The translations under genes were made by a program, and so were the position numbers. The notes below the pieces were generated by a model that was not told the origin of the DNA, did not search any database, and saw nothing but the letters and a program-made list of their open reading frames with translations. Of a stretch of DNA of 64,000 bases, positions 1-64,000 are shown in pieces (position 1 is the first letter of the stretch; each line of letters begins with the position of its first letter). Source of the DNA: Pseudanabaena yagii GIHE-NHR1. Lineage in GTDB: Bacteria > Cyanobacteriota > Cyanobacteriia > Pseudanabaenales > Pseudanabaenaceae. The DNA lies in the NCBI RefSeq assembly GCF_012863495.1, contig NZ_JAAVJL010000001.1, positions 868,001 to 932,000 on the forward strand, in the 5' to 3' direction.

Positions 1-672
1 CAGGAAATTAATAATCAGTAAAATGCCAATTTTGGGCATCAATAATCCTGTAACTAGTTTCTCTAAACCAAGATCAAATATATTTTGCGCTTTTTCCGCT
101 TTAGTTTTCAGTGTCTCTGGCAAGAAGAAAATAGTTAAAAATAAAGCGATCGCCGCAATCGCCCCTGACACCAAAAACGAAGCCCCAAAGGATTTACCTA
201 AAGGAGTATTGAGGGCAGCTTTCTGAGCTAGCAAACTGATCGCAGGTCCTAGAATGAAGCCCATCCCAAAGGCGGCTCCATTGATCCCAAAGGCTTTAGC
301 GCGAGTTTCGGGTGTAGTGACATCAGAAATAACGGCTTGAGCAACCGAAGCATTCCCCCCCGTAATCCCATCTAAAAATCTCGCAAAAAATAATACTGCG
401 GCACTAGCGGCGGTTCCTGCCATCAGATTGGCAACCACTGTTCCCGCTAAACTCAGTATTAATAAAGGCTTTCGTCCAAAGCAATCGCTAAGTTTCCCGA
501 TGATTGGAGTTGCAAAAAATTGCGAGATTGCATAAATTGCGAATAATAAGCTCGTCTGAAAATCATTTAATTGAAACTGTCTACCATATTGGTACAAAAC
601 AGGGATGAGAATCGTAAAACTCAGCGCATTAATGAAAGAAATAAGAGCAATAATCCAAAAGTTACGATTCAT
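1..672 (-). CDS. MFS transporter, TetA/multidrug-like (3' end outside window)
   Basis: Reading the minus strand from ATG at 672 gives 224 open codons that run off the left edge, so only the N-terminal half is present. The product begins MNRNFWIIALISFINALSF and continues as hydrophobic helices. The loop after the second helix, GKLSDCFGRKPLLILSLAG, is the MFS motif A of drug/H+ antiporters. A later segment, FLDGITGGNASVAQAVISD followed by ETRAKAFG, resembles the TetA/TCR family. It is therefore an inner-membrane proton-coupled exporter. The substrate cannot be told from the sequence. It lies downstream of a NUDIX gene on the same strand, separated by about 200 bases and a palindrome, so a shared operon is not obvious. 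Confidence 0.85.
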   Translation of the reverse strand, partial: MNRNFWIIALISFINALSFTILIPVLYQYGRQFQLNDFQTSLLFAIYAISQFFATPIIGKLSDCFGRKPLLILSLAGTVVANLMAGTAASAAVLFFARFLDGITGGNASVAQAVISDVTTPETRAKAFGINGAAFGMGFILGPAISLLAQKAALNTPLGKSFGASFLVSGAIAAIALFLTIFFLPETLKTKAEKAQNIFDLGLEKLVTGLLMPKIGILLIINFL

Positions 673-819
673 TCTAAAGGCGATCGCATAGAGGCTTTTT
701 CTATACTACAGCGCGATCAGAGAAAATTATTAAACGCGATTGCCCTACTCCCATATATAAGCTTGAAAATGGGCATAGCGAAGTACCACCCATCCACTAC
801 CCATTGATGAAAATTCCAA

Positions 820-854
820 TTTTTTGTAGTGCGGCTTTGCCGCACTACAAAAAA
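820..854. repeat. Perfect palindrome at the end of the NUDIX gene
   Basis: Arms of 16 bases, ending in gtagtgcggc and gccgcactac, flank a TTT loop. On either strand the T run precedes the stem and the A run follows it, so it is not a classical intrinsic terminator, although the outer T/A runs can pair. It lies 15 bases past the stop codon of the NUDIX gene and belongs to the triloop palindromes seen at many gene ends here. Confidence 0.7.
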
Positions 855-868
855 TTTATGAAACTACA

Positions 869-1426
869 TCAGGCTTGTAAAGCTTGCAAAGCTAGATGAA
901 AGGCAGTGATGGACTTAGCATCAAGGCTAGTATCTGCACTTTGCGATCGCAATAAATTATCAATTTCTTCCCGACTGAGCAGTACTACTTCTATCTCTTC
1001 ATCTTCATCTTGAGCAGGAGGTTGTTCCAATTTGGTGAGATCCTGTGCGAGATAAGCATGGATAATCTCATCGGAATAGCCGGGGCAAATGTAGAATCCG
1101 CCGAGATATTGCCATTTACTAGCACTGTAGCCTGTCTCTTCTTCGATTTCCCGCTTAATCGTCACATCATGATTTTCGCCTACTTCTAAAGTTCCCGCAG
1201 GAAATTCTAGTAAATAGCGCTGAATTGCAAATCGATATTGCTTTACTAAGACAAACTTGCCATCGGCAGTGACAGGAACCGCCATTCCTGCCCCAGGGTG
1301 TTTGATATAGGAATATTCTCCGATAACGCCATTGGGTAACTTAATGCGATCGGTATGAAAAGAGAACTTACGACCTTGATAGCTGAGACGGTTTTGCAAA
1401 ATTGTTGCAGGTACGAGATCAGACAT
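869..1426 (-). CDS. NUDIX hydrolase, ADP-ribose pyrophosphatase-like
   Basis: The 185-residue product carries a complete NUDIX box: G78, E84, then REIEEETGY at 92-100 (consensus G-x5-E-x7-REUXEEXGU), which binds Mg2+ and cleaves nucleoside-diphosphate-linked substrates. The surroundings (LLEFPAGTLEVGE and the downstream PGYSDEIIH) fit the ADP-ribose pyrophosphatase/NudF-like branch, whose usual substrate is ADP-ribose or an NDP-sugar. It is a soluble cytoplasmic enzyme of normal length for the family. The start ATG at 1426 places the N-terminal strand region in the usual position. It probably has a housecleaning role; substrate choice is inferred from family resemblance only. Confidence 0.88.
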   Translation of the reverse strand: MSDLVPATILQNRLSYQGRKFSFHTDRIKLPNGVIGEYSYIKHPGAGMAVPVTADGKFVLVKQYRFAIQRYLLEFPAGTLEVGENHDVTIKREIEEETGYSASKWQYLGGFYICPGYSDEIIHAYLAQDLTKLEQPPAQDEDEEIEVVLLSREEIDNLLRSQSADTSLDAKSITAFHLALQALQA

Positions 1427-1464
1427 AAATTTTGTGAATTGATTTCAGCCCATTGTGTCATATA

Positions 1465-1501
1465 GCGGTTTTCATTTTGCCTACGGCAAAATGAAAACCG
1501 C
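1465..1501. repeat. Perfect palindrome, 17-base arms, TAC loop
   Basis: The arms start gcggttttcattttgcc and are complementary over all 17 positions, with a three-base loop. It lies upstream of the NUDIX start on the minus strand, the first of three adjacent hairpins in the gap between the NUDIX and amylase genes. Confidence 0.75.
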
Positions 1502-1525
1502 AAATCCTTACTGTGATTCTTTTTT

Positions 1526-1559
1526 GTTTTACAAATGAGTATGCACTCATTTGTAAAAC
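1526..1559. repeat. Perfect 34-base palindrome
   Basis: The arms gttttacaaatgagt and actcatttgtaaaac surround the loop atgc. It sits between the other two hairpins of this 330-base gap and has no visible promoter or U-tract role. Confidence 0.75.
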
Positions 1560-1560
1560 G

Positions 1561-1700
1561 CTATATAGCAATCCTAAATGGTTTGTGGAAGCGCACCCTG
1601 AAGGGGTGCGCTTCCACATCTACAAATGGTTGACAGCTATATGCAGCATTAGTACAGAGAAATTTTTGAAAGCACGGCAAAGCTGTGATTTCAAAAGCGT
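1561..1700. repeat. Dispersed palindromic element (type A plus type B half)
   Basis: The sequence ctatatagcaatcctaaatg leads into the hairpin tgtggaagcgcaccc / gggtgcgcttccaca at 1584-1618. Near-identical elements occur at 19380-19440, 39128-39219 and 52362-52420. From about 1651 a second unit, agagaaatttttgaaagc, matches the type B hairpin at 52462-52510. The rest of the gap to 1756 holds no gene that I can support. A translation containing FVEAHPEGVRFH is simply this repeat read as protein. Confidence 0.75.
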
Positions 1701-1756
1701 AATTCAGTGCGTTGACTAAAAAATAACTTAGAGTTATGGCGCAAAGTGACACAACT

Positions 1757-3238
1757 CTAAGTTGTGGTCTTAATCCAAACTGAAACAGAGCCACCATTGC
1801 AACAAAATTCTGCCCAGCCATCATCATTCGTTGTGATTGATTGCTCTACCTGCTTGGTGATGTCGATATAGGTACAATTAGGCTGACCAATTTCCATCCA
1901 TTTTCTTCCTTCCTCAGCATTGCTTAATACCACTGCCATTCCTCCCTGATGCTCATCATCTCCTAGTCTTGTCCAGCCGATGGTATTGGGATGGTCAAAA
2001 TAATCAAGCTGCTGACCATAGGCATAGTTTTGACGTACTGATAGAAATTGATCGAGTAGCCATTGATGACTATCAATCCAGATTTCATATTCATTACCAT
2101 CTTTGCCATAGTCCTGATAATGCGCGCCATAGTAATCGGCAGCAAAAATGCAAGGATATCCCTCTTGGCGCAACAAAATCAGCGCATAGGCAAGAGGTTT
2201 AAACCAAGCCTCAACAATTGACTCTAGGGACTGCAATGGTTGAGAGTCATGATTATCGACAAAGGTGACGGCCAGAGATGGTTGATGTTGAACTAATGTA
2301 TTTTCAAAGATTTGGCTAAGGTCGTAGTCTTCTCGCGATTGGCTCGCGACATGAAAATTTTGATGCAAAGGCACATCAAATAGACTAACTGTGCCATTGG
2401 TAACATCAATAAAATTATGCAAAGCTTCCATTTCATAGGACCAATACTCACCGACAGCAAATAGATCGCGCTTGGCATAGTTACGCATATGTTCTAGCCA
2501 TTCCTGAAAGAACTGTGCGGAAACATGCTTAACTGCATCAAAGCGGAATCCATCAACATTGGTCAAATCATAGTTCCATTCTCCCCAATACTTGAGTTCG
2601 CCCTGTACTTCTGAGTTCTGGATGTCAAGGTCACAGCCCATCAAATAGTCAAAATTGCCTTTCTCAAGGTCAACATTTTTGTCAAAGGATTTGCCTTTAA
2701 GTAAATAAACTGCATCTTCTCCTTCATTGTAGGCATTGTAATCGATCGCATCAAAATGCCACCAATGCCATTCCATTTCAGAATATTTGCCTTTACGCCC
2801 TTCAAACGTAAAGTGAGTCCAAGCTTGAATGGTTTGATAATCACCGATCGCCTGATTGCGATCGTCCATACTCATCGGTGTGGCTTCTACCTCTTCCGAG
2901 TGATCGGCTCCCATTTTGTGATTAAAAACCACATCAGCATAAATACTAAGCCCTGCTTGATGAGCCAGTTTAATCGCCTGAATGTATTCATCTTTTGTGC
3001 CATATTTCGTTCTGATCGAGCCTTTTTGATCAAACTCACCCAGATCAAATAGATCATAAATGCCATAGCCTACATCCAGACCACCTGATTTTCCCTTGTA
3101 GGCTGGGGGCAACCATAGAGATGTAATACCAGCCTTAGCTAAGTCTTCAGCCTTCTCTGCTACTTGGTTCCACAGACTACCGTCATCTGGCAGATACCAG
3201 TGAAAGTACTGCATCATGACACCGTTTTGATGAAACAT
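1757..3238 (-). CDS. Cytoplasmic alpha-amylase (GH13)
   Basis: The 493-residue protein starts MFHQNGVMMQYFHWYLPDDG, typical of the liquefying/cytoplasmic alpha-amylases (AmyS-like, GH13 subfamily 5). GH13 regions are intact: DVVFNH near 102-107, GFRFDAVKH with nucleophile D234, AVGEYWS with acid/base E264 and FVDNHDSQ with D331. No signal peptide is visible, so it probably acts on internal alpha-1,4-glucans (glycogen or maltodextrins). A C-terminal beta domain fills residues about 400-493. It stands alone on the minus strand. Length and motifs match the family, so it is likely active. Confidence 0.93.
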   Translation of the reverse strand: MFHQNGVMMQYFHWYLPDDGSLWNQVAEKAEDLAKAGITSLWLPPAYKGKSGGLDVGYGIYDLFDLGEFDQKGSIRTKYGTKDEYIQAIKLAHQAGLSIYADVVFNHKMGADHSEEVEATPMSMDDRNQAIGDYQTIQAWTHFTFEGRKGKYSEMEWHWWHFDAIDYNAYNEGEDAVYLLKGKSFDKNVDLEKGNFDYLMGCDLDIQNSEVQGELKYWGEWNYDLTNVDGFRFDAVKHVSAQFFQEWLEHMRNYAKRDLFAVGEYWSYEMEALHNFIDVTNGTVSLFDVPLHQNFHVASQSREDYDLSQIFENTLVQHQPSLAVTFVDNHDSQPLQSLESIVEAWFKPLAYALILLRQEGYPCIFAADYYGAHYQDYGKDGNEYEIWIDSHQWLLDQFLSVRQNYAYGQQLDYFDHPNTIGWTRLGDDEHQGGMAVVLSNAEEGRKWMEIGQPNCTYIDITKQVEQSITTNDDGWAEFCCNGGSVSVWIKTTT

Positions 3239-3713
3239 TTTTAGTTCCTTACTAAGGGTTTTGGCTTGATAAATTTCTCTTTGTTACATTTTGTGTCGTA
3301 ATTCATCAATTCATTCAATAAATCAATCACCCCCCGATCAAGATAGTCAGGTGAATAAAAAATCAAAGAGATTAATTTTCGACAAAAAATAATCTTGTAT
3401 AAAAAACAAAATATAAAAATATAAATTTCGGTTTAGATTTTTATTTGAGCTTCAATTGCAATGAAGCCTATTTAAATAGATAGTTTTTTATTTTTTATTT
3501 ATCAAATAATACATATCATACAAACAAGCAAAATTACAACTTTGTTTGTTTGCCTATTAAGATCATCGATATATATTTATATCTTATGTCTTGAGATGGA
3601 TGAATAAGTTAATCAAATAAATAATAATGAAGATGTTAGAAAAGAAGTTGTAAATTCGATTTTGTCTTTTATAGCATTTCGTTAAATACCAACACAAATA
3701 GAGGGCATTTATT
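3239..3713. other. AT-rich intergenic region before the CsbD gene
   Basis: This is 475 bases of very AT-rich DNA between the divergent amylase and CsbD genes. I find no ORF, RNA gene or repeat match. A short imperfect hairpin (gcttca...tgaagc) lies near 3450. The length and position suggest promoters for both divergent genes and a long leader for csbD, but I cannot place a confident -35/-10 pair. Confidence 0.4.
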
Positions 3714-3929
3714 ATGAGTTTACAAGAACGTGCTAAAGCTGCTGCTAAGGATCTTGAAGGTAAGGTCGAAGAGGCAGTAGGTAATGTCACAGGAGACACT
3801 GGCAAACAGGTTGAAGGTCAAGCTAAGCAAGCTGAAGCCCGTGTTCGCAATACTGCTGAAGATGTAAAAGACAAGGCTAAAGATGTGGCTAACGATATCA
3901 AGAAAAAAGCAAAAGATGCTATCGATTAA
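3714..3929 (+). CDS. CsbD-family stress protein
   Basis: The 71-residue, highly charged, Lys/Ala-rich protein has the CsbD signature: AKDLEGKVEEAVGNVTGD followed by KQVEGQAKQAEA. CsbD proteins are small helical proteins induced by general stress in Bacillus and abundant in many bacteria; their molecular function is unknown. No signal peptide or membrane helix is seen, so it is cytoplasmic. The start ATG at 3714 follows gagggc at a reasonable ribosome-binding distance. It is followed by a secreted two-domain CsbD protein and a GlsB-type membrane protein on the same strand, which suggests a stress cluster. Confidence 0.88.
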   Translation: MSLQERAKAAAKDLEGKVEEAVGNVTGDTGKQVEGQAKQAEARVRNTAEDVKDKAKDVANDIKKKAKDAID

Positions 3930-4138
3930 ATAGTTAATTGCTACATATCTAATTGACAAATAGTCTTGAAAAATATTTGAGTGATTTGATTTTATTTGAT
4001 TGGATTGCTCAAATATTTGTTTTTTTGATTTTATTTTGATTCTTCCTTAAAAAGAATTCTATTTTGTATATCTTTCTCTATGGATTCTTGGTCATATCAA
4101 AATAAAATTTATGCTCGATAAACTTTAGGGTAGCTAAA

Positions 4139-4600
4139 ATGATTTCACAAATTTACAGATCTTTATTAACTATCGGCTGCATTTTATTCTTATCGTCTGT
4201 CATTGTCTTTGGGCTACCTGTTAATAAAGGTTGGGCAGCAAATTCATTTACTCCGATCGCTTCGATAGAGAGAGTGAAGGCAGGGGCAAAAGATCTTGAA
4301 GGTAAGACTCAAGAAGCGATCGGAAATGTCACAGGTAACACTAAAAATCAAGTCATTGGCAAAGCTAAACAAGCGGAAGCAGATGTTCGCAATGCGGCTG
4401 AAGATGTTAAAGACAATGTGAAACTGCCAGAACGAGTAAAGGCTGGTGCGCGAGATCTTGAAGGCAAGACTCAAGAAGCGATCGGTAAGGTGACAGGCGA
4501 TCGCCAAGATCAAATTGTTGGCAAAGGTAAGCAAGTGGAATCTAAGACTCGCAACTTGATAGAAGATGCGAAAGATAAAGTCCAAGAATTGTTTGAATAA
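4139..4600 (+). CDS. Exported or membrane-anchored protein with two CsbD domains
   Basis: This 153-residue protein has an N-terminal hydrophobic segment (about residues 8-32, SLLTIGCILFLSSVIVFGLP, ending WAANS) that looks like a signal peptide or anchor. Two CsbD repeats follow: AGAKDLEGKTQEAIGNVTGN at about 49-68 and a second copy starting ARDLEGKTQEAIGKVTGD after residue 100. The second domain reuses the same codons, so the gene arose by internal duplication. It is separated from the first CsbD gene by about 210 bases and followed after 24 bases by the GlsB-like gene, with which it is probably co-transcribed. Function is unknown beyond a stress association inferred from the family. Confidence 0.83.
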   Translation: MISQIYRSLLTIGCILFLSSVIVFGLPVNKGWAANSFTPIASIERVKAGAKDLEGKTQEAIGNVTGNTKNQVIGKAKQAEADVRNAAEDVKDNVKLPERVKAGARDLEGKTQEAIGKVTGDRQDQIVGKGKQVESKTRNLIEDAKDKVQELFE

Positions 4601-4624
4601 GTTTCTAAATCAGGAAGGAAGTAT

Positions 4625-4870
4625 ATGAGTTTTATTTGGTTTATTTTGATCGGTTTAGCTGCTGGCTGGCTAGCGGGTCAACTGGTTAAAGGTGGCGGTT
4701 TTGGACTACTAGGAGACATCATTGTTGGCGTAATTGGCGCATTACTTGGTGGATTTCTATTTAGTGCTTTGGGTTTATCTAGTGGGGGTGGATTACTTGG
4801 CAGTTTGATTGTCGCCACCATTGGTGCAGTTGTGCTGTTATTTGGTTTACGCCTGATCAAGTCAGCTTAA
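4625..4870 (+). CDS. GlsB/YeaQ/YmgE family membrane protein
   Basis: The 81-residue protein is almost entirely hydrophobic, with three predicted membrane segments and the glycine-rich pattern typical of the transglycosylase-associated (GlsB/YeaQ/YmgE) family: GLAAGWLAGQLVKGGGFGLL, then GDIIVGVIGALLGG. The family is linked to general stress in E. coli; no biochemical activity is established. A good ribosome-binding site, aggaagg, ends about 7 bases before ATG at 4625. It closes the CsbD gene group, and the tight spacing supports shared expression. Confidence 0.88.
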   Translation: MSFIWFILIGLAAGWLAGQLVKGGGFGLLGDIIVGVIGALLGGFLFSALGLSSGGGLLGSLIVATIGAVVLLFGLRLIKSA

Positions 4871-5055
4871 TAGACAGGACTTACGCAAAATGACCAAGAA
4901 CTGGAGTTCTTGGCTCAAAGCTAAAGCAGACTGAAGAACTTCTATGATCAACCCGTCTCAACGTGTTTAAGCTTTCAGCCCGTAATTTATTACAGGTCTA
5001 TTGTGTAAGTCCGAAATTTCTTGAATATCAATTCCTATATGAAGGATTAATTATT

Positions 5056-5541
5056 ATGTCCGATGAAATTGAAAGAGAAGTTACATCCAAAAAAGTAACA
5101 TCACTTCCCAATAATTCTGTAAATGGAAGTAGAGTTTCTGAGCAGCGTACTACTAAAGTAACTAATGATAGTAGTATGACTGGAGTAGCAATTATTGTTT
5201 TGCTTGGCTTAGCGGTTGGCGCAGGAGCGATCGCTTATTTTCTAAACACTCGTCCAGCTCCAACACCTGTCTTAATTCCTAGCGCAACTGATACGGTGAA
5301 AGAGAATAAGTCAACGGTGATCGAACGGAATAACACCACTATTAGAGAGGTTAGTCCTGCAACACCTCAACCTACTCCGACAGTGGAAATTAATCTTCCT
5401 CCTGTGACGATCACACAACCACCTGCGGTAGCTCCTGCACCTGCAGCAACTACACCACCACAGGCCGTGACTCCAGCCGCTACTCCAAAAGTAACAGCAC
5501 AGCCACAAACAACAACGCCATCACCAAAGGTTGGTAACTAA
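5056..5541 (+). CDS. Single-pass membrane protein with Pro/Thr-rich tail
   Basis: I chose ATG 5056 (161 residues), because gaagga lies about 10 bases upstream and the longer reading adds 31 unlike residues. The protein has a charged N-terminus (about 1-38), one transmembrane helix (about 42-62, GVAIIVLLGLAVGAGAIAYF) and a periplasmic or lumenal tail of Pro, Thr, Ala and Gln low-complexity sequence. I do not recognise the family. The C-terminal half is compositionally biased and may be a linker or cell-wall-associated stalk. The stop codon lies on the first bases of a repeat element starting at 5540, so the repeat may have set the present C-terminus. Confidence 0.7.
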   Translation: MSDEIEREVTSKKVTSLPNNSVNGSRVSEQRTTKVTNDSSMTGVAIIVLLGLAVGAGAIAYFLNTRPAPTPVLIPSATDTVKENKSTVIERNNTTIREVSPATPQPTPTVEINLPPVTITQPPAVAPAPAATTPPQAVTPAATPKVTAQPQTTTPSPKVGN

Positions 5542-5660
5542 ACGTCAGTTCGGGTTAAGCTGGCAAATTTTCAAAGCCCAAAAGTAAAAGCCTTGCTAAG
5601 CAAGGCTTTTACTTTTGGGCTTTGAGAGAGGTTTTTAGTAGCAAACCCTCTCTCAAAGCC
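5540..5660. repeat. Partial copy of MITE-like element (AACGTCA end)
   Basis: The copy starts aacgtcagttcgggttaagc and carries a hairpin with 26-base arms (5571-5596 and 5600-5625) built around aaaagccttgc / gcaaggctttt, followed by a second hairpin (5620-5658, gagagagg / cctctctc). The same modules occur in the opposite order at 14399-14563, where both ends are present. Here only one AACGTCA end is visible. It can also serve as the 3' hairpin of the preceding gene. Confidence 0.65.
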
Positions 5661-5695
5661 TGTTTTAAATTATCTCGAACTCGCGCTACCCATCT

Positions 5696-7123
5696 TTATG
5701 TTTTGACAACAAGAATTGTTTCTAGGCTTTCATCACTCGCACCATTGATGATGCCGCCCGATCTCAAAATACATTGCAACATCTCCACCACTTCGGCTGT
5801 AATTTCCTCTCCTATACAAATTAAGGGAATTCCCGGAGGATAGGGACAGAGAGATTCAGCACTAATGCGTCCGATCGCTTTCTCTAGGGGTAGGCGATCG
5901 CTTTTTGCAAAATAGGCTTCACGGGGAGTAAGTTGAGATTGGTAATCCGTAACTCGTAATTCGTAATTCGTAATTAATTTTTCCTTTTTCCTTTTTCCTT
6001 TTTCCTTAGCCAATCGTTCACATCCAAGGATGAGTCGATCAACGTCTGCTTGAGTATTACCGAGGCTAAATATAAACACTAATTGGCTAAGGGTTGCCAT
6101 CTCACAGACCACATCACAATGAGAATGAAGGTACTGATCGGCATCGAAACCTGTAATGCCTATGCGATCAACCATAATCGTCAGGCGACTATGATCAAGG
6201 GTAGGTACTAGAGTTTGGTCAAAGGTACGTAGATTAGGAATTTGCTGTACTTGCGATCGCACCTCATGGGCAAGTCGGAGCGTTTCTGTTAAGAGTGCTT
6301 TGCCCTTTATTGCCATTTGTCGCCTTGCCACATCTAGCGACACCATGAGTAGGAAGTTAGGACTAGTCGATCGCAATATCTGCACTGCACGATTGACTAG
6401 TTCCGCATCAAGTCGATTGCCTTGTAAGTGCAAAATCGAAGATTGGGTAAGGCTACCTGCGACCTTATGGGTGGACTGCACCACCAGATCGGCTCCTGCC
6501 TGTAATGCGGAAATCGGTAAATCTGGATGAAAGCCTAAATGTGCGCCGTGGGCAGCATCGACTAATAGAGGCACGTTATAGGCATGGGAGATCGCTACTA
6601 GCTTCTCAATTTCGCCACAGACTCCAAAATAATTGGGGCTGACTACTAGTACAGCTTTAGCATCGGGATGTTGCTGTAAAAATGCTTCGAGGGTAGCAGG
6701 ACTAACACCCAAGTCCAAATCGAATTCCGATAAATATTCGGTGGGTAAATAGATGGGAACTGCTCCCGTTAAGATCATGCCCGCAAAGGCTGATTTATGG
6801 CAGTTACGGGCAATCAAGATTTTGTCACCTGCTTGGCAGGTAGCCAGTAACATTGCCTGTACCCCGCAGGTAGAGCCATTTGTTAAAAACCATGCGCGAT
6901 CGCTACCATAGGCTGCGGCGGCTAATTCCTCAGCTTCGGCAACAGGCTCTTCGAGATCGGGCATTTCAGGTAAATCGAGTCGAAAAAACGTTTCGCCAAG
7001 TAGATCTACAAATTCGCGATCGATGCCTTGACCACGCTTGTGACCGGGCATATAAAACGGCGCGTGATCGATATCAAGATATCGCCGCGCCGCTTCTAGT
7101 AATGGAACTGAATGCTGATTCAT
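5696..7123 (-). CDS. Orn/Lys/Arg decarboxylase family PLP enzyme
   Basis: The 475-residue protein opens with APFYMPGHKRGQG, the family's N-terminal signature, and has the PLP lysine K220 in QSTHKVAGS and the cofactor Asp D189 in LLVDAAHGAH. This is the short, fold-I decarboxylase branch widespread in cyanobacteria, usually annotated as arginine decarboxylase and giving agmatine for polyamine synthesis; the substrate is not proven by sequence. Residues about 372-394 (KEKGKRKKEK then NYELRVTDYQ) are encoded by heptamer repeats at 5944-6007 and look like an in-frame insertion between the large and C-terminal domains. Otherwise it is full length. Confidence 0.88.
   Translation of the reverse strand: MNQHSVPLLEAARRYLDIDHAPFYMPGHKRGQGIDREFVDLLGETFFRLDLPEMPDLEEPVAEAEELAAAAYGSDRAWFLTNGSTCGVQAMLLATCQAGDKILIARNCHKSAFAGMILTGAVPIYLPTEYLSEFDLDLGVSPATLEAFLQQHPDAKAVLVVSPNYFGVCGEIEKLVAISHAYNVPLLVDAAHGAHLGFHPDLPISALQAGADLVVQSTHKVAGSLTQSSILHLQGNRLDAELVNRAVQILRSTSPNFLLMVSLDVARRQMAIKGKALLTETLRLAHEVRSQVQQIPNLRTFDQTLVPTLDHSRLTIMVDRIGITGFDADQYLHSHCDVVCEMATLSQLVFIFSLGNTQADVDRLILGCERLAKEKGKRKKEKLITNYELRVTDYQSQLTPREAYFAKSDRLPLEKAIGRISAESLCPYPPGIPLICIGEEITAEVVEMLQCILRSGGIINGASDESLETILVVKT
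5944..6007. repeat. STRR-type heptamer repeats inside the decarboxylase gene
   Basis: Three copies of cgtaatt-type heptamers are followed by four copies of a cctttttc-type heptamer. Both series have a seven-base period, as in the short tandemly repeated repetitive sequences of cyanobacteria. They are translated in frame as a basic linker in the host enzyme. Comparable T/C-rich text occurs outside genes at about 36166-36186. Confidence 0.7.
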
Positions 7124-7247
7124 TAAAATCTTGGATTTCTAGCGATCGCGTTTTGCTTTCACTTGCTATATTCAATGCTAAGTTTAGAGCTAAGTTACAT
7201 AAATTAGCGATAATTAGCGATCGCCTTGCTATAAATCCCAGAAACCT

Positions 7248-8615
7248 ATGACCACTTCATCTTATCCATTAGCTGATAATCTCAAGGATGCCTATCGTGT
7301 TTGCGATGTAGTTCCACTTAAAGATTTAGCTCTTGAGCAGTATTATGTCGATCTGTCAGGGACACGCAAAAATAATGCAATTTCTGCTATTAGCCAAATT
7401 TTAGAAGATCAACAGGCAGAAGATTTTTGCACAATTTTGTTTACAGGGCATCGTGGCGGCGGTAAGAGTACAGAGCTAAATCATATTCAAAAACAATGGG
7501 AAGCTGACTATAAGGTCATGTATGTTGACATTGAGGTCGATGCTGATCCTAATGATTTTGAGTATACTGAAATTTATTTATTAGCGATTAAATGGATCGA
7601 ATTTGAACTACGAAAAGAAGGTTTGAAGTTTGATGCACAATTATTCAAAAATTTTGAAGATTGGTTTAAAGAGGTTATCGAGGAAACAGAGGAATCTGTA
7701 GAAAAATCAGTTTCAATGCAGGGCGAGTTAACTTTGCAGTCAGAGATTCCATTTGTACCGCCTTTTTTGGCGAAATTATTAGTTAAACTTTTGGCTCAAA
7801 TCAAAGGTTCTGATAAGCGTAAACGAGTCATTAGACAAACTTTAACTCAAGATATTTCAAGATTAAAATTTGACATTAATTTATTGTTAAATGATGGGCT
7901 AAAAAAATGGCGGCGTAAGTTTCCAAGTTGCAAAGGATTTTTGATTGTTTTTGATGGATTGGATAAATGTCCTTCGGCTGTGGCAGAAAAATTATTTATT
8001 GATAATGCCAAGTTTCTTAAGAGCTTGGAATGTACAGTTGTTTATACTGCGCCTATTTCTGTGGTTTATTCCCCAAAGAATGCTAGTAATTTCTTTGAGA
8101 ATTTCCATGTAATTCCTATGATCAATATTTACAATTATGATCCTAGTAGTGGCAATGTTGAACTTGAATATAATCAAAATGGATTGGATGCGGTCGCTAG
8201 TCTAATTGAGAAGCGATTACAAGTAGATGCCATTTTTGAGTCGCGTAATGAGTTGTTGGAATTAGCAAAATATAGTGGCGGTCATGTTCGTCAAGTCATG
8301 CAACTGGTACGTGGTGCAATTCAACACGCAAGAACTAATCGTCGTTCTAAGGTTAATTTAGAGGATATAAATTATTCAATTAATCAATTGCAATTTACTT
8401 TTGAAAGGCTAATCCCAACTGAGCATTATCCAGTTTTAGCACAAATTTATCTAACTAAGGATGCACCAAGAGATGAGATGGGACAATTGATGTTATTTAA
8501 TATTTCGGTATTTGAATATAATGGTCTAAGTCGATGGAATTATCCTAATCCAGTGGTGATTAGAAGCCGTTTATTCCAGAGAGCTTTAGAGGATTATCGA
8601 TCTAAAAATCCGTAG
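7248..8615 (+). CDS. P-loop ATPase of unknown function, partner of downstream TPR protein
   Basis: The 455-residue protein has Walker A GHRGGGKST (G67-T75, K73) and a Walker B-like strand FLIVFDGLDK at 231-240. An acidic helical insert lies between them (about 115-200, with EEVIEETEES-type text). A winged-helix-like C-terminal region contains GGHVRQVMQLVRGAI and the ending NGLSRWNYPNPVVIRSRLF, seen in several cyanobacterial AAA/STAND-like ATPases. No membrane helix is obvious. The next gene, 126 bases downstream, begins with a related fold that lacks the P-loop. A regulatory or conflict-related ATPase is possible, but that is inference. Confidence 0.75.
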   Translation: MTTSSYPLADNLKDAYRVCDVVPLKDLALEQYYVDLSGTRKNNAISAISQILEDQQAEDFCTILFTGHRGGGKSTELNHIQKQWEADYKVMYVDIEVDADPNDFEYTEIYLLAIKWIEFELRKEGLKFDAQLFKNFEDWFKEVIEETEESVEKSVSMQGELTLQSEIPFVPPFLAKLLVKLLAQIKGSDKRKRVIRQTLTQDISRLKFDINLLLNDGLKKWRRKFPSCKGFLIVFDGLDKCPSAVAEKLFIDNAKFLKSLECTVVYTAPISVVYSPKNASNFFENFHVIPMINIYNYDPSSGNVELEYNQNGLDAVASLIEKRLQVDAIFESRNELLELAKYSGGHVRQVMQLVRGAIQHARTNRRSKVNLEDINYSINQLQFTFERLIPTEHYPVLAQIYLTKDAPRDEMGQLMLFNISVFEYNGLSRWNYPNPVVIRSRLFQRALEDYRSKNP

Positions 8616-8638
8616 TAATTAGTTTGTTGGAATTAAAA

Positions 8639-8729
8639 TGTAGGATGGGTTGGAGATCGCGTAACCCATCATCTTGCTCAAAATTTATGCATTACGTTGC
8701 ACTTCATCTTTGAATTGGCGCATCCTACA
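8639..8729. repeat. Intergenic repeat ending in tgtaggatg / catcctaca
   Basis: Outer arms tgtaggatg and catcctaca bound a 91-base unit that also contains the inner pair gatgggtt / aacccatc. This 'GTAGGATGGGTT' type of text recurs in many bacterial genomes as a dispersed repeat. It fills most of the gap between the ATPase and TPR genes. Confidence 0.55.
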
Positions 8730-8741
8730 AATAATTAAACT

Positions 8742-10493
8742 ATGAACGATTTTGATAACGAGAATAATAATAAGCCTGATTTTGCGGTGATGAATCGTCA
8801 AGAGATTCAGGAATTGTTGTCTTTGTTGGATTTGTCGGATGGGTTTACAGTTGCGCTGGCGGAATGTAATTTTTGGCAGGATGGGGTGGCGTTGGTGGCG
8901 GCGCTGAATGAAGAGATTGCGGCTGATCCTGAGTGGGCAGAGTTGCAGATTGTGGATTGGGAGTTTAATGATCCTGAGTTGCGGTATTTGTTGGATGAGT
9001 TGACGCAGCGTTTGGCGACATTACCGCGACAGGAGGGGAAGAAGTTAATCTTGGTGTTGCGAGGTTTGGAAAATGCGATCGGGGTAGTGGGTGATTATCC
9101 TAAATTTTTGGTGGATCTCAATTTTGTGCGGGATGCCTATATCAAGAATGTGCCGTATCCTGTGCTGTTTGTGTTACCTGACTATGCAATTACTAGGTTT
9201 GCTCAGTTTGCAGGGGATTTTTGGGCATGGCGATCGGGGGTATTTAAGTTTCAGACTACGCAGGAAGCAAGAGAGTTTGCAGAAGCAAAAACTATTAACT
9301 CAGATCGAATTATTGGTAGTTATATTAAACCTGAAAAACAAGAACGCATTGATCTATTACATCGGCTCTTAATGGAAACTAAACCCTCTGGCTCGAAGCC
9401 AGAGTCTAATAGCAATGCTGCAAGTCAAATCAATATTTTGATTGAATTAGGAATTGCTTACCGTAGTTTGAGTGAGTTTAATCAAGCTATTGAGTTTCAT
9501 CAGCAAGCATTAGCACTATCTCGAAAGATAAGTGATCGCAATGGTGAAGCAGCTTCTCTCAATAGTCTAGGGCTTGCTTACAATTCATTAGGGCAGTACC
9601 AGCAAGCGATTCAGTTTTTTCATCAATCTCTAGACATTTCTAGAGAAATTGGTGATCACAATGATGAAGCAGCTTCTCTCAATAATCTAGGGCTTACTTA
9701 CAATTCACTAGGACAGTACCAGCAAGCGATTCAGTTTTTTCATCAATCTCTAGACATTTCCAAAGAAATTGGTGATCGCAATTGTGAAGCATCTTCTCTT
9801 TGTAATCTGGGAGATGCTTACAATTCATTAGGGCAGTACCAGCAAGCGATTCAGTTTTTTCAGCAGTCTCTGAAAATTTTCAGAGAAATTGGGAATCTAG
9901 ACTTTGAAGCAAATGCTCTTGTCAATCTAGGCATTGCTTATCATTTCCTAGGGGAATACCAGCAAGCGATTCAGATCTATCAGCAGTCTCTGAAAATCAA
10001 AAAAGAAATTGGTGATCGCAATGGTGAATCAAATGCTCTTGGCAATCTAGGGCTTGCTTACGATTCACTAGGTCAGTATCGGCAAGCAATTCAGTTTTAT
10101 CAGCAGCAACTGGAAATTTGTAGAGAAATTGATGATCGCAATGGTGAAGCAAATGCTCTCAATAACTTGGGAATTGCTCTCCAAGCATTAGGTCGCAGAA
10201 GTGAGTCCATAGAGGCTTTCAACGCTTCAAGAAAAATATTTGAAGAATTGGGACTTTATCATAAGATTCAGGATTCAGGTAAATCCTTTGCACCGCTAGA
10301 AACTGTTGCCAAAGAACCTAAGCGTTTCCAAATTAAAGATGAACCAGAGGAATTGCCAGACTGGTATAAGAAGTCGCTACCAGCTCCTAAACCCACACCC
10401 CGCAAACGTCCCCGTCGCAAAAATCTCTTTCAGAAAATCTTTAATTGGTTCCACCGCATTTGGACTAAGTTGTGGGGGGAAGCAAGAAATTGA
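8742..10493 (+). CDS. TPR protein with degenerate ATPase-like N-terminal domain
   Basis: The 583-residue protein has three parts. Residues 1-220 resemble a P-loop fold without Walker A; LILVLRGLENA is a Walker B-like strand and VPYPVLFVLPDYAIT a following sensor-like strand. Residues about 228-510 are seven 40-residue TPR units with the pattern LGLAYNSLGQYQQAIQFF, encoded by nearly identical 120-base repeats. The tail (about 520-583) is basic and Pro-rich (KPTPRKRPRRKN) with a hydrophobic end. The N-terminal coding sequence is strikingly T/G-rich (ttg, gcg codons), unlike the TPR part, so the gene is a mosaic. It probably acts with the upstream ATPase as scaffold or sensor. Confidence 0.78.
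   Translation: MNDFDNENNNKPDFAVMNRQEIQELLSLLDLSDGFTVALAECNFWQDGVALVAALNEEIAADPEWAELQIVDWEFNDPELRYLLDELTQRLATLPRQEGKKLILVLRGLENAIGVVGDYPKFLVDLNFVRDAYIKNVPYPVLFVLPDYAITRFAQFAGDFWAWRSGVFKFQTTQEAREFAEAKTINSDRIIGSYIKPEKQERIDLLHRLLMETKPSGSKPESNSNAASQINILIELGIAYRSLSEFNQAIEFHQQALALSRKISDRNGEAASLNSLGLAYNSLGQYQQAIQFFHQSLDISREIGDHNDEAASLNNLGLTYNSLGQYQQAIQFFHQSLDISKEIGDRNCEASSLCNLGDAYNSLGQYQQAIQFFQQSLKIFREIGNLDFEANALVNLGIAYHFLGEYQQAIQIYQQSLKIKKEIGDRNGESNALGNLGLAYDSLGQYRQAIQFYQQQLEICREIDDRNGEANALNNLGIALQALGRRSESIEAFNASRKIFEELGLYHKIQDSGKSFAPLETVAKEPKRFQIKDEPEELPDWYKKSLPAPKPTPRKRPRRKNLFQKIFNWFHRIWTKLWGEARN
9386..9404. repeat. Small palindrome inserted in the TPR gene
   Basis: ctctggct-cga-agccagag is a perfect 8-base-arm hairpin located exactly at the junction of the ATPase-like domain and the TPR array, encoding SGSKPES. 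Palindromes of this type are common intergenic repeats in cyanobacteria, so it may be an insertion tolerated in the linker. Confidence 0.5.
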
Positions 10494-10556
10494 GATCCCC
10501 GACTTTTTTCTTTGCTAGCATAGATTCCTTTTGTCAGCCATAAAAAATCGGGGATC
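10494..10556. terminator. Inverted repeat after TPR gene (gatccccga...tcggggatc)
   Basis: Arms gatccccgactttttt and aaaaaatcggggatc begin directly after the TGA stop of the TPR gene and are separated by about 32 bases. The base-paired foot could act as a terminator or a boundary hairpin. The large loop and lack of a 3' T run make the call tentative. Confidence 0.4.
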
Positions 10557-10603
10557 TGGGTCAGTATTGACAAATCGATATAGATTGGTACAACACTCAG
10601 TAG

Positions 10604-12529
10604 TTAAGCCAAATATTTCTCCAAAGCCGCTTCCACAATATCCTTCATCGATGAACCTTGTTCTTCGACAGCTTTCTTGAGAAGCTCAAAGGACTTAGCA
10701 GAAAGAGTGACACGATGGCGAACATCGCGGCGCTTACCTTTGGCTTTTTCCTCAGGCAGTTCCGATACATAGGTTTCTGCAAACTGGCGAAGATCCTCGA
10801 TGCCTTTGCGATCGCAAAAATCACCAAAGCTTTCATCTTCTACGCGATCCTTCTTGAAATAGAAGAACAGAGGTTCTAAACCTTTCTCCAGATTATTGAT
10901 ATGGAGACGTTGCACATAGGGCTGAGCTAAACGAGTGGAATTAAAACTACCACCTAGCCAAACCTGATATTCATCGACAGCACTACCAACAAAGGCAAGT
11001 TCTGCCATGTAGGGACGGGCGCAACCATTGGGGCAGCCTGTGATGCGAGTGACAAAGGTTTCATCTTCCAAACCTAAACGCACCAACAATTTACGAATCC
11101 TTGCCAAAATATCAGGCAAAGCGCGTTCTGACTCCGCGATCGCTAGTCCACAAGTTGGGAAAGCAGGACAAGCCATCGAGTAACGCACCAAGGTATCGAT
11201 CTGGTCAGGGGCTAAAATACCGCAGCGATCGAGGATTTTCTGGATTTCTTCTTTCTCATCGGCAGCAATTTCGGTAATCAGTAAATTCTGATTAGGGGTC
11301 AAGACAAAATCATGGTGGAATTTTTCGCTAATTTCTCGCAAGGCCGTTTTTAGTTGTAAACCTTCGCGATCAAGTACACGACCACTTTCAATGGAGACTC
11401 CGACAAAATACTTGCCATCACCCTGCTCATGCCAACCCAGATAATCTTGATATTTGAAAGGAGGCAATTCACGGGAATCTGCAAGTTTTGTTGGATAATA
11501 CTCCAACAAAACTTGCTTGAATTTCTCCACGCCCCATTCTTCCAAAATATACTTGAAGCGGGAGTGACGACGATTATGGCGATCGCCATAGTCACGTTGC
11601 AAAGCAACAATCGCCTTCACCAGATCGTAAACCTTTGCGACAGGGACAAAACCAATGCTGTCGGCAATCCGCACAATCGTCGCATCATTATTATGGGCGC
11701 GACCTAAACCACCACCAACATAGACGTTAAAGCCTTCTAACTCATTAGCCGCATTGGTAATTACCACCAACGACAAATCATTGGTATAGAGATCAACGGA
11801 GTTATCACCAGCAACAGCGATCGCAATTTTAAATTTGCGGGGTAAATACTGTGTGCCATAGATTGGCTCAATATCGCTGATATTGGTTTTCGCAGTTCCT
11901 GCACCTTGACGCTTTCTTGCTTCAGTTACCTCTGGTGCTTCCGATGCTGTCACCGCCACTTCACCATCAAGCCAAATATCGTAATAGGCTCCTGCCTGTG
12001 GTGCTAGCAAATCGGCAAGCTTAACTGCATATTCCCGCGCATAGTCGTATTCAGGCTTATTTTTAAATGGGGCAGGTGGAGCCATTACGTTACGGTTAAT
12101 GTCACCGCAAGCACCCACAGTCGATCCCATATTCTTGGTGATATCAACGATTACCGCCTTGAGATTTTCCTTAAGAATCCCGTGAAGCTGGAATCCCTGT
12201 CTAGTCGTGGCGCGTAAAGTGTGATTGCCATAGCGATCGCTTAATTTATCCAAAGCGACGTACAACTGCCAAGGAATAAACCCTCCGGGGCTACGAGTCC
12301 GCAACATCATACTGTATTGGGCTTCTTCCCCTTTTGCCTTTGCCTTTTCTAAATCCCGATCTTTTTGTTGATAAGAACCATGAAACTTTAAGATTTGAAT
12401 CCCATCTTGACTGAAAAATGGATTGCCATCATTTAATTCAGTGTCGATAGGACCTCGCAAAAAGTTACTTTTTTGCTTGAGGACTTCAACCTTTGATACT
12501 TTGCCAGTATTAATCAGATTATTTGTCAT
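10604..12529 (-). CDS. sir: Ferredoxin-sulfite reductase
   Basis: The 641-residue protein reduces sulfite to sulfide with six electrons from ferredoxin in assimilatory sulfur metabolism. Siroheme/4Fe-4S ligands are present: C454 and C460 in CPAFPTC, and C499 and C503 in TGCPNGC. KFHGSYQQKDRD near 48-59 and TRQGFQLHG near 109-117 point to sulfite rather than nitrite reductase. Residues about 590-641 form an extra basic tail (GKRRDVRHRVTLSAKS, then KKAVEEQGSSMKDIVEAALE) that resembles a ribbon-helix-helix segment and is not needed for catalysis. A TATAAT box and a 16-base inverted repeat lie just upstream. It is monocistronic. Confidence 0.92.
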   Translation of the reverse strand: MTNNLINTGKVSKVEVLKQKSNFLRGPIDTELNDGNPFFSQDGIQILKFHGSYQQKDRDLEKAKAKGEEAQYSMMLRTRSPGGFIPWQLYVALDKLSDRYGNHTLRATTRQGFQLHGILKENLKAVIVDITKNMGSTVGACGDINRNVMAPPAPFKNKPEYDYAREYAVKLADLLAPQAGAYYDIWLDGEVAVTASEAPEVTEARKRQGAGTAKTNISDIEPIYGTQYLPRKFKIAIAVAGDNSVDLYTNDLSLVVITNAANELEGFNVYVGGGLGRAHNNDATIVRIADSIGFVPVAKVYDLVKAIVALQRDYGDRHNRRHSRFKYILEEWGVEKFKQVLLEYYPTKLADSRELPPFKYQDYLGWHEQGDGKYFVGVSIESGRVLDREGLQLKTALREISEKFHHDFVLTPNQNLLITEIAADEKEEIQKILDRCGILAPDQIDTLVRYSMACPAFPTCGLAIAESERALPDILARIRKLLVRLGLEDETFVTRITGCPNGCARPYMAELAFVGSAVDEYQVWLGGSFNSTRLAQPYVQRLHINNLEKGLEPLFFYFKKDRVEDESFGDFCDRKGIEDLRQFAETYVSELPEEKAKGKRRDVRHRVTLSAKSFELLKKAVEEQGSSMKDIVEAALEKYLA

Positions 12530-12576
12530 GGTTCAACTATCGAGACTTAATGTAATTTAGTTTTCTTTGCCCCACC

Positions 12577-12600
12577 ATTATACCCCGATAATCCTATCGG
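12577..12600 (-). promoter_or_regulatory. sir promoter -10 and adjacent inverted repeat
   Basis: On the minus strand a perfect TATAAT (12577-12582) lies 47 bases before the sir start codon. Three bases upstream is the inverted repeat CCGAT-aggatt-ATCGG (12585-12600), covering the -35 to -10 spacer. No good -35 hexamer is visible, so transcription may need an activator or be blocked by a repressor at the repeat. This is inference from position alone. Confidence 0.42.
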
Positions 12601-12631
12601 AATTAGGATGAAGTTTACAAAAAGCAATCCA

Positions 12632-12662
12632 AAAAAAGACGATGCTAAGCATCGTCTTTTTA
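12632..12662. terminator. Intrinsic terminator after the first amt gene
   Basis: The stem gacgatgc / gcatcgtc with a TAA/TTA loop is flanked by A7 on one side and T5 on the other, so on the minus strand it ends in seven T residues. It lies 32 bases past the amt stop and can also stop transcripts from the opposite direction. Confidence 0.85.
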
Positions 12663-12693
12663 AATAGTTGCAATAAGTAGCTAATTCAATAAA

Positions 12694-14202
12694 TTAACTC
12701 TCACTTTCCTTACCAAAACCTGGATAAGCTTCCATACCATGTTCAGAAATATCCAGACCCTTAAATTCCTCTTCCTCGGATACTCGAATACCACCTGTAA
12801 TGATAGAAATTACATACCAAGCAATGAAGCTAAATAAAACTGTGAAGCCACCAACAGCAATAAATCCAACAAACTGATACCACAGTTGCTCAAAACCACC
12901 ACCAAAGAATAGTCCAGCTTTAGGGGCAGGGGCTGCACCAAACTCTCCTGCTTTGCTAAATAGTCCTACAGCCAAAGTTCCCCAAGCTCCACAAACAAGG
13001 TGAACAGATGTCGCACCTACAGGATCATCAATCTTGAGAGAATCAAAAAATCCAACTGCAAAAACAACAATCACACCAGCAACAGCACCAATTATTGCAG
13101 CGCTAGGCATATCAACAAAAGCACATGATGCAGTAACACCAACCAATCCAGCCAAGATGCCATTAACAATCATTGAAAGATCTGGTTTGCCTAAGTAAAG
13201 CCAAGCTACAATCGTCGCCGCAATCCCACCTGTGGAAGCTGCCATGTTTGTGGTTAGAGCAATATGAGCAATGAGCTTACCATTAGCATCCATTGTGGAA
13301 CCTGGGTTAAACCCAAACCATCCTAACCATAGAATCAAACAACCTAGAGTTGCTAAACCCATATTGTGACCAGGGATCGCTCTTACTTTTCCATCCGCAC
13401 TATATCTGCCTAATCGAGGGCCAAGTACAGCCGCACCGACCAAAGCGCCCCAGCCGCCAACAGTATGCACAACAGTGGAGCCTGCAAAGTCATAAAATCC
13501 CATTTTGGCTGCCCAGCCACCACCCCAGATCCAGTGACCTGTGATTGCATAGGAAACCCCTACTAGTAAAAAGCTAAAGATCAAAAAGGCAACAAACTTA
13601 ATTCGCTCAGCAACAGCACCTGAAACGATCGTTGCGGCGGTTCCTGCAAATACCAGTTGGAACAAGAATTTGGCTTCTAGGGGAATACTTGTCCAGTTGA
13701 GAGCAGAAAAGTCTCCTTTATAGGCATCACCGATCGCAGGACTATTATCAGCCCCAGAAATAAAGAAGCCTTTCAAACCGATGAAGGCATTACCATCATC
13801 GTTACCAAACATAAATCCAAACCCGATCGCCCAATAGGCAATCGTAGCGATCGCAAATACAACTAAGTTCTTAGTAAGAATATTGACTGCATTTTTTCGG
13901 CGACAAAAACCAGACTCGACCAATGCAAAACCAGCATTCATAAAAAACACTAAAAAAGCCGCAATAACGACCCAAAGGGTGTCTAGAGTTGCATCGAGAG
14001 CACTTACACTAGCTTTAACATCATCTATTGTCGGTGCAGCAGGAGGAGCCGTAGTCTGAGCAGTGGCTGCATAAATCCAAAAAACACCAATAATCGCTGC
14101 TAGAGGTACACAAGCAGTCCAGTTGACTGAACTCCTGAGCCTCTTCTTGTGATTTGACTTGTAAACCAACACTTTAGAGTTCTCCTCGTTGAAGTAATGC
14201 AA
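12694..14202 (-). CDS. amt: Ammonium transporter Amt (first copy)
   Basis: This is a 502-residue Amt/Mep/Rh channel protein for uptake of ammonium across the plasma membrane. After a basic N-terminus and hydrophobic signal/anchor (ending ATAQTTAP), eleven membrane helices follow. The pore histidines are present in [12 protein letters not shown] and [13 protein letters not shown], and [17 protein letters not shown] matches the first conserved helix pair. The C-terminal cytoplasmic tail ([15 protein letters not shown]) is the region that meets PII proteins in this family. A perfect NtcA-type site lies 59-72 bases upstream, so expression under nitrogen limitation is likely. A second amt gene lies directly upstream on the same strand. 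Confidence 0.93.
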
Positions 14203-14260
14203 TCATGCCAATGCAAAGATTAATGAAATCAATCACATCAGATTTAAGTACCCCTATTTT

Positions 14261-14274
14261 GTATAGGCTTATAC
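14261..14274 (-). promoter_or_regulatory. NtcA-type site upstream of first amt gene
   Basis: GTA-taggctta-TAC is an exact GTAN8TAC palindrome, the cyanobacterial NtcA operator. It lies 58 bases from the amt start codon. About 20 bases downstream on the minus strand is TGATGT, a weak TAN3T-like -10 box, giving the arrangement of NtcA-activated promoters. Confidence 0.65.
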
Positions 14275-14398
14275 GGAAATCTGTGGTATATGCATTCTTC
14301 AGAGATAAGAAAGCAACGAAAAAATACAATTAAGACCATAGATAATCATTTAACTCTATCTATGCCGTATTGAGTTTCGATAACAAAAACTAATCAAA

Positions 14399-14563
14399 TA
14401 ATTAACGTCAGTTCTGGTTTGCCAACTTTACAAGCCCAGACACAAGGGCTTTGAGTTTGTTACACAAACCCTCTTTCAAAGCGCAAAATTAAAAGCCTTG
14501 CTTAGCAAGGCTTTTAATTTTGCGCTTTGAAAATTTGCCAGCTTAAACCGAATTGACGTTAAT
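14399..14563. repeat. MITE-like element with AACGTCA terminal inverted repeats
   Basis: The ends taattaacgtcagttctggtt and, inverted, taattaacgtcaattcggttt enclose about 165 bases with no ORF. Inside are the hairpin modules also found at 5540-5660: ctttgag...ctctttcaaag and a stem with 28-base arms around aaaagccttgc tta gcaaggctttt (14474-14532). Complete ends on both sides, non-coding content and a second partial copy suggest a miniature transposable element lying between the two amt genes. Confidence 0.65.
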
Positions 14564-14575
14564 TACTATCCCAAT

Positions 14576-14616
14576 AACTAAGGATGGGTGGCTAATATAG
14601 CCACCCATCCTTAGTT
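14576..14616. terminator. Palindrome downstream of the second amt gene
   Basis: Arms of 19 bases, aactaaggatgggtggcta and its complement, flank the loop ATA. It lies about 45 bases past the stop codon of the second amt gene on the minus strand. There is no T run, so its use as a terminator is only presumed. Confidence 0.5.
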
Positions 14617-14661
14617 AAGTATTTAAATATACTTCCTAGAAACTGTAATTAGCTAGTAAGG

Positions 14662-16308
14662 TTAACCTTCAGAAGAAGATCCTTGGCTGATGAATACTCC
14701 AGAACCAAACTCGCTACCATAACCCTCTTCACCATGAATAGGTAAGTCGATACCTTGTTCTTCGATCGAAGGGGCTACTCTCAAATCCATAAATAACTTG
14801 AGAATGAACAGGATCACAAATGTAGCAACTGCCGAAAATATATAGGTAGTTGCTACACCATAAAACTGAATCAAAATTTGACCAGGATTACCGTCTAACA
14901 AACCTAAACTGATTTCTGCACCCTTAGCGTCCTTCATCAGGTTGACAGCTTTAGTTGCAAATACACCAGTTAAAATTGCGCCAACAGTTCCACCAACACC
15001 GTGTACTGAGAAGGTATCAAGAGAATCATCAAATTTGAACTTAGCACGCAAGCTTACAGCGATAAAGCAACATACTGCTGTAATTGAACCAATCAAAATT
15101 GCACCAATGGGAGTAACGAAACCAGCAGCAGGAGTGACACCAACTAGTCCAGCTAGAAATCCGCTAGCAATACCAACGGCAGTTGGCTTACCACGAAGAA
15201 CCCATTCAACCAATAGCCAAGTGAGACCGCCAGCCGAAGTCGCAACACTAGTAGCCACAAATGCTACAGCAGCAAGAGGGCCTGCACTAAGGGCGCTACC
15301 TGCGTTAAATCCAAACCAACCAAACCAAAGCAACCCAATTCCTAACAAGACATAGGGAACGTTGTGGGGAGTATGTGGTCTTGTAGCAAAGTCTTTTCTT
15401 GCTCCAACTACTAAAACAGCAACAACTGCCGCCACACCAGAGCTAATGTGGACAACCGTGCCACCAGCAAAGTCTAAAGCACCAAGTTCACCTAGGAAAC
15501 CACGTCCCCAGACCATGTGCGCGAGAGGTGCGTAAACAAAAGTTGACCAGAGCAAAATAAACCAGAAGTAAGCCTTGAAGCTCATGCGTTCAACGATCGC
15601 ACCAGAAATCAGCGCTGGTGTAATGATCGCAAACATCATTTGGTAGACCATGAACACTGCATGGGGAATTGTTCCTGCATAGCCAATAGGATCCACATCA
15701 TCAAACTTAACTTTATTTAGAAAAGTCCAATCAAGCCCACCAATAAATTTTTCGATGCCCTGACCATAGCTAAACTCAGAAACCTTGGCTGTTACATCAA
15801 AGGCTAAGCTATAGCCCCAAAGTACCCAAGTAACACCGACAACTGCCATGAGCAATAGGCTCATCATCATCGTGTTCAGTACGTTACGAGTTCTAACCAA
15901 TCCACCATAGAAAAAGGCAAGACCAGGAGTCATCAACAATACAAGAGCTGCCGCTACCAACATAAAAGCGGTATCACCTGAATTGATTGGCGAAGCAGGA
16001 GGTGAGGGGGCTAAAAGTTTGTCAAGTGCTTCTTTCTGCTCCTTGCTTAAAGTGACAACATCACCTGATGGGGCTGCCTTGGGGGAAGGAGAAGCACTAG
16101 GAGAAGCAGTAGCTGTAGGACTAGGAGAAGCAGTAGCCGTAGGAGAAGTGGTTTCCGTAGGGCTGGCTGTAGGAGAAGGAGAAGTGGTTGCTTGTGCCCA
16201 AGTTTGACCTGTAAAAGGGAAACTCACTAACCACAAGACTAGCAACGCACTCAGTAGAAATTTTTTGATCACAGACTCTATCCTTTCACAAAGTTTTCTT
16301 GTCATCAC
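14662..16308 (-). CDS. amt: Ammonium transporter Amt (second copy) with Ser/Pro/Thr-rich N-terminal extension
   Basis: This 548-residue Amt protein starts with a clear signal peptide (residues about 15-40, LLSALLVLWLVSFPFTGQTW), followed by a low-complexity segment of SPTA/SPSP repeats (about 42-80) and then eleven membrane helices. Pore histidines occur in FAGGTVVHISSG and FSVHGVGG; GLVRTRNVLNTMMMS matches the canonical AmtB-like core. The C-terminal tail LPIHGEEGYGSEFG is present. It differs enough from its neighbour to represent another Amt clade, so the pair probably differs in affinity or regulation. The intracodon repeats of the N-terminal segment make its length slippage-prone. NtcA control is supported by a perfect site upstream. 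Confidence 0.93.
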   Translation of the reverse strand: MMTRKLCERIESVIKKFLLSALLVLWLVSFPFTGQTWAQATTSPSPTASPTETTSPTATASPSPTATASPSASPSPKAAPSGDVVTLSKEQKEALDKLLAPSPPASPINSGDTAFMLVAAALVLLMTPGLAFFYGGLVRTRNVLNTMMMSLLLMAVVGVTWVLWGYSLAFDVTAKVSEFSYGQGIEKFIGGLDWTFLNKVKFDDVDPIGYAGTIPHAVFMVYQMMFAIITPALISGAIVERMSFKAYFWFILLWSTFVYAPLAHMVWGRGFLGELGALDFAGGTVVHISSGVAAVVAVLVVGARKDFATRPHTPHNVPYVLLGIGLLWFGWFGFNAGSALSAGPLAAVAFVATSVATSAGGLTWLLVEWVLRGKPTAVGIASGFLAGLVGVTPAAGFVTPIGAILIGSITAVCCFIAVSLRAKFKFDDSLDTFSVHGVGGTVGAILTGVFATKAVNLMKDAKGAEISLGLLDGNPGQILIQFYGVATTYIFSAVATFVILFILKLFMDLRVAPSIEEQGIDLPIHGEEGYGSEFGSGVFISQGSSSEG

Positions 16309-16459
16309 AATAAGGCGACATGAGTTCAGTTAAGCACCGTTTCCGAGAGCATTCCATCACTGAAAGCTAAAAACTAATGGTGCTCAGTACTCATTTGTTT
16401 ATAGTTACCATAGAGAATTTATTCAAGAATGATTTCATCAACTTATAAGGCATCAATTT

Positions 16460-16473
16460 GTATTAGAAGTTAC
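16460..16473 (-). promoter_or_regulatory. NtcA-type site upstream of second amt gene
   Basis: GTA-ttagaagt-TAC fits GTAN8TAC exactly and lies 151 bases before the second amt start. On the minus strand TGAAAT, one base off TAN3T, begins 22 bases after the site, the normal distance for class II NtcA activation. The rest of the 391-base gap (16309-16699) shows no gene. Confidence 0.62.
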
Positions 16474-16699
16474 ATTCACAACCTAGAAGAGGCAAAATCT
16501 GGTATTTGCGATCGCAATCAGAACGAATTTGTCAGGTTTTGATAATTTCTCTGAGTACTGCTAAGTTGACAGATGGGGCAAAAGTAGTAATTCTTGTTAC
16601 TTTTGCTAATTTCATCACACGCTTAAAAACTCCTGTGCTAGAGTTGATGTACTTTTAAATCTCGCATTCCTCACTCACATCACCTTTCAGGAAGTTGAC

Positions 16700-17965
16700 A
16701 TGGCAAAAGGCGGACTTGTACTTGGTACAACAGCAGCATTAGCGGCGGCTGTCGCAGTTGTTGGTTTTCAGCTAGCAAATCCTAGCATCGCCGCATTTCG
16801 GGACAGCCCCAAAGAAATTGTTGACGAAGCTTGGCAGCTTATTAATCGGGAATATGTCGATGGTTCCTTTAACAAAGTAGACTGGCGGCAAGTTAGACGA
16901 CAATATGTCGAAAACCGTGATTACGCATCCAAGGCTGAAGCATATCGATCAGTTCGGGAAATGCTTAAGTTGCTTGATGATCCCTATACTCGGTTTATGG
17001 ATCCTGAGCAATTCAAGAGTATGCAAATTGATACTTCGGGGGAACTTACAGGGGTCGGTATTCAATTGGGCATGGATGATGCCACGAAACAGCTAACAGT
17101 AGTTGCACCGATTGAGGATTCACCTGCAGCTCGTGCAGGGCTTTTAACTAAGGACATCATTACGGCGATCGCAGATAAATCTACGGATGGCATGGATATC
17201 AACCAAGCTGTAGCCCTGATTCGTGGTCCTGCTGGTACAAAGGTCAAGTTGGGTATCAAGCGTGGCGATCGCCAATTTGATGTCGAACTAGAACGCGCCA
17301 AGATTGAAATTCATCCAGTCAAGGCAGAATTGCGTGACACCAATATCGGCAAGGTCGGCTATATCAGCTTGCGCCAGTTTAATGCTAATGCTGCTAGCGA
17401 TATGCGTAAGGCGATCCAAGATCACGTCAGCAAGGGCGCAGTTGGCTTTGTTCTCGATTTACGATCTAACCCTGGTGGCTTACTCTACTCCAGTGCTGAG
17501 ATTGCCAGAATGTGGCTCGATAACGCTACAATCGTTTCAACAATTGACCGTAAGGGCGAAAGTGAACGACTGACTGCTAATCGTCAATCTCTAACCAATA
17601 AGCCTCTGGTGGTACTAGTAGATGGCGGCTCCGCAAGTGCCAGCGAAATTCTATCTGGTGCTTTGCAAGATAACAAGCGGGCTGTCATTGTCGGTACAAA
17701 AACCTTCGGTAAAGGTCTAGTGCAGTCAGTACATTCTTTGAGCGATGGTTCAGGGATGGCAGTGACGATCGCGAAGTACTACACCCCCAATGGACGCGAT
17801 ATTAACCACATGGGTATCGTGCCTGATCGGGTGGTTGAGTTGACTAAAGAGGATCTAGAAAAACTTAACAAGAATCGAGATCTCGTTGGTACAGTTGCTG
17901 ACCCACAATTTGCCAAAGCGATCGATATTCTTTCGAGCGAACTGAAAAACGTTAGCTCCCGCTAG
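16700..17965 (+). CDS. ctp: Carboxyl-terminal processing protease (S41)
   Basis: The 421-residue protein has a signal peptide (about 1-32), a leading helical domain, a PDZ domain (about 115-200, GVGIQLGMDD onward) and the S41 catalytic domain. The Ser/Lys dyad is visible: S313 in GGSASASEI and K338 in TFGKGLVQ, 25 residues apart as in E. coli Prc. Ctp proteases trim C-termini of exported proteins in the lumen or periplasm; in cyanobacteria CtpA matures photosystem II D1, while CtpB and CtpC have other roles. Sequence alone does not settle which one this is. A good terminator follows, so it is monocistronic. aggaag precedes the ATG. Confidence 0.9.
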   Translation: MAKGGLVLGTTAALAAAVAVVGFQLANPSIAAFRDSPKEIVDEAWQLINREYVDGSFNKVDWRQVRRQYVENRDYASKAEAYRSVREMLKLLDDPYTRFMDPEQFKSMQIDTSGELTGVGIQLGMDDATKQLTVVAPIEDSPAARAGLLTKDIITAIADKSTDGMDINQAVALIRGPAGTKVKLGIKRGDRQFDVELERAKIEIHPVKAELRDTNIGKVGYISLRQFNANAASDMRKAIQDHVSKGAVGFVLDLRSNPGGLLYSSAEIARMWLDNATIVSTIDRKGESERLTANRQSLTNKPLVVLVDGGSASASEILSGALQDNKRAVIVGTKTFGKGLVQSVHSLSDGSGMAVTIAKYYTPNGRDINHMGIVPDRVVELTKEDLEKLNKNRDLVGTVADPQFAKAIDILSSELKNVSSR

Positions 17966-17976
17966 TTAAAAGCAAT

Positions 17977-18004
17977 AAAAAAGCAGCCCTAGGGCTGCTT
18001 TTTT
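17977..18004 (+). terminator. Intrinsic terminator of the ctp gene
   Basis: The arms aaaaaagcagccct and agggctgctttttt are perfectly complementary, with GC-rich core and T6 tail, 11 bases beyond the ctp stop. It is symmetric, so it can also end the convergent minus-strand gene that stops at 18006. Confidence 0.88.
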
Positions 18005-18005
18005 A

Positions 18006-18458
18006 TTAAGAGTCGGGATGGCGAGTCAAGATTGCTTCGATAGTGCTTTCTAGATTTTGTCCAGCAATGATGCCACCAGCTAAAGAATAGATATTATTCT
18101 CGCGACGATACATAGTTTGAAAACCTGTTCGCATCCTTTTATCACCCATGACCCAATAGCGCTGAATGATTGAGTCAGGTCCGATTATGCCCTCGCCTTC
18201 TACTTTCCCCAGAGAGCTATCATCCACTACATAGGTAAATCGACGCTCATCGGAGTCAATTCTGCCTTTATAAGCCATGGTTAACTCGTCGCGATCGCTA
18301 TTGGGAAAGGTCAATTTTGTGACCATCGTAAACCAGTAATTATCTTTAGACCAACCTACTAAAGTTCTACCCTTAACTTCAATAGGCATTGAGTCTCGCT
18401 CTATCCAGTTGCCTTCGAGAGTCCATTTACCAGGTTGAACTAAAAAGGTATGCGCCAC
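18006..18458 (-). CDS. Conserved hypothetical protein, beta-rich
   Basis: I do not recognise a named family for this 150-residue protein. It begins MAHTFLVQPGKWTLEGNWIER and alternates short hydrophobic strands with charged turns, as expected for a lipocalin- or DUF1579-like beta barrel; TMAYKGRIDSDERRFTYVV and IQRYWVMGDKRMRTG look like neighbouring strands. No signal peptide is visible. It converges with the ctp gene and shares its terminator. Upstream on the same strand, after about 110 bases, is a NarL-type response regulator. Function is unknown; the fold suggestion is weak. Confidence 0.7.
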   Translation of the reverse strand: MAHTFLVQPGKWTLEGNWIERDSMPIEVKGRTLVGWSKDNYWFTMVTKLTFPNSDRDELTMAYKGRIDSDERRFTYVVDDSSLGKVEGEGIIGPDSIIQRYWVMGDKRMRTGFQTMYRRENNIYSLAGGIIAGQNLESTIEAILTRHPDS

Positions 18459-18567
18459 AGTGTTTATCAGCTTAATTTACTGCCTATTATATATCTCGTT
18501 AGCAATTGTCATTACAAAACCTAACATCCCAAAAAGCCCACAACAGTGACATGATCAAGAATTTACA

Positions 18568-19224
18568 TTAATTGACTAATCCTGATCGCAAAGCAATCAC
18601 TGCCGCCTGTACGCGATCGTCCACCGATAATTTATTCATAATGCCACGGACATGGGTTTTAATCGTGTTAGGACTGAGGTACAGCAGTTTGGCAATTTCA
18701 GGGTTACTTTTGCCATCAACTATTAGTTTCAGTACTTCTAATTCCCTTTGAGATAAATGTGAAGTATTTTCAGTTGGGATGGGTGGTTTGAGGTGATCCA
18801 TTACTTTACGCGCAATTTGAGGATCGAGGTAGGTTGCCCCATCTTTAGCTGCGGCAAAAGCTGCTAGTAGGCTTTCAGTACTTGTTCCTTTGACGCAATA
18901 GGCATCAGCCCCACTAGAGAGCGCAGCGATGATTTCTGTATCATCTGTATGGGAGCTAAGCATCACAATGTGAACATTAGGTAAGCTCGTTTTAATTTTC
19001 TGAGTTGCCGAAATTCCATCTAGTCTCGGTAAACCAATATCCATCACGATGATGTCAGGAATTAATTCCTGTGCCATTTTTACGCCGATATAGCCATCCT
19101 CGGCGATACCAACTACCGTCACATGGGGTTGTTGAGATAGGGATTGCTCTAAACCGAGTTGGATTAGTGGATCATCTTCAACAATGAGAACTCTTAGAGG
19201 TTTTGATGTTTCTGCCACAGTCAT
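18568..19224 (-). CDS. NarL/FixJ-type response regulator
   Basis: The 218-residue protein has an N-terminal receiver domain (acidic pair E16-D18, phospho-acceptor D62 in VMDIGLPRLDG, and conserved K in YCVKG) and a C-terminal LuxR helix-turn-helix (SQRELEVLKLIVDGKSNPEI, then NTIKTHVRGIMNKL). It is a DNA-binding transcription regulator controlled by phosphorylation. No histidine kinase gene adjoins it, so it is an orphan regulator in this window. In cyanobacteria such regulators are often partnered with distant kinases. Starts ATG 19224; upstream lies a repeat-rich gap. Confidence 0.92.
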   Translation of the reverse strand: MTVAETSKPLRVLIVEDDPLIQLGLEQSLSQQPHVTVVGIAEDGYIGVKMAQELIPDIIVMDIGLPRLDGISATQKIKTSLPNVHIVMLSSHTDDTEIIAALSSGADAYCVKGTSTESLLAAFAAAKDGATYLDPQIARKVMDHLKPPIPTENTSHLSQRELEVLKLIVDGKSNPEIAKLLYLSPNTIKTHVRGIMNKLSVDDRVQAAVIALRSGLVN

Positions 19225-19264
19225 AATTCTAAATTTCCCTCAGTTTAGTGTGTTTGCCTTAGAT

Positions 19265-19300
19265 TATATAGCAAGCCTAAATGTTTTGTGGAAGAGCTAT
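19265..19300. repeat. Truncated copy of type A palindromic element
   Basis: tatatagcaagcctaaatg ttttgtggaagagctatagc matches the left half of the type A element (compare 1563-1592 and 52361-52390), then diverges. It precedes a complete copy by about 115 bases. Confidence 0.55.
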
Positions 19301-19379
19301 AGCTGTAGCCACTCAAATCAGGACATAAAAACCTATAGAGAGTTGCGATGCAACTCTCTATTAGACTCTATTAGATTCA

Positions 19380-19475
19380 GCTATAGCAGTCCTAAATTGT
19401 TTGTGGAAGCGCACCCCGAAGGGGTACGCTTCCACAAACGAGAAAACCTACAAATGATTTAGGACTTTTGTGACA
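19380..19475. repeat. Type A palindromic element
   Basis: ctatagcagtcctaaattg leads to the hairpin gtttgtggaagcgcacccc-gaa-ggggtacgcttccacaaac (19399-19439, one mismatch), and a diverged right end caaatgatttaggactt completes the outer palindrome. It lies in the gap between the NarL-type regulator and the RNA ligase. The small hairpin gagagttgc / gcaactctc lies upstream at about 19338-19359. Confidence 0.75.
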
Positions 19476-19524
19476 CTTAAAATCTATAAACGATATGCGG
19501 ATTGTTATACTATCCCTATATAGT

Positions 19525-19600
19525 GCTTTTCAAGCAAACGAAGTACAGAGGCGAAACCAACTCGTATTTCAACAGGTTGGGAAATTCTAGATACGATAAG
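19525..19600 (+). ncRNA. Candidate structured RNA or leader, copy 1
   Basis: A TATAGT -10-like box (19519-19524) precedes ttcaagcaaacgaagtacag. The segments GAAGTAC (19540-19546) and GTATTTC (19564-19570) pair over seven bases and enclose ggcgaaaccaac. A diverged copy at 24389-24490 has the same order of blocks and the same stem with compensating changes. Here the region runs into the RNA ligase start at 19626, so it could be its 5' leader rather than a separate RNA. The ends are guesses. Confidence 0.35.
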
Positions 19601-19625
19601 GACTGAGTGAGTTGTAGGAAAGAGA

Positions 19626-20675
19626 ATGAGTGAAATCAACTTGGAGAGAATTGATCAATTAATTACAGAAGGATATATCACCAAGCGTCCTCATTCTAGT
19701 GGTGAACTGTTTATCTATAACTACACTGCCAAGGCTCAGTACGATCGCCTTTGGACACCAGAAACAATGCAATGCCGAGGCTTAATTTTAGATCGTAATG
19801 GCGCGATCGCATCTCGACCTTTAATCAAGTTTTTTAATTTGCAAGAACATCAAGAATCCTTGCCCTCAGAACCCTTTGATGTCTATGAGAAATTAGATGG
19901 ATCATTAGGAATTCTCTATTGGTATCAAGATCAGCCCTATATCGCCTCTAGAGGTAGTTTTAATTCCGATCAAGCTGTTAAAGCTAATCAAATCCTCTAT
20001 TCTCTTTATGCAGATTCAATTCCCTTATTAGACAGATCGCTTACCTATTTATTTGAGATTATTTATCCCGCTAATCGGATTGTAGTCAATTATGGTGACT
20101 ATGAAGCTTTAGTGCTGTTAGCTGTCATCGAAACTGCCTCAGGGCGTGAATATTCTATTGAGGAATTCAGTCATTTAGGTTTCCCCATTGCCAAAAAATA
20201 TGATGGTTTAAAAAACTTAGAGGCGATCGCTAAACTCAATGAACAAAATCAAGAGGGGTTTGTAATTCGCTTTGAGAGCGGATTGCGGCTGAAGTTTAAG
20301 TTTGCGGACTATGTGAAGTTACATCGTGTGCTTACACAGGTAACTAGTAAGGTAATCTGGGAAATGTTGCGCGATCAAATGCCATTTGAAGACATTTTAG
20401 AGCATGTTCCTGACGAATTTTATGATTGGGTAAAGTCAACAAAAGCTACGCTCTTAGGTCAATATCAACAGATTGAAGATCAAGCTAAAGCAGATTTCGA
20501 GAGGATTGTGGCAGTTGTAGATCGCAGCGATCGTAAAGAAATGGCGAAACATGTCTTAACTTGCCAAAATCATACAATTTTGTTCTCTATGCTCGATGGA
20601 AAAGATTATAGTGATTACATTTGGAGGACGATCAAACCTGCCCATGAGAAGCCTTTTATGGATGATGATAATTAA
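19626..20675 (+). CDS. T4 Rnl1-like RNA ligase
   Basis: The 349-residue protein has the nucleotidyltransferase motifs of RNA ligases: motif I KLDGS with nucleophile K89, the preceding ASRPLIKFFNLQE block typical of T4 Rnl1 (ASRPMEKFFN), motif III-like LFEIIYPANRIVVNY, motif IV EGFVIRF and motif V LKFKFADYVKL. It would adenylate K89 and seal 5'-phosphate/3'-OH RNA ends, such as cleaved tRNA anticodon loops. The next gene, 66 bases on, encodes the matching end-healing enzyme. A helical C-terminal region (about 240-349) resembles the Rnl1 C-terminal domain. The leader may contain a structured RNA. No phage structural genes are nearby. Confidence 0.88.
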   Translation: MSEINLERIDQLITEGYITKRPHSSGELFIYNYTAKAQYDRLWTPETMQCRGLILDRNGAIASRPLIKFFNLQEHQESLPSEPFDVYEKLDGSLGILYWYQDQPYIASRGSFNSDQAVKANQILYSLYADSIPLLDRSLTYLFEIIYPANRIVVNYGDYEALVLLAVIETASGREYSIEEFSHLGFPIAKKYDGLKNLEAIAKLNEQNQEGFVIRFESGLRLKFKFADYVKLHRVLTQVTSKVIWEMLRDQMPFEDILEHVPDEFYDWVKSTKATLLGQYQQIEDQAKADFERIVAVVDRSDRKEMAKHVLTCQNHTILFSMLDGKDYSDYIWRTIKPAHEKPFMDDDN

Positions 20676-20717
20676 ACGCCAGTTTGCCGCGCTTCGCGCG
20701 GCAAACTGGCGTTTAAT
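20671..20717. repeat. Perfect palindrome between the RNA repair genes
   Basis: Arms of 22 bases, attaaacgccagtttgccgc plus gc, flank a TTC loop; the ligase stop codon (20673-20675) is within the left arm. Without a T run it is not a classical terminator, but it could pause polymerase or protect the mRNA 3' end between the two genes. Confidence 0.75.
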
Positions 20718-20741
20718 CAAGATAACTAGAGGAACCTTAAT

Positions 20742-21587
20742 ATGCTGACAGTCTATTTTACAATTGGGCTTCCCGCTTCGGGCAAATCCACATGGGCAAA
20801 GGAAAAAGTCAATAAATCTCCTAATAGTATTAAGAGAGTCAATAAAGATGAATTGAGAGCGATGCTAGACAATTCCTATTTCTCTAAAGGTAATGAGAAG
20901 TTTGTGCTAGATATCCAAGACTCAATTATTAAAGCTGCTCTAGAGAATGGTAAACATGTCATTGTCGATAATACGCATCTTGCCCCTAAACATGAAGCCA
21001 GAATTCGCGAATTAATCAAGGGTTTAGCAGTTTTGGAAATAGTGGACTTTCGCCATATACCACTCGAAACTTGCATTGAGAGAGATTTAAAGAGGATGAA
21101 CTCAGTTGGCGAAAAAGTAATTCGTGACATGTATAACCAATTCATCGCCCCACCACGAGTGCCAAAACCAACTTACAATCCTGAGCTACCCGAGGCAATT
21201 ATTTGTGATTTAGATGGGACTCTCGCTTTGATTGGCGATCGCAGTCCCTATGATGCGGCGAACTGTGAGCGAGACATCGTCAATGAACCAGTGCGTTCTA
21301 TTCTTGCAACATCAGGTAAAGCAATTTTATTTGTATCAGGTCGAGAGGATAAATTTAAGCCCCAAACCTTAGCATGGCTGGAAAAGCACAATATCTCTTT
21401 TGATGGCATATATATGCGAAAGTCTGGCGATTTGCGAAAGGATAGTATCGTCAAGAAGGAAATCTATGATGAATTTATTCTAGATAAATACAATGTTGCT
21501 TTTGTGCTAGACGATCGCGACCAAGTAGTGAGACTATGGCGAGATTTGGGCTTAACTTGCTTGCAGGTTGACTATGGCGATTTTTAG
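20742..21587 (+). CDS. T4 PseT-like polynucleotide 5'-kinase/3'-phosphatase
   Basis: The 281-residue protein is colinear with T4 Pnkp (301 residues). Residues 1-145 are a P-loop kinase with Walker A GLPASGKST (K15) and the lid region. Residues 150-281 are a HAD phosphatase: D156 and D158 in ICDLDGT, LFVSGRED and FVLDDRDQVVRLWRDLG. The C-terminus LQVDYGDF mirrors T4 WQVASGDF. Such enzymes remove 2',3'-cyclic or 3'-phosphates and phosphorylate 5'-OH ends of broken RNA, making them ligatable by the Rnl1-type ligase encoded just upstream. Together they form a complete heal-and-seal pair. ATG at 20742 follows aggaacc. Confidence 0.92.
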   Translation: MLTVYFTIGLPASGKSTWAKEKVNKSPNSIKRVNKDELRAMLDNSYFSKGNEKFVLDIQDSIIKAALENGKHVIVDNTHLAPKHEARIRELIKGLAVLEIVDFRHIPLETCIERDLKRMNSVGEKVIRDMYNQFIAPPRVPKPTYNPELPEAIICDLDGTLALIGDRSPYDAANCERDIVNEPVRSILATSGKAILFVSGREDKFKPQTLAWLEKHNISFDGIYMRKSGDLRKDSIVKKEIYDEFILDKYNVAFVLDDRDQVVRLWRDLGLTCLQVDYGDF

Positions 21588-21618
21588 TAAGTAGCCGCAC
21601 TTCGTGCGGCTACTTACT
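21586..21618. terminator. Gene-end palindrome between kinase/phosphatase and PPOX gene
   Basis: Arms agtaagtagccgcac and gtgcggctacttact flank a TTC loop. It overlaps the stop codon of the kinase/phosphatase gene and lies just beyond the stop of the convergent PPOX gene, so it could serve both. No T run is present. Confidence 0.55.
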
Positions 21619-21619
21619 A

Positions 21620-22207
21620 TTAAGGATTAACTTCTTGTTCTGTCCAATTGCCTTGGTCATCGCGTAAATAGATCCAGCGATTTTGGGGATTACCTCGTAA
21701 TTCTAAACGATCAACTTCTATCGGTTCTAGTAACAACAAACAAAAAGAATCGAGAGGCAGTTCCGCATCAGGTGGCTCAGTTTTCGGAAAATGAATCCGT
21801 GATTCTCTAGGATGCGGCCAAGAGAATTGAATTCTGGCAGGGTCAGATAGGGCTTGCCATGTCTCAATCCGAGCCGATTGGAGTTCTTGATTGGGATATT
21901 CGTGATCAATCAATTGCAATTTTCCTAAAATCCGAAATTGCGATCGCGTTTTTGTAAAATACCAACTTGACTCCGCCCAAGGATTTGCAGCAATTTGAGC
22001 AGGTTTTTGACTACGCAGATCCGTGACAAATTTAAGACAATCCTGTAAAGGAGTTTGAAGGCGATCGCCATTTTCGAGAAACCCACGAAATACAACGGTG
22101 CGGTTACGTGGACGCTGATCTAGCCCCACCGTTGCCAATTGCAAAAACTTAGCCTCAGGCTGATTGCGGTGTTGATGTAAACTTCGAGCTAAATGCGATC
22201 GCCACAT
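21620..22207 (-). CDS. PPOX-class FMN-dependent flavoprotein (Alr4036-like)
   Basis: The 195-residue protein belongs to the pyridoxamine 5'-phosphate oxidase-like split barrel family. It has FLQLATVGLDQRPRNRTVVF near the N-terminus, the FMN-facing region RSQKPAQIAANPWAESSWYF in the middle, and a C-terminal WIYLRDDQGNW. This matches the cyanobacterial Alr4036-type branch, whose substrate is unknown. No signal peptide is seen, so it is cytoplasmic. The start at 22207 is 53 bases from the divergent helicase-like gene, so the two may share a promoter region. Confidence 0.82.
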   Translation of the reverse strand: MWRSHLARSLHQHRNQPEAKFLQLATVGLDQRPRNRTVVFRGFLENGDRLQTPLQDCLKFVTDLRSQKPAQIAANPWAESSWYFTKTRSQFRILGKLQLIDHEYPNQELQSARIETWQALSDPARIQFSWPHPRESRIHFPKTEPPDAELPLDSFCLLLLEPIEVDRLELRGNPQNRWIYLRDDQGNWTEQEVNP

Positions 22208-22260
22208 AAAAATGCTTAAAATAGGGTTGTGCTTCGCACAATTCTATTCTAAAAAGGATC

Positions 22261-24294
22261 ATGACTAATTTGTGGATTGAGGGTGGTAGTCGTAGCGGCA
22301 AAACTGAATACATGATTCAGCAGTTTTGTGATTGGGCGGAAACAGACTTTGCTCAACAGGCTAATCCTCAAGCTGCTTCTCAAAAAGTCTTAGTTTTAGC
22401 AGTTGATTCCCAACAAAGACAAAATCTAAGCGATCACCTAATTCGCGCAACTCATGGACAATATCCCGTCACTGCGGTGACACCTCTCAGTTTCTTTCGG
22501 GATGAAATTCGGCTCTTTTGGACATTATTAGTGAAGAAGCTCGATTTTAAAGCGCAGTTTCCGCTATTGCTGAGGGTAGAGAATGAGCAGGAATTAGCCG
22601 CACAAGTTTGGAAAAATCGCTTGGAAATGGGAACTTTGCAAATGGAGGGCATAGGACGCGATCGCCTTGTGCGAAGGTTACTCGATTTATTCCTATTGGC
22701 AGCCTATGGTAGTCATGATCTTCGTAAAATCTCGACAATTTTGAATGCGGGTATTGAGACTAATTTACTCGAAACTTCTGAGAAAGTTAATGACGAAACG
22801 GAAATATTAGAACAGTGGCAGGAAATCGGTGAAGCCCTGCAAGAATGGCGAGGATATTGTTGGGAACATGGTTTATTGACCTATGGGATCATCACCGACT
22901 TATTTGTCCATCACTTATTGCCTAATCCTCAATATCAACGTCAACTCAAGCAGCGATTTACCTATGTGGTGATTGATCGCGCCGATGAGATGCCTGCGAT
23001 CGCCTGTGATTTATGTAAGTTTCTACTCAAACACAAGGCCCAAGGAATTTTTACCTTTAATCCTCATGGGTCTGCGAGGTTAGGACTAGGAGCAGATCCT
23101 GAATATTGGCAAGAAATCAAATCCGAATGTGAAGTTGTCAAACTCTCTCCTGCTCAAGACACCCTAGGAGCAGAAATCTCCGAGTCAGTCTTAACCATTG
23201 TCAATGAACCAATTTTGCAATTTATCGAACCCTATGCCATGGTTCATTCAATTGAGTCCGTCTCCCGTGCCAAATTATTTCGCAATGTCGCTGAAACCAT
23301 TGCTGAGGCGATCGCCTCTGGTGAGGTTAAAGCTAGTGATATTGCCATTATTGCCCCCGGTTTAGACAACATCGCTAAGTATGCGATCGCCGAAATCCTG
23401 CGTAAAAAAGAGATTAATATTCTGCCCCTTAATGAGCAACGTCCGCTATCCTATTCAGCGCAGGTGCGAGCGCTGCTAACTTTAATTACATTGGTTTATC
23501 CCAATCTCGGTAAACTCGTCAGTCGCGATCACATTGCGGAGATGCTGGTCGTACTCACGGATGCGATCGATCCTGCACGCGCAGGAATGATTGCTGACTA
23601 TTGTTTTGCGCCACATCCTGAGACTCCCCATCTACTTGCTGCCGAAACCTATAATCAATGGAATCGCCTCGGCTATGAAGCGACCCAAGCCTATGAAAAG
23701 TTGCGCCAATGGATAGAACAACAATCTCCTAAGGATGCACCACTACTATTCATTGATCGCGCCATTCAAGCTTTTCTCAAACCCCGTAAACTCAGCTATG
23801 AGCATACTGCGACATTACAATCCCTCATCGAAACTGCTCAATACTACTGGCAACTAGGATATCGTCTTGATCGAGAAGATCCATTAATTCTCGAAAATTT
23901 TATTCAATTAATTCGCCAAGGCACTGTCACCGCGAATCCCTACGCTCCCAATCCGCCTGAAGATAGCGTTGTGCTTGCGACGATCTTCCAGTACCGTATG
24001 GCGAGACTTTCGCATCGGTGGCAGTTTTGGCTCGATGCGAGTTCTGACCTGTGGTTACAGGGTGGAGCCGCTTCTCTCTTCGGCGCACCACTATTTCTCA
24101 AGGGTTGGACAGGAGAGAAATGGACGGTCGAACATCAAAATCAAGCAGATATGCAACGTTTACAAAGATTACTCAAGGATCTACTAGATCGTTCTGGCGA
24201 TCGCCTGTATCTGTGCCATAGTGAACTCAGCACAAATGGACAAATCCAAAATGGAGTACTAACACCTCTAATCGAGATTAGCACTACAGTTTAG
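22261..24294 (+). CDS. UvrD/AddB-like P-loop protein
   Basis: The 677-residue protein starts MTNLWIEGGSRSGKT with Walker A at G9-T15 (K14). Further blocks resemble superfamily I helicase/AddB organisation: TYVVIDRADEMPAIACD as a Walker B-like strand, SDIAIIAPGLDNIAKYAIAE (motif IV/V-like) and INILPLNEQRPLSYSAQVRALLTLI. The second acidic residue of a normal DEXX helicase motif is altered (DRADE), so strand unwinding is uncertain. Cyanobacterial homologues are usually left as hypothetical or recombinase-like proteins. It probably works in DNA repair or recombination. No AddA-like partner is in the window. ATG at 22261 follows aaggat. Confidence 0.7.
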   Translation: MTNLWIEGGSRSGKTEYMIQQFCDWAETDFAQQANPQAASQKVLVLAVDSQQRQNLSDHLIRATHGQYPVTAVTPLSFFRDEIRLFWTLLVKKLDFKAQFPLLLRVENEQELAAQVWKNRLEMGTLQMEGIGRDRLVRRLLDLFLLAAYGSHDLRKISTILNAGIETNLLETSEKVNDETEILEQWQEIGEALQEWRGYCWEHGLLTYGIITDLFVHHLLPNPQYQRQLKQRFTYVVIDRADEMPAIACDLCKFLLKHKAQGIFTFNPHGSARLGLGADPEYWQEIKSECEVVKLSPAQDTLGAEISESVLTIVNEPILQFIEPYAMVHSIESVSRAKLFRNVAETIAEAIASGEVKASDIAIIAPGLDNIAKYAIAEILRKKEINILPLNEQRPLSYSAQVRALLTLITLVYPNLGKLVSRDHIAEMLVVLTDAIDPARAGMIADYCFAPHPETPHLLAAETYNQWNRLGYEATQAYEKLRQWIEQQSPKDAPLLFIDRAIQAFLKPRKLSYEHTATLQSLIETAQYYWQLGYRLDREDPLILENFIQLIRQGTVTANPYAPNPPEDSVVLATIFQYRMARLSHRWQFWLDASSDLWLQGGAASLFGAPLFLKGWTGEKWTVEHQNQADMQRLQRLLKDLLDRSGDRLYLCHSELSTNGQIQNGVLTPLIEISTTV

Positions 24295-24304
24295 GTCATT
24301 TCAA

Positions 24305-24355
24305 AACCCAAAAGATGAGTGGCGGCGCTTCGCGCCGCCACTCATCTTTTGGGTT
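24305..24355. terminator. Perfect palindrome with 24-base arms after the helicase-like gene
   Basis: Arms aacccaaaagatgagtggcg plus gcgc flank a TTC loop; the structure begins 11 bases past the stop codon at 24294. It is the most stable of the triloop gene-end hairpins here. Only GGGTT, not a T run, follows. Confidence 0.6.
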
Positions 24356-24388
24356 GTATTTCCTAACCAAAACTTGCATTGCTATAGT

Positions 24389-24490
24389 AATGCACTGTTC
24401 AAGCAAGCGAGGTATAGAAGTTTATGTCCCAGCCGTCGATGGCGAAACAAACCCATACTTCACTAATTGCTGTAAAACCCAGATCTGGGG
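24389..24490 (+). ncRNA. Candidate structured RNA, copy 2
   Basis: TATAGT at 24383-24388 precedes ttcaagcaagcgaggtatag. GAGGTAT (24409-24415) pairs with ATACTTC (24455-24461) over seven bases, enclosing a longer loop that contains ggcgaaacaaac. Compared with the copy at 19525-19600, one C-G pair becomes U-A and two others change between G-U and Watson-Crick pairs, so pairing is kept while sequence differs. The palindrome cccagatctggg at 24478-24489 may mark the 3' end. It has no ORF with family support. Confidence 0.38.
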
Positions 24491-24562
24491 ATTTCCAAAG
24501 TACACATACTGTGATATAGTGTCAACTGCTTTGCTAATCAAAGACAGTAAAACAGCATATTT

Positions 24563-24649
24563 GGAGAGATGGCAGAGTGGTTGAATGCGTCTGACTCGAA
24601 ATCAGATTTAGGGTCACACCTAACGGGAGTTCGAATCTCCCTCTCTCCG
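24563..24649 (+). tRNA. tRNA-Ser (anticodon CGA)
   Basis: The 87-base class II tRNA has acceptor arms GGAGAGA and TCTCTCC with discriminator G, D-arm text TGGCAGAGTGGTTGAATGC, anticodon stem tctga/tcaga with loop ctCGAaa (anticodon at 24597-24599), a long variable arm and the T-loop GTTCGAATC. It reads UCG codons. The 3' CCA is not encoded directly after the discriminator base. Confidence 0.95.
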
Positions 24650-24663
24650 TACCAAAACTCGTA

Positions 24664-24697
24664 CAAAAAAAGGACTGCGATCGCAGTCCTTTTTTGT
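24664..24697. terminator. Bidirectional intrinsic terminator between tRNA-Ser and DUF1348 gene
   Basis: aaaaaaaggactgc-gatc-gcagtcctttttt has A7 and T6 runs on opposite sides, so it can end both the tRNA transcript and the convergent minus-strand gene that stops at 24697. Confidence 0.88.
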
Positions 24698-25122
24698 TAA
24701 TTGCGTTCCCAACGAAATTTACGATCGCTTTCTTGAATCGCAAGATCATTAATGCTAGCGAAGCGGCGCATCATCAAGCCATTTTCGGCAAACTCCCAGT
24801 TTTCATTGCCATAGGCGCGATACCAATTACCATCTTGATCGTGGTATTCATACTCAAAACGCACCGCAATCCGATTATCCATGAAGCACCAGAGTTCTTT
24901 TCGCAAGCGGTAATCTAATTCTTTTGCCCATTTGCGTTTGAGAAATTCTCTGATCTCATCGCGTCCCTTCAAAAATTCATTGCGATTGCGCCATTCCGAA
25001 TCTTCGGTATAGGCAAGAGCTACGCGATCGGGATTGCGCGTATTCCAAGCATCTTCGGCAGCTTGGATTTTCGCTTTCGCAGTTTCTAGGGTAAATGGTG
25101 GAAGCGGTGGTTTAATTTCCAT
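24697..25122 (-). CDS. DUF1348 / NTF2-like family protein
   Basis: The 141-residue protein has the DUF1348 signature, including [54 protein letters not shown] and [10 protein letters not shown]. The family adopts an NTF2-like cone fold, often with a small-molecule pocket; its biochemical function is unknown. It is cytoplasmic with no signal peptide. It is the last gene of a minus-strand run (GST, PPOX-type protein, cupin, phosphatase-like, DUF1348) whose first member faces a TetR regulator, so it may share stress or detoxification control, although a 28-base gap separates it from the gene upstream. Confidence 0.88.
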
Positions 25123-25150
25123 GATTTTTAGGATTTAGGTAATAGTTAAA

Positions 25151-25711
25151 TTAGGTTAATTTAGAAGCGATCGCAGTTTCGATGAAGTTTTGCCAAGTTG
25201 CATTGGGTTCCCAGACAGTTTTCATCGCTGAATATGCTTCTAGCGCAGGGACTCCCATCTTTAAATGACGATAGAGATACACAAATGCTGACACTCGCAT
25301 ATTCATCGCACAATGGACAAAAATTGGTTGCTCTTTATGATTTTCCATTACATCGCAAAACTGTTTAAAGTCTGCCATTATAGGATTATCCCAAACTACG
25401 GGAATGTTAATATATTCCATTCCCAAATTAGTGACGATCACCTTTTCCTCTGGCAGAGCATTGGACGCATTTGGTGGTGCTAAATTGAGAATTGTTTTAT
25501 ATCCTGCTTGACTAATTAATTCCAATTCTTGAGCAGTTGGTTGACCGCTTGTAGCTATATTGTCCGAGATATAGCGATAGTTCAGAATGTCCTCAATGCC
25601 TCTTTTAGGACTTAGACGCGATCGCGCTATCTGCCATATCGAGCGACCATATAGAATCAAGTTAGAAAAAATACTTTGGGTCTTCATATTTTTAAAAGCA
25701 GTGACAACCAC
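25151..25711 (-). CDS. DUF442 / dual-specificity phosphatase-like protein
   Basis: The 186-residue protein resembles the DUF442 (beta-lactamase hydrolase-like) and cyanobacterial tyrosine phosphatase group. IATSGQPTAQELELISQAGY and TILNLAPPN match its N-terminal part, and VHCAMNMRVS supplies the catalytic loop with C134 and R139. The spacing is C-x4-R, as in DUF442, not the C-x5-R of classical phosphatases. Several DUF442 proteins act on sulfide or persulfide chemistry or as phosphatases; the substrate here is unknown. ATG at 25711 gives nine extra residues over an internal Met at residue 9, so the start is uncertain. It lies 10 bases from the upstream cupin gene. Confidence 0.82.
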   Translation of the reverse strand: MVVTAFKNMKTQSIFSNLILYGRSIWQIARSRLSPKRGIEDILNYRYISDNIATSGQPTAQELELISQAGYKTILNLAPPNASNALPEEKVIVTNLGMEYINIPVVWDNPIMADFKQFCDVMENHKEQPIFVHCAMNMRVSAFVYLYRHLKMGVPALEAYSAMKTVWEPNATWQNFIETAIASKLT

Positions 25712-25721
25712 AGAAAATAGA

Positions 25722-26375
25722 TTAGCTCAGATGTCCAACTTTGACATAAATTAGGCAACCTGACTCGCTAAACGGTGTATGCCGACTGCCACAAGGATTT
25801 CGTAGCCAAGTACCTTTAGGATAAGTACCAAACTCATCCTCAAAGATTCCATCAACTACAAAGATTTCTTCGCCGCCTAAATGCAGATGTGGCTGAAAAT
25901 ATGTACCCGCATCCCATTTGACTAGGGCAACATTCTCGGTTGCATAGCTATGCAGAGGCATAACTTGCAAGCCTTTGACCAAGCCATTCGCCCAAGGCAT
26001 TTCCTTTGTGGCGATCGCGACCCGTTGTTGATCATCGGGATGCATTTGCCAGAGCTTAACTAAAATCGTGCAACCATCTTTGCTAAAAGGCGTATGGGTC
26101 GAACCCACAGGATTGCGAATATAGGTTCCCGCAGGATAGTCACCATATTCATCTGAGAAAATGCCATCTAAGACCAAAAACTCTTCGCCGCCGCCGTGGG
26201 TATGTGCCGAGAAATGACTGTTAGGAGCATAGCGGACAATAGAAGTCGCCCTTGCCACTTCTTCGCCATCGCGTTCGAGCATTCGGCGCTGCACACCAAT
26301 CATCGGAGAATCTACCCAATCGAGGGTTTCACTCTCGACCACAACCCTCTGGCTCAAATCTGCATGGAGTTTCAT
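25722..26375 (-). CDS. Two-domain cupin protein, ChrR-like
   Basis: The 217-residue protein consists of two similar cupin domains. Each carries the metal motif: H58, H60 and E64/E65 in AHTHGGGEEF, and H163, H165 and E169/E170 in PHLHLGGEEI, plus a downstream His in STHTPF and SRHTPF. The repeated VLDGIFSDEYGDYPAGT and VVDGIFEDEFGTYPKGT show an internal duplication. The text is close to ChrR-type cupins that bind Zn or Fe and often sense redox stress, but no sigma factor is nearby. Four bases separate it from the upstream PPOX-type gene, indicating one transcript. Confidence 0.86.
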   Translation of the reverse strand: MKLHADLSQRVVVESETLDWVDSPMIGVQRRMLERDGEEVARATSIVRYAPNSHFSAHTHGGGEEFLVLDGIFSDEYGDYPAGTYIRNPVGSTHTPFSKDGCTILVKLWQMHPDDQQRVAIATKEMPWANGLVKGLQVMPLHSYATENVALVKWDAGTYFQPHLHLGGEEIFVVDGIFEDEFGTYPKGTWLRNPCGSRHTPFSESGCLIYVKVGHLS

Positions 26376-26378
26376 AAA

Positions 26379-26972
26379 TTATGCGTTTTTAGCCTCTGCT
26401 AGAAGTTGCTCTAATTCAGTAATTCTAGCTTGCAATGCTTCCACTTCCGCTTGCGAATAGCGCACGGGAATATGCTGTGGACAGTTCCAATCATAGCCTT
26501 CGATGGTAAAGACGATCGCTCGTTCTACCTTGGCGGCATAGTCGAGATCTTGGACTTGAGCAAGGATTTCAGCATCATCCTCAACAATCCTTGCCCGACC
26601 GAGGATTTTCAGGCGGCGACGATTCCGATAATCCATTAAAAATAGAAAAGCCTTATCATTTTCGGAGAGATTTCCGACTGAGATATACTGCACGTTGCCG
26701 CGATAATCGGCAAATCCCAAGGTCTGATCATCGAGAATTTTTAAAAATCCCGCCTTGCCGCCACGAAATTGAATATAAGGATAGCCATTAGAAGTGACAG
26801 TTCCCAAATAAAATCCTTCCATACTCATAATGAATTGAGCAACGTCGGGAGTGACGGTGTTATTGTCGGCTCCATTTGCCACAAAGCGCTCGTAGTTCTC
26901 ACGGGAACCCATTTTTTCTTGCATCGCTTTCACGGCTGGAGTGAAGGCGATCGTGCCAAATTGTCTAGGCAT
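26379..26972 (-). CDS. Pyridoxamine 5'-phosphate oxidase-family flavoprotein
   Basis: The 197-residue protein has the split beta-barrel FMN-binding pattern: AQFIMSMEGFYLGTVTSNGY, PYIQFRGGKAGFLKILDD, FADYRGNVQYISVGNLSEND and FLMDYRNRRRLKILGRARIV. It ends in a short coiled-coil (EVEALQARITELEQLLAEA). The family contains general flavin oxidoreductases; substrate is unknown. It lies between a GST gene (4 bases) and a cupin gene (4 bases), so the three are almost certainly one operon, with a plausible role in electrophile or redox stress. Confidence 0.86.
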   Translation of the reverse strand: MPRQFGTIAFTPAVKAMQEKMGSRENYERFVANGADNNTVTPDVAQFIMSMEGFYLGTVTSNGYPYIQFRGGKAGFLKILDDQTLGFADYRGNVQYISVGNLSENDKAFLFLMDYRNRRRLKILGRARIVEDDAEILAQVQDLDYAAKVERAIVFTIEGYDWNCPQHIPVRYSQAEVEALQARITELEQLLAEAKNA

Positions 26973-26976
26973 CGCT

Positions 26977-27579
26977 TTAGGCTCCTAGCATGGGGACATA
27001 ACCCGCAAGCTTTTGAAAGCGTTCCATCCAATTCAAAACATGGGTATATGCATCAAGTTCAATTTTGCCATCCTTAGCTAAGGAAATATAGGGATAGATG
27101 GCGACATCGGCAATCGTGGGGCGATCGCACTCTAGCCAAGTTCGAGTACTCAAATGCTGATCGAGTTGTTTGAGAATAAAATGCGATTTCTCTGTGGCGC
27201 GATCGATATTAATCTTTGTTCCTGCTCCGAATAAATGGAAAAGACGCGCATTCTCAGTTCCTTGACGCACCTCACCCGCAGCCGTGGACAACCAGCGAAT
27301 TACTTGAGCCATTGGCAAAGCATCGGTGGGTAGCCATTGTTCGCCGCCATACTTTCTCGCTAAGTACACCAAGATTGCCTGTGAATCAGCAATTATGGTT
27401 TCGTCATCGATCAGTAAAGGTACTTGACCAAAGGGATTCTTTGCCAAGTATTCGGGCGTTTTATGTTCACCTTTCATCAGATCAACCCTGACCCATTCAT
27501 AATCCAGATTAAGTAGCGACAACATCAAACGGGCTTTGTAGCTATTGCCAGAGATTTCGTGACCATGGAGCTTAATCAT
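26977..27579 (-). CDS. Glutathione S-transferase
   Basis: The 200-residue protein shows both GST domains. The N-terminal thioredoxin-like domain includes SGNSYKARLMLSLLNLDY with the likely Ser/Asn active-site region, NPFGQVPLLIDD with the cis-Pro, and ADSQAILVYLARKYG for glutathione binding. The helical C-terminal domain contains RPTIADVAIYPYISL. It conjugates glutathione to electrophiles in the cytoplasm. It is the first gene of a minus-strand operon and faces a TetR-family gene, with two TetR-like operators between them, so induction by an electrophile or drug is likely. Confidence 0.92.
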   Translation of the reverse strand: MIKLHGHEISGNSYKARLMLSLLNLDYEWVRVDLMKGEHKTPEYLAKNPFGQVPLLIDDETIIADSQAILVYLARKYGGEQWLPTDALPMAQVIRWLSTAAGEVRQGTENARLFHLFGAGTKINIDRATEKSHFILKQLDQHLSTRTWLECDRPTIADVAIYPYISLAKDGKIELDAYTHVLNWMERFQKLAGYVPMLGA

Positions 27580-27602
27580 TGATTTTTCCTTGAATATTTT
27601 TG

Positions 27603-27645
27603 TACCGTTCGTTCGGTATATTGTTACTGTACTGTTCGTTCGGTA
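27603..27645. promoter_or_regulatory. Twin TetR-type operators between GST operon and TetR gene
   Basis: taccgttcgttcggta (27603-27618) and tactgttcgttcggta (27630-27645) are copies of one near-palindrome (TACCG...CGGTA), with centres 27 bases apart. They lie 24 bases upstream of the GST start and about 80 upstream of the regulator. The layout fits autoregulation and repression of both divergent units by the adjacent TetR protein. Confidence 0.75.
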
Positions 27646-27689
27646 TAATTGTCAATAGGTAAATACATCCGCCACAAATTAAAAAAGAG

Positions 27690-27716
27690 GAGTGGCTACG
27701 CTTTGCGTAGCCACTC
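27690..27716. repeat. Palindrome in the TetR gene leader
   Basis: gagtggctacgc-ttt-gcgtagccactc is a perfect 12-base-arm hairpin with a TTT loop, 10 bases before the chosen ATG. It could mask translation initiation of the regulator, or be a chance landing place of the gene-end palindrome class. Confidence 0.65.
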
Positions 27717-27726
27717 AGATAAACCT

Positions 27727-28281
27727 ATGTCTAAACAAACCTATGTCCCGATTCTCCTGAAACTGTTTCGGCAGTTTGGTTATGAGGGAGTGACACTTTC
27801 CAAAATTTCCCAAGAAACGGGCTTGGGTAAAGCGAGTCTCTATCATCATTTCCCTAGAGGCAAGGCGGAGATGGCTGAGGCTGCACTCTCTCATGTTAAT
27901 CAGTGGCTAGAGAAAAGCATTTTTCAAATACTTGAGCGTAAAGAAAGCCCTATCGACAGATTTAAGTCCATGTGCGAGGAGTCGAATCGCTTTTTTAATC
28001 AGGGGCAGAATTCTTGTCTGTTAGCTGTTTTGGTCATCGAAAAATCAAGCGATGACCTGTTTCACCAGCAAATTAGTGCAGCTTTTTCACGATGGATTGG
28101 GGCGATCGCTCAAGTTCTCATTGATGCAGGCTTAGATGAGAAACTGGCGAGGGAAAGGGGGGAAGATGCAATAATTACGATTCAAGGAGCTTTAATTGTG
28201 TCGCACGGTCTGAGAGATTTCACTCTATTTCAGCGTGTCCTTGAGTATTTGCCCCAACAACTATGCCGCGATCTTTCGTAG
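27727..28281 (+). CDS. TetR-family transcriptional regulator
   Basis: I chose ATG 27727 (184 residues); a TTG at 27649 would add 26 residues translated from the operator edge and hairpin. The N-terminal helix-turn-helix is GVTLSKISQETGLGKASLYHHF (shown here as two adjacent blocks, GVTLSKISQET and GLGKASLYHHF), followed by the usual KAEM helix. The rest is an alpha-helical ligand-binding domain (NSCLLAVLVIEKSSDD) of the TetR_C type seen in YxaF/LmrA-like repressors. It probably represses itself and the GST operon through the twin operators, releasing on binding an inducer. No clear Shine-Dalgarno sequence is seen. Confidence 0.88.
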   Translation: MSKQTYVPILLKLFRQFGYEGVTLSKISQETGLGKASLYHHFPRGKAEMAEAALSHVNQWLEKSIFQILERKESPIDRFKSMCEESNRFFNQGQNSCLLAVLVIEKSSDDLFHQQISAAFSRWIGAIAQVLIDAGLDEKLARERGEDAIITIQGALIVSHGLRDFTLFQRVLEYLPQQLCRDLS

Positions 28282-28300
28282 GGCGGCACTTTGTGCCGCC
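28282..28300. repeat. Short gene-end palindrome after TetR gene
   Basis: ggcggcac-ttt-gtgccgcc is perfect and starts at the TetR stop codon; the convergent xisI stop is six bases beyond it. Confidence 0.6.
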
Positions 28301-28305
28301 TATCC

Positions 28306-28644
28306 TTATCCTACGGCGAATTCTGTGTATTGGCGGAGATATGGAGAATGGTAGGCAAGCACAATATCTTTACTGGGGACACCCTTGGCTACTAACTCAT
28401 CGGCGATCGCATCTTCAGTTCCGTCATGTTGCACCCATATTTTGTCACCAATAATATCAACATGGATCGCACAGCCATAGATACGGGTATTGTTATTTTT
28501 CCAGCCTAAATTGATGAGTTGATAGTGATCGCCTTCGCGGTCAAATGCTAGTTGACTTTGAACTGGATCGTTGATTGAGCGTAGTTTTGCCCTTTTGATG
28601 AGTGATTCTTGGATGAATTGACGATACAAATTTATCTTATCCAT
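28306..28644 (-). CDS. xisI: XisI-family protein
   Basis: The 112-residue protein matches the XisI family: MDKINLYRQFIQESLIK at the start, YQLINLGWKNNNTRIYGCAI in the middle, and WVQHDGTEDAIADELVAKGV then DIVLAYHSPYLRQYT at the end. XisI was described as an accessory factor for excision of the Anabaena fdxN element, acting with XisH and the recombinase XisF. Here it overlaps xisH by 13 bases and no recombinase is present, as is usual for the many stand-alone xisHI pairs in cyanobacteria. Their real role is unresolved; translational coupling implies the proteins act together. Confidence 0.92.
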   Translation of the reverse strand: MDKINLYRQFIQESLIKRAKLRSINDPVQSQLAFDREGDHYQLINLGWKNNNTRIYGCAIHVDIIGDKIWVQHDGTEDAIADELVAKGVPSKDIVLAYHSPYLRQYTEFAVG

Positions 28645-29048
28645 TTTGCAATCTCCTGTTTTGTGGGGTCATACACCAATAAAGGAATCTGATTACGGTG
28701 AATTACGGTTTGAATAAAAGGATATTGAAAGAAGCGTTTGTAAGCTTCTGATGGTATCGCTAAGTATAGTATTCTGTCTGATTCCTCTGCCTCTAGAGCA
28801 ATGCGATAGTTGATAAATTGTCCAATGGCAGTATGAAATTCAGAAATTGTTGACGCTGATAAAAATGTTTTGATTTCAATCGCAATTTTCTCATTATCTT
28901 TGATTGCAGCAATTAACCGCTCTGCACCCAAGTCAATATACAAATCAACAAAGCCTAAATCAATATGATAAGGATCATGTGTGATTGTCCAGCCTTCTTT
29001 TTCAAGGGCTGTCTTAACAAGTTGGTGAAATAGATCTTTTGCTGGCAT
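28632..29048 (-). CDS. xisH: XisH-family endonuclease-like protein
   Basis: The 138-residue protein matches XisH: PAKDLFHQLVKTALEKEGW, HIDLGFVDLYIDLGAERLIA and KIAIEIKTFLSASTISEF. The D...EIK arrangement corresponds to the PD-(D/E)XK nuclease fold recognised in this family, so nuclease activity is plausible but not shown. It is translated first, with the downstream xisI overlapping its last codons. Together they resemble a two-gene module scattered in cyanobacterial genomes, possibly behaving like a mobile or addiction-type pair. ATG 29048 is the usual family start. Confidence 0.92.
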   Translation of the reverse strand: MPAKDLFHQLVKTALEKEGWTITHDPYHIDLGFVDLYIDLGAERLIAAIKDNEKIAIEIKTFLSASTISEFHTAIGQFINYRIALEAEESDRILYLAIPSEAYKRFFQYPFIQTVIHRNQIPLLVYDPTKQEIAKWIR

Positions 29049-29260
29049 GACAAACTAGCGATTTAGACTTTTTAAATTTTACTTCACACTAATAAGACTT
29101 TCGCAAACCGAACGAATTTGTAGAAGATCTTTTTTTGTTACAAAAAATGCAACTGACTAATCAAGCTTCGCAAATGCTGGGAAACTCAGTATCAGGAAAT
29201 ATTAACAGCTTGCCAACTGCCTCATTTAAGGAAGCAGTAGGTGCTGAGGAGCGCATTGTT

Positions 29261-31774
29261 ATGAAATTAATTCAGCCGATTTATATAGCGATCCCTGTGG
29301 CGATCGCCCTTGCGGGAATGGTTGCCCATCGCACATTAGCCCAGTCTAATCCCATGAGTAAACCTCTAAGTACTCCCACCTCTATGATTACTTCAGGAAT
29401 TATTGAACCAGTTAGCGATCGCTCAACTAATCCCTCAGAGTCTACGCAAAACCTTAAAGAGCGCCCTGTGGGTGGGCTGTATGTGCAAACACGCGATCGC
29501 AAACAGCAACCCTTTACCCTCACCAATACCGATGTTAAGGGCAAGATCTCAGGGAACATCTCGCGAGTAGAAGTTACCCAAACCTTCCAAAACCCCTACG
29601 ATAAGCCCCTAGAAGCGATCTATGTATTTCCCCTACCCGATCAAGCGGCTGTCGATGATATGGAAATTAAGATCGGCGATCGCGTGATTAAGGGAGATAT
29701 CAAAAAGCGTGAGGAAGCCAAAGAAATCTATGAACGCGCCCGTCAAGAGGGACGCACCGCAGGTTTGCTAGAACAGGAACGCGATAATATTTTCACGCAA
29801 TCCCTAGCGAATATTAAACCAGGGGAACAAATCAAGGTAACGATTCGCTATACCGAGAGCCTGAAGTTTGAGAAGGGCGATTACGAATTTGTGTTCCCAA
29901 TGGTCGTAGGTCCTCGCTACATTCCCGGACAAGCGATCGATTCTAAGGGCAATACTAACCAAGTCCCCGATGCTTCAAGGATTAAGCCGCCTGTACTCCG
30001 TCCCGAAACGCGATCGGGCAACGATATTAGCGTCAGTTTACAAATTGATGCAGGTGTTCCCATTCGCAATCTCTATTCCACTTCCCATCGCCTTGATGTG
30101 AAAAACAATGGCGAAAAGGTAGAGCTAAAGCTTGCCAATGGCGACAATATTCCCAATAAAGACTTGATCGTGCGCTACAAGGTTAGTGGCGATCGCACAA
30201 CGCCCACGGTTCTCACCACAACTACTAACCAAGGCGGACACTTTGCGACTTACCTAATTCCCGCGATCGCCTATCGTGCCGATCAAATTGTGCCGAAGGA
30301 TGTCGTCTTTTTGATGGATACATCGGGTTCACAATCGGGCGATCCGATTATCAAATCTAGAGAGTTAATGACTCGCTTTATCAATGGCTTAAATGCCAAT
30401 GATACCTTCACGATTATTGATTTCTCTAGCACCACCCGTCAGCTTTCTAGCTATCCCTTGCCCAATACTGCCGCCAATCGTCAAAAGGCTCTGAACTATA
30501 TCAATCAGATTGATGCCAATGGCGGTACGGAATTAATGAATGGCATCAATGTGGCTACAAGCTTTCCACCTCCCACTGATGGCAGGATTCGCAGTATTGT
30601 CTTGATTACGGATGGTTACATTGGCAATGATAATGAAGTCATAGCCAATGTCCAAAAGAGATTAAAGAAAGGAAATCGCCTCTATAGTTTTGGAGTCGGT
30701 AGTTCTGTTAATCGCTATTTGCTAGAGCGAGTTGCAGAAATGGGACGCGGCACAGCGCGAGTCGTGCGTCAGGACGAACCCACTCAAGAAGTTGCCGAAA
30801 AGTTCTTCCGTCAAATTAACAATCCCGTTCTCACTAATATCCAAGTGAAATGGGAAGGTGAGGGTTCCGCCCCAGAAATCTATCCCAGCAATGCGCCTGA
30901 TTTATTCGCTGAACAACCCCTAGTCCTCTTTGGGAAAAAAGGTGATCGCGTTAATGGCAAGGTCAAAATCACAGGCATCGCCGCAGGTGGTGAACGCTAC
31001 GAGCAAACCCTTGATATTAATTTCGGTGGCGAGAATAGCAATCTGGGAATTGCTCAACTCTGGGGACGCGCCCGCATTAAGGATCTGATGAATCAGATGT
31101 TCGGCGGCGAAGTGAAATCCCTAGTGGATGCGGTTACGCAAACAGCTCTCAACTATCGCTTATTATCTCAATACACCGCCTTTGTTGCTGTCAGCGAAGA
31201 AGTGCGCGTAGATCCTGAAGGCGAAAAAGTAACAGTTCAAGTACCTGTCTTAATTCCTGAAGGTGTAAGCTACGATGCTACTGTTGACGGCGTTCCAAAA
31301 CCATCTGCCCTCTCATCAGTCAATGCTCCCGCACCTTTACCTGTAGCACCATCCTTTAACACTTCTGGAAGGTTACAAGGAGCCGTAATTTACTCAGGTA
31401 AAGATCAATTGCAACCTAGACTGAGAGGCAATGCCAACGCTTCTATGGAAGATGCCAAGGTGGCGAATCAATTACCTAGTGCCCAAATTCAAGTGGTGAG
31501 CATTACAGGCTTAACTGGGCTAGACGTAGTAACGGCTCAACAGTTAATTACACAACAGTTAAGCTCCATCAATGTTCCCACTGGTGTCAATGGTGTAATT
31601 ATTTTAGAAATCCCCATTCAAAATGGACGACTCACTAGATTTGTATTGGATGATGTGGCTTCAAGCATTAAGGATCAAAACCTAATTGAGTCGATCAAGC
31701 GATCGCTACAGAATGTAGTCCTACCATCATCTGCTCAAGGCACAATGCGTCTCACCCTCAAAGTAAATAGCTAA
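29261..31774 (+). CDS. VIT and VWA domain protein, exported
   Basis: I chose ATG 29261 (837 residues): gaggag ends nine bases upstream and a signal peptide follows at once (PIYIAIPVAIALAGMVAHRT). Residues about 80-190 form a VIT domain (VEVTQTFQNPYDKPLEAIYV, shown in part in the text as ISRVEVTQTFQNPY), with the RREEAKEIYE-like helix. A VWA domain starts near residue 340 with the MIDAS DTSGSQSG and a later ITDGYIGND. The C-terminal third is low in complexity and ends with a TonB-like region (VVLPSSAQGTMRLTLKV). Such proteins are surface or periplasmic adhesion or inter-alpha-trypsin inhibitor-like factors; here the partner is unknown. Expression looks independent. Confidence 0.87.
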   Translation: MKLIQPIYIAIPVAIALAGMVAHRTLAQSNPMSKPLSTPTSMITSGIIEPVSDRSTNPSESTQNLKERPVGGLYVQTRDRKQQPFTLTNTDVKGKISGNISRVEVTQTFQNPYDKPLEAIYVFPLPDQAAVDDMEIKIGDRVIKGDIKKREEAKEIYERARQEGRTAGLLEQERDNIFTQSLANIKPGEQIKVTIRYTESLKFEKGDYEFVFPMVVGPRYIPGQAIDSKGNTNQVPDASRIKPPVLRPETRSGNDISVSLQIDAGVPIRNLYSTSHRLDVKNNGEKVELKLANGDNIPNKDLIVRYKVSGDRTTPTVLTTTTNQGGHFATYLIPAIAYRADQIVPKDVVFLMDTSGSQSGDPIIKSRELMTRFINGLNANDTFTIIDFSSTTRQLSSYPLPNTAANRQKALNYINQIDANGGTELMNGINVATSFPPPTDGRIRSIVLITDGYIGNDNEVIANVQKRLKKGNRLYSFGVGSSVNRYLLERVAEMGRGTARVVRQDEPTQEVAEKFFRQINNPVLTNIQVKWEGEGSAPEIYPSNAPDLFAEQPLVLFGKKGDRVNGKVKITGIAAGGERYEQTLDINFGGENSNLGIAQLWGRARIKDLMNQMFGGEVKSLVDAVTQTALNYRLLSQYTAFVAVSEEVRVDPEGEKVTVQVPVLIPEGVSYDATVDGVPKPSALSSVNAPAPLPVAPSFNTSGRLQGAVIYSGKDQLQPRLRGNANASMEDAKVANQLPSAQIQVVSITGLTGLDVVTAQQLITQQLSSINVPTGVNGVIILEIPIQNGRLTRFVLDDVASSIKDQNLIESIKRSLQNVVLPSSAQGTMRLTLKVNS

Positions 31775-31843
31775 GAGAATGGCGGCGCTTCGCGCCGCCA
31801 TTCTCGGTTTTGGTTAAAGAGGCTTGCAACGCAAGCCTCTTTA
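31775..31843. terminator. Two palindromes between convergent VIT/VWA and cdsA genes
   Basis: gagaatggcggcgc-ttc-gcgccgccattctc (31775-31805) is followed by taaagaggcttgc-aac-gcaagcctcttta (31815-31843). Both are perfect. They occupy the whole gap between two convergent stops and probably end transcription from both sides, though T runs are short. Confidence 0.6.
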
Positions 31844-31847
31844 ATCT

Positions 31848-32753
31848 CTAGCTAATGATTGGCAAAATTAAAGTAAAGAAGTAATACACCAAAGGTGCAG
31901 TGAACATATAGCTATCAGCACGATCCAGAATGCCACCATGTCCGGGCATAATTTGTCCAGAATCCTTGACACCAGCATCACGTTTCATCATTGATTCAGT
32001 TAAATCACCCAACAAACCTGCGATCCCAATCAGTAGCCCTAAAATTAATCCAGATATCAACCAGTTGTGCCAACCTACACTAAAAGCCCAAATAATCGCA
32101 GTGGCGCAGCAACATAACAAACCTGCGATCGCGCCTTCGACGGTTTTCTTCGGACTGATATCAGAGAGGCGAGTCCGTCCCCAGATCTTGCCAAAGATAT
32201 AAGCACCGACATCTGAAGCCCAAATACAACAAAAGCCCATCAGGACATAAACACTGCCATTGGTGACAGGAAACGTAATTCGCAACCAGCTTAAAAACTC
32301 GATATTGCGTAAATAATTAAAAATATCAAACTGCTGTAGGCGATCGCTTACTTGAAAAAGTACGCCATCATCAATGCCCCTGATCCGAATCCAGAAGCTA
32401 GGTAAGTATCCAACATAAAATAAACCTAAAATCGAAGCGGCAATGTCAGCGATAGTGGCAATGCGGGACTGAAAGAGGAGATAAAAGCAAATAAATGTGC
32501 CTGCGATCGGGATCATTGCATCCGCTAGCCCAACCTGTAATTGCGATGCGATCAGCAACACTAAGCTGACAAAGATCGTAATTTTGCTAGCAGGAACAAT
32601 CTCTTTAGCTCTTACTAGTGCGAAATATTCCATCTGACCCAAAACCACTAACAGCGCAAAAGCGGCTGTGAACGCCCAACCACCTAGCGCGATCGCGCCT
32701 AATGCAAGTGGAACGACTAATAAAGCACTAATAATGCGAGTCCAAGAAGGCAT
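31848..32753 (-). CDS. cdsA: Phosphatidate cytidylyltransferase
   Basis: The 301-residue protein makes CDP-diacylglycerol from CTP and phosphatidate, feeding phosphatidylglycerol synthesis in the membrane. It has about eight hydrophobic segments and the family signature near the C-terminus: SMMKRDAGVKDSGQIMPGHG, continuing GILDRADS, with the acidic residues that bind Mg2+. The preceding loop GKIWGRTRLSDISPKKTVEG is also characteristic. Length is normal. The gene is convergent with the VIT/VWA gene and divergent from the J-domain gene; the spacing to the latter (about 165 bases) could hold two promoters. Confidence 0.93.
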   Translation of the reverse strand: MPSWTRIISALLVVPLALGAIALGGWAFTAAFALLVVLGQMEYFALVRAKEIVPASKITIFVSLVLLIASQLQVGLADAMIPIAGTFICFYLLFQSRIATIADIAASILGLFYVGYLPSFWIRIRGIDDGVLFQVSDRLQQFDIFNYLRNIEFLSWLRITFPVTNGSVYVLMGFCCIWASDVGAYIFGKIWGRTRLSDISPKKTVEGAIAGLLCCCATAIIWAFSVGWHNWLISGLILGLLIGIAGLLGDLTESMMKRDAGVKDSGQIMPGHGGILDRADSYMFTAPLVYYFFTLILPIIS

Positions 32754-32920
32754 GGAAATGGCACAAATAAAAAAGTGGACAGGGGCAATTTACACAAAGT
32801 TAGGCAATATGATACTTAAGATTAGGAGATTAGGTTTCATATTCATTAATAACTTGCACTTTCAGCATACTCCCATCAAATGTGCCAGCAACAAAATCGT
32901 TATGCAAATTTGGGAAGTCC

Positions 32921-33466
32921 ATGTCTAACTCTAAGCCACCATCTAACAAAACCGCAAATGGCAGTAACGAATTGCCAAATAATCCTCAATTTGCTGCCAA
33001 GGTAGACAAAACCTACTATGCCCTATTAGGTGTCAGTCCTTGGGCGAGTGAAATTGAAATTCGCCGAGCCTATCGCGATCTCAGCAAGCTCTATCACCCT
33101 GACACGACTCAGTTATCTAAAGAGGTGGCGATCGAGAATTTCCGAAAAATTAATGAGGCTTACGCAACGCTTAGTAATGCCGATCGCCGTAGTGCCTATG
33201 ATCGCCTAATCCAATTTTCGCGATTTCAATATACAAATTCAAACAATGGTGTAAAATCGCAAAATCAAGCACCAAGCAATCTCCAGACAATTGATGATGA
33301 TGGACTGCCTACAGAACGCCCCTTATCTGGGGGAGAACTATTTTCACTCTTGTTAATTGGTGCTACGCTAGTTGCCTGTTTAGTTTTAGCGATCTTAGTT
33401 GCTTGGCTGCGTGGCGATCGCCTTTTACCAGAAGCGATCACACCTTTATCAATTGTTTTTCGTTAA
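32921..33466 (+). CDS. J-domain protein with C-terminal membrane helix
   Basis: I chose ATG 32921 (181 residues); an upstream GTG at 32882 adds 13 unlikely residues. A J domain occupies residues about 28-95: [20 protein letters not shown] and the invariant HPD in [10 protein letters not shown] Gly/Asn-rich linker follows, then one transmembrane helix (about 145-168, [20 protein letters not shown]). It would recruit DnaK/Hsp70 to the membrane; no zinc fingers or client-binding domain are present, so it is a type III co-chaperone. The next gene begins 38 bases downstream, suggesting co-transcription. Confidence 0.9.
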
Positions 33467-33504
33467 CCACCATAAATAATTCCCATAATCGTAAATCGTC
33501 ACCT

Positions 33505-33777
33505 ATGGCGCTTCCATCACCAACTACCCCGCTTTACAATCACCCTTTGCCAGCACTTGAAGCATGGTTAGATGAGCAAGGTTGTTATCAGGATCAGTCA
33601 AATCCCAATGTTTGGCGCGTCACTCGTCCTTCATGGCAAGCTGAAATTATCATGGATGTTGAAGATATCAGGGTGCGATATATTCAAGATGCCTATGGCG
33701 GTAAAGAAATTCAAAGGGCTTTTCCCTATTCCCTCAGCCGCCAAGATGTAGAAGATGCAATTTTTACAGGTCCATAG
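33505..33777 (+). CDS. DUF3143 family protein
   Basis: ATG 33505 (90 residues) fits the family start MALPSPTTPLYNHPLPALE. The motif HPLPALEAWLDEQGCYQD and the WQAEIIMDVEDIRVRYIQ core identify the DUF3143 family, short proteins widespread in cyanobacteria and plants' plastid genomes or nuclei, with no known activity. The upstream reading from 33403 overlaps the J-domain gene and is rejected. Close linkage to the J-domain gene is common in cyanobacteria and may reflect a shared role. Confidence 0.87.
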   Translation: MALPSPTTPLYNHPLPALEAWLDEQGCYQDQSNPNVWRVTRPSWQAEIIMDVEDIRVRYIQDAYGGKEIQRAFPYSLSRQDVEDAIFTGP

Positions 33778-34045
33778 TCACAAATTTAGCTCCAAAATTA
33801 GCAATATCACACAAGTTTGTGAGTAAAGTTTGTTAATATGTGGTTAAGCTAGACGGACTTCTTGGTATTCACATCTAATTGCTGAGATAATGCTTAAATA
33901 AGTCGTAGTTTATAATTCATAGATTAGTAACTGCCATTTGAGTGCCACTAATGACAAAGCTACACATAAGTCATTGTTTATTGGCGCTTATCGGCTATAC
34001 ACAAGTTTCCCACCCTATATTTGATGTTTTTATTTTGGAGGTTCA

Positions 34046-35062
34046 TTGAGTAGGAAATATAACGTTGCCATTCTCGGAGCAACAGGCGCAGTTGGCACAG
34101 AACTTTTAGCTTTACTGGAAGAAAGAAATTTTCCTCTAGGGAAGTTAAAGGTTCTTGCCTCAGAGCGATCGGCAGGTAAGTCGGTTAAGTTCGCAGATGA
34201 AGATTTAATCATTGAAGCTGTTACCGAATCATCATTTGATGATGTGGATATTGTGCTAGCTTCAGCAGGGGGTAGCATCTCCAAAAAGTGGCTACCGATC
34301 GCCACTAAAGCAGGGGCAGTATCCATTGATAACTCCAGCGCCTTTCGGATGAATCCTGAAGTGCCCTTGATCGTTCCTGAAGTCAATCCTGAAGCTGCCG
34401 CAAAACATAAAGGAATTATTGCCAATCCTAATTGCACGACCATTTTGTTGAGTGTTGCAATTTATCCTCTGCATCAAGTACAACCCATCCAGCGCATTGT
34501 GGCGGCTACCTATCAATCAGCAAGTGGCGCAGGTGCACGTGCTATGGAAGAAGTAAAGCTGCAATCACAGGCAATTCTCAATGGTGAGCCAGCGATCGCA
34601 GAAGTTTTGCCCTATCCGCTTGCATTTAATCTGTTCCCACACAATTCGCCGATGACGGATAATTCCTACTGCGAGGAAGAGATGAAAATGGTCAATGAAA
34701 CTCGCAAGATTTTTGATGATCCAGAAATTCGGATTACAGCGACCTGTGTACGGGTTCCCGTATTGCGAGCACATTCTGAAGCGATTAATCTAGAGTTTGC
34801 TCAACCTTTTAGTACTGACAAGGCTAGAGAAATTCTTGCCTCAGCATCTGGGGTACAGTTAGTTGAGGATTTCAGTAAAAATTATTTCCCCATGCCCATC
34901 GAGGCAAGCGGTAAAGATGATGTCCTCGTAGGTAGAATTCGCCAAGATATCTCTCATCCCAATGCACTGGAATTATGGCTATGTGGAGATCAAATCCGTA
35001 AGGGTGCAGCGCTAAACGCAGTCCAGATCGCTGAACTACTAATTGCTAAGTCTCTTCTTTAA
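34046..35062 (+). CDS. asd: Aspartate-semialdehyde dehydrogenase
   Basis: The 338-residue enzyme reduces aspartyl phosphate to aspartate semialdehyde with NADPH, the branch step to lysine/DAP, threonine and methionine. The N-terminal VAILGATGAVGTELLALL is the NADP-binding loop, and the nucleophile C130 lies in IIANPNCTT. The start is TTG at 34046, with ggagg ending five bases upstream; no in-frame ATG is available in this region. It is followed after 47 bases by dapA, the next enzyme of lysine synthesis, giving an asd-dapA operon. Length is normal. Confidence 0.95.
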   Translation: MSRKYNVAILGATGAVGTELLALLEERNFPLGKLKVLASERSAGKSVKFADEDLIIEAVTESSFDDVDIVLASAGGSISKKWLPIATKAGAVSIDNSSAFRMNPEVPLIVPEVNPEAAAKHKGIIANPNCTTILLSVAIYPLHQVQPIQRIVAATYQSASGAGARAMEEVKLQSQAILNGEPAIAEVLPYPLAFNLFPHNSPMTDNSYCEEEMKMVNETRKIFDDPEIRITATCVRVPVLRAHSEAINLEFAQPFSTDKAREILASASGVQLVEDFSKNYFPMPIEASGKDDVLVGRIRQDISHPNALELWLCGDQIRKGAALNAVQIAELLIAKSLL

Positions 35063-35109
35063 GTTGAAAGCCATGCTTGCTTTCAGAAAGCTTCTATTTA
35101 TGAGTATCT

Positions 35110-36003
35110 ATGAGTGAAATCGATTTCGGACGTTTACTAACAGCAATGATTACGCCCTTTGATAAAGAAGGGAATGTCGATTATGCACAAGCCGAAAAGC
35201 TCGCCCATCATCTTGTGGAAACAGGCACTGATACGATTGTCGTGTGCGGTACGACAGGCGAATCACCTACCCTAAGCTGGGACGAAGAATATCAGTTGTT
35301 TACGGTAATCCAGCAAGCGATCGCTGGTAAAGCCAAAATTATGGCTGGCACGGGATCAAATTCTACTTCTGAGGCTATATCTGCAACCCAAAAAGCTGCA
35401 CATCTCGGATTAGATGGTACACTGCAAGTAACACCGTATTACAACAAGCCTCCACAGGAGGGACTGTACCAACATTTCCGTGCGATCGCAGAAGCGGCTC
35501 CAGAGCTACCAATTCTTCTTTATAATGTGCCCGGACGTACAGGTTGTAAACTAGAACCTGAAACTGTAGCAAGATTAGCGGAAATTCCGAGTATTATCGG
35601 GATAAAAGAAGCAACAGGTGATTTAGATCAAGCTAGCCTAATTCGCGCTCTCACAACTGCCGAATTTGCGATCTACTCAGGGGATGACTCTCTGACATTG
35701 CCTTTAATGGCAGTGGGTGCAAAGGGAGTTGTTAGTGTTGCTTCCCATCTAGTTGGCAATCAACTACAAGCAATGATGCAATCTTTTGCCGCAGGCAAAT
35801 TTTCAGAAGCATTGCAAATTCATCTTCAGCTTTTCCCTCTCTTTAAAGCTTTATTCTTAACCACCAATCCAATTCCTCTCAAGTTAGCTTTGCGCTTGGT
35901 GGGATTAGATACAGGCGTAGTGCGATCGCCTCTAGTTATGGGTAATGCTGAACTCGAAGCAAAGCTCAAAGCTGTCCTAACAGAAGTGGGAATCCTTGCC
36001 TAG
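35110..36003 (+). CDS. dapA: 4-hydroxy-tetrahydrodipicolinate synthase
   Basis: The 297-residue class I aldolase condenses pyruvate with aspartate semialdehyde in lysine and peptidoglycan precursor synthesis. Schiff-base K166 lies in [10 protein letters not shown] and Y138 in [21 protein letters not shown] is the pyruvate-binding loop. It is directly downstream of asd, which supplies its substrate, and upstream of an RNase J gene (200-base gap). The same asd-dapA-rnj order is known in other cyanobacteria. Length and motifs are complete. Confidence 0.96.
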
Positions 36004-36203
36004 TGATGGCTTAGCAATTTCAATCTAGAGACATAGAGTTTGATTACTACTGATAAGAATGAACTTGTGGGGGAATCACACCTTTTTAGTCATTCTATCT
36101 AAGTACTGATAACTACAGATTTTTCCATAACCCATTCAATTGAATTAATTCCAATATTCAATTTTTTCCTTTTACTTTTTCCTTCAAATTATAGAGATAA
36201 CCT

Positions 36204-38102
36204 ATGACTACATCTAAAGCTCCTGCCCTCAAAATTATTGCCCTCGGTGGACTGCATGAAATTGGTAAAAACACATGGGTGTTTGAATATAACGATGAAA
36301 TCATGCTCCTCGATGGCGGCTTGTCCTTCCCCGACAATATGATGCCGGGGGTCAACGTAGTATTGCCTGATATGACATACCTACGTGACAACAAACATAA
36401 GATCAAAGGCATGATTGTCACCCACGGGCATGAAGATCACATCGGCGCGATTTCTTTCCACTTAAAGCAGTTTGAAATTCCTGTAATTTATGGACCTCGC
36501 TTAGCTATGGCTTTGCTCGAAGACAAACTTCGTGAAGCAGGTGTCTTAAATCGTACTGAACTCCGTCGAGTCATGCCCCGTGACGTGGTACGTGTGGGGA
36601 CAAACTTCTTTGTGGAATTCATTCGTAATACCCACTCGATCGCTGATAGTTTTTCGATCGCCATTAATACCCCTGCTGGCGTAGTCATCCATTCGGGTGA
36701 TTTCAAAATTGACCATACCCCTGTTGATGGCGAGTTCTTTGACCTTGCACGTCTAGCGGAACATGGTGAAAAAGGGGTACTTGCCTTAATTAGTGATTCA
36801 ACTAATGCGGAACGTCCCGGCATTACGCCTTCGGAAAGAGCTGTATATCCTAACCTTGAGAAATACATCATGATGGCAAAAGGTCGCGTGATTATTACCA
36901 CCTTTGCGTCTTCCGTTCATCGTGTGAACATGATTTTGGATATTGCCGATAAACAAGGTCGTGTCGTTGGTGTCGTTGGGAGATCGATGCTGAATGTGAT
37001 TGCCCATGCGCGTAATCTCGGTTATATCAAGTGCCGTGATGACCTCTTCCAACCTTTGCAAAATCTACGTCATTATCGCGATGATCAAATTTTGATTTTG
37101 ACCACTGGTTCTCAAGGTGAGCCAATGTCAGCGCTAACAAGGATGTCGCTTTGCAGCCATCGTCAATTAGAAGTACGACAAGGCGACACTGTAATCTTCT
37201 CTGCTAATCCAATTCCAGGTAACACTATTCCTGTTGTACGGACGATTGATCGCTTGATGGCGCTGGGAGCAAATGTGATTTACGGTAATGACAAAGGTAT
37301 TCACGTTTCAGGACATGGCTCTCAAGAAGAACATAAGATGATGCTTGCCCTTGTTCGTCCGAAGTTCTTCTTCCCTGCTCACGGTGAGTTGAGAATGCTG
37401 AAGCAACACGCGAAGATGGCGGAAGCAATGGGTATTCCTAGTGAAAATATTGTGATTGCCGAAAATGGTGATGTAGTTGAAGTTTGCCAAGACTATATCA
37501 AAGTTGTAGATAAGGTTCCTTCTGGGGTTGAATTAGTTGACTCCTCTCGTGATGGCATGGTTAAGGGCGATGTCTTGCGTGATCGCCAACAAATTGCGGG
37601 TGATGGCATCTTCACGATCGCCGTATCCGTTGGTCTCGATGGTAAGCTCTCTACCACACCTGATATTCAACTCAGTGGTGTTGTCCTACCGATGGAACAT
37701 TCACAGATTATTGCTACAGTTTCTAAAGCGATCGATAATTCCTTGGCGAATTGCTGGGGTAACTTTGCCCGTAACGTTGGCTCCTTAGAGGTAGATTGGA
37801 TCGGATTGCGTGGTCAGCTTGAGCGGGATCTCACCCGTGTCTTGCGTCAGCAAATGCAAAGCAAACCCATGATTGTTTTCCTCTTGCAGACACCACCAAA
37901 TTCTACCCAAGCAGAACCTGCACCTGCTGCTAAACCCAATGCTTTAGGAGTGACCCTCAAGTCAGGAGCAGTCAAAGTGATTGCTAAGGACAATGGGGCA
38001 AGTAATGGCAATGGTGCAGCATCTGCTACGACAACAACAACAGCTACAGGTGCAGCTACAGCAAGTACTGGTAGGCGTAGACGCACGGCCGCAACTGTTT
38101 AA
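36204..38102 (+). CDS. rnj: Ribonuclease J
   Basis: The 632-residue metallo-beta-lactamase/beta-CASP nuclease processes and degrades RNA 5'-to-3' and endonucleolytically. The HxHxDH zinc motif is H74, H76, D78, H79 in THGHEDHIG; later TTGSQGEPMSALTRM and PAHGELRML are beta-CASP motifs. The C-terminal 80 residues are an Ala/Thr/Gly-rich disordered extension ending GRRRRTAATV, typical of cyanobacterial RNase J and likely to bind RNA or partner proteins. It follows asd-dapA. The nearby RNA repair genes are about 15 kb away and not obviously linked. Confidence 0.93.
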   Translation: MTTSKAPALKIIALGGLHEIGKNTWVFEYNDEIMLLDGGLSFPDNMMPGVNVVLPDMTYLRDNKHKIKGMIVTHGHEDHIGAISFHLKQFEIPVIYGPRLAMALLEDKLREAGVLNRTELRRVMPRDVVRVGTNFFVEFIRNTHSIADSFSIAINTPAGVVIHSGDFKIDHTPVDGEFFDLARLAEHGEKGVLALISDSTNAERPGITPSERAVYPNLEKYIMMAKGRVIITTFASSVHRVNMILDIADKQGRVVGVVGRSMLNVIAHARNLGYIKCRDDLFQPLQNLRHYRDDQILILTTGSQGEPMSALTRMSLCSHRQLEVRQGDTVIFSANPIPGNTIPVVRTIDRLMALGANVIYGNDKGIHVSGHGSQEEHKMMLALVRPKFFFPAHGELRMLKQHAKMAEAMGIPSENIVIAENGDVVEVCQDYIKVVDKVPSGVELVDSSRDGMVKGDVLRDRQQIAGDGIFTIAVSVGLDGKLSTTPDIQLSGVVLPMEHSQIIATVSKAIDNSLANCWGNFARNVGSLEVDWIGLRGQLERDLTRVLRQQMQSKPMIVFLLQTPPNSTQAEPAPAAKPNALGVTLKSGAVKVIAKDNGASNGNGAASATTTTTATGAATASTGRRRRTAATV

Positions 38103-38110
38103 ATTTCTTT

Positions 38111-38137
38111 GTTAAACCGCGCTATGCGCGGTTTAAC
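38111..38137 (+). terminator. Palindrome after RNase J gene
   Basis: gttaaaccgcgc-tat-gcgcggtttaac is perfect, with 12-base arms and a TAT loop, eight bases past the stop. It lacks a T run and may be only a processing or protective hairpin. Confidence 0.55.
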
Positions 38138-38158
38138 TACTTAAGAGCATGTTAAAGC

Positions 38159-38377
38159 ATGAAAAAGTCCATTAAAGTTAAGCCTAATTCTAAAAAACAA
38201 GCCATTATCGAAGAGGAAGATGGTAGCCTGACGGTGCATCTGAAATCACCACCTGTTGATGGTAAGGCAAATAAAGAGTTAGTAGAACTTTTGGCGAAAA
38301 AGTTTGATGTACCGAAATCTCACATTTCAATTCAGGTGGGGTTGTCTGGTCGCAATAAGTTAGTGAATATTGAATAA
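38159..38377 (+). CDS. DUF167 (YggU-like) family protein
   Basis: The 72-residue protein shows the DUF167 pattern: [36 protein letters not shown] and [14 protein letters not shown]. The family has an alpha/beta fold with no established function. The start codon ATG at 38159 follows aaagc without a strong ribosome-binding site. It is 56 bases downstream of the RNase J gene, separated by a hairpin, and could be co-transcribed. Confidence 0.9.
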
Positions 38378-38402
38378 AATTTATCGCGCTTTGTACTTTC
38401 TT

Positions 38403-38452
38403 AAAAACTAACTAAGCTGGAGTGGCTAGCCACTCCAGCTTAGTTAGTTTTT
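38403..38452 (+). terminator. Perfect 50-base palindrome with T5 tail
   Basis: Arms aaaaactaactaagctggag plus tggct and the exact complement meet without a loop. The right arm ends in TTTTT, and it lies 26 bases past the DUF167 stop, so it could be an intrinsic terminator; it would fold as a hairpin with a small central loop. Confidence 0.7.
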
Positions 38453-38505
38453 GGGTTGGAAAAACGCTATATTTAGCATGTTTAATCATCTAGTGCGCTA
38501 AGCTC

Positions 38506-39105
38506 ATGTCTGAACCCATCTGGTCATATGTCACTCCTGGCATTCCTGACGAACTCTTCGATCGCCTGCCAGGTATTCCCATGAGCAAATGTGAAACTCG
38601 CTTGTTAATTTTGGGGCAACTACGTTTAAAGGTAGATTCAATTCTGTGGGACATTGGCGCAGGCACAGGAACGATCCCCGTGGAGATAGGTTTACTCTGT
38701 CCTAAGGGAAAAATTGTGGCGATCGAGCGTGATGAAGATGTAGCGGGCTTAATTGCGACAAACTGCAAAAAATTTGGGGTGAATAATGTCGAAATTAGGG
38801 TTGGCAGTGCGCCTGAATGTTTAACCGACTTGACCGCAGATCCCGATTGCATTTGTATCGAGGGTGGGCGATCGGTATCAGAAATTCTGGAATATGGTTG
38901 GGAGCGCTTGCAAGTTGATGGCAGAGCGATCGCTACTACCAATAGTCTCGAAGGTTTGTATGCAATTTCTGAAAGCTTTGCGAAACTCCATGCCCGTAAT
39001 GTGGAAGTGGTGCAGTCCTCAGTTAACCGCTTAGAAACCCGTGGCAATCGTCAAGTTTTTGCTGCTGTTAGTCCAATGTTTATTATTAGTGGAGAAAAGA
39101 TTTAA
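38506..39105 (+). CDS. cbiT: Cobalt-precorrin-6B C15-methyltransferase (decarboxylating), CbiT-type
   Basis: The 199-residue SAM-dependent methyltransferase performs C15 methylation and decarboxylation in cobalamin ring synthesis. TPGIPDELFDRLPGIPMSKCE is the CbiT/CobL N-terminal signature (quoted as adjacent blocks TPGIPDELFDR and LPGIPMSKCE), and the SAM loop is DIGAGTGT at 49-56. It corresponds to a stand-alone CbiT rather than the CobL fusion. Other cobalamin genes in the window, cbiJ and cobN, are 12-25 kb away, so the pathway genes are dispersed. The gene converges with mobA. Confidence 0.92.
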   Translation: MSEPIWSYVTPGIPDELFDRLPGIPMSKCETRLLILGQLRLKVDSILWDIGAGTGTIPVEIGLLCPKGKIVAIERDEDVAGLIATNCKKFGVNNVEIRVGSAPECLTDLTADPDCICIEGGRSVSEILEYGWERLQVDGRAIATTNSLEGLYAISESFAKLHARNVEVVQSSVNRLETRGNRQVFAAVSPMFIISGEKI

Positions 39106-39127
39106 CTTCCGCTCAATCCTAAAATCC

Positions 39128-39219
39128 ATATAGCAGTCGCAAATCATTTGTAGATTTTTGAGTTTGTAGAAGCGCACCCCTGTGGGGTAAACTTCCACAA
39201 ACAATTTAGGATTGCCATA
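39128..39219. repeat. Diverged type A palindromic element
   Basis: The outer ends tatagcagtcgcaaatcattt and caatttaggattgccata and the inner stem gtttgtagaagcgcacccc / ggggtaaacttccacaaac show the full type A layout, with several mismatches in this copy. It lies between convergent cbiT and mobA. Confidence 0.68.
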
Positions 39220-39251
39220 CAGAATTGAATCACTCCGTGATTCAATTCTGT
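39219..39251. terminator. Palindrome at the mobA/cbiT junction
   Basis: acagaattgaatcac-tcc-gtgattcaattctgt is perfect, with 15-base arms. It overlaps the mobA stop codon (39242-39244) and may end transcripts from both convergent genes. Confidence 0.55.
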
Positions 39252-39859
39252 ATGGCTTTTAGGAAATCATTGGGTGTGTTGCAGTTAAAAAGCATTGTTA
39301 ATGGTACGTGGGGAATTTCTATCACTTCTTGAGTATCTAGCCATTTCTGAAACGATCGCTGTCCTTTTTCTATAAACTCTGCCAGTGACTCTCGACATTG
39401 CCATCGATAAAAGCCACAGAGAGGTTCCCATTGCTTTCTCGATTGATCAGAATCGTCTTCCTCATGGCGAGGTAAATAGGCGATCGCAGTTTTAGGTAAA
39501 TCATCTAATTGACTAACCCAAGTTTGCAGAATGTCACTTTGAAGATTGGGTAAATCGCAGGCTAATAATAGTATCCAATCGGGAAGAGAATCAGCGATCG
39601 CATTAAGTCCTTGCCAGAACCCAACTAATGCACCATCAAATTTCTGATCGAGAACTAAATGAGTAGATGCTTTCTGATTAGTAGTGAGATGTTGATATTG
39701 TTGCTGACTCCTCGCTACGATATATATAGAATCAGCTACTTGCAAGGCAATACGAATAGTTCGTGATAGGAGCGTTTCTCCATTAATTTCTAATAACGCT
39801 TTATCGCTTCCCATCCGCAAACTTTTACCCCCCGAAAGTGCGATCGCTATAATCTTCAT
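39242..39859 (-). CDS. mobA: Molybdenum cofactor guanylyltransferase
   Basis: The 205-residue protein adds GMP to molybdopterin, forming bis-MGD-type cofactor for enzymes such as nitrate reductase. The nucleotide-binding N-terminus is ALSGGKSLRMGSDKALL, with conserved R15, G17 and K20; LLACDLPNLQSD is the metal and nucleotide Asp region. The sequence ends within a gene-end palindrome. It is separated by 21 bases from the upstream Ser/Thr kinase gene, so co-transcription is possible but functional linkage is unlikely. Confidence 0.92.
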   Translation of the reverse strand: MKIIAIALSGGKSLRMGSDKALLEINGETLLSRTIRIALQVADSIYIVARSQQQYQHLTTNQKASTHLVLDQKFDGALVGFWQGLNAIADSLPDWILLLACDLPNLQSDILQTWVSQLDDLPKTAIAYLPRHEEDDSDQSRKQWEPLCGFYRWQCRESLAEFIEKGQRSFQKWLDTQEVIEIPHVPLTMLFNCNTPNDFLKAIQN

Positions 39860-39880
39860 AGTGCCACTCTCTATAAAATT

Positions 39881-41698
39881 TTACTGTGGTTGAGTAGAAG
39901 AAATTTGCCATTGCTCTAAAGATTCATTCCATATCAAGCTCATTCTTAATGTTTCAGGAATAATGACTTTATTTTTGTTCTTATCTATTTTTTGATAAGT
40001 AATATCAACATCGATAATTGCTGAATCTCCTTTGATTTCCACCAAACGCGATCCAGTTACAGAAACCTGATCGATAGTATTCCAAAAATCATTAAAAACA
40101 CTACGTCCCTTTGCTCGATCAGTTTGGAAGCTTTGGGTAAGATTTTTCCATGCTGTGTCATATTGGCGAGAGTTGACCAGACTATAATAGTTCTTGACAA
40201 ATTGTGTAGGAGAAGGTTTTTCTTTTTGAGTTGGAGTTGGTGAAGGTGTGGGAGTTACCGAAGGAGAAGCAGAAGGAGAAGTGGATACTTGTAACTGCTC
40301 ACCAGTAATACGATTAACAGGATCTTTGGCATTTAGACTTGCAAAGGCACAATAGGCATCAGGAACTTTCTTCACGTAAGTTTTGAGATTAGTCGTACAA
40401 CTATTAGCATCAGCAAAGGGAATTGCATAGACCTGATAATATTTACTATTGCCAAGATTCGGATAGTCAGGTATCCAAAAAGCCCCTGCTTCTTTAAATC
40501 CATCATTGACAAGAGCTTGCACCCTCAAGTTGGCATAGTTCTTATCATCAAAAGCAGAATCTGCAAGAAAATAGAAGGTTTTCTTATCGACTGATTTATT
40601 AAATGGAGAGATTTTATTCCAGAAGGCGACGATGCCACCATTTTGAGAAACGACAACACCTAAGGCGATCGCTGCACCAATTGCACCGCCAACAATCATC
40701 GTTGCTACGGCTTGACCAAAGATTTTTTTCTTAGGATCATTTTGGGGCTGATAGACATAGATATCAGGTTGATTTTGAATCGCAGGTGGGGCATAGCCTC
40801 TTGGCGTTACCGCTACTGTCTGCATATTAGACATAGCGGGCTGGACGGGAGCCTTGACTACATTTACTGGATTTGGGGATTGACCAACTTGCAAAGCATT
40901 CAACATTTCTCGCGCCGAACTGTAGCGATCGCGAGGATCAAACTGGAGCGACTTCGTGAATATAGCTCTTAAATCAGAGCTAATACCAGTAACTTGGTTT
41001 TGCCAAAGCACTTCACCAGTTTGGGGATCAGTACCCAATTCCTGTGGATATTTGCCCGTCAGCGCAAAGATCGCAGTTAAGGCGAGACTATAGAGATCGC
41101 TAGCAAAAAATGGTCTACCTGCCGCCTGCTCTGAAGCCATAAATCCGGGTGTCCCGATCACAATCGAATGAGCCTGTTGAGCAGAACTGCGGATTGTACT
41201 TACATTTAAAGTCTCTTTGACTGCGCCAAAATCAATCAGTACAGGTTCACCAGATCGCAAAATAATATTATCGGGCTTAATATCACGATGAATAATGCCC
41301 CGTTCATGAACATAGATCAGCGTTTGAAGAATGCTACTCATTAAGTATCGAACAGCATCTTCATTCCATTTACCATTCCTTTCTATAGTTTCCGTTAAAG
41401 TTAAACCATCAATCCATTCTTGGACTAAATAGAACAATCCATTTTCTACAAAATTAGCATAGAGTTTAGGAATGTAGCGACTTTCCTCCCCTAAGGTTTC
41501 GAGCACCACTGCTTCACGATGAAATCGTTGCTGTAATAATTCATACATTTGAGGATTATCCGCAACGGGCTTGAGTTGCTTGATCACACAACGACGATTA
41601 GAGGGCATTTTGGTATCTTCAGCCAAATAGGTCTCACCAAAGCCACCACTACTGAGGACGCTAGTGACGCGATAGCGGTTATCTAAAAGGTTTGACAT
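39881..41698 (-). CDS. Ser/Thr protein kinase, membrane-anchored, with extracytoplasmic domain
   Basis: I start at 41698 (605 residues); ATG codons at 41701 and 41725 are alternatives. The kinase domain (about 1-275) has SSGGFGETYLAED, K40 in CVIKQLKPV, HRDIKPDNI and DFGAVKE. A transmembrane helix follows (AVATMIVGGAIGAAIALGVVV, at about 330-352), then a SPOR- or DUF-like segment and a SPSASPSVTPTPSPTPT linker, and an NTF2-like C-terminal domain (FVKNYYSLVNSRQYDTAWKNL). It is a signal-transducing kinase with a periplasmic sensor of unknown ligand, of the Hanks type common in cyanobacteria. Confidence 0.92.
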   Translation of the reverse strand: MSNLLDNRYRVTSVLSSGGFGETYLAEDTKMPSNRRCVIKQLKPVADNPQMYELLQQRFHREAVVLETLGEESRYIPKLYANFVENGLFYLVQEWIDGLTLTETIERNGKWNEDAVRYLMSSILQTLIYVHERGIIHRDIKPDNIILRSGEPVLIDFGAVKETLNVSTIRSSAQQAHSIVIGTPGFMASEQAAGRPFFASDLYSLALTAIFALTGKYPQELGTDPQTGEVLWQNQVTGISSDLRAIFTKSLQFDPRDRYSSAREMLNALQVGQSPNPVNVVKAPVQPAMSNMQTVAVTPRGYAPPAIQNQPDIYVYQPQNDPKKKIFGQAVATMIVGGAIGAAIALGVVVSQNGGIVAFWNKISPFNKSVDKKTFYFLADSAFDDKNYANLRVQALVNDGFKEAGAFWIPDYPNLGNSKYYQVYAIPFADANSCTTNLKTYVKKVPDAYCAFASLNAKDPVNRITGEQLQVSTSPSASPSVTPTPSPTPTQKEKPSPTQFVKNYYSLVNSRQYDTAWKNLTQSFQTDRAKGRSVFNDFWNTIDQVSVTGSRLVEIKGDSAIIDVDITYQKIDKNKNKVIIPETLRMSLIWNESLEQWQISSTQPQ

Positions 41699-41857
41699 CA
41701 TGGAGTTAATTAATCGCCTATTCATCGCCTATTCATCATTATTAGGGATCGTACAGCATATCGAGACTATAAAGTAACTCAGTATGGTTATTTGTGTCGC
41801 CTGCTTGAAGGCACAAATAACTACGCTGAGCTAAGTACTTCAGCGTAGTTGTTAACC

Positions 41858-41910
41858 AAGCCAAAATTGCTGCGACGCATGCCTAGCGTGCGTCGCAGCA
41901 ATTTTGGCTT
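41858..41910. repeat. Perfect palindrome with 22-base arms
   Basis: aagccaaaattgctgcgacg plus ca pairs exactly with the right arm around a nine-base loop. It lies 21 bases beyond the stop of the first BLUF cyclase gene on the minus strand and upstream of the Ser/Thr kinase, making it a likely processing or termination hairpin. A second imperfect hairpin is found at 41789-41850. Confidence 0.65.
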
Positions 41911-41930
41911 TAGGTTTCACTTATGCCTAA

Positions 41931-43001
41931 CTACCTAATTGATTGACAAGTAATTAGTTCCAAATGTTGCTTAATTTCCTGCTTAAGTTTATGAAAGTCT
42001 GATTTTTGGAAGGTTAACACATCGTCAACGGAGTACACTTCTACAATACTTTCTCTACCTTTAGTATGGAAATCACCAAGTCTTACAGGCTTCCAGCGAT
42101 CGCTTAATCCTGCGCGTACGGAGGCTGAAAACACGAGAAATCGATTGAGCTGTCTAGTCAGAGATTCTATTCTAGCGGCAACATTTACCGCATCGCCAAT
42201 TACTGTATATTCTTTCTTAGTTTGCGAACCGATATTTCCTTCTAAAACAATCCCTTTCGATAAACCAATGCCAATATAAAGCACACGCAATGGACTGTTT
42301 GCAGGAGCTTGATTGCGTAAAACCTCTAGTTCTGCCAGAATATCAAGGCTTGCTTGCAAGGCGGCATCGGCGCGATCACCATTAAAATAAGCCATCACAC
42401 AATCACCAATAAATTTCGTGACTTCTCCTCCTCTTGCGGTAATTGCATTTGTACAAATGGTAAAAAAGTGATTGAGCAAATCTACTACTTCTGCAACCTG
42501 TAATTTTTCAGTAATACTAGAGAAGGAAATTACATCACTAAATAGAACTATTTTTTCGGTATATTGAGGCTTCAGTGTCAGGGGATTAATGCCATGCTCG
42601 ATCGCCTGTAGCACTCCTGACTGCGTATAGCTGGCTAAAATCGTTTGAGATTCGCCTAAAGTTTGCAATAAAATCTTGATTGGTTGCATCAAAATATCAT
42701 TATTTTCATCAAGCGAAATTACTTCCATCGACCATTCAGGAAAGCGACGATCAGTAATATTTAGCTCTGTTTTGAGACATAAAATTTGATTGTGGCGATC
42801 GTCTTTCAAGATCTTTTCGTAGAGACGATCAATCCTATCTTCTTCCCCTTCTAAAATCTGAAAGAAAATCCCATTGCAACTCAGTAAAACCCCTGTAATT
42901 CCTTCACGAGAATTATTCGTCTGCGAAATACTACCAATGCTCTCTATTTCTTTTTTGGTAAGTGATCGCGAGAAGCTACTAATATAAGTTAGCCTTTTCA
43001 T
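41931..43001 (-). CDS. Photoactivated adenylate cyclase (BLUF-class III cyclase), copy 1
   Basis: The 356-residue protein aligns along its length with bPAC and OaPAC. The BLUF domain (1-100) has flavin-cycle residues Y6, Q48 (GIFFQILEG) and W90 (FPEWS). A linker helix joins it to a class III cyclase domain (about 145-340) with metal Asp D156 in LFSDVISFS and D200 in KFIGDC, purine-recognition K196 and T266, and the transition-state residues in GDAVNVAARIE. All residues needed for light-stimulated cAMP synthesis are present. The T266/K196 pair predicts ATP over GTP. It has a tandem paralogue upstream on the same strand, separated by about 350 bases. Confidence 0.92.
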   Translation of the reverse strand: MKRLTYISSFSRSLTKKEIESIGSISQTNNSREGITGVLLSCNGIFFQILEGEEDRIDRLYEKILKDDRHNQILCLKTELNITDRRFPEWSMEVISLDENNDILMQPIKILLQTLGESQTILASYTQSGVLQAIEHGINPLTLKPQYTEKIVLFSDVISFSSITEKLQVAEVVDLLNHFFTICTNAITARGGEVTKFIGDCVMAYFNGDRADAALQASLDILAELEVLRNQAPANSPLRVLYIGIGLSKGIVLEGNIGSQTKKEYTVIGDAVNVAARIESLTRQLNRFLVFSASVRAGLSDRWKPVRLGDFHTKGRESIVEVYSVDDVLTFQKSDFHKLKQEIKQHLELITCQSIR

Positions 43002-43354
43002 AAAATTGAGAATTGATTTACACGAAAGAATCCGATCTGAGACATATTAGCGATTAGTTGTAGCGCTTGGCACTCAAGCCCAAAGCAATAGATACAAGTA
43101 TGAGTTGCCAATACCTTCAAAAAACCTATTGTGGTTAATTGGATCAAAAATTGCTGTAAAAGCGAAAAAGCCTAAGCTTCTTTACTACTTGTAACGCAAA
43201 TAAGGAAAGAAGGGTTATAAGCAATACGGCGTATGTTTCTTCACATCTTCTATAGTAACGCTTCTGAGCGTATATAGCGTTTCCCAGTCTAGTGGTATGG
43301 ATTTGTTTCCCGCCTTTGGTGAGGCAATAAACCTTTATCTTCTGGGCTTTATGT
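43002..43354. other. Intergenic region between the two BLUF cyclase genes
   Basis: No gene is visible in these 353 bases. The text tatatagcgtttcccagtct at about 43277-43296 matches tatatagcctttcccagttt near 52421, part of the type A/B repeat cluster. Promoters for the downstream cyclase are presumably here. Confidence 0.5.
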
Positions 43355-44467
43355 CTAGCGATCGTACAGCTTAAATAGTGTTTTGCGTTGTTTGTAAGAT
43401 ACTAGGGTTTGCTTCCCTATGAGTTCAAGCTGCTCATTAATCTCTTGTTTGAGATGGTGAAAATCTGATTTTTGAGATGCCAAGGGATCGTCAATCGAGT
43501 ATACCTCCACGATCGCTTCTCTTCCTTTAGCATAGAAATCACCCATTTTTAACAATTTCCAGCGATCGCTAAGTCCCTCTCTTACGGCTGCCGAAAACAC
43601 TAAAAATCTATTTAACTTTCTAGTTAGCGATTCGATTCTTGCCGCAACATTAACAGCATCACCGATGATTGCATACTCTTTTTTGGTTTGAGAACCTATA
43701 TTTCCTTCTAAAACTGTTCCTTTAGATAGACCAATCCCCACATAGAGAACTCGCAACGGACTATTAACAGGGGAGCGATCGCGTAAAATCTCTAACTCTG
43801 AAAGAATGTCCAGACTTGCTTGTAAAGCTTCATTGGCGCGATCACCATCGAAATATGCCATCACGCAATCGCCGATAAACTTCGTAACTTCACCGCCTTT
43901 AGCTGCGATTTCTGACGTGCAAATTGTAAAAAATTGATTGAGTAACTCCGCAACTTCGGTCACTTGCAATTTCTCAGTCATACTGGCAAAGCCCATAATA
44001 TCCGCAAAGAAAATAATCTTTTCGGTATAGCGTGGAGTCAGGGTAAGCGGATTAACTCCATTTTCGATGGCTTGTAAAATCCCTGAATGAGTGTAGTTCG
44101 CCAAAGCCATTTTTGACTCTCCCAAGCTTTGCAGCAATATTTTAATTGGCTTTAATAAAAACTCGTTGTTTTCATCTATTAAAATTGCTTTCATCGACCA
44201 TTCGGGAAAGAATCTCTCAGTGATATTCACTTCAGACTTCAGACATAAAACCTGATGGTGACGATCATCTTTTAAAATTTTTTCATACAGTAGATCTACT
44301 CGATGATCGTCCCCTTCCAAAATCTGAAAAAAAATACCACTACAACTCAGTAAAACACCTGTAATCCCATCCCTAACATTATTTGTTTGTGAAACAATTT
44401 CAATATTTTCTATTTCCTTTCTGGTTAATGAGCGTGAGAAATTACTAATATAGGTTAGCCTTTTCAT
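43355..44467 (-). CDS. BLUF-class III nucleotidyl cyclase, copy 2 (Ala at purine position)
   Basis: The 370-residue protein aligns without gaps to copy 1 over the first 340 residues and keeps Y6, Q48 and W90 of the BLUF domain and cyclase residues D156 (FFADIMGFA), K196 and D200. Position 266, which is Thr in copy 1, bPAC and OaPAC, is Ala (KKEYAIIGD). This residue contributes to adenine recognition, so specificity or activity may differ. A longer C-terminal tail (KQTLVSYKQRKTLFKLYDR) is also unique. It lies upstream of copy 1 and may be transcribed with it. Altered purine choice is inference. Confidence 0.88.
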   Translation of the reverse strand: MKRLTYISNFSRSLTRKEIENIEIVSQTNNVRDGITGVLLSCSGIFFQILEGDDHRVDLLYEKILKDDRHHQVLCLKSEVNITERFFPEWSMKAILIDENNEFLLKPIKILLQSLGESKMALANYTHSGILQAIENGVNPLTLTPRYTEKIIFFADIMGFASMTEKLQVTEVAELLNQFFTICTSEIAAKGGEVTKFIGDCVMAYFDGDRANEALQASLDILSELEILRDRSPVNSPLRVLYVGIGLSKGTVLEGNIGSQTKKEYAIIGDAVNVAARIESLTRKLNRFLVFSAAVREGLSDRWKLLKMGDFYAKGREAIVEVYSIDDPLASQKSDFHHLKQEINEQLELIGKQTLVSYKQRKTLFKLYDR

Positions 44468-44766
44468 AGAATTGCAATATTTTAATTAAAAAAATGATCA
44501 ATCACTGTCAGAATGTCCCAGTGATTTTTTGTAAAATGAAGCTTCCCTAACTATCTTTTAGCTCAATTAATACCCCAAGGGTAATCAGCAATAAGGCGTA
44601 ATTGGCTTAAATATGCCTTAAATGTATAGATTTCGACTATTTGCATCATATAGCACTAAATCCCAAGTTCAGGAAGGAAGCGCGATATAACGACCTCCTT
44701 ATCAAGTTGTGTCTTCTTGTTTCGCTTGGTGCGATAGGATTAAAAGTGCTGCTTTAAAGTTTATAA

Positions 44767-45480
44767 ATGAGTATTTCTGCTGAAGATATTAAAAAGTTAA
44801 AACAAGAAGTTGGAATTGCGGCGGCGCAACGAGTGCAGTCAGGTATGGTCGTAGGTTTAGGTACTGGATCAACTACTGCCTTTGCAATCGAGGAGTTAGG
44901 TAGACGCATTAGCGCAGGAGAGCTAACCGACATCGTTGGCATCCCCACCTCATTCCAAGCATCCGTATTAGGAAAAAAATATGGTATTCCCATCCGTAGC
45001 CTTGATGATGTCGATCGCGTAGATGTAGCGATCGATGGCGCTGATGAGGTTGATCCTCATAAGACCTTGATTAAGGGTGGTGGCGCAGCCCATACTCGCG
45101 AAAAGGTAGTTGATTCCCTCGCAAGCCTATTTATCGTTGTAGTCGATGAATCGAAATTAGTTGATAAGCTAGGTTCTACCTTTGCTGTGCCCATCGAAGT
45201 TTTGCCTATGGCTGTTGCGCCTGTAACTAGAGCTGTAGAAAAGCTGGGTGGTAAGCCTGAACTGAGAATGGGTGTAAAAAAAGATGGTCCCGTAATTACG
45301 GATCAAGGCAATATGGTTTTAGATGTCACCTTTGATGCGATCGCTGATGCGGCAGAACTGGAAAAGACCTTAAATAATATCCCTGGTGTCGTTGAAAATG
45401 GTCTCTTTGTTGGCGTTACCGATCTAATTCTTGTTGGCGAATTTAAAGACGGCAAGCCTCAAATTCGTGAAATTTCTTAG
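44767..45480 (+). CDS. rpiA: Ribose-5-phosphate isomerase A
   Basis: The 237-residue enzyme interconverts ribose 5-phosphate and ribulose 5-phosphate in the pentose-phosphate and Calvin cycles. Signatures are [25 protein letters not shown] with the catalytic Asp residues, and [11 protein letters not shown] with catalytic Glu/Lys. The 299-base upstream gap, 44468-44766, is AT-rich and shows no gene. The gene is not closely linked to any other Calvin-cycle gene here. Length is normal. Confidence 0.95.
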
Positions 45481-45520
45481 TTTGATAGAAGCTTCCATTT
45501 TGCCTAACTAAATATTTGGT

Positions 45521-45555
45521 TAAGGATGGGCGACGCGAAGCGCCGCCCATCCTTA
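45521..45555. terminator. Gene-end palindrome between rpiA and cysK
   Basis: taaggatgggcg and cgcccatcctta flank an 11-base loop. It lies 40 bases after the rpiA stop and just outside the convergent cysK stop. No T run follows it. Confidence 0.5.
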
Positions 45556-45558
45556 CTT

Positions 45559-46512
45559 CTAGCTAAGTGCTAGCAGTTCAGGATCTTGGAATAGTGGTGT
45601 ACTTAAGTAACGTTCGCCAAAGCTAGGCTGGATCATCACAATAATTTTGCCTTCATTCTCAGGACGCTTAGCAATTTGAATTGCTGCATAGAGAGCTGCC
45701 CCACTGGAAATCCCTGAAAGCAAGCCTTCTTCACGGGCTAGTCTGCGTCCAAAAGCGATCGCTTGAGTGTCATCAACGGGGATAATTTCATCAATCAATT
45801 CTGTTTTCAAAACTTCAGGCACAAACCCCGCACCGATACCTTGAATTTTGTGAGGGCCAGGGCGACCACCCGACAATACGGGGCTATTCGCTGGCTCGAC
45901 TGCGATCGCTTTAAATGATGGCTTGCGGGATTTAATTACTTCCGCAACGCCTGTAAGTGTGCCACCAGTACCAACCCCCGAAATCAAGAAGTCAATCTGT
46001 CCATCAGTATCTTCCCAAATCTCTTCGGCAGTAGTTTTGCGATGAATGGAAGGATTGGAAGGATTACGGAACTGTTGCAACATATAGGCATTGGGCGTAG
46101 TTTCTGAAATTTCCTTAGCCCGACGGATTGCGCCCCCCATACCTTCACTACCGGGAGTCAATTCGAGTTCGGCTCCATAGGCTCGTAACATTGATCGACG
46201 TTCTAAACTCATGGTTTCTGGCATGGTCAGAATTAAGCGATATCCCTTGGCTGCTGCTACCATTGCTAGAGCGATACCTGTATTGCCTGAAGTTGGCTCG
46301 ACTAGGATAGTTTTACTTGGGGAGATTAAGCCCTGCTCCTCCGCTTCTTGAATCATGTTGACACCGATGCGATCCTTAACGGAAGCAGCAGGATTCATGC
46401 TTTCAAGTTTGACGATAATTCTTCCCACACAGCCTTCAGCCTTGGGAATGCGTTGCAATTCAACTAAGGGGGTACGTCCGACTAATTCGGTAATATTATT
46501 AGCAATTTTCAT
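45559..46512 (-). CDS. cysK: Cysteine synthase (O-acetylserine sulfhydrylase)
   Basis: The 317-residue PLP enzyme combines O-acetylserine with sulfide, the product of the sulfite reductase encoded elsewhere in this window. The PLP lysine is K46 in [17 protein letters not shown] binds the substrate carboxylate, and [10 protein letters not shown] the cofactor phosphate. The ending [14 protein letters not shown] matches CysK rather than cystathionine synthase. Length is standard. Confidence 0.96.
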
Positions 46513-46720
46513 AGGTAAAAGCTTAAATGAGTGCTGGTAAATGAGTCTGTAGTCAACTTTAGAGCATTTTTGAGGGATTTGGAGCTTGTAGCCAAATCAG
46601 GCGATCGCTACTTTTATGCCCCAAAAGCTACACACACTAACTCTTTTCGAGTTTAATAGGGATATTGCGATCGCAAAAAAATTTCACAACATCATCACAA
46701 ACTTATTAATTAACTAAACT

Positions 46721-47128
46721 ATGGCTGCTACTTTAAAAGATTTTTTAGAAGAATGTCACACTCTCGGCTTAGTGCGTCTAATCGTCACCAGTGATGCGGG
46801 TGTGCTAGAAGCAAGGGTAAATATCGAGAAACTTTTTTACGCGGAACTCCCCAAGGGCAAGTATGCGAATATGCACTCCGAACATATCGAGTTTCACCTC
46901 AATATGGACAAAATCACCGATGTCCGCTTTGAAACCGCCGAAGCCAAACGCGGTAATTTCACCACCTACGCGATCCGTTTTCTCGATGCCGATGATAAGC
47001 CCCAAATGAGTGCTTTCCTACAATGGGGTAAACCGGGGGAATATGCCGAAGGTCAAGTCGAAGCATGGGCTGCTCTCAAAGACAAGTACAGCGAAACTTG
47101 GAAGCCAGAACCTGTTGAGAGCGTATAG
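46721..47128 (+). CDS. Conserved hypothetical protein, possible heme-utilization (HutX-like) fold
   Basis: The 135-residue protein has no signal peptide. LGLVRLIVTSDAGVLEARVN, then HIEFHLNMDKITDVRFET and FTTYAIRFLDADDKPQMSAF resemble the repeating beta-strand text of the HutX/ChuX/HemS heme-handling fold, but the match is weak and no metal ligand is certain. It begins with ATG at 46721, after a 208-base intergenic region. It is followed by a toxin-antitoxin pair. I give the fold only as a suggestion; binding to heme or another tetrapyrrole needs structural comparison. Confidence 0.72.
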   Translation: MAATLKDFLEECHTLGLVRLIVTSDAGVLEARVNIEKLFYAELPKGKYANMHSEHIEFHLNMDKITDVRFETAEAKRGNFTTYAIRFLDADDKPQMSAFLQWGKPGEYAEGQVEAWAALKDKYSETWKPEPVESV

Positions 47129-47176
47129 GTCATAATTTTAATATTGCTGTCTGCAACTACGCTAGAGCGAAAGTCA

Positions 47177-47461
47177 ATGCAACAAACTATTACTAAAGAT
47201 CAAGAATCTAGCACCAATATTTCCTTAGATGATGAGGTGCTAAAAATCCTTGCGAAAATGCCAGATGCTCTCAAGGTCGAGGTTCTGCATTATGCGGAAT
47301 ATATATTGAATAAGGGAACTGAAAAATCATCTGGTGTTGCGCTCGCAAGTGATGACATATCCAAGAAAAAGTATAGACAAGCTGGAACAATGGTGGGGCT
47401 GATCGCAATGTCAGATGACTTTGATGAGCCATTGGCAGAAATGCGCGAGTATATGGATTAA
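47177..47461 (+). CDS. DUF2281-type antitoxin
   Basis: I choose ATG 47177 (94 residues); a start at 47144 adds 11 unlikely residues. SLDDEVLKILAKMPDALKVE and VLHYAEYILNK match the DUF2281 family, often found upstream of PIN-domain toxins. The C-terminal part, QAGTMVGLIAMSDDFDEPLA and EMREYMD, is the typical toxin-binding tail with acidic residues. The PIN gene starts five bases after its stop, so the two are coupled. It would neutralise the toxin and probably repress the pair. Confidence 0.86.
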   Translation: MQQTITKDQESSTNISLDDEVLKILAKMPDALKVEVLHYAEYILNKGTEKSSGVALASDDISKKKYRQAGTMVGLIAMSDDFDEPLAEMREYMD

Positions 47462-47466
47462 TTCCT

Positions 47467-47850
47467 ATGCTTTTAGATACGCATACTCTACTTTGGTTTC
47501 TCAATAATGACTCACGTTTGCCCGTAAGCGTAAAGCAAAAAATTGAAGAGACTGAGCTTGTATTTGTTAGTTCTGTTTCTATTTGGGAGATAGCAATCAA
47601 AATTAATATTGGCAAATTAAATATCCTGACATCTTTTGAAGCAATCAAAGAGAATATGAATGCTCTGAATATTCAAGAGTTGCTAATTGAATTTGACGAT
47701 AGCCTTACCTATATTGACTTACCTATCTTAAAGGAACATAAAGATCCCTTTGATCGGATGATTGTTGCTCAGGCAATGCGGCGATCGCTGACTCTAGTTA
47801 GTGCAGACAAAAAACTTGATGCTTATCCAGTTAAGAGACTCTGGGAATAA
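47467..47850 (+). CDS. vapC: VapC-type PIN-domain toxin
   Basis: The 127-residue protein has a complete PIN nuclease core. Acidic metal ligands are D4 in LLDTHTLLWF, E41 in SIWEIAIKI, D96 in DPFDRMIVAQA and D114 in LVSADKKL. VapC toxins cleave specific RNAs such as tRNA or rRNA. It lies five bases after a DUF2281 antitoxin gene, completing a type II module. The gene starts with ATG at 47467. It appears intact, in contrast to the truncated PIN gene at 49205. Confidence 0.9.
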   Translation: MLLDTHTLLWFLNNDSRLPVSVKQKIEETELVFVSSVSIWEIAIKINIGKLNILTSFEAIKENMNALNIQELLIEFDDSLTYIDLPILKEHKDPFDRMIVAQAMRRSLTLVSADKKLDAYPVKRLWE

Positions 47851-47900
47851 GTGAAGTGTAGAGATGACATGATCAAAGCTCTAAGCCTTTAATTTAGAAT

Positions 47901-48800
47901 ATGAACTATAATTTTCAGCTAATTCAAACTTTTAATGGATGGTGTTTTCATTCACTTACTCCTGACAAGAAGATTGCCATTCTTCAAGAAGATTCACATA
48001 TGCCTATCAATAATTATATTGCTGTTAATCTTGATAGCGGAAATATATTCGATAAAGTTAACGAAGAATTTTTAATAAGTATTGGTTTTAACAAACAAAC
48101 TTTTAATAGTGCCGATGGCTATACTAGTATACTCAGTCAAGAAAGCATTCTTAGTTTAGACAAGAAATACTTAATTACAGGTAAAACTGAATCTCCTTTT
48201 TATGGATTTAAAATTTGGATACAACAAGATGATTTACTTAGTTATTCTGATTTGTTAGGATCTATAGAGGTTGATTATGCTGACTATCTATATGGAAAAA
48301 TCAGTCCAGATTCTAAGGTATTTATAGGATATGCAAAAGAATTTTTAGACTCTGCTGGAAGTTATAGTTTAAGTGATTTAAATATATTTGATCTTACCTC
48401 TAATCAGTCTATTCATTCAGTTCAATCGTTTAATTGTGCTTGTACTAGTCAAGATATACAATTAGTAGCTTATCATCAAGGTAAAAAACTTCATATTTTT
48501 AGATTTGAAGATAAGAAATTGTATACTAGTGATAATTTCCACTATATTATTTCAGTTGTTGCTATTAGCGAAAATAAAAGTTTTCTACTAAGCGGAAACT
48601 CTAATAAGACTATTGGGCTTTGGAATATAGTTAACGGAACGCCTAGATTAGAGCAAATACTTAAAGGACATCCTGTTAGTATTTCAAAATTAGCTTTTGG
48701 TCTTGACGATCAAATAATTATCTCTACTAGCAAGGAATATCACTTTAGGCGAGCTAACTCTCCAAGCACAACAATTTTATATAAAAGTGAAAATAACTAA
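47901..48800 (+). CDS. WD40/beta-propeller-like hypothetical protein, AT-rich
   Basis: The 299-residue product is AT-rich in codon choice compared with its neighbours, suggesting recent arrival. The first half lacks a known domain. The last third has WD40-like units: VVAISENKSFLLSGNSNKTI GLWNIVNG-type text and PVSISKLAFGLDDQIIISTS. Earlier stretches (LIQTFNGWCFHSLTPDKKIA) read as degenerate blades, so the whole may be a six- to seven-bladed propeller. It lies 50 bases after the VapC gene but in a separate unit. No function can be proposed beyond a binding role. Confidence 0.65.
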   Translation: MNYNFQLIQTFNGWCFHSLTPDKKIAILQEDSHMPINNYIAVNLDSGNIFDKVNEEFLISIGFNKQTFNSADGYTSILSQESILSLDKKYLITGKTESPFYGFKIWIQQDDLLSYSDLLGSIEVDYADYLYGKISPDSKVFIGYAKEFLDSAGSYSLSDLNIFDLTSNQSIHSVQSFNCACTSQDIQLVAYHQGKKLHIFRFEDKKLYTSDNFHYIISVVAISENKSFLLSGNSNKTIGLWNIVNGTPRLEQILKGHPVSISKLAFGLDDQIIISTSKEYHFRRANSPSTTILYKSENN

Positions 48801-48937
48801 TCTAGAAATACAAACAAAAATTTAGTTTTTTGAAATAAAGAGATCGTAATGTTTATCGTGTTAAGGATGTGATCGCTATTTAACTTTTGTGGAGTGGAGA
48901 TCGTGATTTTGTGTGATGATGGGGCGATCAGTCTGTA

Positions 48938-48964
48938 TTAACAAAGTGACTCAATTGTTATAAT
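48938..48964 (+). promoter_or_regulatory. Putative promoter of the small antitoxin-like gene
   Basis: TATAAT (48959-48964) is preceded at 15 bases by TTAACA (48938-48943). The start codon at 48989 is 24 bases downstream of the -10 box. The spacing is shorter than ideal, so this is a moderate call. Confidence 0.35.
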
Positions 48965-48988
48965 CATTATGAGTGAGTTCTAACCCTA

Positions 48989-49204
48989 ATGTCAATAACC
49001 CTAGAAGAAAGAGTCGCAATCCTAGAAGCTGAAATCAACTTGATTAAAAACAAGGTGGAAAATTCAACTACTACAGTAAAACCTTGGTGGGAGCAAATCA
49101 CAGGAACATTTGCTGATATCCCAGACTATGACAAAGCTATGCAACTAGGCAAAAAATATCGTGAGTCATTGCGTAAGACATCAACAAAGTCCCGCAAAAA
49201 ATAG
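48989..49204 (+). CDS. Small hypothetical protein, probable antitoxin of the truncated VapC
   Basis: The 71-residue protein starts MSITLEERVAILEAEINLIK, a short coiled coil, and ends with a basic tail (YRESLRKTSTKSRKK). Its middle, WWEQITGTFADIPDYDKAMQ, resembles the toxin-binding part of small cyanobacterial antitoxins found before PIN genes. A truncated PIN ORF starts one base after its stop codon. The pairing suggests it was the antitoxin of a VapBC-type module whose toxin has decayed. No DNA-binding domain is evident, so the identity stays moderate. Confidence 0.65.
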   Translation: MSITLEERVAILEAEINLIKNKVENSTTTVKPWWEQITGTFADIPDYDKAMQLGKKYRESLRKTSTKSRKK

Positions 49205-49300
49205 ATGTACATACTCGATACCGACCATCTCAGCGTATTAGATCGTGGGGAGATTAACGCTCAACAAATGCCGAGGATATTTTTCAGACAGTCTATTTAG
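49205..49300 (+). pseudogene. vapC: Truncated VapC PIN-domain remnant
   Basis: ATG directly after the upstream stop codon encodes MYILDTDHLSVLDRGEINAQ and ends at TAG after 31 codons. MYILDTDHLS is the classic first strand of VapC with its metal Asp, but the other three acidic residues and about 100 residues are missing. The last four bases overlap the convergent histidine kinase stop. It is a decayed toxin gene adjacent to a still intact antitoxin-like gene. Confidence 0.6.
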
Positions 49301-50616
49301 CGTTTAATTGACCAACAAAGTTCACAACGTACTCCACCCTTAGGCAAAGGCGATCGCTGAAATCTACCACCCAGTTTTTCCGCAAGAGCATAACCAAGTT
49401 GCGTACCCTGCTGGTCTTTTAAATTCTCTTCAGCAGTCTTTAAACCAATACCATTATCTTCGACCTTAAGAATGTAGCAACTATTAAGCTGTTCACCTGT
49501 GACGACAATGCGCGTTACCCCCTCCGCATGTTTGCCAACATTACACAAAGCCTCCTCTAACCATAAACAAAGATCGCGCTTGAGTTCTAATGTGAAGGGA
49601 AAATTATCAATGGGAGCAAAGTTTCGCACCTTTATTTGAATGGTTTGGAAGTAGGGCAAATTGCGCTTGAGGGTCAGCACATAAACCTCATGGAATAACT
49701 GATGTAGTGGTGATGTGAGATTAACACAAGTTCCTTCACCGAGGCGGAGAACTGATTCAGATATTGTAGGTTCTAAACTAAAGGAAGTCGCTAAGGGCTG
49801 AGCGGGGTCTTCATCGGTTCTGAGATTTTGTCCAACAGAACGAATTTCTGTATTTAGCTCCGTTAAGCGTTGCAATAGTTCTGAATTAGGAATTGTTTGC
49901 TCTTTTTGAACTTCTCGTAGTAATACAGCTAGAGTTTGCAAAGGTCCATTATGAATTTGCGTAAAAGCTTGCTCGATCGCCTGTTGCCGAATTGACTGTC
50001 GCTCGATAATTTGGCTGTAGTACTGAAGCCGCTCCGCATAGAGGCGATCGATAATATTTTGGAGACGGTTATAAAAGAAAATCAACACTATCTGCACTCC
50101 CATTGCAGGTCCAAGGGAAATTAACAAATCCATTCCTCGTGCCGTCAACATTTCCACAGGATGCAGAATTAGATAAATTAAGATCGGCGCAGCGATCGCA
50201 ACCCAAGCAGCGATCGCCGTATATAGTAAGCGCTGTGGGCGCAAAAAAATCAGCATTATCATGGTTAACAGAAATAGTGCTGAAGTAATCGGAGGTAAAC
50301 TGCCTGCGAGGGAAAAATGCGGTGAACTAAAGGCTTGGAATGTAAATAGCCAACTCGGCAATACTAAAAAAAATACTGTCACAAATAAAGCAATTCGTAC
50401 TACCAGTCTTAAACTCGCTGGATTGAAATATAGATAGACCAACAAACTCAGAGAAGCGATCGCTAAAAATACTGACGCAAACAGATCAATCAGATGCGGT
50501 GCGGGCTGAAGACGATGGAGAATTGAGGCAATGGTAGCTCCAATCGTAGTCAAAGTTAAAATCGCGAGCGCTACCCGACGTTTTAGGCTATTTTGGGAAT
50601 CTAAAACATTAAACAT
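49297..50616 (-). CDS. NarX/DegS-like membrane sensor histidine kinase
   Basis: The 439-residue protein has about seven hydrophobic segments in residues 15-190 (ALAILTLTTIGATIASIL, LLTMIMLIFLRPQRLLYTAI and others), then a dimerisation helix with the H-box QIHNGPLQTLAVLLREVQ and a HATPase domain (EEALCNVGKHAEG and VEDNGIGLKTAEENL). The phospho-acceptor His in IHNGP fits HisKA_3-like kinases with the HNG variant found in cyanobacteria. A NarL-type regulator starts 54 bases upstream on the same strand, so they form a two-component pair. The seven-helix sensor suggests a membrane-embedded signal. Confidence 0.88.
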   Translation of the reverse strand: MFNVLDSQNSLKRRVALAILTLTTIGATIASILHRLQPAPHLIDLFASVFLAIASLSLLVYLYFNPASLRLVVRIALFVTVFFLVLPSWLFTFQAFSSPHFSLAGSLPPITSALFLLTMIMLIFLRPQRLLYTAIAAWVAIAAPILIYLILHPVEMLTARGMDLLISLGPAMGVQIVLIFFYNRLQNIIDRLYAERLQYYSQIIERQSIRQQAIEQAFTQIHNGPLQTLAVLLREVQKEQTIPNSELLQRLTELNTEIRSVGQNLRTDEDPAQPLATSFSLEPTISESVLRLGEGTCVNLTSPLHQLFHEVYVLTLKRNLPYFQTIQIKVRNFAPIDNFPFTLELKRDLCLWLEEALCNVGKHAEGVTRIVVTGEQLNSCYILKVEDNGIGLKTAEENLKDQQGTQLGYALAEKLGGRFQRSPLPKGGVRCELCWSIKR

Positions 50617-50669
50617 GTAGTTTTCCGACTTTTTCTAGAAACTTCAGGCTTGCGTTGTCTACAATTTCA

Positions 50670-51326
50670 TCAATCAAGTAGCCCTTTTTCACGGGCGCGA
50701 ATTTGCGTTAAGGCTCGAATATTTTTACCATCTTCAGGATATATTTCCAACGCATCTTGGATCTTAGACCAGTAGTGCCGAATCATTCGCTCAGATTTGT
50801 GCATCGCTTGGGCGATCGCCTTGTCCTGAAGCCCTTCTTGAAAAGCTAATGTTAATACCTCAATCCATTCAGGTTTGATTTCCAAGCCCATTTTCAGATC
50901 CTTAGTATGGGTCAAGCCTTGTATTGCCCACTCAATCCGCGTCAATAACACATCAATCGATAAACTTTTGTCCGCAAGGGTAAAGCCGCCCTGATGCGCT
51001 TCAATTTCAGGCACGAGCCGAATCAACGCCTTAATATTGCTACTTTGCACCATCAAATTCAAATAGGGATATTCAGCCATCCATCCTCTCAACATCGCTA
51101 AGCCATGTTCAACATGGGCATCTGTCCCCGATGTTTCTGGGATTGATAGATCAGCGATTACCAGATCTGGCAAACATTCCTCTACCTTTTGCTTTGCCTC
51201 TTGCACAGTTTGAGCAGATCTAATTTCAGCATCGGCAAAGCGATCGCGCACCAAAGCGATCGTGCCATTCAGCAGCAAGCGATGATCGTCAACAATTAAA
51301 ATTTGTAACTGTGATGAATTTTGCAA
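50670..51326 (-). CDS. Response regulator with LuxR-like output domain
   Basis: The 218-residue protein has a receiver domain (IVDDHRLLLNG, D59 in LVIADLSIP, and a conserved K near ADKSLSIDVL) and a C-terminal helix-turn-helix (WIEVLTLAFQEGLQDKAIAQ, then AMHKSERMIRHYWSKIQ). The HTH is a variant of NarL/LuxR type. It lies upstream of the histidine kinase gene, with a 53-base gap, and is its probable partner. The ending NIRALTQIRAREKGLLD is also seen in cyanobacterial homologues. Confidence 0.88.
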   Translation of the reverse strand: MQNSSQLQILIVDDHRLLLNGTIALVRDRFADAEIRSAQTVQEAKQKVEECLPDLVIADLSIPETSGTDAHVEHGLAMLRGWMAEYPYLNLMVQSSNIKALIRLVPEIEAHQGGFTLADKSLSIDVLLTRIEWAIQGLTHTKDLKMGLEIKPEWIEVLTLAFQEGLQDKAIAQAMHKSERMIRHYWSKIQDALEIYPEDGKNIRALTQIRAREKGLLD

Positions 51327-51415
51327 GACAAATAATTTTTGAGCTGGCTTTGTTGCCTAATATACCGCTTAGCGATCGCCCATAGCAAAAATCTAATCGC
51401 ATGGGCATAAACAGA

Positions 51416-51450
51416 CCCCTATAGCGCAAGCGCAGCTTGTGCCATAGGGG
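51416..51450. terminator. Imperfect gene-end hairpin after cbiJ
   Basis: cccctatagcgcaagc and gcttgtgccatagggg pair with a few mismatches, eight bases beyond the cbiJ stop on the minus strand. No T run is seen. Confidence 0.45.
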
Positions 51451-51457
51451 TTGCCAG

Positions 51458-52210
51458 TTACTTAGCCAATTGAGAACTCAACCATAATATTGCTTCTTCA
51501 ATACTTGTCACCTTCTCACCTTCAGGCATCTCAGGACGTTGCACCATCACAATCGGAATTCCTAATTCCCTTGCGGCAATAATCTTGGCGTAGGTTGCCT
51601 TACCACCGCTATTTTTACTCACGATCGCCTCAATCTGATATTCACGTAATAATGCTCGTTCTTGTTCTAAACTAAAGGGCCCCCGATCCAGCAAAACTTG
51701 ACTATTGGGAAGTTCAATATCAGGTGGATCGATGGAACGCATCAAATACCAAGTATCTGGATAAATTTGTGATCGCTGCAAAAATGGCTCTAGTTGTTGT
51801 CTACCCGATGTAATAAATACGCGATGTACAGATGCAGGAATTACCTGAGCGGCGGCTTCCACAGATTCTACTTCAATCCAATGATCACCAGATATCTTTT
51901 CCCATTGAGGACGCACGAGCATGAGGTGAGGAATTTGGGCAATCTGAGAAGCGATCGCACCGTTTATCGTAATTTGTCCCGCACAGGGATGGGTAGCATC
52001 GATGAGAAAATCAATAGCATTCTCTCGTAAGTAATTCGCCAATCCTTCTGCACCACCAAACCCACCAATACGAACCTGTCCAACTAAAGCAGAAGGCTTT
52101 TTGGTACGTCCCGCGAGGGAGCTAATCACTTCTATTTTGGGAATACTTTCCAGTTTGGTAGCCAGCTTTACGGCATCACCCGTGCCACCTAAAATTAGGA
52201 CTTTTCTCAT
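51458..52210 (-). CDS. cbiJ: Cobalt-precorrin-6A reductase
   Basis: The 250-residue protein reduces precorrin-6A with NADPH in the cobalamin pathway (CobK/CbiJ). The start MRKVLILGGTGDAVKLATKL is the nucleotide loop, IDATHPCAGQITINGAIA is the family block, and ISKNSGG-type text (IVSKNSGGKATYAKIIAARE) is near the C-terminus. It is a soluble enzyme. It stands alone among signalling genes, consistent with dispersed cobalamin genes in cyanobacteria. The gap to the next plus-strand gene contains type A and type B repeats. Confidence 0.93.
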   Translation of the reverse strand: MRKVLILGGTGDAVKLATKLESIPKIEVISSLAGRTKKPSALVGQVRIGGFGGAEGLANYLRENAIDFLIDATHPCAGQITINGAIASQIAQIPHLMLVRPQWEKISGDHWIEVESVEAAAQVIPASVHRVFITSGRQQLEPFLQRSQIYPDTWYLMRSIDPPDIELPNSQVLLDRGPFSLEQERALLREYQIEAIVSKNSGGKATYAKIIAARELGIPIVMVQRPEMPEGEKVTSIEEAILWLSSQLAK

Positions 52211-52360
52211 ATTAGCATTGGAAATATATAGCTCTATGCTCTAGCATTTGCCAGTCTGTTAAAGTAGGTTTTTATCTTCCTGCCAAAATGGACGGGATAC
52301 CAGACAATACTTCACCAAAATGGGAATTGTGAGCAGTTTTTTAATTAATAGCAATGTACT

Positions 52361-52520
52361 ATAGCAACCCTAAATGGTTTGTGGAAGCGCACCCCGAAGG
52401 GGTGCGCTTCCACAAACCCATATATAGCCTTTCCCAGTTTAGTGTAGATACAGCAAAACCTAGAGAAATTTTTGAAAGCGCAGCTAAGCCGCGCTTTCAA
52501 AAATTTCTCTGTACTAATTC
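52361..52520. repeat. Type A plus type B palindromic elements (best copies)
   Basis: Type A: ctatagcaaccctaaat leads into ggtttgtggaagcgcacccc-gaa and its exact complement at 52376-52418. Type B: agagaaatttttgaaagcgc (52462-52481) and its exact complement (52491-52510) enclose agctaagcc. Both are perfect, and the same order occurs at 1561-1700. They fill the 425-base gap before the GAF/PAS kinase. Confidence 0.82.
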
Positions 52521-52635
52521 AACCTTTAACAGGCTGTATTAGATAATCAGACAAATTTGATATTTAGACTTTCAGCCTTGTCACTTCGCCATCACAATCT
52601 CTAATCATTAAAACAATCATTACAACTACGATGCT

Positions 52636-54735
52636 ATGCAGAAGCCAGAAATTTTAGATAATGAAGTCGAACGCCTAAAAGCACTAAGACGCTACAAAGT
52701 TTTAGATACTCTACCCGAACGCGAATTTGACGAATTAACTCAACTAGCATCCTTAATTTGTGAAACACCAATTGCCTTAATTTCTCTAGTCGATCGCGAT
52801 CGCCAGTGGTTTAAGGCAAAGGTAGGTATTGATGCGGAAGAGACTTCACGCGATATTTCCTTTTGCGGTCATGTAGTCGCCAGTTCAAAAATGTTAATTG
52901 TTGAAGATGCAACTCAAGATACACGCTTTGCTGATAATCCATTAGTACTTCAAGAACCGAAAATACGCTTTTACGCAGGCGCACCCCTCATTACATCCGA
53001 TGGATTTGTTTTAGGAACTCTATGCACCATTGATCTAGAACCCAAAACCCTTTCTCCAACACAGATAAAGCATCTAGAATCCCTCAGTAATCTCGTCATT
53101 AGCCAATTAGAGCTAAGAATCAAGCAGGAAAATTCGCAATTGCTCACTGCTGTAGTCGAATGTTCGAGTGATGCGATTATCACCATGACCCTAGAAGGTG
53201 TCATCAACAGTTGGAATCCTGCTGCCGAAAAGCTATTTGGCTATACCCAAGATGAAGCGATCACAAAAAATATTTCTATACTCTTTACACTAGAGCGAAG
53301 TGAGCATTCTCAACTATTAGCACAAATTAAACAGGGGGAAGGCTTAGAAAACCTCAACACTGTCTTAATCCATAAAAATGCTACAGAAATAGATGTTTCT
53401 CTGACCTTATCTCCTTTAAAAGACCAGCGAGGAAAGGCAATCGGTATATCCATAATTGTAAGAAACCTCACGGATCGCATCATCGCAGAAGTTTCCTTAA
53501 AAAGAAGCAACGACCTACTTTCCTGTATTAGTAAAGCACAGTCTCAATTTATTACTGCGGCTAATCGCTTGACTATCTTTGAAGATCTATTGAGCAGTTT
53601 ATTGGATTTAACTAATAGCGAATATGGCTTAATCGGCGAAGTTCTCTTTCGTCAAGACGGTAGCGCCTTTATGGAGGACAGCTTAATGAAAATCCGAGGT
53701 GTCCCCTATCTCAAAACCCACGGTATTACTAACATTTCTTGGGATGATACCACCCAAAAATTTTATGAGGAAAACTATAAAATTGGCATGGAATTTACCA
53801 ATATGCAAACCCTGTTTGGAGCCACAATTATGACAGGGCAGCCTGTAATTGCCAATAACCCCAGCACCGACCCTCGGCGTGGTGGGGTTCCCGATGGACA
53901 TCCTCCGCTTAACGCTTTCTTAGGATTACCCTTTTATAAAGGTTCCCAATTAATTGGCATGGTGGGCATTGCCAATCGCCCTAATGGATATGACCAAGAA
54001 TTAATAGAATATCTTCAGCCATTTTTAGTTACCTGTAGCAACTTGATAGAAGGATATCGATTAGAGCGACAACGCAATATCGCAGAATCTGCGCGGACAA
54101 TGGCAGAGCGCAAAAAAGAAATTTTGCTTAAAGAAGTCCACCATCGCGTCAAAAATAATCTCATGATCGTTGGCAGTCTCCTCAATTGGCAAGGTGAATC
54201 AGTTCAAGACCCCAAACTCCTCAGCATCCTCGAAGATAGCAAAAAGCGCATCAACAGTATTGCTCTCATCCATGAAAAGCTCTACCGTTCCCCTGATTTA
54301 GCTAAAATTGATTTTGGTGAATATCTCCATAGTCTCGTTCAGCAGATTTTTGCAACCTTTAGCCTTAGTAACGATCGGGTGCGACTACGTTGTGAAGTCG
54401 CTTCGATTTTCTTAAATATTGAAACGGCTACTCCCTGCGGGCTAATTATCAATGAACTTGTTTCTAATGCTTTAGAACATGCTTTCCCTGAGCATCGCTC
54501 TGGTGAGCTTTTTGTTAGTCTCAGCCATGATGAAAAAGATCAAATTATTCTCATGGTGGCTGATGATGGGGTAGGATTTCCTAAGGGGGTTGATTTTCGC
54601 CAAACTGAGAGTTTGGGCTGGCAGTTAGTTTGTCTACTGACTGAGCAGCTCGAAGGTGATGTGCAGCTATTCCGTGAGTCAGGTACAAGGGTAGTTGTTT
54701 CTTTCTCTGAACTCAATTATCAATGGAGGTTTTAG
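52636..54735 (+). CDS. Hybrid-sensor histidine kinase, GAF-PAS-GAF-HisKA_2
   Basis: The 699-residue protein is cytoplasmic. A GAF domain (about 20-160) has CETPIALISLVDRDRQWFKA; a PAS domain (about 170-280) has IITMTLEGVINSWNPAAEKL; a second GAF covers about 305-465. The kinase has the HisKA_2 box EVHHRVKNNLMIVGSLLNWQ with H503 as the probable phospho-acceptor, and a HATPase (INELVSNALEHAFPE and DDGVGFP). Its last 205 codons are almost identical in DNA to those of the kinase at 56104. Two receiver genes follow at once, so the genes make a signalling operon. Confidence 0.92.
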   Translation: MQKPEILDNEVERLKALRRYKVLDTLPEREFDELTQLASLICETPIALISLVDRDRQWFKAKVGIDAEETSRDISFCGHVVASSKMLIVEDATQDTRFADNPLVLQEPKIRFYAGAPLITSDGFVLGTLCTIDLEPKTLSPTQIKHLESLSNLVISQLELRIKQENSQLLTAVVECSSDAIITMTLEGVINSWNPAAEKLFGYTQDEAITKNISILFTLERSEHSQLLAQIKQGEGLENLNTVLIHKNATEIDVSLTLSPLKDQRGKAIGISIIVRNLTDRIIAEVSLKRSNDLLSCISKAQSQFITAANRLTIFEDLLSSLLDLTNSEYGLIGEVLFRQDGSAFMEDSLMKIRGVPYLKTHGITNISWDDTTQKFYEENYKIGMEFTNMQTLFGATIMTGQPVIANNPSTDPRRGGVPDGHPPLNAFLGLPFYKGSQLIGMVGIANRPNGYDQELIEYLQPFLVTCSNLIEGYRLERQRNIAESARTMAERKKEILLKEVHHRVKNNLMIVGSLLNWQGESVQDPKLLSILEDSKKRINSIALIHEKLYRSPDLAKIDFGEYLHSLVQQIFATFSLSNDRVRLRCEVASIFLNIETATPCGLIINELVSNALEHAFPEHRSGELFVSLSHDEKDQIILMVADDGVGFPKGVDFRQTESLGWQLVCLLTEQLEGDVQLFRESGTRVVVSFSELNYQWRF

Positions 54736-54737
54736 TC

Positions 54738-55151
54738 ATGAGTGAGCAAAAAATTTTAATTGTAGAAGATGAGTTTCTTATCGCTAGAGACTTGTCCAAA
54801 AAACTAGAAAATATGGGCTATCAAGTCGTTGATATCGTTTCTTCGGGTCAGTCGGCACTTAATGCGATCGCTGATAATCCTCCCGATTTAATTCTGATGG
54901 ACATTGTGATCAAAGGCAACCATGATGGCATTGACACAGCCAAAGTGATCGAGGAAAAATTTCACATTCCCATTATTTACGTTACTGCCTATGCTGATGA
55001 TGCCACCATAGATCGCGTCAAACAGACTGGAGCCTATGGCTATATCTTGAAGCCCGTCGATGAAATAGCCCTTCGTGATTCCATCGACCTCGCCCTGAAA
55101 AAGTCCCAAGAATACCAGCTATCCAAGTATCAATCACAGAGGAGATTTTGA
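54738..55151 (+). CDS. Single-domain CheY-like response regulator
   Basis: ATG 54738 follows ggagg by eight bases and begins three bases after the kinase stop codon; the longer reading from 54723 overlaps the kinase gene. The 137-residue protein is a receiver domain alone, with acidic pair E10-D11, phospho-acceptor D55 in LILMDIVIKG, and K in YILKPVDE. It is a paralogue of the receiver domain in the next gene, with the same KGxxDGID text. It may act as a phosphate carrier or sink in the pathway. Confidence 0.92.
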   Translation: MSEQKILIVEDEFLIARDLSKKLENMGYQVVDIVSSGQSALNAIADNPPDLILMDIVIKGNHDGIDTAKVIEEKFHIPIIYVTAYADDATIDRVKQTGAYGYILKPVDEIALRDSIDLALKKSQEYQLSKYQSQRRF

Positions 55152-55154
55152 GTT

Positions 55155-56057
55155 ATGACGAATGAGAAAATCCTCATTGTCGAAGATGAGTTACTCATTG
55201 CTCGGGATTTATCCCAAAAACTCAAGGGAATTGGGTATCAGATTGTAGCGATAGTTTCGTCGGGTCAGGCTGCCTTAGATGTGATTGATAAGAATCCTCC
55301 TGATTTAGTCCTCATGGATATAGTCATTAAAGGCGATCGTGATGGCATTGATACGACCCAAGTTATCAATGAAAAATTTGGTATTCCTGTTATCTACATC
55401 ACCGCCTATGCCGATGATGCCACACTAGATCGCGCCGAAAAATCTGGAGCCTATGGTTACATTCTCAAACCTTTCAATGATAGGGAACTTCATGCTTCGA
55501 TTAAGCTAGCTTTGCACAAGGCTCAGAAGTACAAAGCACTGGAGTATCAAAGTACAAGAGACGCACTTACCACTCTCTATAATCGGCATTATTTCCAAGA
55601 GGCTTTATATCAAGAGCGCCTCAAAGCTGAGCGCCAATCTAGTTGCCTTAGTTTACTGATGCTTGATATTGACTTCTTCAAACGCTTTAATGATACGTTC
55701 GGACATGATGCAGGGGATTATGTCCTTAGAGAAGTAGGAGCACTACTAAAAAGATTAGTACGTGCCTCTGATATCGTCTGTCGCTATGGTGGCGAAGAGA
55801 TGCTCATTCTCATTCCTAACTGCGACGAGATTCAAGCAGAAGTGATTGCAAATCATGTCCGCGCAGAATGTCAAGCCCTCGATCCCATTTATCAAGATCG
55901 CCACTTAGGGCAAATCACTGTATCGATTGGGGTAGCCACTTTCCCAAAGCACGCTCGCACAGAAACGGCTTTGCTCAAATCTGCTGATGATGCTCTTTAT
56001 CGAGCCAAGATGGAAGGGCGGAATCGCGTACTTGTTGCTCTCGAACTAATCGATTAA
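55155..56057 (+). CDS. Response regulator with GGDEF (diguanylate cyclase) output
   Basis: The 300-residue protein has a receiver (D55 in LVLMDIVIKG) and a GGDEF domain from about residue 130. The catalytic loop is YGGEEM (G212-M216) rather than GGDEF or GGEEF, and an RxxD allosteric c-di-GMP site, RASD (203-206), lies five residues upstream. The signal-proximal text LSLLMLDIDFFKRFNDTFGH is intact. It should synthesise c-di-GMP unless the terminal Met disturbs activity. ATG starts three bases after the previous stop. Confidence 0.93.
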   Translation: MTNEKILIVEDELLIARDLSQKLKGIGYQIVAIVSSGQAALDVIDKNPPDLVLMDIVIKGDRDGIDTTQVINEKFGIPVIYITAYADDATLDRAEKSGAYGYILKPFNDRELHASIKLALHKAQKYKALEYQSTRDALTTLYNRHYFQEALYQERLKAERQSSCLSLLMLDIDFFKRFNDTFGHDAGDYVLREVGALLKRLVRASDIVCRYGGEEMLILIPNCDEIQAEVIANHVRAECQALDPIYQDRHLGQITVSIGVATFPKHARTETALLKSADDALYRAKMEGRNRVLVALELID

Positions 56058-56103
56058 GATCAAATTATGCTAACGGACAGGTTTTAAAATAGGTACTAAA
56101 TTA

Positions 56104-57168
56104 GTGAATGCACCTGAACTTATTCTCATAGTAGATGATATACCTAGCAATTTAGCTGTTCTTTCGGAAACACTGAATGCAGAAGGTTATGATGTGGCAA
56201 TCGCTACTAGTGGGGAACGTGCATTAAAGCAAATGGAACAGATCTTACCAGACCTGATTTTGCTGGATATCCAGATGCCAAATATGGACGGTTTTACGGT
56301 CTGTCAAAAGCTCAAAATTGATTCTCGAACTTGCCAAATCCCTATCATCTTTATGACCGCTTTAACTGATTTGGATAGTAAGATGAAGGGCTTTGAACTA
56401 GGAGCTATAGACTATATTACGAAGCCTTTTCAATATCGTGAAGTCATCGCCAGAATTAGAACCCATTTACAGTTAAGAAAATTAACCTTTAGTCTCGAAA
56501 AGGAAGTTTCTGCTCAGACAGCCTCACTCCAAAATGCGCTCCATGAGAAAGAAATCTTACTTAAGGAAATCCATCATCGCGTCAAAAACAATCTCATGAT
56601 TGTTATCAGTCTCCTCAATTGGCAAGGTGAGTCAGTTCAAGACCCCAAACTCCTCAGCATCCTCGAAGATAGTAAAAAGCGCATCAATAGTATTGCCCTC
56701 ATCCATGAAAAGCTCTACCGTTCCCCTGATTTAGTCAAAATTGATTTTGGTGAATACCTCCATAGTCTCGTTCATCAGATTTTTGCAACCTTTAGCCTTA
56801 GCCATGATCGAGTGCAGTTACGCTGTGAAGTGACTTCGATTTTCTTAAATATTGAAACGGCTACTCCCTGTGGACTGATTATCAATGAACTTGTTTCTAA
56901 TGCTTTAGAACATGCTTTCCCTGAAAATCGCTCTGGTGAGCTTTTTGTTAGTCTCAGTCATGATGAAAAAGACCAAATTATTCTCATGGTGGCTGATGAT
57001 GGGGTAGGGTTTCCTGAGGGGGTTGATTTTCGTCAAACTGAGAGTTTGGGCTGGCAGTTAGTTTGTCTGCTGACTGAGCAGCTCGAAGGTGATGTGCAGC
57101 TATTCCGTGAGTCAGGTACGAGGGTAGTTGTTTCTTTCTCTGAACTCAATTATCAAAGAAGGTTTTAG
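56104..57168 (+). CDS. Receiver-HisKA_2 hybrid histidine kinase
   Basis: The 354-residue protein begins with GTG at 56104. A receiver domain (1-125, D55 in LILLDIQMP) is joined by a short coil to a HisKA_2 domain with EIHHRVKNNL (H158) and a HATPase. The kinase module from residue about 150 to the end is almost identical to that of the 52636 gene, including many synonymous positions, so one is a recent copy or the two are kept alike by gene conversion. The receiver would phospho-regulate kinase activity. It lies 46 bases after the GGDEF gene. Confidence 0.91.
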   Translation: MNAPELILIVDDIPSNLAVLSETLNAEGYDVAIATSGERALKQMEQILPDLILLDIQMPNMDGFTVCQKLKIDSRTCQIPIIFMTALTDLDSKMKGFELGAIDYITKPFQYREVIARIRTHLQLRKLTFSLEKEVSAQTASLQNALHEKEILLKEIHHRVKNNLMIVISLLNWQGESVQDPKLLSILEDSKKRINSIALIHEKLYRSPDLVKIDFGEYLHSLVHQIFATFSLSHDRVQLRCEVTSIFLNIETATPCGLIINELVSNALEHAFPENRSGELFVSLSHDEKDQIILMVADDGVGFPEGVDFRQTESLGWQLVCLLTEQLEGDVQLFRESGTRVVVSFSELNYQRRF

Positions 57169-57364
57169 TTAGGGTGATCGCCTATATCCATCATCACGAA
57201 TTGGCAAGGCGATCGCGCATATTTATTATTATTTATTCGCGTCTATAGATTAAAACTGTAGGGGCATTGCATTCCCACGGAAATACATAAATTTTGAGAT
57301 TGTTTGAATTTGAGAATGCTTTGCCCTAAACTCGTAACGCAGGGACAATTTATGAAGATTAATC

Positions 57365-57443
57365 GCCCCCTAGCCCCCAATTCTGGGGGAACAAGAAAAT
57401 AAAGGGCTTTCAAAGTCCCCCAGAATTGGGGGATTTAGGGGGC
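57365..57443. repeat. CCCCCTAAATCCCCC-type inverted repeat
   Basis: The arms gccccctagcccccaattct and agaattgggggatttagggg are inverted around a core that carries aaagggctttcaaag. This C-rich text is a recognised dispersed repeat in filamentous cyanobacteria. It occupies the gap between the kinase and the WD40-KAP gene; the rest of the gap (57169-57516) shows no gene. Confidence 0.75.
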
Positions 57444-57516
57444 TTAGATAATCGAAACCTAGACGACGGGTTTGTTGTTGTAAATTATTAATCTGGCTTC
57501 GCCGCAATAGAATTTC

Positions 57517-60500
57517 ATGGATGCTGAATTTTTGTCAGAAGTGCAACCAATGCAGCAGCAGATGCAACAGGAGGTGCAGGAGATGTATTTTGAAGAAGAA
57601 GCTCCTGATGAATCTGACTCGGTAGCCGAGGATATTGCTAACCCCGTGATTTTTGCTCGCCTTGAGAGCGAGGTGTTATCAGTCGCATTCTCTCCCGACG
57701 ATGGGCGCAAGATAATTGCAGGGCTGAAAAATGGCACTTTGCAACTATTTAATGCCACTTCTGGCAAACCCATCAGGAAACCATTTCAAGGGCATGAGTC
57801 TAGGGTCAGTTCATTGGCTTTTAGCCCTGATGGCAAGAAAATTGTTTCAGGCAGTTATGACCAGACGTTACGGTTGTGGGATTTGCAAGGCAGCCAAGAC
57901 GAAAAATTTTTTATAAGACAAGAAGAGAATTATGTCAATTCTGTTGCCTTCAGCCCTGATGGCAAAAAGATTGTTTCTGGCAGTATTGCCAATACACTGC
58001 TGTTGTGGGATTTAGAGGGCAACCACAATTCTTTTCAAGGACATGAACAGGCGGTCTATTCAGTCGCATTTAGCCCCGACGGCAAAAAGATTGTTTCTGG
58101 CAGTATTGATAAGACGCTGAGGTTGTGGGATTTGAATGGTAACCACAACATTTTCCGAGGGCATGAGTCTACCGTCAATTCAGTTGCCTTTAGCCCTGAT
58201 GGCAAGATGATCGTTTCAGGCAGTAATGACAAGACACTACGGTTGTGGGATTTGAATGGCAAAACCCACAACATTTTCCGAGGGCATGAGTCTACCGTCA
58301 ATTCAGTTGCCTTTAGCCCTGATGGCAAGACGATCATTTCAGGCAGTAATGACGAGACACTGCATTTGTGGGATTTGAATGGCAAAATCCACAATACTTT
58401 CCGAGGGCATGAGGATAGGGTTAGTTCAGTTGCTTTTAGTCCTGATGGCAAGACGATCATTTCAGGCAGTAATGACAAGACGATTCGCCTGTGGACTCTA
58501 GATGGTAATCCTCTACTTAACTTGGCAGATCGCAGCAGACAGATCGAGATTCCGCAGGGTGTTGCTAATGATTCGGCGCAGGGTGAGGATTGTCTCAACG
58601 TTCAGGATGAAATCGAGGCTATGGCAACGGTGTTGATGCTCCGCAGTCTCCAACCGCCTATGGCTGTGGGAATCTTGGGCAGTTGGGGCAGTGGTAAGTC
58701 CTTTGGAATGTATCTAATTCAGCAAAGGATTGAGGCAATTCGCAAACAAAAACTCACTAGGCTACAAGCTTGGGGCGATACAAATTTTCCCGACGACACG
58801 CAGATTATGTCTCCCTATGTGGGTCACATCTATCAAATTAGCTTCAATGCTTGGACTTATGCCAAGTCAGACCTTTGGGCAAGCCTGATGCAGGAGATTT
58901 TCTATGAATTAAACCGTCAAATCACGTTGGAACGGCAGATTGGTATTTTCCTAAGTTCCTCTACAGCGTATCAAGAGAATAAAAAAGAGAAACCAGAATC
59001 TAGCTCTTTAGAAAAATCTTCACCAACTCGCAATATAGATCGCCTTATCTATAATCCCTTCAAGAAGATAAATAAAACTATTCAGACGAGCATAGAACGA
59101 TCCCAAACAGCCCTTGCAATATTCAGCCAACAAATTCTAAACTTCTGGCTCGTTCAATTTATTCTGCATATCATTACATTTGTTTTAATCATTCTTTTTC
59201 TGATTTACGCTTTGTTTGTTGACCTGTTCCATCTCGCATCAAAAATTGGCAATCCCCCATCCCCATTTATCATATGGCTGAGTAAACAGTTTAGAGCCTA
59301 CTACTCTCCCAACAACTTAAAAAAGTCCTATGATTCTTGGAATGAGAGGATTGAGTCCGTCATAGAACATTTGTTATTTCTACTCCTCGATAGCTTCCCT
59401 AAGCGTTTAAAAGATAGCAAAAAGAATTTAGAAATAGTCAAACAAAGTAAAAATCCTAAACCTGCAACAAATCCTGACCCTGAAACCGATCCATACCAAC
59501 AGAAAAAGTTTGAGCAAACTCTGCTAAATGGAGGCGATTTTTGGCGAGTGCTTTACCTGACAAATGACGAAGAACGCAGGGCTTTTATTGAATCCAACGA
59601 TCGCCTCAAAAAATTTAAAGACTGGAAAGACCCCACCTCAAATTCTAACTACTTGTGGAATACCCTCGATAAAAGTAAACAGGAAGAACAACAGCGTTTA
59701 AAACAGCAAGAGCAGGAACTCCAGAAAAAAGAACAAGAACTGCAACGCCAACTCAAAAGCGCCGAAGCAGAAGTAAAACAACAACTCAACCACCGCAAGG
59801 CGACAGCACTCTGGACACCCATTGTCAAAGCGATTGCTCGACTCCTATTTTCTAAAGAAGAAATTGAAAAATACAAAAATGAAATTGAAAAATTAGCCGA
59901 AGCAGGTAAAACCACCAACGAAACGATCGCTTTAATAAAGAAAGTCGTCACCAGTTGGCAAGGCTTAATTGCCCTGTTCTTAATGACTCTCTTGATCGTC
60001 CTCACCCTAGATCCCGCAACCCGCACCGCAATCTTCACCGCAACTCAAAACCTGTTAGAACAAACTGGTTTAGCAAGCCTATTCGATCGCATAATTCCCA
60101 CTGAAGCCAAAAACAACTTCACCGAACTTAGCCACATAATTCGTGACTGGTTCGCCAATTTCCCTCAATGGATTGAATCAATCCGCACTCAAATTCCATC
60201 AGGTGTACAAATAATCACAGCGATCGTCGCAGCCGTCACCACCCTCATCCCAATCCTCAAAACCCTCAACAATTACCTCAACTCCGTCCAAAAAGAACAA
60301 GCAAAAATTCAAAGCGATCGCGAGTTCTTACTAAAACAAAAGCAAAGCGATTCTGAAAGCCTTGTCAAAGAAGTTGCCCAACTCAAGCTCCAAGTCGCAG
60401 AACAAAAACAGCGCGTAGGACTCACCGCCAACTATGCTTCACTCATGGACTTTGTAAGCGATCGGCTCCAAGTTGACGACTATGGCAAACGACTAGGACT

Positions 60501-61713
60501 AATGCAACAGGTCAAGCAAGATCTCGCCGCCCTCTCCGATCGCCTTACCGATTGGCAACATAACCGCGAAGAATTAAAAAAATTCTTCCCAAGAGGTCCC
60601 GCGCGAGTCGTTCTCTACATCGATGACCTAGATCGTTGTCCACCCGATCGCGTTGTCGAAGTCCTAGAATCAGTCCAACTCCTGCTCAACACAAAATTAT
60701 TCATTGTCGTGTTAGGCATCGATGATCGCTATATCGCCCGTGCCTTAGAACAAGTCTACGAAGGCGTTCTCAAGCGTGGCGGCAAACCCTCTGGACTTGA
60801 CTATCTCGAAAAAATCATCCAGATTCCCTACAGAATGCGCCCCATTTCATCCTCACAGATTGACAGTTACCTTCGCGCCCAAACCAAAATAGCCAAGCCC
60901 CAAGCCCCATCAACACCTGTTGAAAAAGACGACATCCCCACAAAAATAAAACCACAGGAAGAAACACAAGAAGCGATCGCACCTTTATCAGATCTAAGTG
61001 TTCAAACTTCCGAAGTTATGGAACCTGAAGCATCTGCGATCGACACCCCAGAATCCTTAGAAAATCCACAATCCATCCCCACTCAAACCACTCAAGCATC
61101 GACCATTCAAACCCCACAAGCCCCAACTTTCACAGATGAGACTACATTCCTCGAAACCATCGCCCAAACCATCGAATTTGAAGAATCAGAATTTCAACTG
61201 TTAGTCAACTGCTGCAAACATGTTGACATCACACCCCGCACCGCCAAACGACTGATCAACATCTACAAGATCTTGCAAATTATCTGGTCAACGCGCAGTC
61301 AAAAAGGAGCAAAAGCCCCCACAGATCAAGACAAGCGCATCGTTATGTCATTTCTGGCGCTTTCAGGACGCTACCCCACCTATATGCGAAACCTATTTGA
61401 AGAAATTGACTTACTTTTTGAAGAAATGATTTCAATTGACTTACTTTTTGAAGAAATGATTTCAGAAGAATCTCCCCTTGAAATTTACCTAGAAGAACTA
61501 CTCGAACCCATCAAGCCCACAGCGAAAGAAAGAGATCGCTATGCCCAGAGAGAATGGCGCAAATTTACCAACGACATTAAACGAATGCTTGAACCTGATC
61601 AAGCTCACCCCACCAAAATCAAAGTTGATCGCGAAATTTTTAACCTCATGCTCTCCTTCTGCTTTGTCGGTGATATCGGCTACGATCCCGATGATTTCGA
61701 GTCAAAGGTCTGA
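57517..61713 (+). CDS. WD40-KAP P-loop NTPase, membrane-associated
   Basis: The 1398-residue protein starts with seven WD40 repeats (residues about 45-335, e.g. VNSVAFSPDGKKIVSGS), a complete propeller, followed by a KAP-family NTPase. Walker A is SWGSGKS (K394) and Walker B RVVLYIDDLDRCPP (D1036, D1037, D1039). Between them lie two or three membrane spans (about 543-572, 817-833 and 897-917), Gln/Lys-rich coiled coils (about 725-770 and 925-970) and no other domain. This insertion of membrane helices inside the P-loop domain is typical of KAP NTPases. The C-terminus contains FKKINK-like and Asp/Glu-rich helices. KAP proteins are linked to membrane-localised signalling and possibly to phage or stress response. 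Confidence 0.88.
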   Translation: MDAEFLSEVQPMQQQMQQEVQEMYFEEEAPDESDSVAEDIANPVIFARLESEVLSVAFSPDDGRKIIAGLKNGTLQLFNATSGKPIRKPFQGHESRVSSLAFSPDGKKIVSGSYDQTLRLWDLQGSQDEKFFIRQEENYVNSVAFSPDGKKIVSGSIANTLLLWDLEGNHNSFQGHEQAVYSVAFSPDGKKIVSGSIDKTLRLWDLNGNHNIFRGHESTVNSVAFSPDGKMIVSGSNDKTLRLWDLNGKTHNIFRGHESTVNSVAFSPDGKTIISGSNDETLHLWDLNGKIHNTFRGHEDRVSSVAFSPDGKTIISGSNDKTIRLWTLDGNPLLNLADRSRQIEIPQGVANDSAQGEDCLNVQDEIEAMATVLMLRSLQPPMAVGILGSWGSGKSFGMYLIQQRIEAIRKQKLTRLQAWGDTNFPDDTQIMSPYVGHIYQISFNAWTYAKSDLWASLMQEIFYELNRQITLERQIGIFLSSSTAYQENKKEKPESSSLEKSSPTRNIDRLIYNPFKKINKTIQTSIERSQTALAIFSQQILNFWLVQFILHIITFVLIILFLIYALFVDLFHLASKIGNPPSPFIIWLSKQFRAYYSPNNLKKSYDSWNERIESVIEHLLFLLLDSFPKRLKDSKKNLEIVKQSKNPKPATNPDPETDPYQQKKFEQTLLNGGDFWRVLYLTNDEERRAFIESNDRLKKFKDWKDPTSNSNYLWNTLDKSKQEEQQRLKQQEQELQKKEQELQRQLKSAEAEVKQQLNHRKATALWTPIVKAIARLLFSKEEIEKYKNEIEKLAEAGKTTNETIALIKKVVTSWQGLIALFLMTLLIVLTLDPATRTAIFTATQNLLEQTGLASLFDRIIPTEAKNNFTELSHIIRDWFANFPQWIESIRTQIPSGVQIITAIVAAVTTLIPILKTLNNYLNSVQKEQAKIQSDREFLLKQKQSDSESLVKEVAQLKLQVAEQKQRVGLTANYASLMDFVSDRLQVDDYGKRLGLMQQVKQDLAALSDRLTDWQHNREELKKFFPRGPARVVLYIDDLDRCPPDRVVEVLESVQLLLNTKLFIVVLGIDDRYIARALEQVYEGVLKRGGKPSGLDYLEKIIQIPYRMRPISSSQIDSYLRAQTKIAKPQAPSTPVEKDDIPTKIKPQEETQEAIAPLSDLSVQTSEVMEPEASAIDTPESLENPQSIPTQTTQASTIQTPQAPTFTDETTFLETIAQTIEFEESEFQLLVNCCKHVDITPRTAKRLINIYKILQIIWSTRSQKGAKAPTDQDKRIVMSFLALSGRYPTYMRNLFEEIDLLFEEMISIDLLFEEMISEESPLEIYLEELLEPIKPTAKERDRYAQREWRKFTNDIKRMLEPDQAHPTKIKVDREIFNLMLSFCFVGDIGYDPDDFESKV
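61405..61464 (+). repeat. In-frame 30-base tandem duplication in WD40-KAP gene
   Basis: attgacttactttttgaaga plus aatgatttca occurs twice head to tail without a mismatch, encoding IDLLFEEMIS twice. The exact identity points to a very recent duplication. Confidence 0.9.
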
Positions 61714-61737
61714 TTAGCAAAAAACTAAGCTTTAGTA

Positions 61738-64000
61738 TTAACCTGTTTGCGATTCGATCGCCCCTTCAGCATCATTGGCGATCGCCTTTAAGCGATCCAA
61801 CATATCCGCAGTCACATCTTGCCACATCCCACGCTGATTCGCTTCTAGTAGACGTTCTGACATATCTCGCAACGCCCAAGGATTGCTAGACTTAATAAAA
61901 TTCTGGACTTCAGGATTAAAAATATATGCCTCCGCAACACCCTCATACATGAAGTCAGAAACGCAGTCAGTCGTAGCATCATAGGCAAACAGATAATCAA
62001 GGGTTGCCGACATTTCAAAAGCCCCTTTGTAACCGTGACGCATTGCTCCCGCTATCCATTTGGGATTAACGACACGCGATCGATAGACTCGCGCAATCTC
62101 TTCACTCAATTTGCGAACCTTGGGCTGTGCCATCCGTGAATTATCACCAAAGTACACTTCTGGAGCGTTACCAGATATGGATTTGACAGCCGTTGTCATC
62201 CCACCCTGAAATTGATAATAATCATCGGAATCGAGAATGTCATGCTCGCGATTGTCCTGATTTTGCAGTACGATTTGCATATTACTGAGTCGCTGGTTAA
62301 AAGCTTCAGGGGCGGATTTACCCTCGGATTTACTGGTATAGGCGTAGGCACTCCAATTGATATAGGCTCGCGCTAAATCCTGCTCACTTTCCCAGTTTTG
62401 CGACTCGATCAAACCTTGCAAACCTGCACCATAGGCGCTTGGCTTGGAGCCAAATACCCGATAACGCGATCGCTCTTGGGCTTGTTCTAAAGTTAATCCT
62501 TCTCTTTGCCATTGTACGGATTCTGCTTGAACTTTTGCCGCTAGGGGATTCTGATCAGCAGGTTCATCAAGATTCGCCACTGCATTCACCGCACTATCAA
62601 ATAAATCGATGAGATTTGGGAATGCATCTCGAAAGAATCCTGAAATCCGCAAAGTCACATCCACACGGGGACGACTGAGGATCGATAAAGGCAAAATCTC
62701 AAAATCCACCACGCGCCGCGATACGCCATCCCAAACAGGTTGCACGCCTAATAAAGCCAGCGCTTCAGCTAGGTCATCACCACCCGTTCGCATTGTGGAA
62801 GTTCCCCAAATCGATAGCCCTAAGGTTTGTGGATATTCGCCATGCTCTTGCGTGTAAGTTTCGATCAGCACATCCGCAGCCTTACGCCCAATATCCCAAG
62901 CGGTTTCGGTCGGTACTGCGCGAATATCGACCGAATAGAAGTTCCGTCCAGTGGGTAATACTTCGGGTCTGCCCCTTGTCGGCGCACCTGATGCGCCACT
63001 AGGTACATATTCACCATTGAGTCCGCGCAGGAGATTCGTAATTTCTTGACTAGTTTTGTAGAGAGAGGGGAGGAGGCGATCGCGAATCCATGTTAGTTCT
63101 GTTTGAATCACCAGACCCTCACCCCAACCCTCTCCCGCAGGAGAGGGAGCAAGAAAAAGATTCCTATTCCCCTCTCCTGCGGGAGAGGGTCTAGGGGTGA
63201 GGGCATCCACCAACTCCGCTGCATATTCCTCTATAACTTCTACTGCATCGCCGATAATCCGACAATTCGCTAAACGTGGATGAGAAATTGCTGGAAGTGA
63301 ATCGCCTAAATTCGCAGTCAATGGATCGAAATCTAGACCCCAGTCTTGCGCGATCGCTCGCGTCAGCCCCAAACGATGAGCCGTCGGATTACGGGCGATC
63401 GCTACGACTAAATCCCTTAACTGCCGACCTTCTGGGCATTGACCGAAAATATGCAAACCATCACGAATTTGTGCTTCCTTAATTTCGCAAAGATAACCAT
63501 CGGCAGTGGTGAGAATCGTATTCAGCGAATCCTCTAAACGATCTAGGGAAATTCCTAAATCATGATAGAGATTTTCCTGCTTGATGGTTTCGATCAGGCG
63601 ATCGCGAATCATGCACAAGCGTGAAGGATCTAGGGTTTCTGCTTCGTAATATTCATCAATCAAGCCTTCCAATTGCTGCAAGCCACCATACAACTCGGCG
63701 CGAGTCATCGGCGGCGTGAGGTGATCGAGAATGACCGCTTGCGATCGCCTTTTCGCTTGAGAACCTTCTCCAGGGTCATTGACAATAAAGGGATAAAAAT
63801 GGGGCATCGCACCAAAGGCGGCTTCAGGATAGCAATTTTCTGACAGAGCCACACTTTTTCCAGGAAGCCATTCGAGATTGCCATGTTTGCCGATATGGGC
63901 GATCGCGTGGGCATTAAACTTGTCGCGCACCCAATGATAGAAAGCCATATAGTCATGGGTTGGCTCTAAATCGGGCGCATGGTAATTGAGGGTAGGATCG
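61738..64000 (-). CDS. cobN: Cobaltochelatase subunit CobN (5' end outside window)
   Basis: The frame is open from the right edge to the stop at 61738-61740, about 754 codons, so only the C-terminal part of a family usually near 1250 residues is here. The key block AHIGKHGNLEWLPGKSVALS is preceded by HDYMAFYHWVRDKF, matching the CobN metal-binding region; upstream codons in the same frame continue the homology (NYHAPDLEPTHDY). YPQTLGLSIWGTSTMRTGGD and SLDVRAVPTETAWDIG-like text also fit. CobN inserts Co2+ into the corrin ring with CobS/CobT or ChlI/ChlD. A repeat inserted at 63116-63203 adds residues TPRPSPAGEG and APSPAGEGWGEG in frame. Confidence 0.93.
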   Translation of the reverse strand, partial: DPTLNYHAPDLEPTHDYMAFYHWVRDKFNAHAIAHIGKHGNLEWLPGKSVALSENCYPEAAFGAMPHFYPFIVNDPGEGSQAKRRSQAVILDHLTPPMTRAELYGGLQQLEGLIDEYYEAETLDPSRLCMIRDRLIETIKQENLYHDLGISLDRLEDSLNTILTTADGYLCEIKEAQIRDGLHIFGQCPEGRQLRDLVVAIARNPTAHRLGLTRAIAQDWGLDFDPLTANLGDSLPAISHPRLANCRIIGDAVEVIEEYAAELVDALTPRPSPAGEGNRNLFLAPSPAGEGWGEGLVIQTELTWIRDRLLPSLYKTSQEITNLLRGLNGEYVPSGASGAPTRGRPEVLPTGRNFYSVDIRAVPTETAWDIGRKAADVLIETYTQEHGEYPQTLGLSIWGTSTMRTGGDDLAEALALLGVQPVWDGVSRRVVDFEILPLSILSRPRVDVTLRISGFFRDAFPNLIDLFDSAVNAVANLDEPADQNPLAAKVQAESVQWQREGLTLEQAQERSRYRVFGSKPSAYGAGLQGLIESQNWESEQDLARAYINWSAYAYTSKSEGKSAPEAFNQRLSNMQIVLQNQDNREHDILDSDDYYQFQGGMTTAVKSISGNAPEVYFGDNSRMAQPKVRKLSEEIARVYRSRVVNPKWIAGAMRHGYKGAFEMSATLDYLFAYDATTDCVSDFMYEGVAEAYIFNPEVQNFIKSSNPWALRDMSERLLEANQRGMWQDVTADMLDRLKAIANDAEGAIESQTG
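63116..63203. repeat. REP-like palindromic repeat inside cobN
   Basis: ccctcaccccaaccctctcc ... ggagagggtctaggggtgag is an 88-base inverted repeat with inner arms ccctctcccgcaggagaggg and cccctctcctgcgggagagg. This element is widely scattered in bacterial genomes and yields PSPAGEG peptides where it lands in genes. Here it is translated within CobN between two conserved segments. Confidence 0.85.

Follow-up and report, generated by a model that had tools for sequence, protein, structure and literature searches.

Tandem BLUF–class III cyclase (PAC) genes with a conserved difference in the C-terminal tail in Pseudanabaena

The window analyzed here is the whole stretch of 64,000 nucleotides taken from Pseudanabaena yagii GIHE-NHR1 (genome G000), which contains two intact and complete PAC reading frames in tandem on the minus strand. 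Among the neighboring genes the kinase was named by its Pfam match, and rpiA, cbiT and other names were assigned by eye. The features of the locus, in window coordinates, are as follows.

44577–44600, minus strand: core of a conserved upstream element, ~110 nt before the start codon of the long-tail gene (upstream alignment).
44468–44766, no strand: intergenic region from the rpiA-like gene (opposite strand) to the long-tail PAC gene, 84% identical over 301 columns to G023.
43355–44467, minus strand: PAC gene of the long-tail ("B") lineage, 370 amino acids, A266 and G159, leading gene of the pair.
43002–43354, no strand: intergenic region of 353 bp between the PAC genes, in which the element occurs once more; identity to G015 and to G023 is 84% over 282 columns.
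43210–43233, minus strand: second copy of the upstream element, ~209 nt before the start codon of the short-tail gene (upstream alignment).
41931–43001, minus strand: PAC gene of the short-tail ("T") lineage, 356 amino acids, T266 and S159.
41861–41907, no strand: inverted repeat of 20 pairs between the short-tail PAC gene and the kinase gene, unique in the genome at up to three mismatches.
39881–41725, minus strand: Ser/Thr protein kinase gene, conserved neighbor downstream of the PAC locus (Pfam Pkinase, 7e-32).

Pairwise alignment of the long-tail and short-tail proteins showed 265 identities over 355 residues (75%) without a gap. Both proteins matched the Pfam families BLUF and Guanylate_cyc, with E-values of 4e-28 and 1e-26 for the BLUF domain, and for both of them the nearest solved structures were OaPAC and then bPAC (best E-values of 4e-132 and 5e-123), with homology over the whole length of ~350 residues. 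The AlphaFold model of the long-tail protein was only moderate (pLDDT 67, TM ~0.55; Foldseek E-value of 1e-38 to OaPAC), and therefore the assignment to this family rests on sequence. Among 15 checked positions, 13 were the same in both proteins (Y6, N30, Q48, W90, M92, Y125, D156, K196, D200, E264, Y265, N273 and R277). These include the flavin-site residues Y6, N30, Q48, W90 and M92 in the N-terminal BLUF domain, the metal aspartates D156 and D200 together with N273 and R277 of the class III cyclase domain, and K196, the base-selecting lysine of the pocket. Residue 264 is glutamate in both window proteins, while it is aspartate in bPAC and OaPAC. The two positions that differ are 159, which is serine in the short-tail and glycine in the long-tail copy, and 266 in the base pocket, the place of the lysine's polar partner, which is threonine in the short-tail and alanine in the long-tail copy. 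These data agree with the initial annotation, which described two complete PACs of the bPAC/OaPAC type in tandem, one of them with Ala266 and with its metal and flavin residues kept; the Ala copy, numbered second there, lies upstream and is transcribed first. Each protein taken singly is an ordinary family member; what is unusual is that they are paired and differ in a conserved tail. Among the matches listed in a search of the open literature, from which subscription papers are mostly absent, none gave activity data for a Pseudanabaena PAC, and none dealt with the PACs of this genus or with PAC genes in tandem; this silence is weak support for novelty.

The difference that consistently separates the two paralogues is located at the C terminus. 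In the long-tail lineage 20 residues follow position 350 in all ten rows that have a 3′ end, and they contain the conserved motif KQxKTLFxLYD; those of the window protein end in KQRKTLFKLYDR. In the short-tail lineage 2–10 residues follow this position in 17 of 19 rows, with six in the window protein, and the exceptions are G002 with 12 residues and G003 with 20 residues of other sequence. All five intact pairs consist of one long and one short tail, and the motif is kept between G001 and the other long-tail rows despite long-tail dS values of 1.34–1.75. OaPAC has 16 residues after position 350, and when expressed in HEK cells without at least nine of its C-terminal residues it gave 30–60 times the wild-type light-driven cAMP signal at the quoted intensity, while the lack of three residues gave a 1.5-fold, and of six residues a 14-fold signal (PMC6937261). 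The removal of the tail left the BLUF photocycle unchanged, and the OaPAC tail did not damp bPAC, so the effect is context-dependent (PMC6937261). By eye, the Pseudanabaena tail has no clear sequence similarity to that of OaPAC beyond hydrophobic residues, and the model of the long-tail protein is uninformative about the tail, with pLDDT below 50 over residues 355–370. Based on the effect of the OaPAC tail, the long-tail copy is predicted to be a low-gain, and the short-tail copy a high-gain cAMP photosensor. The tail is a better candidate for a real functional difference than the alanine, and, if the OaPAC effect may be carried over, it also gives better grounds than residue 266 for the possibility, raised in the initial annotation, that one copy is active and the other weak.

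Genes for PACs (E-values up to 1e-60) were found in 23 of the 26 genomes of the genus and in 23 of the 38 genomes of the order, all 23 from this genus. A sample of 386 genomes from across the phylum gave 5 with a PAC, four of which belong to this genus, and a sample of 291 genomes of the order that includes G253 gave 19. Two intact copies are present in five genomes of the genus (G000, G012, G015, G022 and G023), G017 combines a short-tail copy with a truncated long-tail copy, and in G024 the pair is cut by a contig end. A single PAC is encoded in 16 of the 26 genomes, with the short-tail copy kept in 12 and the long-tail copy in 4, and three genomes are without a PAC. The long-tail gene comes first in G000, G015, G017 and G023, with 193–353 bp between the genes, while the short-tail gene comes first in G012 and G022, with 69–76 bp, and also in G024. 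The truncated copy of G017 (L021:486-1304) is without residues 1–102, which is the BLUF domain, and without the upstream element, and a cyclase frame of 273 amino acids is left. The only PAC of G006, a long-tail one, has its frame broken near residue 295; it comes from a metagenome assembly, in which an assembly error is possible.

The dN/dS ratios were calculated for reading frames under 420 amino acids with a recognizable start and over 340 amino acids from that start; missing from this set are the short-tail copies of G002, G003, G009, G011, G013 and G018, and the long-tail copies of G017 (truncated), G006 (broken) and G024 (cut). The data showed ratios of 0.044–0.198 for the long-tail pairs (n=28), and of 0.044–0.068 for the short-tail pairs (8/10 not saturated). 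The ratios of the window long-tail copy were 0.056 against G015 and 0.061 against G023, which rules out that the A266 copy is a decaying gene, and those of the window short-tail copy were 0.044–0.068 over its four comparisons. Both copies are under purifying selection. The dS values were compared in eight chosen genomes of the 26 (28 pairs), with the G017 fragment added, as simple pairwise estimates for a few genes, with the short-tail PAC, recA, rpiA-like, cbiT-like and kinase genes as comparators. Between different recA clades the long-tail dS was 0.38–1.05, and it was below every available comparator in 14 of 15 pairs, the exception being G012–G022, where rpiA was lower. In all seven pairs with G001 the long-tail dS exceeded that of recA, with no sign of lateral movement there. 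The low long-tail dS across recA clades suggests that the long-tail copy probably spread laterally inside the genus. Its repeated joining to the resident gene would explain the two gene orders, with internal rearrangement as the alternative explanation.

The pair could then be an accident of recombination, in which a laterally moving long-tail allele lands by the resident copy and one of the two is later lost, without any division of labor. The existence of both gene orders, the low long-tail dS between recA clades, the retention of either one copy or the other in the 16 single-PAC genomes, and the damaged long-tail copies of G017 and G006 are each consistent with such a history. This explanation is rather unlikely, however, given the purifying selection on both copies and the preservation of the tail motif between the diverged G001 and the rest.

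In the alignment of upstream regions, which covered 19 regions and was made without G001, G002, G003, G008, G009, G013, G020 and G024, an element with the core TTACGCCGTATTGCTGATTAC was visible in 17, and it was missing in G018 and before the truncated copy of G017. The core had exactly two matches with up to two mismatches in the window's genome, and the reversed-pattern control had none. Where the order is long–short, a further copy of the element stands before the second gene, which suggests that the two genes of the window are probably transcribed separately, and we infer that this would be under the same regulator. In genomes with the short–long order, transcription of the long-tail gene is probably dependent on the leading gene. 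A scan with promoter and terminator consensus sequences gave 7 and 2 sites versus 8.5 and 2.4 in shuffled sequences, hence none above chance, and none of its promoter-like sites was on the strand of the PAC genes. Three patterns for a CRP-like operator were sought in the intergenic regions and were not found there.

The active sites of class III cyclases are composed of both chains, so that a mixed dimer of the two proteins would carry T266 in one site and A266 in the other, with only one long tail, and could be an intermediate or asymmetric enzyme. That the pair serves to form such heterodimers is unlikely, even though both proteins are homologous to homodimeric PACs over their full length, keep the site residues and align with each other without gaps at 75% identity. 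Thr266 is combined with Ala266 in four of the five intact pairs, while alanine is present in 2 of the 16 single PACs (Fisher p 0.011), but this enrichment is only a hint once the related G000, G015 and G023 are merged (p 0.097), and the pair of G022 has threonine in both copies. Additionally, the gap of 353 bp and the separate elements in the gene order of the window disfavor strict co-expression.

The order of an rpiA-like gene, a PAC gene and a Ser/Thr kinase gene is recurrent in the genus. Of the stretches fetched from 20 relatives, some of them no more than short contigs, 18 have the kinase gene after the PAC gene and 14 have the rpiA-like gene before it, and in G001, G008 and G012 the aligned part of the kinase gene starts 11–13 bp past the PAC gene. 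This closeness could reflect a light–cAMP–kinase operon, and the inverted repeat at 41861–41907 possibly uncouples the short-tail PAC gene from the kinase gene in the window. In the genome of the window the Crp helix-turn-helix family is matched three times and there are fifteen cNMP-binding domains, which suggests that readers of cAMP likely exist in the cell. This genome also encodes two CHASE2 class III cyclases, L106 (G000:C1:1671900-1673500) and L111 (G000:C6:41000-42600), which have glutamate at the place of K196, as in Cya2, and on the basis of this residue are candidate guanylyl cyclases. A BLUF-only protein of 148 amino acids is encoded by a separate gene of the same genome (L115:253-696; G000:C4:109178-109477). 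Elsewhere in the window, at 47144–47850, two short neighboring genes resemble, by eye, a toxin–antitoxin pair.

The initial annotation had proposed to look for recurrence of Ala266 in cyanobacterial PACs, and the residue is indeed recurrent. In a tree of proteins of at least 200 amino acids (a 92-residue fragment of G006 was left out), it is present in 7 of the 29 Pseudanabaena rows with a readable residue, out of 30 rows of the genus, while all 30 rows from outside the genus, OaPAC included, have Thr266, several of them being the same sequence entered twice. To explain it, the tree needs four changes, which fall in both lineages, and of these two are forced by well-supported branches alone; the residue is also clustered, with a mean of 6.7 changes after shuffling. 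The codon is GCA in six cases and GCT in G012. The long-tail copy has Ala266 in G000, G015, G023 and G017, and the short-tail copy in G012, G005 and G018, the last two of which have one PAC only. As an exclusive mark of one paralogue the residue was rejected, since Thr266 is present in 6 of the 10 readable long-tail rows (G001, G006, G007, G008, G012 and G022) and G012 has the alanine in its short-tail copy. Since either paralogue can carry it, and two genomes have it in their single copy, Ala266 is a recurrent substitution.

The initial annotation was correct that the substrate of bPAC had been changed by the exchange of three residues, as K197E, D265K and T267G were used together there, and in vitro GTP was then preferred over ATP by only about 7 to 1 (PMC4569695). 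The proposed split into ATP and GTP output of the two window proteins was not supported. K196 is invariant in the 22 chosen PACs of alignment A1 (one of them, L092 from genome G482, from about residue 167 on), so that neither window copy has the glutamate typical of guanylyl cyclases at this place. The residue equivalent to 266 is glycine in Cya2, and the single change E488K made Cya2 ATP-specific (PMC5995499), so that lysine combined with glycine gave an enzyme specific for ATP. At the place of 266, C, S, T, H, A or G are listed for guanylyl cyclases (PMC4215837, introduction). An alignment of 18 further class III domains encoded in the genome of the window showed a PAC-like base motif in some and a different one in the rest, and those with the PAC-like motif had A, S, T or G at the 266 place together with lysine, and A or T together with glutamate. 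The open papers matching the terms CyaB1 and adenylyl cyclase contained no mention of CyaB1 Thr721 mutants. The kept lysine, the acidic residue 264, the Cya2 variant and the recurrence of Ala266 suggest that ATP likely remains the substrate, and that alanine in place of threonine, where the engineered enzyme has glycine, would tune rate, affinity or dark activity, and not base choice.

Two other roles of the A266 copy have to be weighed. It is very unlikely that this copy has little or no cyclase activity and acts as a dark brake or decoy; the base-pocket change T267Y can abolish the activity of bPAC, but even K197A stays photoactivatable (PMC8522238), and the window copy has intact metal, transition-state and lysine residues and a dN/dS of about 0.06, while G005 and G018 have Ala266 in their sole PAC. 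It is highly improbable that substrate choice in the A266 copy is altered or loosened so that it makes cGMP, alone or beside cAMP, giving two messengers from one light signal, because, although bPAC 267 is among the positions exchanged in the engineered guanylyl cyclase (PMC4569695) and the two CHASE2 cyclases mean that cGMP may exist in the cell, K196 and an acid at 264 are kept, lysine with glycine is ATP-specific in Cya2 E488K, alanine occurs with both lysine and glutamate in the genome's other cyclases, and A266 is found in the sole PACs of G005 and G018.

With moderate confidence, we consider it probable that both genes encode working blue-light-activated adenylyl cyclases, which convert ATP to cAMP and form a pair of a tail-damped low-gain and a high-gain sensor. 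In such a pair, the switch of the BLUF flavin would be relayed via the alpha-3 helix to the dimeric cyclase, whose base pocket holds K196. The alanine at 266 would remove one side chain of the pocket, and should alter affinity, rate or dark activity with the same base choice, while the main built-in difference would be the tail, with the 370-residue copy damped and the 356-residue copy of high gain. Two gains could widen the range of light intensity read out as cAMP, and in the gene order of the window the element before each copy would allow separate transcription under a shared regulator. It is decidedly doubtful that the pair is a selected two-gain light meter, consisting of a tail-damped and an undamped photocyclase acting partly as Thr266/Ala266 mixed dimers that would read one flavin signal at two sensitivities, with Ala266 acquired by either partner in two separate pair lineages. 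If the two-gain sensor is real, it would suggest how a single light quality can be sensed across a wide range of intensities. PACs are a main optogenetic tool for cAMP, in which dark activity and gain are practical problems, and at this locus the genus provides a natural series, with long and short tails, T266 and A266, single genes, and pairs in both orders. These natural sequences make the roles of the tail and the base pocket testable, and the case of A266 warns that one pocket residue is a poor guide to substrate choice.

Among known systems, bPAC or BlaC of Beggiatoa (PDB 5m27 and others) has the same architecture as both window proteins, and a short tail like that of the short-tail copy (PMC6937261). 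Its engineered guanylyl cyclase bPGC or BlgC combines K197E, D265K and T267G, while in the window A266 copy only the third of these positions is changed in kind, and to alanine. The Synechocystis guanylyl cyclase Cya2 (PDB 2w01) resembles the A266 copy in its class III domain and in the small residue, glycine, at the place of 266, but it has no BLUF domain and the wild type has glutamate at the place of K196; with lysine there, as in Cya2 E488K within PaaC (PDB 6fht), it becomes ATP-specific (PMC5995499). OaPAC of Oscillatoria acuminata (PDB 4yus, 5x4t and others) is like the pair in its combination of BLUF and class III cyclase domains, its gapless alignment over ~350 residues and its flavin and catalytic residues, and in length its tail is nearer to that of the long-tail copy. 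It differs in having T266 and D264 and another tail sequence, and it is only about 52–57% identical. A protein identical to OaPAC is encoded in genome G473, which has one PAC match, in contrast to the pair described here. The Euglena PAC alpha/beta can be likened to this pair, as more than one BLUF–cyclase unit acts together, although each Euglena chain has two BLUF and two cyclase domains, while here there are two separate bacterial genes.
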